Part shown: one piece after another, positions 1 through 7,783 of the stretch
Layout: each line of letters begins with the position of its first letter
Position numbering within the stretch: the stretch's first letter is position 1
Source of the DNA: an uncultured Eubacteriales bacterium
GTDB taxonomy: Bacteria > Bacillota_A > Clostridia > Christensenellales > Aristaeellaceae
Reading direction: 5' to 3'
DNA: 7,783 bases
Assembly: GCA_900553645.1 (NCBI GenBank)
Contig: USEE01000057.1
Coordinates: 1-7,783, forward strand
Notes under the pieces: model-generated
Seen by the model: the letters and a program-made list of their open reading frames with translations, nothing else
What the model was told of the DNA's origin: nothing
The model's database searches: none
Made by a program: the position numbers and the translations under genes

Positions 1-2
1 GT

Positions 3-44
3 GTCAAGGATGCCGCAGGCACGGCGAAGCCGCTTGTCCTTGAC
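3..44. repeat. Compound inverted repeat (three-way-junction type)
   Basis: An outer 8-bp perfect stem (GTCAAGGA at 3-10 with TCCTTGAC at 37-44) encloses two small adjoining hairpins: TGCC-GCA-GGCA at 11-21 and CGGC-GAA-GCCG at 22-32. Only four bases (33-36) remain unpaired on the right. No run of T follows on either strand, so it does not look like a simple terminator. The compact clover-like form suggests a mobile or palindromic repeat element, or the end of one. This is inference, since only one copy is visible and the window starts two bases before it. The rest of 45-170 shows no supported gene. Confidence 0.5.
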
Positions 45-170
45 TCGGTGCGCTGGCTGTGCTATTTTTCCGCCTTCATCCGCATCTCTACCGCTGCCGT
101 CACAGTCCATATCCATCTGACCGCTTTCTGCCAATACCTCACCCTAAACCTTCATTTTTAGTTAGGTGCC

Positions 171-198
171 TTACAAATTAATGCTCAGGTGTTATAAT
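171..198 (+). promoter_or_regulatory. Promoter of the marR-nitroreductase group
   Basis: A -35 box TTACAA (171-176) and a perfect -10 box TATAAT (193-198) are separated by 16 bp, placing the start of transcription near 205 and leaving a leader of about 35 bases before the ATG at 240. An imperfect inverted repeat, AAATTAAT at 175-182 and ATTAAATT at 197-204 (7 of 8 bases match), brackets the spacer and the -10 box. MarR proteins usually repress their own promoters through such dyads, so this is a candidate operator, though the AT-rich arms make chance likely. Confidence 0.6.
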
Positions 199-239
199 TA
201 AATTCGCAAGTGCCCTTACGATTATTAGAAGGTGAGTAC

Positions 240-704
240 ATGGACGACGGGCTGAACCTGCGTTTGCTGGGAGCCATGATTCAAAGCTCCTATGTCATGC
301 AGACGCGCGAAAAGTATCGCGGGCAGGGGCGTCTGCTGATACTGCTGCACATATACGGCGCGCTTACTCAGCGGGAATTGATCGAGCTTACCGGGCGGCG
401 TTCGGCCACGCTCAGCGAACAGCTGGACGGCATGGAGCGCGCCGGGCTGATAACCCGCTGCAAACACGCTCAGGACAAGCGCAACATCGACGTTACGCTG
501 ACTCCGCGCGGTGAGGCGGCGGCGCTTCAGGCGATACGCAGCCGACAGCAATATGCGGACGAGATGCTCGGCGGGTTATCCGACTTACGCAAGCGGCAGT
601 TACTTGCCATAATGGACGAATTGCTGGCCGAATGGGGCGTGTCCGTGAATCCGCGGGAATACGAATATTACGGCAAGGAGGAAGATTCAGATGGATGCAA
701 ATGA
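240..704 (+). CDS. MarR family transcriptional regulator
   Basis: A 154-residue protein with the typical size and layout of MarR-family winged-helix repressors, which dimerise, bind promoter palindromes and release them on binding phenolic or toxic compounds or after oxidation. The winged-helix domain spans about residues 42-92: LTQRELIEL, then the recognition helix region RRSATLSEQLDGMERAGLI (53-71), then the wing with the family signature D79-K-R and V85-T-L-T-x-x-G91. Flanking helices at the two ends would form the dimer interface. The ATG at 240 is preferred over an in-frame GTG at 210 because GAAGGTGAG (228-236) lies just before it. The 3' end overlaps the nitroreductase start by 14 bases, so the two are probably translated together. 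Likely targets are its own promoter and the adjacent nitroreductase and MATE genes (inference). A single cysteine at residue 74, beside the wing, could be a redox switch; that is speculative. Confidence 0.9.
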   Translation: MDDGLNLRLLGAMIQSSYVMQTREKYRGQGRLLILLHIYGALTQRELIELTGRRSATLSEQLDGMERAGLITRCKHAQDKRNIDVTLTPRGEAAALQAIRSRQQYADEMLGGLSDLRKRQLLAIMDELLAEWGVSVNPREYEYYGKEEDSDGCK

Positions 705-1215
705 AGCGATTTTCACCCGCCGCAGTGTGCGGCAGTTTAGCGGAAAGGCTATCGAGCCAGACAAGCTGCATCAGATACTTGAGGCGGCTATGAGCGGCCC
801 CTGCTGCGTCAACGCGCGCGAGTGGGCGTTCATCGTCGTGACCGACCCGGCTAAGCTGAATCAGATGGCCGACGCAAACGGCGGCCCCGCTCGCCCGCTC
901 AGGAGCGCCGCCGCAGGCATACTGGTGTGCGGCGATCTGGAGCGCGCGTTTAAGCCCGCGCCCGACTACTGGGTAATCGACGGCGCGATTGCGGCGCAAA
1001 ACATATGCCTGTGCGCGCACAATTTGGGCATCGGCTCGGTATGGCTGGGCACATGGCCGCAGATGGATCGCGTCGAGAAACAGCGCGCGCTGTTTAACCT
1101 GCCTGAGACGATTATACCGCATTCTATAATCGCACTGGGCTACTCAGATGCGGATATAGCCGCGCCGCGCGATAGCCGATACGAAGCCGACCGTGTGCAC
1201 TTTGAGAAGTGGTGA
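691..1215 (+). CDS. Nitroreductase family FMN oxidoreductase
   Basis: A 174-residue protein of the short nitroreductase type, in which FMN-bound dimers pass electrons from NAD(P)H to nitro, quinone or other substrates in the cytoplasm. The N-terminal FMN-phosphate motif is RRSVRQF (10-16). The stretch PCCVNAREWAFIVV (37-50) corresponds to the family's P-S-x-x-N-x-Q-P-W-x-F-V-V strand, with two cysteines where Ser-Ala is common. The segment DGAIAAQNICLCAHNLGIGSVWLG (97-120) is the conserved second flavin region, and the end RVHFEKW is typical of the family's C-terminus. It has a strong ribosome binding site (AAGGAGGA, 675-682) inside the end of the marR gene. The substrate cannot be told. Its place after a MarR gene and before a MATE gene suggests a detoxification or redox-stress role. 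Confidence 0.9.
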   Translation: MDANEAIFTRRSVRQFSGKAIEPDKLHQILEAAMSGPCCVNAREWAFIVVTDPAKLNQMADANGGPARPLRSAAAGILVCGDLERAFKPAPDYWVIDGAIAAQNICLCAHNLGIGSVWLGTWPQMDRVEKQRALFNLPETIIPHSIIALGYSDADIAAPRDSRYEADRVHFEKW

Positions 1216-1259
1216 CGTCGGTTAAGGCAGTTGACGCTGCGCTGATGTAAACGGTTTGC

Positions 1260-1294
1260 GGCGCGCTTTCAGGCGGGTGCTTGGAGCGCGCCTG
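1260..1294 (+). promoter_or_regulatory. Intergenic hairpin before the MATE remnant
   Basis: GGCGCGCT (1260-1267) pairs perfectly with AGCGCGCC (1285-1292) around a 17-base loop. An alternative pairing, CAGGCG (1270-1275) with CGCCTG (1289-1294), uses the same right arm, so the two folds exclude each other. There is only a weak T-rich tail after it. It may act as a partial terminator or mRNA end between the nitroreductase and the MATE remnant. No convincing separate promoter was found in 1216-1322. Confidence 0.3.
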
Positions 1295-1322
1295 ATTTAC
1301 TAAACCAAGGGAGAGATAGCAA

Positions 1323-1595
1323 ATGAATCCGCTGGGCGGACACAAAATGGCGCAAATGCCGGTCAAAAAACTGCTGCTCAACATGGGCACGCCTATGATG
1401 ATTTCCATGCTGGGGCAGGCGCTTTACAATGTAGTCGATACGTTCTTTGTCTCGCACATACCTGACACCGCCGCCGTCGCGGACATGGGCGACAAGGCAA
1501 TCAATGCGCTTGCCGCTGGCGTGGGCGCTGTCGATGCTGCCCAACGCGGCGGATGTAATTTGGGCGGCGCTGTCCTGATGAGTAGTCTGCGTTAA
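1323..1595 (+). pseudogene. MATE family efflux transporter, internally deleted
   Basis: The first 63 or so residues are the standard start of a clostridial MATE drug/sodium or proton antiporter: an MPVKKLLLNMGTPMMISML-like first helix, then GQALYNVVDTFFVSHI and DTAAVADMGDKAINAL. MATE pumps are about 440-460 residues with 12 membrane helices, and this frame ends after 90. From about 1510 the next frame (+1) reads LPLAWALSMLPNAADVIWAALS before a stop at 1576-1578, which resembles a C-terminal MATE helix. The simplest account is one deletion of more than 1 kb that fused the 5' end to a 3' scrap out of frame. The start has a good ribosome binding site (AAGGGAGA, 1307-1314). The gene should give no working pump, although MarR-MATE pairs are common and this was probably the regulator's main target. 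The N-terminal identity is firm; the C-terminal scrap is less sure. Confidence 0.75.
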
Positions 1596-1612
1596 ACAAA
1601 ATTGAGATATGA

Positions 1613-1644
1613 AAAGGCGCTGTCCGTTATCGGATAGCGCCTTT
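1613..1644. terminator. Bidirectional terminator between MATE remnant and pstS-like gene
   Basis: A 14-bp stem, AAAGGCGCTGTCCG (1613-1626) with CGGATAGCGCCTTT (1631-1644), has one G-T wobble and a four-base loop TTAT. On the minus strand the stem ends in CCTTTTC followed by T-rich sequence. On the plus strand it ends in CCTTTGTCTTG. It sits between two convergent genes and can serve both, with the better T tail for the leftward pstS-like gene. Confidence 0.8.
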
Positions 1645-1666
1645 GTCTTGCCTTAATAAGCTTTTT

Positions 1667-2581
1667 TTATGCCGCAGGTTCAGTTACCGCGTCAACCGCG
1701 TCCCAGGTGCGGGTCTCGCCGGTGTAGATCGAGGTGATTTGCGCCGAGGTGATGGCCTCGATGGGGTTGTTCAGGTTGACTATCACGGCGATGCCGTCGT
1801 GTGCGAAGGTGGTCTGGGTCAGCGTGGCCAGCTCGTCGTCCTTGAGCGCGCGGCTGGACATGCCGATGTTTACCTTGCCCTCGGTTACGTCCTTGATACC
1901 CGCGGAGGAACCCGAGAAGGTGATTTCGACGTTAACGTCGGGGTTGAGCGCAGTGTAACCTTCCTTCAGCGCCTCAATGACCTTTTCAACCGAGGTGGAG
2001 CCCGACAGCGTGAGCTTGCCGCTCAGACCGGAGGCGGTGTACTCGGTAGCGGCAACAGCCTCGGAGCCGTCCGCAGTGGTCGCGGTATCGTCGGTGGCGG
2101 TCACATAGCCGCGCTCGGCGACGATGGCCTGACCCTGAGTGCTGAGCACATATGCGATGAAGTCGGCGGCCAGCGGGTCGTCAGCGCCGGTCTGCGTGGC
2201 CAGTACGAACGGACGCGCCAGCGCATAGGAGCCGCTCTTTACGTTCTCAACAGTGGCTTCCACGCCGTCTACGGGCAGTGCCTTAACCTTGTCGTTGACC
2301 GCGCCCAGCGAGGTGTAGCCGATTGCCTGCTCGTCAACCTCGACCTTGCTTACAACCGCGTCGGTGGAGTCAACCAGCACGGCCTCCTCAAACAAGCGGT
2401 TTTCCGCGCCCTCGTCGGTCTTTACAACTATATTCATCATCTCGTCGAACGCGCCGCGCGTGCCGGAATTGGCTTCACGGGAAATGACCGTGATTTCGCC
2501 GGTCTGCTCAAATGCCAGTGCCGAACCGCTAACCATCATCGCGCCCGCCAGCAATAGACTTGCAATCTTCTTGAGTTTCAT
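1667..2581 (-). CDS. Exported PstS-like phosphate-binding protein, circularly permuted
   Basis: A 304-residue substrate-binding protein of the PstS family (phosphate capture for the PstCAB ABC importer). A signal peptide (MKLKKIASLLLAGAMMVSGSALA) ends at a probable signal peptidase I site after residue 23. There is no lipobox and no cysteine anywhere, unlike most Gram-positive PstS lipoproteins. The mature chain opens with the motif normally found mid-protein, TVISREANSGTRGAF (31-45, supplying the Arg and Ser-Gly-Thr phosphate ligands), then AIGYTSLGAVNDKVKAL (86-102) and the usual C-terminal ARPF and FIAYVLSTQGQAIV. After an acidic, Thr/Ala-rich linker (about 161-187) comes the normal N-terminal half: SGSTSVEKVIEAL (193-205), FSGSSAGIKD (222-231), IGMSSR (239-244), HDGIAVIVN (261-269) and IYTGETRTW (285-293), where the protein stops. 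All parts are present once, in swapped order. The ribosome binding site is AGGAGG, 9 bases before the ATG. No pstCAB genes lie in the window, so its partner is unknown. Confidence 0.88.
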   Translation of the reverse strand: MKLKKIASLLLAGAMMVSGSALAFEQTGEITVISREANSGTRGAFDEMMNIVVKTDEGAENRLFEEAVLVDSTDAVVSKVEVDEQAIGYTSLGAVNDKVKALPVDGVEATVENVKSGSYALARPFVLATQTGADDPLAADFIAYVLSTQGQAIVAERGYVTATDDTATTADGSEAVAATEYTASGLSGKLTLSGSTSVEKVIEALKEGYTALNPDVNVEITFSGSSAGIKDVTEGKVNIGMSSRALKDDELATLTQTTFAHDGIAVIVNLNNPIEAITSAQITSIYTGETRTWDAVDAVTEPAA

Positions 2582-2682
2582 GTTCCTGTTCCTCCTGATC
2601 CTGCTCTGCTTTTCTATCTTCTCTTTGTGACGGGTACATTGTAAGCCCGCCGCATTTGTTTAATAGCAAACATTAGTGAGGG

Positions 2683-2691
2683 TATTGTAAG
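2683..2691 (-). promoter_or_regulatory. Weak candidate promoter elements before the pstS-like gene
   Basis: The 232-bp stretch between the pstS-like start and the upstream terminator (2582-2813) has no gene on either strand. On the minus strand it holds TTACAAT (the reverse of 2684-2690), which could be a -10 box (TACAAT) without a good -35, or a -35 (TTACAA) for a TATTAA about 19 bp on. Neither fits well, and no clear Pho-type direct repeats stand out. This only marks where the promoter is likely to be. Confidence 0.2.
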
Positions 2692-2813
2692 AGCGCGAGT
2701 GTGATGGGGCTTACAAAGCTAACGGAGGGCTTGATTTGAGCGGAATGAAGTCAATTTTAGGATTACAATATTGACGTGACTTTGATTCAATGGAAAAGGC
2801 AAATAAAATACCC

Positions 2814-2854
2814 CTCTCTTTAGAATGACTAAAGGTCGGCCATTCTAAAGAGAG
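2814..2854 (-). terminator. Rho-independent terminator of the exported-protein gene
   Basis: A perfect 14-bp stem, CTCTCTTTAGAATG (2814-2827) with CATTCTAAAGAGAG (2841-2854), has a 13-base loop. Read on the minus strand it lies 30 bases after the stop codon of the leftward exported-protein gene and is followed by GGGGTATTTTATTT. It should insulate the downstream pstS-like gene from read-through. Confidence 0.75.
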
Positions 2855-2883
2855 AGGCAATGCTTTTGTACCTTGTCCCGCGC

Positions 2884-3516
2884 TTATTTCCCCGAACCAG
2901 CCTGCGCCGTGGGTTCACTTGTCGCGCTCGCGCTTGCGTCGTCGCTCGGCGCGGGCGTGGCGGCGGCCGTGCCATATTCGGTGAAGGTTATGCCCTCAAG
3001 CGCCGAGTCGGGCGCCTGACCGTTGAACGTAATCATCGTGATTATGTACGCGCTGCCGTCGTCGCTGAGCATCAGCACGTATTCCGCGTTCACGTTCTGA
3101 AACGTAGACAGTATGCGCGAACACGGCCGTCCCGCAAATTCCTGATCGGACAGTATCTGCCAGGTCGTGCCGTTTTCGTCGGGATGATCGACCGACGCGC
3201 CCAAGTCCTCGGCATATGCCTGAGTAAGCTCGTTTACGTTGTCATAGGGCGATTCAGCCGCGCAGTATACGAACAGCTGCGATTGCGTATCGGCGCTGAA
3301 CACCTCCAGTATCAGATCGGGCTTTACGTTGCCGGAGCGCTCGAAGCCGTTGGTCTGCGCGAGGGTTTCATCGTCGGTACGGGTGAACGCGTTGTCGATC
3401 TCGATTGACATGCCCAGATCGTATATCACAAACGCCCATCCATAGTGCTGCGCATATGCACACGGCGTCAGGCACAGCATTATCAGCGCGGTTAACAGGG
3501 CGAGCAGCCTTTTCAT
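2884..3516 (-). CDS. Exported protein of unknown function
   Basis: The 210-residue product begins MKRLLALLTALIMLCLTPCAYA, a signal peptide with a likely signal peptidase I site after residue 22; LTPC is not a convincing lipobox. The start at 3516 is preferred over an in-frame ATG at 3534 because AAGGAGG lies 7 bases before it, inside the longer reading. Residues 23-180 form one compact domain rich in alternating beta strands, with late strands around FAGRPCSRILSTF, EYVLMLSDDGSAYIITMITF and a final SALEGITF. That pattern resembles the PsbP/Mog1-like alpha-beta sandwich proteins secreted by many Clostridia, but the match is by eye only. Two cysteines (85 and 132) could form a disulphide. The last 27 residues are a Pro/Ser/Ala/Thr tail of low complexity, as in surface spacers, with no membrane anchor or sorting signal after it. 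The gap and hairpins on both sides suggest a single-gene unit. Confidence 0.75.
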   Translation of the reverse strand: MKRLLALLTALIMLCLTPCAYAQHYGWAFVIYDLGMSIEIDNAFTRTDDETLAQTNGFERSGNVKPDLILEVFSADTQSQLFVYCAAESPYDNVNELTQAYAEDLGASVDHPDENGTTWQILSDQEFAGRPCSRILSTFQNVNAEYVLMLSDDGSAYIITMITFNGQAPDSALEGITFTEYGTAAATPAPSDDASASATSEPTAQAGSGK

Positions 3517-3587
3517 GCGTATGCCTCCTTGCATTGTGGGTAAAGCGCGCTATCCTTGGGCTATGGGCAGGCTTAAAACAGATACCG

Positions 3588-3627
3588 CGCTCGGCCGGGG
3601 AGGGAGTATTTACTCCTCAGCCGGGCG
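3588..3627. repeat. Imperfect inverted repeat in the gap after uxaC
   Basis: GGAGTA directly abuts its complement TACTCC around 3603-3618, and outer CCGG arms (3595-3598 and 3621-3624) extend it with a mismatched middle. It may be a weak terminator for uxaC or a regulatory site upstream of the exported-protein gene. The tail is not T-rich enough to call a terminator. Confidence 0.25.
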
Positions 3628-3682
3628 CAAAACGGAGCCTTAATATACTGACTTAGCCCAATCGCGCCGGGGTACGCTTGTA

Positions 3683-3688
3683 ATTATA
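3683..3688 (-). promoter_or_regulatory. Candidate -10 box for the exported-protein gene
   Basis: The minus strand reads TATAAT here, a perfect -10 hexamer in the gap between uxaC and the exported-protein gene, about 167 bases before that gene's start codon. No good -35 lies 16-18 bp upstream; the nearest TTGGCA is 22 bp away. The leader would contain the imperfect hairpin at 3588-3627. Confidence 0.3.
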
Positions 3689-3725
3689 CATCGCAATGAT
3701 GTCATTTTATTGCCAAAACGTCGGC

Positions 3726-5132
3726 TTAAATCTTAAAACCGAAGAAGCGCACGGCGTTGTTGTAGCTGATGTCCTTGACCACCTGACCCGCGGTCTCGAA
3801 GTCCGCCGGATACTCGCCGTCCTCGATCCACTGGCCGATCACGCCGCACAGTATGCGGCGGAAGTATTCGTGCCGGGTGTAGCTCAGGAACGAGCGCGAG
3901 TCGGTCAGCATACCGATGAAGTTGCCCAGCACGCCCACGTTGGCCAGCGAGGTCAGCTGAGCTTGCATACCGGTCTTGGTGTCGTTGAACCACCACGCCG
4001 AGCCGTGCTGTATCTTGCCCGCGCAGGTAGAATCCTGGAACGCGCCCGCGATTACGTCGAGTATCTCGTTGTCGTTGGCGTTGAGCGAATAGAGCACCAT
4101 GCGGGGGAGCTTGTCGTCAACGTTCAGGGCGTTCATGAGCTTTGCGAGGCTGTCCAGGCACTGGGTCTGGCCCATGCTGTCGAAGCCGGTGTCCGGGCCG
4201 AGCTGCTTAAACATGCGCTCGTTGGGGTTGCGCAGAGCGCTGTAATGAATCTGCATTACCCAGCCGCGCTCGGCGTACTCGCGGCCCAGGAACATGAGCA
4301 TCGCGGTTATGTACTTGGCCGCGTCGCAGGTGGACACTTCGCCGCCCGCCATCGCGCGCTGGAATACCTCATTGACCTCCTCGTCGGAGGCGGGGGCATA
4401 AGGCACGTAATCCAGACCGTGGTCGCTGGCGACGCAGCCCATCTTGCCGAAGAAGTCCAGACGGCTCTTCAGCGCGGCGCGCAGGCCGTTTATATCGTCA
4501 ACCGCATAGCCGCTGACCTCGCCCAGCTTCTTTACGTAGGCCGCAAAGCCGGGCTTGTCGATGTTGACGGCCTTGTCGGGACGCCATGCGGGCAGTACCT
4601 TTACCTCGCAGGTGGGGTCGGCCGCGATGGCCTCGTGCCAGTGCAGATCGTCCACCGGGTCGTCGGTGGTGCAGATCAGGGTTACGTTGCTCTTCTTAAT
4701 AATGCCGCGCACGCTCATGTCCGGCTCCTGCAGTTTTGCATTGCACCAGTCGTAAATCGCGCGGGCGTTTTCTTCATTTATGAGCAGGTCGCAGCCGAAG
4801 TAGCGCTTCAGCTCCAGATGCGTCCAGTGGTACAGCGGGTTGCCTATTGCGCGCGGCAGCACCTTGGCATAGGCCAGGAACTTTTCCCAGTCGCTCGCGT
4901 CGCCGGTGATATAGCGCTCGTCCACGCCCGCGTTGCGCATCATGCGCCACTTGTAATGGTCGCCGCCCAGCCACGCCTCGGTTATCGTCTTAAAGCGGTA
5001 ATCGTTGGCAATCTGTTCGGGATTGATGTGGCAGTGGTAGTCCAGTATGGGCATTGTCTCGGCATAGTCATGATAGAGCTTCTTCGCGCTCTCGGTATTG
5101 AGCAGAAAATTATCGCCCATGAACTTCTTCAT
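3726..5132 (-). CDS. uxaC: Glucuronate isomerase (uronate isomerase)
   Basis: A 468-residue cytoplasmic enzyme, full length for the family (about 465-470). It converts D-glucuronate to D-fructuronate and D-galacturonate to D-tagaturonate (EC 5.3.1.12), the first step of hexuronate breakdown from pectin or host glycans. It belongs to the amidohydrolase superfamily. The metal-binding start LDYHCHINP (30-38, His33 and His35) is intact, followed by HYKWRMMRNAGV (59-70), CTTDDP (154-159), SDHGLD (236-241), MQIHYSALRNPN (293-304), QHGSAWWFNDTKTGM (375-389), GMLTDSRSF (407-415) and HEYFRRILC (421-429). The start at 5132 has AAAGGAGA about 10 bases upstream. No other hexuronate gene (uxaA, uxaB, uxuA, kdgK) lies in the window, so the pathway must be encoded elsewhere or beyond the edge. 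Confidence 0.97.
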   Translation of the reverse strand: MKKFMGDNFLLNTESAKKLYHDYAETMPILDYHCHINPEQIANDYRFKTITEAWLGGDHYKWRMMRNAGVDERYITGDASDWEKFLAYAKVLPRAIGNPLYHWTHLELKRYFGCDLLINEENARAIYDWCNAKLQEPDMSVRGIIKKSNVTLICTTDDPVDDLHWHEAIAADPTCEVKVLPAWRPDKAVNIDKPGFAAYVKKLGEVSGYAVDDINGLRAALKSRLDFFGKMGCVASDHGLDYVPYAPASDEEVNEVFQRAMAGGEVSTCDAAKYITAMLMFLGREYAERGWVMQIHYSALRNPNERMFKQLGPDTGFDSMGQTQCLDSLAKLMNALNVDDKLPRMVLYSLNANDNEILDVIAGAFQDSTCAGKIQHGSAWWFNDTKTGMQAQLTSLANVGVLGNFIGMLTDSRSFLSYTRHEYFRRILCGVIGQWIEDGEYPADFETAGQVVKDISYNNAVRFFGFKI

Positions 5133-5236
5133 CGGAAAATCGTCTCCTTTTACTTACAAGATATTATCTGAATACTATCGCAATGTTATACCATGATTGT
5201 CACGCTGCGACGCGTACAACCGGGCAGTCTGATAAT

Positions 5237-5265
5237 ATTATATCGCACGCGCGCAAAATGCGCAA
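5237..5265 (-). promoter_or_regulatory. Candidate uxaC promoter
   Basis: On the minus strand a perfect -10 TATAAT (reverse of 5237-5242) lies exactly 17 bp after TTGCGC (reverse of 5260-5265), a three-of-six match to the -35 consensus. The leader to the uxaC start codon would be about 100 bases. The weak -35 box overlaps TGCGCAATA (5259-5267), which is repeated at 5321-5329 inside the palindrome ATTGCGCAAT (5319-5328). These repeats could be operator sites for a hexuronate regulator, but this is inference. Confidence 0.5.
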
Positions 5266-5374
5266 TATCCATGCGCAGGTTTATTATCTTATATAGAAAG
5301 TGCTCTGTTGCATGTTGAATTGCGCAATACGACAATCGAGACGCAACTAATTGCATTTTATTTTGAGAAAGGGG

Positions 5375-5403
5375 TTGACAAGCGGGCAGAGGCGTGGTAC
5401 AAT
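5375..5403 (+). promoter_or_regulatory. Strong promoter of the terminase cassette
   Basis: A consensus -35 TTGACA (5375-5380), a 17-bp spacer and a -10 TACAAT (5398-5403), extended by an upstream TGG (5395-5397, a TGn motif). It is the best promoter in the window. Transcription should start near 5410, leaving a leader of about 100 bases before the ATG at 5514. The divergent uxaC promoter lies about 110 bp away on the other strand. Confidence 0.85.
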
Positions 5404-5416
5404 ATATCCCGTAAGG

Positions 5417-5430
5417 CGAACATAAGTTCG
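5417..5430. promoter_or_regulatory. LexA (SOS box)-like operator
   Basis: CGAAC-ATAA-GTTCG is a perfect palindrome containing the Gram-positive LexA/DinR core GAAC-N4-GTTC, and it matches the published longer consensus CGAACRNRYGTTYC at 12 of 14 positions. It sits at about +7 to +20 of the terminase promoter, where a bound repressor would block transcription. If real, the cassette would be silenced by host LexA and switched on by DNA damage. Binding is inferred from the motif and its position only. Confidence 0.6.
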
Positions 5431-5481
5431 CAAATATAGACTTGGCCGCGCGAGCAGTGCGGCATGATTATTGACTGCTGC

Positions 5482-5497
5482 ATGCAAGGAGTTGCAT
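5482..5497 (+). promoter_or_regulatory. Leader dyad with GGAG in the loop
   Basis: ATGCAA and TTGCAT pair perfectly around a four-base loop, GGAG, the core of a Shine-Dalgarno sequence. The real ribosome binding site of the next gene (GGAGGTGAG, 5502-5510) starts five bases later. The element could be an RNA hairpin affecting ribosome access, or a DNA operator dyad. Confidence 0.3.
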
Positions 5498-5513
5498 ATA
5501 TGGAGGTGAGGCG

Positions 5514-5978
5514 ATGCAGGATGGGCTGGCGGCGATGTGCGGCGCAAGTCCGGCCGAGCGGGCGAAACTGGGCGGCCTGCCCGACGATGCGCGCGGTATG
5601 CTGGGCGCGCAGATTGCATTTATGGCGCTGAGGCAAAGCCGCGCTATGCAGGAACTGAAGGCGTTTTCGCGGGAGGCGGGCGTTAAGGGCATTGGCGCGC
5701 TGGAGGAATCGTCCGATAAGGACGCGTGCACGGGCGGCAAGGCTGGCCCGGACAGCGAGCAGAACTCGCGCGAGCGCGTGATCAAGCGCCGCTCGGCGTT
5801 CGACGCGCGGCAGGAGATCGAGGCGCGGCTGAACAAGCTGGGCGATCAGATGCTAAAGGCTATCGAGCTGATGGTCGCGCTGGAGGAGCGCGGCGCGGAC
5901 TCGGGCGGCGATGCGCCGCGCACCTGCATATTGATACCTGACAATGGACGCGGCCGCGCGGAGCAGGAACGGGGGTGA
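5514..5978 (+). CDS. Putative phage terminase small subunit
   Basis: A 154-residue protein recognised mainly from position: it lies directly before the large terminase gene and overlaps it by four bases (GTGA), the usual place of a small terminase subunit, which recognises phage DNA and recruits the large subunit. No family motif is certain. The N-terminal 60 residues are Ala-rich and probably helical. Residues 62-90 are a polar, Gly/Ser-rich stretch. Residues 92-127 (RRSAFDARQEIEARLNKLGDQMLKAIELMVALEE) look like a long amphipathic or coiled-coil helix suited to oligomerisation, and the tail TCILIPDNGRG may contact the partner. The ribosome binding site GGAGG lies 7 bases before the ATG. Its Gln codons are nearly all CAG, like the first half of the next gene. 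It could instead be another phage head-start protein. Confidence 0.5.
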   Translation: MQDGLAAMCGASPAERAKLGGLPDDARGMLGAQIAFMALRQSRAMQELKAFSREAGVKGIGALEESSDKDACTGGKAGPDSEQNSRERVIKRRSAFDARQEIEARLNKLGDQMLKAIELMVALEERGADSGGDAPRTCILIPDNGRGRAEQERG

Positions 5979-7438
5979 GTAATACGGGCGAGGCAGAATT
6001 GCGCCCCGACGACGCAATAAGTTGCATATCACCTCAGCCGGGGCCACAGAGCGCGTTTCTCAGCTCGGATGCCGACATAGTAATCTATGGCGGCGCGGCG
6101 GGCGGCGGCAAGACTTATGCGCTTTTGATGGAGGCATTGCGCAACGTGGACGTGCCGGGCTTTGGCGCGGTGATATTCCGCAAGAATGCCAATCAGGTAT
6201 TGGCGCAGGGCGGGCTGTGGGATACGTCGCGCGCGCTGTATGCGGGGCTGGGGCAGATGCGGCTTACGCCGTCGCCGCGCTGGACATTTCCGTCGGGCGC
6301 GAAGATCTCATTTGCGTGTCTGGAGGACGACGCGGCGGTGCTGAAGTGGCAGGGCAGTCAGATTGCCCTTATCTGCTTTGACGAGCTGACGCACTTCAGC
6401 CGGGCGCAGTTTTTCTACATGCTGTCGCGCAACCGATCGACGTGCGGCGTGCGGCCGTATGTGCGCGCGACGTGCAATCCGGACAGCGAGAGCTGGGTAG
6501 CGGACTTAATCAGATGGTGGATAGACCCGGAGACGGGCTATCCGATACCCGAGCGCGCGGGGGTGAAGCGATACATGCTGCGCGCGGGGGACGAGCTATA
6601 CTGGGCGGGCAGTGCCGGGGAGCTAAAGGCGCGTTTCAGCGGGAGCGAATATGCGGATGTTCAGCCCAAGAGCGTGACGTTCATTGCGGCGACGCTTAGC
6701 GACAACCGGATACTAATGGAGCGCGACCCGGGCTACGCGGCCAACTTGATGGCTCTGCCCACGGTGGAGCGGGAGCGGCTGCTCGGCGGCAACTGGCGCA
6801 TACGACCGGCGGCAGGCATGTATTTTAAGCGCGAGCGCGCGCCTATCCTAACTGAAATGCCTAACGACATAATATCATATGTACGGGCATGGGACTTAGC
6901 GGCGGGCGAAGAACGAACGGGCAGCACGGCGGCCTACACGGCGGGCGTACTGATGGGCAAGCGGCGCGGCGGCGGATACGTCGTATTAGACGTAATCAAC
7001 CGGCGCATGAGTGCAAGCGGTGTACGCGCGTGCATCCAATCGACGGCTATTACAGACCAACTGCGATTCAAGCCTCTGCGCATACGCCTGAACCAAGATC
7101 CGGGGCAAGCAGGCAAAGACCAGGCTGAGCAATACCTAAAGCTACTAACAGGCCACGCAGTAAGCATAGTCCGAGAAAGCGGTTCCAAGCTAGTCCGCGC
7201 GGAGCCATTCTCAGCGCAATGGCAAGGCCTATCCGGAACATCGCACGGCAATGTAAGTCTACTGCCCGGTGAATGGAACGCCGAATACCTATCCCAACTA
7301 GAGGCCTTCCCGGACAGCAAATACAAAGACATGGTTGACGCAAGCGCCACGGCCTTCAGCGAGCTGGAAAGTCATGCCGGGGTTATACCGGCAAAGAGCA
7401 TTGGAGGGGTGGGGGCTACGTCACGATGGAGGATATGA
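5975..7438 (+). CDS. Phage terminase large subunit
   Basis: A complete 487-residue packaging motor that pumps phage DNA into proheads and cuts it. The N-terminal ATPase has Walker A GGAAGGGKT (39-47), Walker B ALICFDE (131-137, with catalytic Glu137) and the coupling motif ATCNP (165-169), ending at the conserved LLGGNWRIRPAAGMYFKRE (269-287). The C-terminal RNase H-like nuclease has RAWDLAAGE (304-312, Asp307), YVVLDV (335-340, Asp339) and KDMVDASATAF (451-461, Asp452/Asp455), so the metal-binding acidic residues appear present. The GTG start at 5975 overlaps the upstream stop codon, so translation is coupled; there is only a weak GCAGGA ribosome site. Codon use switches sharply at about residue 285: Gln is CAG 9 of 9 times before and CAA 8 of 9 after, and Glu goes from 12 GAG/2 GAA to 5 GAG/7 GAA. 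A recombinant origin is likely. No portal gene follows. Confidence 0.93.
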   Translation: MSNTGEAELRPDDAISCISPQPGPQSAFLSSDADIVIYGGAAGGGKTYALLMEALRNVDVPGFGAVIFRKNANQVLAQGGLWDTSRALYAGLGQMRLTPSPRWTFPSGAKISFACLEDDAAVLKWQGSQIALICFDELTHFSRAQFFYMLSRNRSTCGVRPYVRATCNPDSESWVADLIRWWIDPETGYPIPERAGVKRYMLRAGDELYWAGSAGELKARFSGSEYADVQPKSVTFIAATLSDNRILMERDPGYAANLMALPTVERERLLGGNWRIRPAAGMYFKRERAPILTEMPNDIISYVRAWDLAAGEERTGSTAAYTAGVLMGKRRGGGYVVLDVINRRMSASGVRACIQSTAITDQLRFKPLRIRLNQDPGQAGKDQAEQYLKLLTGHAVSIVRESGSKLVRAEPFSAQWQGLSGTSHGNVSLLPGEWNAEYLSQLEAFPDSKYKDMVDASATAFSELESHAGVIPAKSIGGVGATSRWRI

Positions 7439-7470
7439 CGGGGGAGTACGAGGGGTTACGAAGGGCTACG
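7411..7470 (+). repeat. G-rich decamers in 10-bp register across the terminase stop
   Basis: GGGGGCTACG (7411-7420), GGGGAGTACG (7441-7450), AGGGGTTACG (7451-7460) and AAGGGCTACG (7461-7470) share the form RRGGGnTACG or close to it and fall exactly on a 10-bp grid, three of them back to back. The exact decamer AGGGGTTACG recurs at 7554-7563. A 10-bp period is not a multiple of three and matches one DNA turn, so the pattern is not a coding repeat. It begins inside the terminase C-terminus and continues past the stop codon (7436-7438). It may be a protein-binding iteron or a packaging site; the function is inferred. Confidence 0.45.
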
Positions 7471-7471
7471 T

Positions 7472-7501
7472 GTTCTTTCTTTTTAGAAAAAAAGAAAGAA
7501 C
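7472..7501. terminator. AT-rich hairpin after the terminase gene
   Basis: GTTCTTTCTTTTT (7472-7484) pairs perfectly with AAAAAGAAAGAAC (7489-7501) around the loop AGAA, a 13-bp stem 34 bases after the terminase stop codon. It has few GC pairs and is followed by A-rich rather than T-rich sequence on the plus strand, so it is a poor intrinsic terminator by rule. On the minus strand the preceding tail is T-rich (TTTTTCTTTGG). It could be an mRNA end-protecting hairpin or part of a repeat. Confidence 0.45.
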
Positions 7502-7783
7502 CAAAGAAAAATCGATTGGCTGTTCTCCCGAATGGGTTACTTACGCTCGATTTAGGGGTTACGGGTTTCTTTATACGAGAGGCGGCGCGTGTATGCTGCT
7601 TTAAGATGCTTACTCGCTATGAGTCAGCGGCGTTTCTTTGGTACTATTATTTGTGGCTCACGCGATTTGGTATCTTGGGCGTTTCGGGATACCGCGAATC
7701 GAGGTTACTTATTTAGGAGGGTTTCGCCCGCGGTGAGTTCACCGCCACGCAAGCGGGGCGGCTCAGGGCAGATTCGGGGCGCT
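7502..7783. other. Hairpin-rich non-coding tail, no supported gene
   Basis: No reading frame here looks like a real protein. The region has a two-part hairpin (CGATT 7663-7667 with AATCG 7697-7701, and GGTATC 7669-7674 with GATACC 7688-7693). It also has a tight palindrome GCGGTGA-GT-TCACCGC at 7730-7745 and an imperfect direct repeat in which GTTACTTA then TTTAGG occurs at 7536-7556 and 7704-7717. A Shine-Dalgarno-like TAGGAGGG (7714-7721) lies 12 bases before a GTG at 7733 whose frame is open to the right edge, which could be the first codons of a gene but is only 17 codons long here. The density of small dyads suggests intergenic repeat elements. Confidence 0.4.

Follow-up and report, generated by a model that had tools for sequence, protein, structure and literature searches.

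The gene at 1667..2581 of the window, the 7,783-nucleotide stretch of DNA analysed here, very probably encodes PstS, the extracytoplasmic protein that binds phosphate for the Pst ABC importer, in a circularly permuted form. The earlier note had placed it at exactly these coordinates, with the strand not given; the gene lies on the minus strand. The opening of the chain would lie at the loop preceding the SGTR strand, with a new linker bridging the former ends. The features of the gene are as follows.

1667..2581, minus strand: permuted PstS gene, 304 aa with an ATG start (open reading frame, Pfam and NCBIfam matches, homologues)
2513..2581, minus strand: signal peptide, residues 1–23, with cleavage after ...GSALA by eye and the lipobox cysteine absent (N-terminal comparison)
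2099..2500, minus strand: equivalent of the C-terminal half of classical PstS, residues 28–161, now first (TIGR02136 stretches, block profiles)
2456..2479, minus strand: REANSGTR motif, residues 35–42, with R35, S39, G40 and T41 conserved (site conservation count)
2027..2098, minus strand: new linker that connects the former C- and N-termini, residues 162–185 (length comparison)
1694..2026, minus strand: equivalent of the N-terminal half of classical PstS, residues 186–296, now last (TIGR02136 stretches, block profiles)
1988..2002, minus strand: GSTSV motif, residues 194–198, near the N-terminus in classical PstS
2591..2596, minus strand: Shine-Dalgarno-like AGGAGG, 9 bases before the ATG of permuted pstS
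1611..1647, minus strand: terminator-like hairpin, 19 bases past the pstS stop codon

The hairpin has a computed folding energy of -21.2 kcal/mol (z -7.39) and is followed by a U-rich sequence; it was not among the matches of a simple consensus terminator scan of the window. Rfam and tRNA scans of the whole window gave no match.

The window protein scores 120.3 bits with the Pfam model PF12849 (PBP_like_2), above the gathering cut-off of 27 bits. The classical PstS model of NCBIfam, TIGR02136, matches it as well (E 1.4e-55), in two stretches that come in swapped order. Block profiles, built from 32 rows of A1 and ending at about residues 28–161 and 186–296, find one C-half, the linker and one N-half, in that order, so that the protein has the arrangement of PDB 4H1X and not the classical one of N-half followed by C-half. 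Both the swap of the halves of a PstS-type protein and the single occurrence of each block, as the earlier note had described them, are thus confirmed. When the chain is rejoined as residues 187–296 plus 28–163, with one extra leading Met, the two stretches become a single one that spans positions 40–294 of the 295 of TIGR02136, and the score is 197.7 bits as compared with 188.6 bits in the native order; the rearranged chain thus aligns end to end with classical PstS. In both orders the protein stays below the curated cut-off of 206.6 bits. The cut point lies in the loop that separates W293 (TRTWDAV) from the VISREANSGTRGAF strand, which agrees with the TRTW/SGTR junction first proposed for it.

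The predicted fold of the window protein matches, colinearly, the crystal structure of PstS2 (SP_2084) from Streptococcus pneumoniae (4H1X), which has the same C–N order and a linker 12 residues shorter. The linker region of the prediction, residues 161–180, has block mean pLDDT values of 67 and 72. Structures of classical PstS (PDB 4q8r, 4gd5 and 1twy) match the protein as two stretches, or with half the fold in a sequential alignment. Classical and permuted PstS are homologous in both halves, keep the ligand-site positions and have the same operon partners in relatives, but the order is N–C in the former and C–N in the latter.

Phylogenetic relationships were analysed with quick trees, from which rows with short block hits, near-duplicates and long-branch rows were dropped; the trees of the separate halves, with 55 permuted and 43 classical rows each, were additionally made without L132, L133 and 4H1X. 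The permuted rows cluster in the trees of the rejoined halves, and a tree in which all 56 permuted rows are constrained to one group, apart from the 45 classical rows, has a log-likelihood 1.91 above that of the unconstrained quick tree (AU p 0.526). They also cluster in both half trees, and the one-group constraint is rejected in neither: the log-likelihood is 38.35 higher for the N-half (AU p 0.868) and 0.28 higher for the C-half (AU p 0.5). Because grouping all permuted rows costs nothing in the trees, a single origin of permuted PstS is allowed by the sequences, albeit not proven. The clade of the window protein (22 rows) has SH-aLRT values of 99–100.

Gene pieces wrongly joined in assembly, or a frame artefact, could mimic a swapped order, and the window is short and the protein database does contain chimera-like 1.5-copy PstS proteins. 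Against this, the order is the same in 120 of the 120 homologues among the matches listed, a gene 87% identical to that of the window sits on an independent contig of 134,820 bases (G001), the crystal structure 4H1X has the same order, and the signal peptide, the ribosome site and the terminator-like hairpin are all in place. The independent homologues and the solved structure refute both a chimera, of which the earlier note had warned, and chance, and leave such an artefact with practically no probability. The halves might instead derive from two different PstS genes that were fused; the trees have little support, and an origin of this kind was weighed by the authors of the study on TpMglB-2 for the permuted part of that protein, in the accessible part of the paper (PMC4990184). 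The rejoined chain, however, matches one PstS profile end to end, and the permuted rows cluster in the trees of both halves with the constraint values given above, which makes a fusion very improbable. A circular permutation of one PstS, the reading that we retain, is supported by the sequence, the colinear crystal structure, the half trees and the relatives in other Bacillota. Since the swap is found in many relatives and in the pneumococcal structure, it represents a known kind of rearrangement.

The earlier note had also suggested a route to the permutation, a tandem duplication trimmed at both ends. This route is plausible, and feasible in that tandem in-frame PstS proteins exist in other lineages, some on contigs over 3 Mb, with C-to-N linkers that resemble the permuted linker by eye. 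The permuted linker itself resembles, again by eye, a classical C-terminal tail followed by a classical pre-N segment. The tandem proteins have the same halves, in two to four full copies and in the classical order. Eight multi-copy proteins placed in a tree lie apart from the permuted cluster, and the route is not demonstrated. Among the best 120 of 777 matches to a tandem query at E <= 1e-20, the block orders are NCNC (42), NCNCNC (30), NCNCNCNC (2), CNCN (10), CNCNC (4), CN (19), NCN (7) and CNC (6). The proposed search for two-domain intermediates thus returned both tandem and 1.5-copy proteins, but the latter look partly chimeric. Their blocks are shared in a mix-and-match manner: P0165/P0177, P0178/P0234 and P0201/P0206 have a near-identical first N and differ in the C–N that follows, P0178/P0201 have most of C in common but differ in the N blocks, and P0173/P0186 agree in C and in a large part of N but not in the last C. 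The NCN and CNC proteins were not counted as ancestors because this pattern fits assembly chimeras or local recombination. Multi-copy chains include P0181 (two copies), P0122 (three) and P0123 (four), and several are named Chloroflexota or Anaerolineae. A doubled permuted PstS (P0153, CNCN) is found on 37 contigs.

Permuted PstS could also have arisen once and then, in one group within the order of G001, gone back to the N–C order by a second cut, a course of events that we consider doubtful. The candidates are N–C proteins from 10 genomes (L132, L133, L232–L238 and L240) that have a short junction without the W..VGGxD motif, and the quick tree places all 10 of them within the permuted cluster; an eleventh short-junction protein, L239, lies outside it on a long branch. 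An RPFN marker is present in 25 of the 58 permuted rows but in just 4 of the 49 classical ones, two of these four being L132 and L133. In the tree that includes the short-junction rows, a constraint that keeps the permuted rows together (29 against 47) gives a log-likelihood 5.55 higher (p 0.596). Judged by these sequences, the short-junction group may be sister to the permuted cluster or nested within it. As trees that unite the permuted rows are not worse (AU p 0.526 and 0.596), a return to the N–C order is left undecided. The short-junction pstS heads pstCAB in both contexts examined (G313 and G441).

Permuted PstS occurs in many relatives. Clostridia is the class of G001 according to the NCBI lineage of its genus, and the window is taken to share the taxonomy of this 87%-identical relative. 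Of the 391 genomes sampled from that class, at least 72 have colinear matches of near-full length to permuted profiles (a span of at least 257 of 292 positions); a match at E <= 1e-60 was obtained for 73, of which G229 matched only in part, and the match in G753 contains an internal stop codon. The permuted form was also found in at least 8 of 398 genomes from the class to which the Paenibacillus genome G009 belongs (12 matched at E <= 1e-30). The counts for these two classes are lower bounds because at most six candidates were scored per genome. The order of G001 has permuted PstS in 23 of 151 sampled genomes (57 matched at E <= 1e-20), and 30 of the other 34 matched genomes show two adjacent pieces in N–C order, that is, the classical form. 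The family of G001 has it in 47 of 120 genomes, with an internal stop in two of those 47; 50 genomes of the family matched at E <= 1e-30. The class, order and family samples overlap. These relatives bear out the impression, recorded before any search, that the same order occurs in other Bacillota.

Permuted pstS is followed by pstC in all 15 loci L002–L016 (two of them from one genome), with pstA, pstB and phoU coming next where the contig reaches and a two-component system in several, not all. A pstC gene also lies 3' of permuted pstS in L189, L190, L191 and L227–L231; L191 has pstC and pstA with no adjacent pstB. Heading pstCAB is taken as a usual, not a defining, trait of the group, and the kinship of the window protein to proteins whose genes head such operons is shown. 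In L189 (G774) and L190 (G276), two tandem permuted pstS genes precede one pstCAB-phoU operon. Genome G005 has two separate Pst loci, L191 (G005:C40) and L013 (G005:C5), both with permuted PstS, and one permuted PstS of this genome (L026 in the trees) is very divergent.

The phosphate-site positions (GSTS, GSS.G, SSR and R...SGT), whose roles we take to be those of E. coli PstS, are present in the window protein. Among 58 permuted rows, R35, S39, G40, S195, S197, G228 and S243 occur in all, T41 and S225 in 57 each and R244 in 51; the counts among 49 classical rows are 40 for R35, 48 for S39, 49 for G40, 46 for T41, 49 for S195, 38 for S243 and 37 for R244. Permuted rows conserve the ligand site no less strictly than classical rows do, and this conservation makes phosphate the likely ligand.

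The window copy departs from most of its relatives in three respects. It stands alone instead of heading pstCAB, and is also unlinked in L001/G001. Downstream, on the opposite strand, a 90-aa open frame (1323–1595, plus strand) matches the first part of MATE transporters only, with PF01554 below its cut-off and phrog_6241 at 1.1e-10, and is apparently a truncated gene beside the pstS terminator. Upstream, a 216-aa protein with a signal-like N-terminus (2884–3534, minus strand), for which no match was found in Pfam, NCBIfam or PHROGs, separates pstS from uxaC. Farther along, genes for the small and large subunits of a phage terminase (5514–7438, plus strand; phrog_1889 and phrog_979) show that the contig carries the edge or a remnant of a prophage; five records of a phage collection match 5400–7783 at about 65–74% identity over at most 34%. 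In G001, the nearest relative, a MAG of Candidatus Fimadaptatus faecigallinarum whose completeness is not stated, the permuted pstS is the only PF12849/TIGR02136 gene found, and the contig that carries it also has, at a distance of about 50 kb, a pstC-pstA-pstB-phoU-regulator-kinase operon without pstS; the gene preceding pstC resembles an M3-type peptidase by eye. The PstCAB of the window organism is assumed by analogy with this one 87%-identical relative.

The second respect is the membrane anchor. The signal of the window protein ends in ...GSALA-FEQ, with no cysteine, and thus lacks a lipobox. Of the 45 distinct permuted loci whose upstream sequence is long enough, 36 match a lipobox pattern, and three of the remaining nine (L006, L008 and L127) are lipobox-like by eye. 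This leaves six, L001 and five from the order of G001 (G443, G339, G415, G430 and G309), the signal core of G339 containing one cysteine. A simple lipobox pattern occurs in 63 of the 121 proteins of the homologue comparison, and Lgt was found in all eight genomes tested, G001 among them. The third respect is the linker, whose length exceeds that of most other permuted PstS by about 12 residues: measured between the profile ends, it has 24 residues in 17 of the 133 distinct permuted sequences and 11–18 in the other 116, and the listed holders of the 24-residue linker are relatives at 83–99% identity.

The window protein would form the usual two-lobed clamp, close on phosphate and feed PstCAB. 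With the gene away from the operon and no lipid anchor in this lineage, the protein would probably be exported without a tether and serve PstCAB in trans; the simplest reading would be a PstS that split off from the operon, lost its anchor and acts in trans. A protein cut off from PstCAB, acting as a secreted phosphate scavenger or sensor, would also account for a gene that is outside the operon and without a lipobox in both the window and G001, the only permuted contexts examined that have no adjoining pstC, and an unanchored protein of a one-membrane bacterium could be lost to the medium. Yet permuted pstS is the sole PstS-type gene found in G001, whose pstCAB-phoU operon has no pstS, and the five same-order relatives without a lipobox match still head pstCAB. 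We therefore regard the scavenger or sensor role as unlikely and favour service to PstCAB in trans.

The pneumococcal pstS2 belongs to the pst2-phoU2 operon, as opposed to the lone gene of the window, and the term 'permut' is absent from the accessible main text of the Pst2 study (PMC4913102). In the open-licence PMC literature, no mention of 4H1X was found, and no description of a permuted PstS appeared, by title and abstract start, among the matches listed; the same holds for queries on PstS2/SP_2084, on permuted binding proteins and on the title of Synechocystis 9L8J.

Among binding proteins, PstS is a model and often provides the scaffold of phosphate sensors. The classical model TIGR02136 scores the window gene in two halves and under its cut-off, and some relatives are named just 'substrate-binding domain-containing protein', others phosphate transport proteins. 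Natural permutation of ABC binding proteins is already known, and permuted PstS is real and present in many Clostridia. The permutation presumably shifts the N-terminus from the GSTSV-bearing lobe to the SGTR-bearing lobe. According to the accessible part of its description (PMC4990184), TpMglB-2 (Tp0684) of Treponema pallidum, termed 'Type Ic', is a naturally occurring, circularly permuted binding protein of an ABC transporter; it retains ligand binding, undergoes a conformational change when the ligand binds, and has relatives in Gram-positive gut bacteria. It differs from the window PstS in its Type I sugar-binding fold, its cut point and its ligand. Its authors propose there that the permutation is an adaptation to tethering (PMC4990184), whereas the window PstS is permuted yet has no lipobox; as far as that account goes, the untethered window copy thus bears on the idea of permutation as an anchoring adaptation.
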